Source of the DNA: Candidatus Hydrogenedentota bacterium
GTDB lineage: Bacteria > Hydrogenedentota > Hydrogenedentia > Hydrogenedentales > JAGMZX01
Length of the DNA stretch: 11,350 nt
Direction: 5' to 3'
NCBI GenBank assembly: GCA_029556545.1
Contig: JAKQEQ010000160.1
Span: forward strand, 1 to 11,350
Shown in pieces: positions 1 to 11,350 of the stretch (position 1 is the stretch's first letter; each line of letters begins with the position of its first letter). The position numbers and the translations under genes were made by a program. The notes beneath the pieces were generated by a model. That model saw only the letters and a list, made by a program, of their open reading frames with translations. It ran no database searches and had not been told where the DNA came from.

Positions 1-125
1 CCGAATGGACCGTCGATCCCGAGCGCTTCGCTTCCCGCAGCCGGAACACCCCCTTCACTGGCCGCCGCCTCCGAGGCCTCGTCAAACACACCGTCTGCGA
101 CGGCCGCCTCGTCTACTCCGCCTGA
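1..125 (+). CDS. pyrC: Dihydroorotase, class I, C-terminal end (partial)
   Basis: Reading from base 3 gives 40 codons ending in TGA at 123-125; the rest of the gene lies left of the window. The peptide begins E-W-T-V-D-P-E-R-F and contains S-R-S-R-N-T-P-F-T-G, then a G-L-V-(K) strand and D-G-R-L-V-Y near the end. This is the standard tail of class I dihydroorotases, the pyrimidine-synthesis enzyme that cyclises carbamoyl aspartate to dihydroorotate in the cytoplasm. The metal-binding histidines lie upstream and cannot be seen. It points toward the efflux cluster, so the two units converge across a 227-bp gap. A related cyclic amidohydrolase is possible, but the N-T-P-F-x-G motif favours dihydroorotase. 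Confidence 0.85.
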   Translation, partial: EWTVDPERFASRSRNTPFTGRRLRGLVKHTVCDGRLVYSA

Positions 126-352
126 ACCAACACGACCCGCAAACATCCCTCTCCCCGAGGCCAAGGATCAGCCTGAGGACTCCCCTACTCCTACTCGTGC
201 TCGTGCTCGTGCTCGCGTTCGTAATCGTAATCGTAATCGTAATCGTAATCGATCCCCTCTCCCCGCGCGAGAAGCGTGTCCATCCCGTCCATCCCGTCCA
301 TCCCGTCCATCTCTCGTCCATCCCGTCCATCCCGTCTCCCCGAGGGCGAGGG
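126..352. repeat. Convergent intergenic gap with tandem arrays
   Basis: This gap between two converging genes is mostly short tandem repeats. From about 190 to 252 there are hexamers, first ctcgtg-type units and then about five cgtaat units. From 278 to 336 a 9-mer, gtccatccc, recurs about six times with one irregular unit near 311-315. Open frames crossing it translate to simple RLRLRL-, TITITI- or SIPSIP-type strings, so I call no gene. I see no convincing rho-independent terminator with a T run on either strand. The arrays could terminate, insulate or simply fill the space; nothing in the sequence decides this. Confidence 0.8.
151..183. repeat. 33-bp dispersed repeat, copy 1
   Basis: The segment starting ctccccgagg and ending cagcctgaggactcc recurs at 336-368 with 30 of 33 bases identical, in the same orientation. 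The pair brackets the tandem arrays. This copy lies wholly between the genes. Confidence 0.85.
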
Positions 353-368
353 TCAGCCTGAGGACTCC
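336..368. repeat. 33-bp dispersed repeat, copy 2, forming the 3' end of the outer membrane factor gene
   Basis: This is the second copy of the repeat at 151-183, with three substitutions. Read on the minus strand it supplies the last codons (E-S-S-G) and the TGA stop (355-353) of the outer membrane factor gene, so the repeat overlaps coding sequence. Confidence 0.85.
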
Positions 369-1924
369 AGTTCCTCCCCCCCACCCTCCTCCGCGGCCCA
401 AGGCCCGCCCATGAGGTACTCCAACTCCGCCGCGCCCAAGTGCCGGTCCCGAGCCGCGCGAACCTGCTCCAATTCAAAATCGAGCAGCGTCTGCACCGCG
501 CCGAGCACGTCGAGAAACTCCGCCCCCGCGCTCCCCGGCGCGAAAGCGACGGCGTATCGGTCCTGGAGGCTCTCGAAGGCCTGGCGCGCCTGCGGCGTCA
601 GCGTTTCCTCGTACAGGCGGTATCTGCGTTCGGCATCCTCGATGCGAAACAGCGCCATGCGAGCCGCCGCCTCCAATTCCAGCGCGCGCCGCTCCTTCTC
701 GTAACCAACGGCTTCCTCCAGCAACCGCGCCTCCGCGACCCCGGCCCGCACGCGCTTCCGCCAGATCGGCACATTCACGCCCAGCGACACCATGATCGAG
801 TCTTCCCGATCCTTGAATTCCGGCATGCCGCCGCCGCTGGGCTGGACCGTCGGCATGCCCGTCCCTCCCATGCCGCCCGTCAGCGAACTCATGCCGGCAT
901 ACGACCCGCCGCCGTCGCTCTCGCGCATCTCCTTCCCCTTCGCGAACACGTATTCAACCCCGAGAGTGAAATCGGGCCGCCCCTTTTTCCGCGCCAACTC
1001 CCCTTGCAGCCTGCGGCTCTCGATCATATGCGTATAAGCGGCCAAGTCCGGGTTCGCAACGCGCACCCGCGCCAACACTATGGCCGCGGGCGGCGCCGAC
1101 GGCGCGAATTCCGCCGGCGACGGCCACGGTCGCTCCTCGAACACCGGACGCCCCAGCGCCTCGTTAAGCGAGGCCATAAGCGCCGGACGCATCTGCTGCA
1201 ATTCCGCGTAGCGGTCGTCCAGCTTCGCCTTCTCGATCGACACACGCAGCAGTTCGTCGTCGTTCGCGAGCCCCAGCGCAAGCTTCACGCGGACAATGTC
1301 CTCCATGTACCCGATCACCTCGGCCTGCGACTCCGTAACCCGAAGGTTTTCGGCGAGAAACGCGTACTCGAAATACGCCTGCTTCACCGCCGCAATCACC
1401 CGGTTGCGCGCGTCATAAAACCGCGCGATCGCCGCGTCCGCCTCCGCCGCCGCCTGAGCGCCTTGCGTCCGAAGCGTGCCGAACCACGGGAACCGCTGCG
1501 ACAGCATGACGCGCGCGCGCTCCATTTCCGACTGAAACACCTGCGTATAACTCAGCATCGGGTCATCGAGCGAAGTCGCCTGCGGAATCCGTTCGAGTCC
1601 CGCGAGCCACTCCGCATGAAGCGCCCGGAGACCCGGGTGCCGCTCCGCCGCCTCCATCAGGCACGCGTGCAACTCGTCGTTGCCCGCGAAAAACGCCGGC
1701 GCATCGACAGGCAACGCGGCCTCTCCCGCGGCCACCGCCGACATCAATAACGCAATAGCAGGCATGATTTGCATACCTATGAACGCGACGCGGATTCGGA
1801 CTGCGCAAGCTTGCTTGCGCTCTCGTTCCGGGCAGCTTGCTGCCCGGGAGACTTCGGACGGCGCCGCGTCGCCTGCGCTTTCGTTCCGTATCCGCATCGG
1901 ACCGCCGGTCCGGGTCATTGTCAT
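353..1924 (-). CDS. cusC: CusC/TolC-type outer membrane efflux factor
   Basis: This is an outer membrane channel that completes the tripartite metal pump. Two OEP-type coiled-coil halves are visible, about residues 90-270 and 280-505. Family-like signatures are D-D-P-M-L-S-Y (120-126) and R-F-P-W-F-G-T-L (144-151) in half one, and S-L-G-V-N-V-P-I-W (380-388) in half two. A Gly/Met-rich insert at 338-367 is unusual and might touch metal. The signal-peptide core is at 51-68 (M-Q-I-M-P-A-I-A-L-L to A-G-E-A). The start is uncertain. ATG 1924 overlaps the cusA stop as ATGA and has AAGGGAG seven bases upstream, the same spacing as its neighbours; it gives 523 residues, but 38 come from an inserted repeat. 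ATG 1774 gives 473 residues, nearer the usual length, with a poor ribosome binding site. The protein family is secure; the start is about even odds. Confidence 0.85.
   Translation of the reverse strand: MTMTRTGGPMRIRNESAGDAAPSEVSRAASCPERERKQACAVRIRVAFIGMQIMPAIALLMSAVAAGEAALPVDAPAFFAGNDELHACLMEAAERHPGLRALHAEWLAGLERIPQATSLDDPMLSYTQVFQSEMERARVMLSQRFPWFGTLRTQGAQAAAEADAAIARFYDARNRVIAAVKQAYFEYAFLAENLRVTESQAEVIGYMEDIVRVKLALGLANDDELLRVSIEKAKLDDRYAELQQMRPALMASLNEALGRPVFEERPWPSPAEFAPSAPPAAIVLARVRVANPDLAAYTHMIESRRLQGELARKKGRPDFTLGVEYVFAKGKEMRESDGGGSYAGMSSLTGGMGGTGMPTVQPSGGGMPEFKDREDSIMVSLGVNVPIWRKRVRAGVAEARLLEEAVGYEKERRALELEAAARMALFRIEDAERRYRLYEETLTPQARQAFESLQDRYAVAFAPGSAGAEFLDVLGAVQTLLDFELEQVRAARDRHLGAAELEYLMGGPWAAEEGGGEELESSG
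1786..1899. mobile_element. 114-bp MITE-like twin-hairpin element
   Basis: The ends form imperfect inverted repeats, 1786-1801 against 1884-1899 (13 of 16 bases pair). Inside are two strong hairpins: 1803-1810 with 1813-1820 (8-bp stem, tt loop) and 1828-1835 with 1840-1847 (8-bp stem, cttg loop). The core structure recurs at 10530-10571. The length is 38 codons with no stop in the outer membrane factor frame, so that frame reads through it. No transposase is present, and I could not identify a target duplication. It could be a REP/BIME-type element rather than a true MITE. Confidence 0.65.
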
Positions 1925-4900
1925 GGCGCGTCTCCCTTCGGGCCGCCAATCGCGCCCGCACGGAATTGTACCTCTTTTATCCAGCAGTATAACACCGGAA
2001 CCAGAAACAGCGTGATCAACTCGATGGTCATACCGCCGAACGATGGAATCGCCATCGGCACCATAATATCCGAGCCGCGGCCCGTCGAGGTAAGCACCGA
2101 CAACAAGGCAAGCACCGTCGTCGCGGTCGTCATCAGGCAGGGCCGGATGCGGCGCAGCCCCGCCTCGAGCGTCGCCTCCCGGATTTCCCGGATCGATCCC
2201 ACGCGCCGCTTCGCGAAACTCTGGTCGAGATACGTCGCTATCACCACCCCGTCGTCCGTCGCCACCCCGAACAGCGCGAGAAACCCGACCCAGATCGCCA
2301 CGCTCAGGTTGATCGCGTGCACCTGGAACAACTCGCGCAGGTTGACCCCGGACAGACTGAAATCGAGGAACCACGGCTGTGCGTAGAGCCACATCAGCAG
2401 GAAGCCGCCCGAGGCCGCTACGGCCAGCCCCGCCCACACCAACAGCGTCGTCACATACGAACTGAACTGAAAATAAAGTATCAGGAAGATGATGAACAGC
2501 GCCAGCGGGATCACGATCGACAGCGTCTTCTGCGCGCGAACCTGATTCTCATAGTTTCCTGCGAACGTGTAACTTACCCCTGCGGGTAGCGCCCACGCCC
2601 CAGACGCCAGTTGCTGATCGAGATACTCCCGGCAACGCTCCACCACGTCCACTTCCGTCTGTCCCGCCTCCTTGTCGAACAACACGTAGCCGACCAGGAA
2701 CGTGTCCTCGCTCTTGATGGCCATCGGCCCCCGCACGTACCGAATTTCCGCAAGTTGCACCAGCGGTATCTGCGCCCCGTCCGCCGACGGCACAAGTATC
2801 CGGCCCAGCGTCTCGATCTGATCGCGCAACTCGCGCAGGTAACGCACCCGCACCGGGTACCGCTCGCGGCCCTCCACCGTCGTCGTGATCCGCATCCCGC
2901 CGATCGCCGTCTCGATCACGTCCTGCACGTCACGCACGCGCAGCCCGTAACGCCCGATCGCCTCCCGGTCGATGTCTATCTCCAGGTACGGACTCCCCAC
3001 GATCCGGTCCGCGATCACCGTAGCCGACGCGACACCCGGCACTTCCTTCAGCAGCCCCTCGATCGCGATCCCGACCCGCTCGATAGTCTCCAGATCGGGT
3101 CCTTTCACCTTCACCCCCATCGGCGCGCGCATGCCGCTCTGCAGCATCACGATCCGTGCCGCGATCGGCTGGAGCTGCGGCGCCGAAGTCGTCCCTGGAA
3201 TTTCCGCCGCCTTCACGATCTCGGCCCAGATATCGTCCGCACTCTTGATTTCATCCCGCCACTGACGGTAGGGCCGCCCGCGCGCATCCGGAATCAGGTT
3301 CCCGTCCGCGTCCCGCGCGTAGTCCCCGCGGACCGCGTCGTACCGGAACATGATCATCCGACCCGCGGCGTCCGTCACGTACTCCGGCTTGTAGTTGATC
3401 ACCGTCTCGATCATGCTGATCGGCGCGGGATCCAGCGGGCTTTCCGCGCGGCCGATCTTCCCAACCACCGACACCACCTCCGGGATGCCCGCGATCGCCT
3501 GGTCCTGCTTCTGGATGATGTCCAGCGCCTCGCCCACCGACGCATGCGGCATCGTCGTCGGCATGTACAGAAACGACCCCTCGTCCAGCGGCGGCATGAA
3601 CTCACGACCGAAACCCGGGAAGGCGTGCGCCAACGCCGACCACGGGCGCGACGTCCGCACCGTCTCCGCCGGAACGCCGATGCGCTCCGCCGCCACCGGA
3701 ATAAACCCGAACACGCGCGCGAAGCCAAGCCACGCGCACAACCCCATCGTCACCATGCCGCCCGTCAACGCAAGGTAGCTCAGCTTATGATCGAGGAACC
3801 ACCGCAGCAGCGGCGCGTACACCAAACGAAACACCCAGAAGACGCCAAGCAGCCCGAAGATGACCACGCACACGAAACCCAGATTCCGCGTGAGACCCTG
3901 GTCCGGGCCCAAAGGCGACCAGTGCCTCGTCAGCCACACAAGCACGAACAGCAACGCCGCGCCGTTCACCGCGTACACGCCCACACGCCGCAGCGGCGCC
4001 GGAAGCCGTGGGACCGCGTTCCGGAACCGCTTCGCCTCGATCCGCCACGTGAACAGCACGTGCGCCAGCGCCGGGATAATCGTCAGTGCGGCCACGACCG
4101 ACGCGATGAGGCAGAACGTTTTCGTGAATGCGAGCGGGCGGAACAGCTTCCCCTCGGGGCCGGTCATCGCAAACACCGGAAGGAACCCCACCACGGTCGT
4201 CGACACCGCGGTCACCACCGCCCCGCCGACCTCGCTCGACGCGCGAAACACGACCCGAAGCCGGTCTTCCTTCGGATCCGCCTCGTCGAGATGTTTGAGT
4301 ATATTCTCGCAAATGATAATCCCCATATCGACCATCGTCCCAATCGCAATCGCGATCCCCGACAGCGCAACGATGTTCGCGTCCACCCCGAACAGCTTCA
4401 TCGCGATGAAGCACATCAACACCGCCAGCGGCAGCACGGAACTGATCAGCAGCGAACTGCGCAGATGCATGACCATGACGATAATCACGATGACGGTGAT
4501 CAGAATCTGGCCGAAAAGCGCGTCGCTCAGCGTCCCCAGCGTCTCATAGATCAGTCCCGTCCGGTCGTAGAACGGCACTACCGCAACCTGGCTCAGCGTG
4601 ATCCAGTCCGGCCATGCCACGCGCGGCGTCCGCCGCAGCCAACCCTGCCACGTCTCCTGCTCCAATTCCGCCCCCGCGTAGGGCCTATCGATGCCCTGCG
4701 CCGCCGCGAACGCCTCCACCCCGCCCCGGTCCACTTTGTGATAGTCGACCACCGCCTTCGTCGGAAGACCGGGCGCTATCTCCGCAATGCGCGCCTTCAC
4801 GTTCTTAATCGCTTCGAGCGGATTCTCGCCGTATCGCACCACCACGACGCCGCCCACCGCCTCCGCGCCCTCTTTATCGAGGGCCCCCCGACGCATATCC

Positions 4901-5805
4901 GGACCCCGCGTGACCTTCGCCACGTCCCGCACCCGGATCGGCACGTTCTCCGAAACCTTCACCACTATCTGCTCGATGTCCTCGATACCCGCGATGAATC
5001 CAAGCCCGCGAATCATGTATTCGACGCGATTGATCTCGATATTGCGCGCCCCCACATCCACGTTCGACGCGCGCACCGCCCCGAACACGTCCTCCAGCAT
5101 CACCCCGTGCGCCCGCATCGCGTCCGGATCCACGTCGATCTGATACTCCCGCACAAACCCGCCCACCGACGCCACCTCGCTGATGCCGCCCGCGCTCAGC
5201 AACGCATAACGCACCTGCCAGTCCTGGATGCTCCGCAGTTCGTCCAGGTCCCAGCCGCCCGCGGGATTCCCGTCCGGGTCGCGTCCCTCAAGCGTGTACC
5301 AGAACACCTGCCCCAGCGCCGTCGCGTCGGGTCCGAGCGCCGGGCGCACGCCCTCGGGAAGGCTGCCCGCGGGCAGACTGCTCAGCTTCTCGAGTACGCG
5401 GCTGCGCGACCAGTAGAAGTCGATCTCCTCCTCGAAGATGATGAATATCGTTGAGAACCCGAAATACGAGTAACTGCGCACCGTCTTCACGCCCGGCATG
5501 CCAAGCAGCGCGGTCGTCAGCGGATACGTGATTTGATCGTCGATGTCCTGCGGAGACCGCCCTTCCCACTCCGTAAAGACGATCTGCTGATTCTCGCCGA
5601 TGTCCGGGATCGCGTCTACCGCGACGGGATTCCGCGGCAGGATCGGGACATCCCAGTCGAACGGCGCCGCCATCACGCCCCACGCCGCGATGGCGATCAC
5701 CAGCAACGCCACCACCAGCTTGTTCTTCAGGCAGAAATAGATGACCTTGTCAATCAGGCTCATCGAGGCGAAATCGAGTTCGCGCAATTCCGGTTCGCTA
5801 CTCAT
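1921..5805 (-). CDS. cusA: CusA-type heavy-metal RND efflux pump
   Basis: This is a proton-driven inner membrane pump of the HME-RND family that exports Cu(I)/Ag(I) from the periplasm. The E. coli CusA metal site aligns fully: M573 in L-L-Y-M-P matches M748 here (F-L-Y-M-P), M623/E625 match M798/E800 (P-I-S-M-I-E), and M672 matches M887 (R-I-V-M-L-Q-S-G). The proton-relay motif M-V-D is kept (D493); the second acidic site is A-T-D-D-G (D1184/D1185) instead of A-A-E-F-G. It has 1294 residues against about 1047. Extra segments are a ~50-residue periplasmic stretch at about 353-403, two extra hydrophobic spans at about 610-625 and 641-663, and a polar insert at about 808-860. The start ATG 5805 overlaps the cusB stop by 8 bp and follows GGGGGAG with 7-base spacing; an in-frame ATG at 5826 lacks such a site. 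Cu/Ag substrate is strongly supported; the exact metal is inferred. Confidence 0.95.
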   Translation of the reverse strand: MSSEPELRELDFASMSLIDKVIYFCLKNKLVVALLVIAIAAWGVMAAPFDWDVPILPRNPVAVDAIPDIGENQQIVFTEWEGRSPQDIDDQITYPLTTALLGMPGVKTVRSYSYFGFSTIFIIFEEEIDFYWSRSRVLEKLSSLPAGSLPEGVRPALGPDATALGQVFWYTLEGRDPDGNPAGGWDLDELRSIQDWQVRYALLSAGGISEVASVGGFVREYQIDVDPDAMRAHGVMLEDVFGAVRASNVDVGARNIEINRVEYMIRGLGFIAGIEDIEQIVVKVSENVPIRVRDVAKVTRGPDMRRGALDKEGAEAVGGVVVVRYGENPLEAIKNVKARIAEIAPGLPTKAVVDYHKVDRGGVEAFAAAQGIDRPYAGAELEQETWQGWLRRTPRVAWPDWITLSQVAVVPFYDRTGLIYETLGTLSDALFGQILITVIVIIVMVMHLRSSLLISSVLPLAVLMCFIAMKLFGVDANIVALSGIAIAIGTMVDMGIIICENILKHLDEADPKEDRLRVVFRASSEVGGAVVTAVSTTVVGFLPVFAMTGPEGKLFRPLAFTKTFCLIASVVAALTIIPALAHVLFTWRIEAKRFRNAVPRLPAPLRRVGVYAVNGAALLFVLVWLTRHWSPLGPDQGLTRNLGFVCVVIFGLLGVFWVFRLVYAPLLRWFLDHKLSYLALTGGMVTMGLCAWLGFARVFGFIPVAAERIGVPAETVRTSRPWSALAHAFPGFGREFMPPLDEGSFLYMPTTMPHASVGEALDIIQKQDQAIAGIPEVVSVVGKIGRAESPLDPAPISMIETVINYKPEYVTDAAGRMIMFRYDAVRGDYARDADGNLIPDARGRPYRQWRDEIKSADDIWAEIVKAAEIPGTTSAPQLQPIAARIVMLQSGMRAPMGVKVKGPDLETIERVGIAIEGLLKEVPGVASATVIADRIVGSPYLEIDIDREAIGRYGLRVRDVQDVIETAIGGMRITTTVEGRERYPVRVRYLRELRDQIETLGRILVPSADGAQIPLVQLAEIRYVRGPMAIKSEDTFLVGYVLFDKEAGQTEVDVVERCREYLDQQLASGAWALPAGVSYTFAGNYENQVRAQKTLSIVIPLALFIIFLILYFQFSSYVTTLLVWAGLAVAASGGFLLMWLYAQPWFLDFSLSGVNLRELFQVHAINLSVAIWVGFLALFGVATDDGVVIATYLDQSFAKRRVGSIREIREATLEAGLRRIRPCLMTTATTVLALLSVLTSTGRGSDIMVPMAIPSFGGMTIELITLFLVPVLYCWIKEVQFRAGAIGGPKGDAP

Positions 5806-7804
5806 GGCGCCGCTCCCCCGTGTCATCGACGATCGACCGCGTCACCGCGCCGCACTGCAGCATCGACGCGCCGAAATACGGATTGCGCACCGCCCTGTCC
5901 GACTGAAGCCAGTCCGCACCCGCTTTATCGAACGCCATCGGGCAGTGCGTCACGTGAATCGCGGCGTCCCCCGCCACACCGAACTGCTCAAGGGCCTGGA
6001 TCAGCACCGTGGAAAGCGGCGCAAACGCTGCCCGCTGTTTCCCGATGTCGTGGCCCGCCCCCTTGATTGCGTCGAGGGCCGTCTCGATCGCCGCGCGCCG
6101 ACCCTCCCATTCCGTCCTCGCGTCGCCCTCGATCAACGCCCCGTCAACCTCGCCAAGGGCATCCCGCAGCGCCGGTATCCCCTCCGCCGCCGCGTGGCCA
6201 TCGTCGTTCGCCAGCGCAACCCAAACCGCGTAATACGCTTCCACAAGCCCCCGCAACTGCCCGCGGAAGGCATCCAGCGCGTCCATTCGCGCCGGCGCCG
6301 GCGCCGCTTCCTCCGACGGCGCGCCGTCCGCCTCCGGTTGCATCATGCTCGGCTTCGCCAGAATCTGGAGCGCACTGTCGATCTTGAAGTTGCCGTTCGT
6401 CACGACGATCTCGCCCTCCGCCAAGCCGCTCTCGACGAGATAGAAGTCCCGCGCGCGAGGCCCCAGCACCACATCCCGCCCCTCGAATGTCGGTTTCTCC
6501 GCCCCGGAAACCTCCACGTAAACCACCGCCCGCTTCCCCGTGATCAGCGGCGCGGACGCCGGAATCACGATCGGCATATCCTCGTCTCGGGCCGTTGCCG
6601 ATACGTAGCCGAGTTCCTCAGCACGCACCAGCGGCATCCCGCATACGTCGCACGCGCCCGGCCCGTCCTTGATAACCTCCGGGTGCATCGGCGAAATCCA
6701 CTTCCCCGAAAGACCGGGATCCATCACGCGCCCGCGCGTCGCCACGTTCGCGCGCACCACCGCCCGTACGAACATCCCGGGCCGCAACCGCCCGTCCGGG
6801 TTGTCCGCGTTCACCCGCACCTTCACCGTCCGCGTCGCCGTATTCAGGAACGGCTCGATAAACGCGATGCGCCCCGCGAAGGTCTCCCCCGGATACGCCT
6901 CCGTCGTGATCTCAACCGTCTGCCCGTAGTGAATCCACGGCATATCCGACTCATAGGCATCGAGCTTCACCCACACCACGCTCAAATCCGCGATGGTGTA
7001 CAGCGGCGTGCCCGTCTCCACGTACATCCCCTCGCGGCCGCTCCGCTCCACCACCGTCCCGCTCATCGGCGCGTAAATCGTGATCCGGTCTCCAAACTTG
7101 CCCGATCGCTCCGCCGCAGCGATCTGTTGCTCTGTCATTCCCCAGCGCCGCAGCTTGTTGCGAACCGCCTCGATCATCCCCTCCGCCGCCTCCCGCAATA
7201 CCGCCGGCGCGCCCGCAGGCACCCGAGCCAGCGCTTCCTTCGCCCGCAGCAATTCCTCCTTCGCCGTCAGCAGTTCCGGACTGTACAGGTCGACCATGTG
7301 CTCGCCCTGTTTCACCACGACGCCCGTGTAGTCCGCGTACATCCGCTCGATCCGGCCCGGCGTCCACGCCGCAATGTAGCCCAGCCGCGTCTCGTCGTAC
7401 TCGATCTTCCCCACCATCCGCACCTCCGCCGTCACGAATCGACGCTCCACCCGCGCGGTCGCGATGTCCATGAGCGCCTTTGCCGATTCGCTCGTCACAA
7501 ACGTCCGCGGCCCCGCGTCCTCTTGCCCCCCCGTCTCCACCGGGATCAGGTCCATGCCGCACAGCGGACACAACCCCGGCCCTGGCTGCCGTATCTGCGG
7601 GTGCATCGAGCAGGTGTACGTCTGCGCCTGTTTCGGCGCGGCCGTCGCGGGCGCGTGTTCCGGCGCGTGCGGGTGCGACGGCCCAATCCAGCCACGCATC
7701 GCGTAACCCGCCACGATCCCCAAAATCAGTATGCCGGCCGCGCCCAGCCGAAGAAGCCATCGGCCCAATCGCCGGCGCCGCGGCGCGTCACGTTCGCTTG
7801 CCAT
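5798..7804 (-). CDS. cusB: CusB-type periplasmic adaptor with two metal-binding modules and C-terminal DUF3347-like domain
   Basis: This membrane-fusion protein links the RND pump to the outer membrane channel and hands over metal. It has 668 residues against about 400 for E. coli CusB. Order: basic N-terminus and one membrane segment (about 15-36); a heavy-metal-binding module Y-T-C-S-M-H-P...C-P-L-C-G-M-D-L (63-89; C65, C79, C82); barrel-sandwich and hairpin region (about 140-260); beta-barrel (about 265-350); a second, degraded module W-I-S-P-M-H-P...C-D-V-C-G-M (369-392) in which the first Cys is Ser; membrane-proximal domain (about 400-485); and a DUF3347-like tail (about 505-658) with H-C-P-M-A (620-624), N-P-Y-F-G-A-S-M-L (641-649) and C651. 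Start ATG 7804 has AGGAG nine bases upstream. The tail may replace a separate CusF-like chaperone; that role is inferred. Confidence 0.93.
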   Translation of the reverse strand: MASERDAPRRRRLGRWLLRLGAAGILILGIVAGYAMRGWIGPSHPHAPEHAPATAAPKQAQTYTCSMHPQIRQPGPGLCPLCGMDLIPVETGGQEDAGPRTFVTSESAKALMDIATARVERRFVTAEVRMVGKIEYDETRLGYIAAWTPGRIERMYADYTGVVVKQGEHMVDLYSPELLTAKEELLRAKEALARVPAGAPAVLREAAEGMIEAVRNKLRRWGMTEQQIAAAERSGKFGDRITIYAPMSGTVVERSGREGMYVETGTPLYTIADLSVVWVKLDAYESDMPWIHYGQTVEITTEAYPGETFAGRIAFIEPFLNTATRTVKVRVNADNPDGRLRPGMFVRAVVRANVATRGRVMDPGLSGKWISPMHPEVIKDGPGACDVCGMPLVRAEELGYVSATARDEDMPIVIPASAPLITGKRAVVYVEVSGAEKPTFEGRDVVLGPRARDFYLVESGLAEGEIVVTNGNFKIDSALQILAKPSMMQPEADGAPSEEAAPAPARMDALDAFRGQLRGLVEAYYAVWVALANDDGHAAAEGIPALRDALGEVDGALIEGDARTEWEGRRAAIETALDAIKGAGHDIGKQRAAFAPLSTVLIQALEQFGVAGDAAIHVTHCPMAFDKAGADWLQSDRAVRNPYFGASMLQCGAVTRSIVDDTGERRHE
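5813..5819 (-). promoter_or_regulatory. Ribosome binding site that fixes the cusA start
   Basis: On the minus strand this reads GGGGGAG, seven bases before ATG 5805, and it lies inside the end of cusB. It favours this start over the in-frame ATG 21 bases upstream and implies translational coupling. Confidence 0.75.
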
Positions 7805-7869
7805 TGCGGGATGCTCCTGTCCTCGTGTCGCGGCAAGTCCGAAGACCCACCGCAACGTTTGCGCATAGA

Positions 7870-7899
7870 CGTAGGGGCGAGGCCTGCCCCGCCCCTACG
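7870..7899. repeat. REP-like hairpin between cusB and the triple-repeat gene
   Basis: A perfect 10-bp stem, cgtaggggcg at 7870-7879 with cgcccctacg at 7890-7899, closes a 10-base loop. It sits in the 108-bp gap after the stop of the upstream gene and about 66 bases before the cusB start on the minus strand. No T run follows, so a rho-independent terminator is unlikely. A REP element or an mRNA-stabilising or processing hairpin fits better. Confidence 0.75.
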
Positions 7900-7912
7900 C
7901 CGCTCAACGGCC

Positions 7913-8575
7913 TTATTGCGCGCGTCGCGCTTCATCCAATTTGGACAGGTACTTCATCGGGTCCTTCTCGAGGTCCCGAATGCACCCCTTGCAACAGAGA
8001 CGCACCAGACGATTCGCCACGACGTGGTCCACGGGCTCGCCCATGCTCCCGCCGAGCTGCTCGCCCGATACCACACAGGTGTCGAGAGGATAGTCCGCCT
8101 GCTGCTTCTCTACCACCGCGCCGTCCAATTTCGCAAGGAACTTGCCCGGCTCCTTCTCGAACTTGGGCACGCAGCCCGCGCAGCAGAAGCGCACTAGCCG
8201 GTTCTTGAATACGTGATCGACCGGCTCGCCCATCGAGCCAAGTTTCTCGCCGCTCACCACGCACGTCTCAAGCGGGTAAGACGCGCGCTGAAGCGCGACC
8301 ACTTCGGCGTCGATCTTGGCGAAGTACTGGGCTTGGTCCGCGTCGAACTTCCCGATGCACCCCGCGCAACAGAAGCGCACCTCGCGCCCGTCGTACTGCC
8401 GCACGACCGGCTCGCCCATCGACCCCAGTAGCCCGCCCGACACCGGGCACGTCGGCAGAACGTAGGGATCGCCCGATCCAGATACTGCGTAAACTACTGA
8501 AAACCCGACAACGGCTACCGCCGTCGCCGCCGCAACCGAAAGAATCGACATTGTGAGTTTGTGTATTTTTGACAT
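7913..8575 (-). CDS. Exported protein with three YHS/TRASH-like CC-x2-C metal-binding repeats
   Basis: This is a 220-residue protein with an N-terminal export or anchor segment (basic start, hydrophobic 10-30, possible cleavage after V-Y-A) and three tandem repeats of 62-residue period. Each repeat has C-x-V-S-G, then L-G-(G)-S-M-G-E-P-V, an R-x-V-R strand, C-C-x-G-C, and a short helix ending in K-(I/L)-D. Cysteines are C43/C69/C70/C73, C105/C131/C132/C135 and C167/C194/C195/C198; the third repeat has one extra Gly. The arrangement recalls YHS/TRASH metal-binding domains. It lies directly upstream of cusB, so periplasmic Cu(I) or Ag(I) binding or sensing is the likely job; it is not experimentally assigned. 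Start ATG 8575 is fixed by AAGGAGG seven bases upstream. I know of no gene symbol for it. Confidence 0.9.
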   Translation of the reverse strand: MSKIHKLTMSILSVAAATAVAVVGFSVVYAVSGSGDPYVLPTCPVSGGLLGSMGEPVVRQYDGREVRFCCAGCIGKFDADQAQYFAKIDAEVVALQRASYPLETCVVSGEKLGSMGEPVDHVFKNRLVRFCCAGCVPKFEKEPGKFLAKLDGAVVEKQQADYPLDTCVVSGEQLGGSMGEPVDHVVANRLVRLCCKGCIRDLEKDPMKYLSKLDEARRAQ

Positions 8576-8582
8576 GGTATTG

Positions 8583-8589
8583 CCTCCTT
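8583..8589 (-). promoter_or_regulatory. Strong ribosome binding site for the triple-repeat gene
   Basis: This reads AAGGAGG on the minus strand, seven bases before ATG 8575. It is the most consensus-like site in the window and suggests that this binding protein is made at a high rate. Confidence 0.8.
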
Positions 8590-8627
8590 TTGTGGCTGTT
8601 TGTGTGTGTTTGTGTTGACGCCTGGTC

Positions 8628-8712
8628 CGTAGTCCAGCCTTCAGGCTGCCGGTTCGAGCCCGTTCGTAGTTCAGCTTTCAGCCTGCCGGTTCGTAGTCCA
8701 GCCTTCAGGCTG
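8628..8712. repeat. Three copies of a palindromic repeat in the leader of the triple-repeat gene
   Basis: Units starting cgtag(t/c) occur at 8628-8656, 8665-8693 and 8692-8712. Units 1 and 3 contain the near-palindrome cagccttcaggctg (5-bp stem, ttca loop). Unit 2 is diverged in the stem. They fill most of the 155-bp gap between the Cys-rich gene and the triple-repeat gene. They look like REP-type extragenic elements. Any effect on transcription is unknown. Confidence 0.75.
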
Positions 8713-8730
8713 TCAACGGAGGGGACGCGT

Positions 8731-9201
8731 CTACAACAGTAGCGCGCACTGAGAGAGAAAGAGAGGTCTTGAGGAAGGCAAGACGGGAGCACTTCCCGTG
8801 ATTGACGCCGACGCCGGCTCAGCCAACGCAAGAACCGCATCGACAACGCCCGGCGCAACGGGCGAGGAACCCTTTTCGGACGTACCCGCATCCGGGATCA
8901 ACCGCGCATATTCCGGCGCATCGTGTCGGCAAACGCAGCCCTGCCCGCCGTCCTGCGCCCCCCCCGGCGCCACAGCGCAACCCGATGGCAAGCCCGCCGA
9001 CTCGGGCGCTTCGGCCCCGCCGCCGCAGCAATCATGACCGCCTTCAGCGCGAGATGCCGACTCCACCGAGGCGCGCGCGCCCCGGCAGCAGCCGTGCGCG
9101 TCCGGCAGGCACGCGCACGCCCACAACGGGGCCATGACCGCAGCCGTCAGGAACACTGCGGCAAGCACCCGGCTCAGCACGCCGTTTCGGAAGCGGGTCA
9201 C
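8731..9201 (-). CDS. Small Cys-rich exported protein of the copper cluster
   Basis: This is a 156-residue protein with an N-terminal signal or anchor (M-T-R-F-R-N, hydrophobic about 9-27, then W-A-C-A-C). Ten cysteines fall in groups: C29/C31, C38/C39, C58/C59, C75, C89/C91 and C152. Gly/Ala-rich spacers separate them. The C-terminus P-L-F-L-S-Q-C-A-L-L-L resembles, from memory, the tail of short uncharacterised proteins in other metal-resistance clusters. It is the first gene of the efflux set, so envelope metal binding is the natural guess, but no named family is certain. GTG 9201 is chosen because AGGAG lies six bases upstream; a TTG at 9231 would add ten charged residues. The Cys-Cys pairs would suit Cu(I). 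W at -2 makes a lipobox doubtful. Confidence 0.7.
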   Translation of the reverse strand: MTRFRNGVLSRVLAAVFLTAAVMAPLWACACLPDAHGCCRGARASVESASRAEGGHDCCGGGAEAPESAGLPSGCAVAPGGAQDGGQGCVCRHDAPEYARLIPDAGTSEKGSSPVAPGVVDAVLALAEPASASITGSAPVLPSSRPLFLSQCALLL

Positions 9202-9254
9202 GATGCGCTCCTGTTCGTTTTCACGGTGCAAATCCCAATATTCGCCCTAAGCAT

Positions 9255-9260
9255 ATCATA
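9255..9260 (-). promoter_or_regulatory. Possible -10 element for the efflux cluster
   Basis: TATGAT on the minus strand, one mismatch from TATAAT, lies 53 bases before GTG 9201 in an unusually AT-rich stretch. The -35 region at 17-18 bp is poor (TCGTTT or TTCGTT). An 8-bp palindrome, cctatagg (9268-9275), falls in the spacer, where MerR-type regulators such as CueR bind, but it does not match a CueR or CopY operator that I recognise. Confidence 0.35.
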
Positions 9261-9299
9261 ATTCGCACCTATAGGAAAAACGAAGAAAACGTCGCGATT

Positions 9300-9311
9300 A
9301 TTCCGCGGAAT
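9300..9311. other. 12-bp perfect palindrome at the end of the ThuA gene
   Basis: The sequence attccgcggaat is a perfect palindrome touching the ThuA stop codon. With no loop it is a poor hairpin; a dimeric protein site or chance are both possible. No clear terminator follows. Confidence 0.4.
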
Positions 9312-10204
9312 CACTCCGTCGAGCTGGCCTCGGTCCGGCGCGCACCCGTTGCGGGATCAAGTTCGTCCGAGATAACTTCCCCGAAATTCGGGTCCGCAAG
9401 CGCCCCACCCGCGCCCGCGGCCCACTTGATACCGTTCACCAGCGTACTGCGAAAGTGCTCGTGGTCCCACACGTCCTCGCGATGGCCCATCGCGTTGACG
9501 AACACCCGCCCCTCGCCATACGTGCTGCACCAGACCATCGGAATGTCCGGCAAATCATACCCCTTGACACGCCGCCCGGCCCGGCCCGGATCGAGCGTCG
9601 CCAGGACGCGCATCGTCTTCGCGTTGAAGTTCCGGTGCAGGTACCACTCCTCCATCACCTCCCATTCCGCGGGCTGCCCCGCCATGATCGGGTGCGCCGG
9701 GTCGACAACCTTCAGCGTGCCCTTGAACTGCGGGCCGTGCGTCCGGAATTCGCCGCCCACCATCTCCGTGTACGGCGTCGGCTCCCCGTCCTTGCCCGAC
9801 CGGAAAGAGTCTGTCCCGGAATGAATCGCGACGAACCCGCCGCCCGCCTTCACCCACGCCAGCAACTCCTCCACACCGGTTGCGGCCATCGGCTCGCCCG
9901 CGTCCTTCTCGCCGATCTTCGTCAAGTCACCCTGCGTATAGAAGATGACGACGTCATAGTTCTTGAGATTCTCCGCGTTCACCTCCACGGCGTTCTTCGT
10001 GGAACGCAGCGTCGCGCCGATCTCTTCGGCAATCCGCGCCAACCACATCTCCGAATGACTGGTCCGCCCGTCCGGTTCGCTCACCGGGCTGTGCTCGAAC
10101 CCCTCCGATTTCGTGATGTACAAAATGCGCAACGGGGCCGCGCCCGCCGCCAGCGATGCTGTCAATATCACAGGCAGTACCATCATGACCGTTACCTTCC
10201 ACAT
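9311..10204 (-). CDS. Exported ThuA-domain protein
   Basis: This is a 297-residue protein with a Sec signal peptide (M-W-K-V-T-V, hydrophobic 5-19, probable cleavage near A-G-A at 20-22) and a single ThuA-like domain over about 25-262. Visible family motifs are T-K-S-E-G-F-E-H-S (31-39), D-V-V-I-F-Y-T-Q-G-D (84-93), G-G-G-F-V-A-I-H-S-G-T-D-S (121-133), G-G-E-F-R-T-H-G-P (150-158), E-E-W-Y-L (185-189) and M-V-W-C-S-T-Y-G-E-G-R-V (223-234). ThuA proteins have a glutamine-amidotransferase-like fold and are common in carbohydrate loci, but their chemistry is poorly defined; trehalose or glycan use is only a family label. Start ATG 10204 has AAGGAGA seven bases upstream. An upstream extension of the frame is repeat sequence and is rejected. 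Nothing links it to copper besides proximity. Confidence 0.93.
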   Translation of the reverse strand: MWKVTVMMVLPVILTASLAAGAAPLRILYITKSEGFEHSPVSEPDGRTSHSEMWLARIAEEIGATLRSTKNAVEVNAENLKNYDVVIFYTQGDLTKIGEKDAGEPMAATGVEELLAWVKAGGGFVAIHSGTDSFRSGKDGEPTPYTEMVGGEFRTHGPQFKGTLKVVDPAHPIMAGQPAEWEVMEEWYLHRNFNAKTMRVLATLDPGRAGRRVKGYDLPDIPMVWCSTYGEGRVFVNAMGHREDVWDHEHFRSTLVNGIKWAAGAGGALADPNFGEVISDELDPATGARRTEASSTE

Positions 10205-10251
10205 CGTTCCGTCTCCTTGCCGCCGCGTTCCCGCGCCGGTCCGTCTAGTGG

Positions 10252-10270
10252 CATGGGCATCTTGCCCATG
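10252..10270. repeat. Hairpin repeat upstream of the ThuA gene
   Basis: A perfect 8-bp stem, catgggca with tgcccatg, closes a 3-base loop (tct). It lies 48 bases upstream of the ThuA start, in the probable leader. It has REP-like form with no T run. Confidence 0.75.
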
Positions 10271-10283
10271 ATATTCGCTCCCT

Positions 10284-10321
10284 GTTGTGGCCGGTCTCCA
10301 ACTCCGTTGTGGCCGGTCTCC
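10284..10321. repeat. Perfect 16-bp direct repeat
   Basis: gttgtggccggtctcc occurs at 10284-10299 and again at 10306-10321, a 22-base period or two helical turns. It could be a dispersed-repeat fragment or tandem binding sites for a regulator of the ThuA gene. I lean to repeat debris because the flanks are also repeat-like. Confidence 0.8.
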
Positions 10322-10529
10322 CGACCGCGCCACCAGCCCGACCGAAGGTCTCCTGCCCATCGTCCAATCCGCCTCCAGCGCACATCGGCAGGATGCTTAT
10401 GCCACGCACAGCGAAACGCTATGGTACGCGAACCACACCGCAAGAGACAACGCTCCGCCCCGCCGCACTTCTCTCAGTAGGCCGTTTCGCAAGTTCGCGA
10501 ACGTATCCACGTTGCTCCTGTGGCGTGCG

Positions 10530-10571
10530 GCGGCTTGCTACCGCTTTTCTTCGCGGGCAGCTTGCTGCCCG
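10530..10571. repeat. Twin-hairpin repeat, second copy
   Basis: Two hairpins occur in series: gcgg (10530-10533) with ccgc (10541-10544), and cgggcag (10554-10560) with ctgcccg (10565-10571) around the same cttg loop seen at 1836-1839. The joining sequence also matches in part. The first stem differs in length and sequence from the other copy but still pairs. It begins about 50 bases downstream of the surface-protein stop, where it could stabilise or end that mRNA. Confidence 0.75.
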
Positions 10572-10624
10572 GCGAACACCTCCGCGCCCACTGCGCCTCT
10601 GCGTTGAAATGCTGTTCCGCCGCG

Positions 10625-11350
10625 TCACGCCAGTCCTGGGCAGAAGCCGTCCTCCGTGCCCTCGTCCGGGCAGTAGTGGTAGCCAGGGAAGTTGTAGAAC
10701 TGAATCACCCGCAGCAACTCGGTCAGCGCAATCTGCCAATTCTGCGGCGCGTAGTCGCTCGCGTGCGGGCAGCAACCCTGGTCCGCGCCCGGCCCCGGCA
10801 CGTAGCCGTCCTCCGTGCTCGACGGGTCGTCCGCGCAGTGGAAACCTCCCGAGTTGTAGAACTGGATTACCCGCAGCAACTCGGTCAGTTCGATCAGGTT
10901 GTTCTGTGACTGATCCGCCGTGTGGTACTCGCTGAGGCACGGGTCGCCTTCGCCTTCGCCCTCGCCCTCGCCCTCACCCTCACCCTCACCTTCGCCTTCG
11001 CCTTCGCCTTCACCTTCGCCTTCGCCTTCACCCTCGCCTTCGCCTTCACCCTCGCCCTCACCCTCACCTTCGCCTTCGCCTTCGCCCTCACCCTCACCTT
11101 CGCCTTCGCCTTCGCCCTCGCCTTCGCCTTCGCCTTCGCCCTCGCCTTCGCCCTCAGCGCCCGATCCCGTCGAGACCACCACGTCCACCAACACCCAGCA
11201 CGAGACCTGCTGTTCCGGCAACGGCAACTGGCTGATGATCTCGCCCGCCGGAACCGTCTCGCTCGATTCCTCCGTCACTGTGCCCAGCACCAGCAGCGCC
11301 GCGTCAAGCACCGCCTCCGCCGCCTCCACCGTCAGCCCGACAAGGTCCGG
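10625..11350 (-). CDS. Surface protein: PASTA domain, Glu-Gly linker, two dockerin-like modules (N-terminus missing)
   Basis: The 241 residues in the window are the C-terminal part, and the frame is open to the right edge. Residues 1-61 are nearly a full PASTA domain: P-D-L-V-G-L-T-V-E-A-A, then L-G-T-V-T-E-E-S-S-E-T-V-P-A-G, then V-V-V-S-T-G. Residues 66-135 are 35 Glu-Gly dipeptides. Residues 136-241 hold two related modules sharing L-T-E-L-L-R-V-I-Q-F-Y-N and ending with T-E-D-G-Y-V-P-G and T-E-D-G-F-C-P-G. The first has an EF-hand-like loop D146-x-S-x-N-x-x-I-x-x-x-E157, as in dockerins; the second loop is degenerate. Extracellular location fits the PASTA domain and the rigid acidic linker. 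The tail may be a sorting, anchoring or docking device; that is inference. The N-terminal function is unknown. Confidence 0.85.
   Translation of the reverse strand, partial: PDLVGLTVEAAEAVLDAALLVLGTVTEESSETVPAGEIISQLPLPEQQVSCWVLVDVVVSTGSGAEGEGEGEGEGEGEGEGEGEGEGEGEGEGEGEGEGEGEGEGEGEGEGEGEGEGEGEGEGEGEGEGEGEGEGDPCLSEYHTADQSQNNLIELTELLRVIQFYNSGGFHCADDPSSTEDGYVPGPGADQGCCPHASDYAPQNWQIALTELLRVIQFYNFPGYHYCPDEGTEDGFCPGLA
10946..11155. repeat. 35-unit coding hexamer array
   Basis: Thirty-five uninterrupted hexamers encode Glu-Gly on the minus strand. The units vary only at third codon positions (GAA/GAG and GGC/GGT), so the protein is kept while the DNA drifts. Such arrays change length by slippage, so the copy number may vary between strains or be misassembled. 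Confidence 0.95.

Follow-up and report, generated by a model that had tools for sequence, protein, structure and literature searches.

The window, the whole 11,350-nt stretch of Candidatus Hydrogenedentota DNA analyzed here, encodes on its minus strand (7913–8575) a 220-residue, apparently exported protein composed of three tandem copies of a variant YHS/TRASH domain with a rearranged set of ligands, and genes for such proteins recur in copper operons across phyla. Judged by its sequence and setting, this triple protein most likely acts in the periplasm, either buffering Cu(I)/Ag(I) or donating it to the pump encoded alongside. The reading that we favor, with a probability of roughly 55%, is that it buffers periplasmic Cu(I)/Ag(I) and, like CusF, hands the metal to a CusCBA-type pump via CusB. 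The protein is noteworthy for being conserved, unnamed, tripartite, and exported with a changed ligand set, and its carriers include a cultivated planctomycete.

A strong Shine-Dalgarno sequence (AAAGGAGG; 8583–8590, minus strand) lies 7 nt 5′ of the ATG. Residues 1–30 (8486–8575, minus strand), read by eye, form an N-terminal signal with the hydrophobic leader MSKIHKLTMSILSVAAATAVAVVGFSVVYA and the end VVYA, and we infer that the protein is exported to the periplasm. Repeat 1 (8282–8470; C43, C69, C70, and C73), repeat 2 (8096–8281; C105, C131, C132, and C135), and repeat 3 (7916–8095; C167, C194, C195, and C198) follow on the same strand. The original prediction had described three near-identical repeats, each with four cysteines spaced C-x25/26-CC-x2-C, giving twelve thiols; the number, spacing, and total hold exactly for these ∼62-residue repeats, but their pairwise identities of 52%, 47%, and 68% show that "near-identical" was an overstatement. 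The cysteines could form disulfides in the oxidizing periplasm.

A likeness to YHS/TRASH domains had also been proposed, and it holds for the fold and for the protein as a whole, but not for single repeats when scored alone. The whole protein lies above the Pfam cutoffs of YHS (PF04945; 39 vs. 30.3 bits) and TRASH (PF08394, 29.2 vs. 27 bits; PF24273, 27.7 vs. 27 bits), whereas single repeats stay below them, the best reaching 25.6 bits. Among the homologues, 19–20 of 20 are matched by the Pfam YHS/TRASH models at E ≤ 0.01. The dual-CXXC (seleno)protein model NF041197 matches 18 of 20 at E ≤ 0.01; the triple protein reaches 20.2 bits of its 40-bit cutoff, and this identity was dropped, together with the link to selenoproteins. 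The AlphaFold model of a single repeat (pLDDT 86.5) is treble-clef-like by structure comparison; it aligns with the YHS region of toluene monooxygenase hydroxylase (3dhi, residues 393–459) with Z 6.2 over 58 residues, and more weakly with L24e-type ribosomal proteins (Z 3–3.6); NosL (7og7, Z 3.1), also in the list, was too weak to use. These Z scores are middling, but the highest-ranking hits belong to the family expected, which supports a YHS/TRASH fold for the modeled repeat. The full-length AlphaFold model, built with two alignment rows, has three domains and is weak (pTM 0.47). A sequence search of the PDB gave no clear solved relative, only a weak L24e-type match (E 0.81). L24e binds Cd via its cysteines, and a YHS domain renders an adenylyl cyclase copper-responsive, the evidence for copper binding in that case being indirect (PMC4626032).

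The repeats depart from their canonical relatives in the residues at the putative metal site. YHS domains of P-type ATPases encoded near homologues read D-P-V-C-G...F-C-S-x-x-C, whereas the repeats of the triple proteins read C-x-x-S-G...F-C-C-x-x-C, and repeat 2 matches the YHS domain of the L028 ATPase position by position over the stretch from ligand to ligand. Aligned in this way, the repeats have the Asp replaced (D0 to C), one canonical Cys lost (C3 to S/T), and a vicinal Cys gained (S27 to C). Of 174 repeats, 142 have Ser or Thr at position +3 and 3 have Cys there; the extra Cys that follows the first Cys of C-x3-C, that is, the second of the CC pair, is present in 160 of 167, and the Cys columns are 73–100% conserved, depending on repeat position and group. 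As the repeats lack the canonical ligand set D/C-x2-C...C-x3-C, the protein is filed as a variant and not as a canonical YHS/TRASH member. We know of no description of a YHS variant with rearranged ligands, and a literature search, mostly outside subscription journals, returned nothing on tandem exported YHS proteins. The vicinal pair adds a Cys that is missing from the canonical YHS domains of neighboring genes, which speaks against a role of the cysteines in holding the fold of a Zn-stabilized or disulfide-bonded structural or protein-binding module, whose partners would be envelope proteins and not copper. Such a module, which we consider distinctly unlikely, would agree with the treble-clef-like fold, with a stand-alone subclade away from metal genes (described below), and with the retention, in particular lineages, of a repeat that has lost its Cys; it agrees poorly with the finding that, in several phyla, the triple genes are enriched next to genes for copper efflux.

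In the window, the gene forms part of an efflux cluster transcribed from the minus strand in the order Cys-rich exported protein, triple protein, CusB-like adaptor, CusA-like pump, and TolC-like channel. The position directly upstream of cusB and a metal-binding module at the N-terminus of the adaptor, both anticipated from the sequence alone, are found: the gap to cusB is ∼108 nt, and the CusB-like adaptor (5798–7804, minus strand; probable ATG at 7804) has an N-terminal HMBD (heavy-metal-binding domain), two HMBDs in all, and a C-terminal DUF3347. Between the two genes lies a very stable hairpin without a T-run (7871–7898, minus strand; −35.7 kcal/mol, z −3.6); it is single-copy in the genome, which rules out a dispersed repeat, and it may tune expression of the pump genes downstream. 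The CusA-like RND pump (1921–5826) and the TolC-like outer-membrane channel (353–1990), both on the minus strand, have provisional start codons. The former scores above the TIGR00914 cutoff. The Cu(I)/Ag(I) site of E. coli CusA comprises M573, M623, and M672 in the numbering of the CusA literature; their equivalents in 3t51 bear the chain numbers 580, 630, and 679, the spacing of 50 and 49 agreeing, and in an alignment with 3k07 and 3t51 all three positions are Met in the CusA of the window (LYMP, APISMIET, and RIVML), leaving the triad intact. The site has been described as a (Met)3 ligand set (PMC6235853). That this CusA-type pump has kept the three Met residues suggests that it exports Cu(I)/Ag(I).

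The cluster opens with the small, Cys-rich exported protein (8731–9201, minus strand), which is without a Pfam or NCBIfam match. A relative with 36% identity precedes cusB in genome G001 of the same genus, and elsewhere in the phylum there was one weak match only. In G001, cusB directly follows this Cys-rich gene with no triple gene between them, and none was found elsewhere in that genome either; the pump can thus do without the triple protein, whose gene is accessory. Copies of the short repeat CAGCCTGAAGGCTGGACTAC are located just upstream of the triple gene (8629–8712, minus strand), and this repeat has 27 sites in the genome when up to one mismatch is allowed; the proximity of dispersed repeats would fit gain or loss of the gene by rearrangement. 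At 10625–11350 (minus strand), a protein that runs off the window contains a long (GE)n linker and then two LTELLRVIQFYN-type repeats.

That homologues lie by metal genes, a further expectation of the original prediction, proved true of copper-efflux operons in several phyla, but many homologues, including a whole subclade, are found away from them. Metal-efflux genes (CusA, CusB, TolC, and CopA) flank 9 of the 23 homologues with >14 kb of context, whereas 20 control stretches, drawn from eight of these genomes, had none (Fisher P = 0.0017, with kinship ignored). Neighboring genes were called by codon score; when called by the longest open reading frame, antisense frames win in high-GC DNA. 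The triple gene is often on the same strand as the efflux gene, with a 4-nt overlap or a gap of ≤40 nt, and its neighbor varies between TolC, CusA, CusB, and CopA. At L085, for example, the order on one strand is CusB, CusA, DUF305, triple protein, MerR, and CopA (with YHS and HMBD). His-rich stretches ahead of the repeats occur in the metal-linked proteins of L084, L085, L086, and L097. On the tree, the pump-linked members group together more than by chance (9 changes vs. a shuffled mean of 14.2; 0 of 500 shuffles as low), and the five nearest relatives of the window protein are all pump- or ATPase-linked.

A further relative is encoded on plasmid pPSMK1 of the cultivated planctomycete Phycisphaera mikurensis (WP_014438594.1, PSMK_RS15525), where it is annotated as "hypothetical protein". 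It is 43.6% identical to the window protein over most of its length and likewise has three repeats, but differs in that repeat 1 is devoid of Cys. Its gene overlaps that of TolC in a copper cluster that goes on through CusB and CusA to a multicopper oxidase and CopB; other genes in the vicinity specify a four-helix copper-binding protein as well as a metal-sensitive regulator.

An 18-member subclade (support 92/93) includes no efflux-linked member, nine of the 18 having short flanks and many branches of the tree being weak, and the role of the family is therefore not always tied to a pump. Both pump-linked and stand-alone copies are carried by G026, G034, and G052. A Pfam scan of the neighbors revealed no recurrent partner besides efflux genes and, for stand-alone copies, SpoU methylase. 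A gene for a SpoU-type rRNA methylase lies directly upstream of the triple gene at L037, L038, L039, L050, and L054 and downstream on the opposite strand at L032, and all six loci are without efflux genes. The coexistence of the widespread stand-alone subclade with pump-linked copies in the three genomes, and the multicopper oxidase that follows in the pPSMK1 cluster, would be compatible with a protein that delivers copper to cuproenzymes or to a copper sensor rather than to the efflux pump, the stand-alone subclade being a general carrier and the pump-linked branch a specialized form. This we regard as very improbable; the stand-alone copies are without a consistent cuproenzyme neighbor, and their commonest neighbor family is the SpoU methylase.

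Within the phylum, 42 of 68 genomes have a match to the triple protein at E ≤ 1e-3, the weakest of these being other YHS proteins, and 39 of 68 at E ≤ 1e-30. Relatives are also present in two further phyla and in the Planctomycetota, and a Verrucomicrobiaceae MAG encodes one with a single domain; a search of IMG/VR gave no relative. The single-domain protein (L021) was the only relative returned by a strict contig scan, in which a single sequence was searched by exact peptide patterns. Encoded by a lipoprotein-like gene 27 nt from CusA, it shares the domain with its motifs YPLDVCLVSGEKLG and FCCKSC but differs from the triple protein in having only one repeat and the lipobox LVSC.

The count of tandem copies across genomes that the original prediction had called for gave exactly three repeats in 55 of the 62 loci examined. 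The best match of a repeat in another locus was the repeat at the same position in 152 of 165 cases; together with the fixed number of three, this indicates that the triplication is old and has been kept. The cysteines of one given repeat have been lost, with the repeat itself kept, at L044 and L045 (repeat 2), at L043, L046, and L053 (repeat 3), and at L103 (repeat 1), and such lineage-specific loss from one repeat suggests distinct roles for the individual repeats. Folded YHS units, exactly three in number and with position-specific sequences, are unlike a simple chelating tail, and this, together with the tight operon coupling and the 4-nt overlaps at some loci, argues against a pure sponge, in which metallothionein-like sequestration of periplasmic Cu(I)/Ag(I) would take place with no transfer to CusB and the operon would combine two separate defenses. 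We judge a pure sponge unlikely, even though twelve thiols in one protein and the His-rich stretches of several relatives would suit it, as would an accessory gene that is missing beside cusB in G001 and whose position in the operon varies among TolC, CusA, CusB, and CopA.

The reading we prefer, that of a buffer that passes its metal on to the pump, can be laid out as follows. The three covalently linked variant YHS/TRASH domains would bind a soft metal, most likely Cu(I)/Ag(I), each at a vicinal-cysteine cluster formed by C1 plus CC-x2-C. The protein would thereby buffer copper in the periplasm, and the copper would pass to the adjoining CusCBA-type pump, probably via the N-terminal HMBD of CusB. 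We infer the metal binding, the oxidation state, the stoichiometry, and the transfer to CusB alike. In this role the triple protein would be the counterpart of CusF of E. coli, for which it is a candidate functional stand-in. Counting against this reading are the subclade with no efflux-linked member, the G001 pump that lacks a triple gene, the members in which a repeat has lost its cysteines, and the chance of disulfide formation in the oxidizing periplasm.

The distribution of CusF is consistent with this proposal: CusF_Ec (PF11604) was detected in 0 of the 68 genomes of the phylum, that of the window included, whereas the same search was positive in E. coli and Caulobacter. Close relatives of the CusB of the window (E ≤ 1e-120) are encoded in 21 genomes, 18 of which also encode a triple protein, compared with 21 of the 47 genomes without a close CusB relative (Fisher P = 0.0016, with kinship ignored). 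The phylum thus has CusBA-type pumps without a detectable CusF, and the triple protein is a testable candidate for the copper carrier. A broader proposal, which we put forward tentatively and at clearly less than even odds, is that an undescribed family of periplasmic chaperones for Cu(I)/Ag(I), tripartite and based on the YHS/TRASH fold with its rearranged vicinal-cysteine site, replaces CusF in several phyla and feeds HMBD-type CusBA pumps.

In the E. coli CusCBAF system, CusF serves as the periplasmic chaperone for Cu(I)/Ag(I), and the triple protein resembles it in being a small exported protein, encoded with a CusCBA pump and proposed as a donor to the adaptor. There is no sequence match between the two, the triple protein giving no hit to PF11604, and CusF binds its metal via Met (M47 and M49), not Cys (PMC6235853). 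Closer in domain type is the archaeal CopM, found in copper clusters, whose TRASH-type domain has been proposed to carry copper (PMC7830388). With YHS (PF04945) and TRASH (PF08394 and PF24273) domains in general, the triple protein shares the fold and the spacing of positions 0, 3, 26, and 30, but has three tandem copies in one exported chain, which would extend these domains to tandem periplasmic use with different possible ligands. CopM is cytoplasmic and single-domain and serves a P-type ATPase; the triple protein differs from it in being exported and in having three domains.
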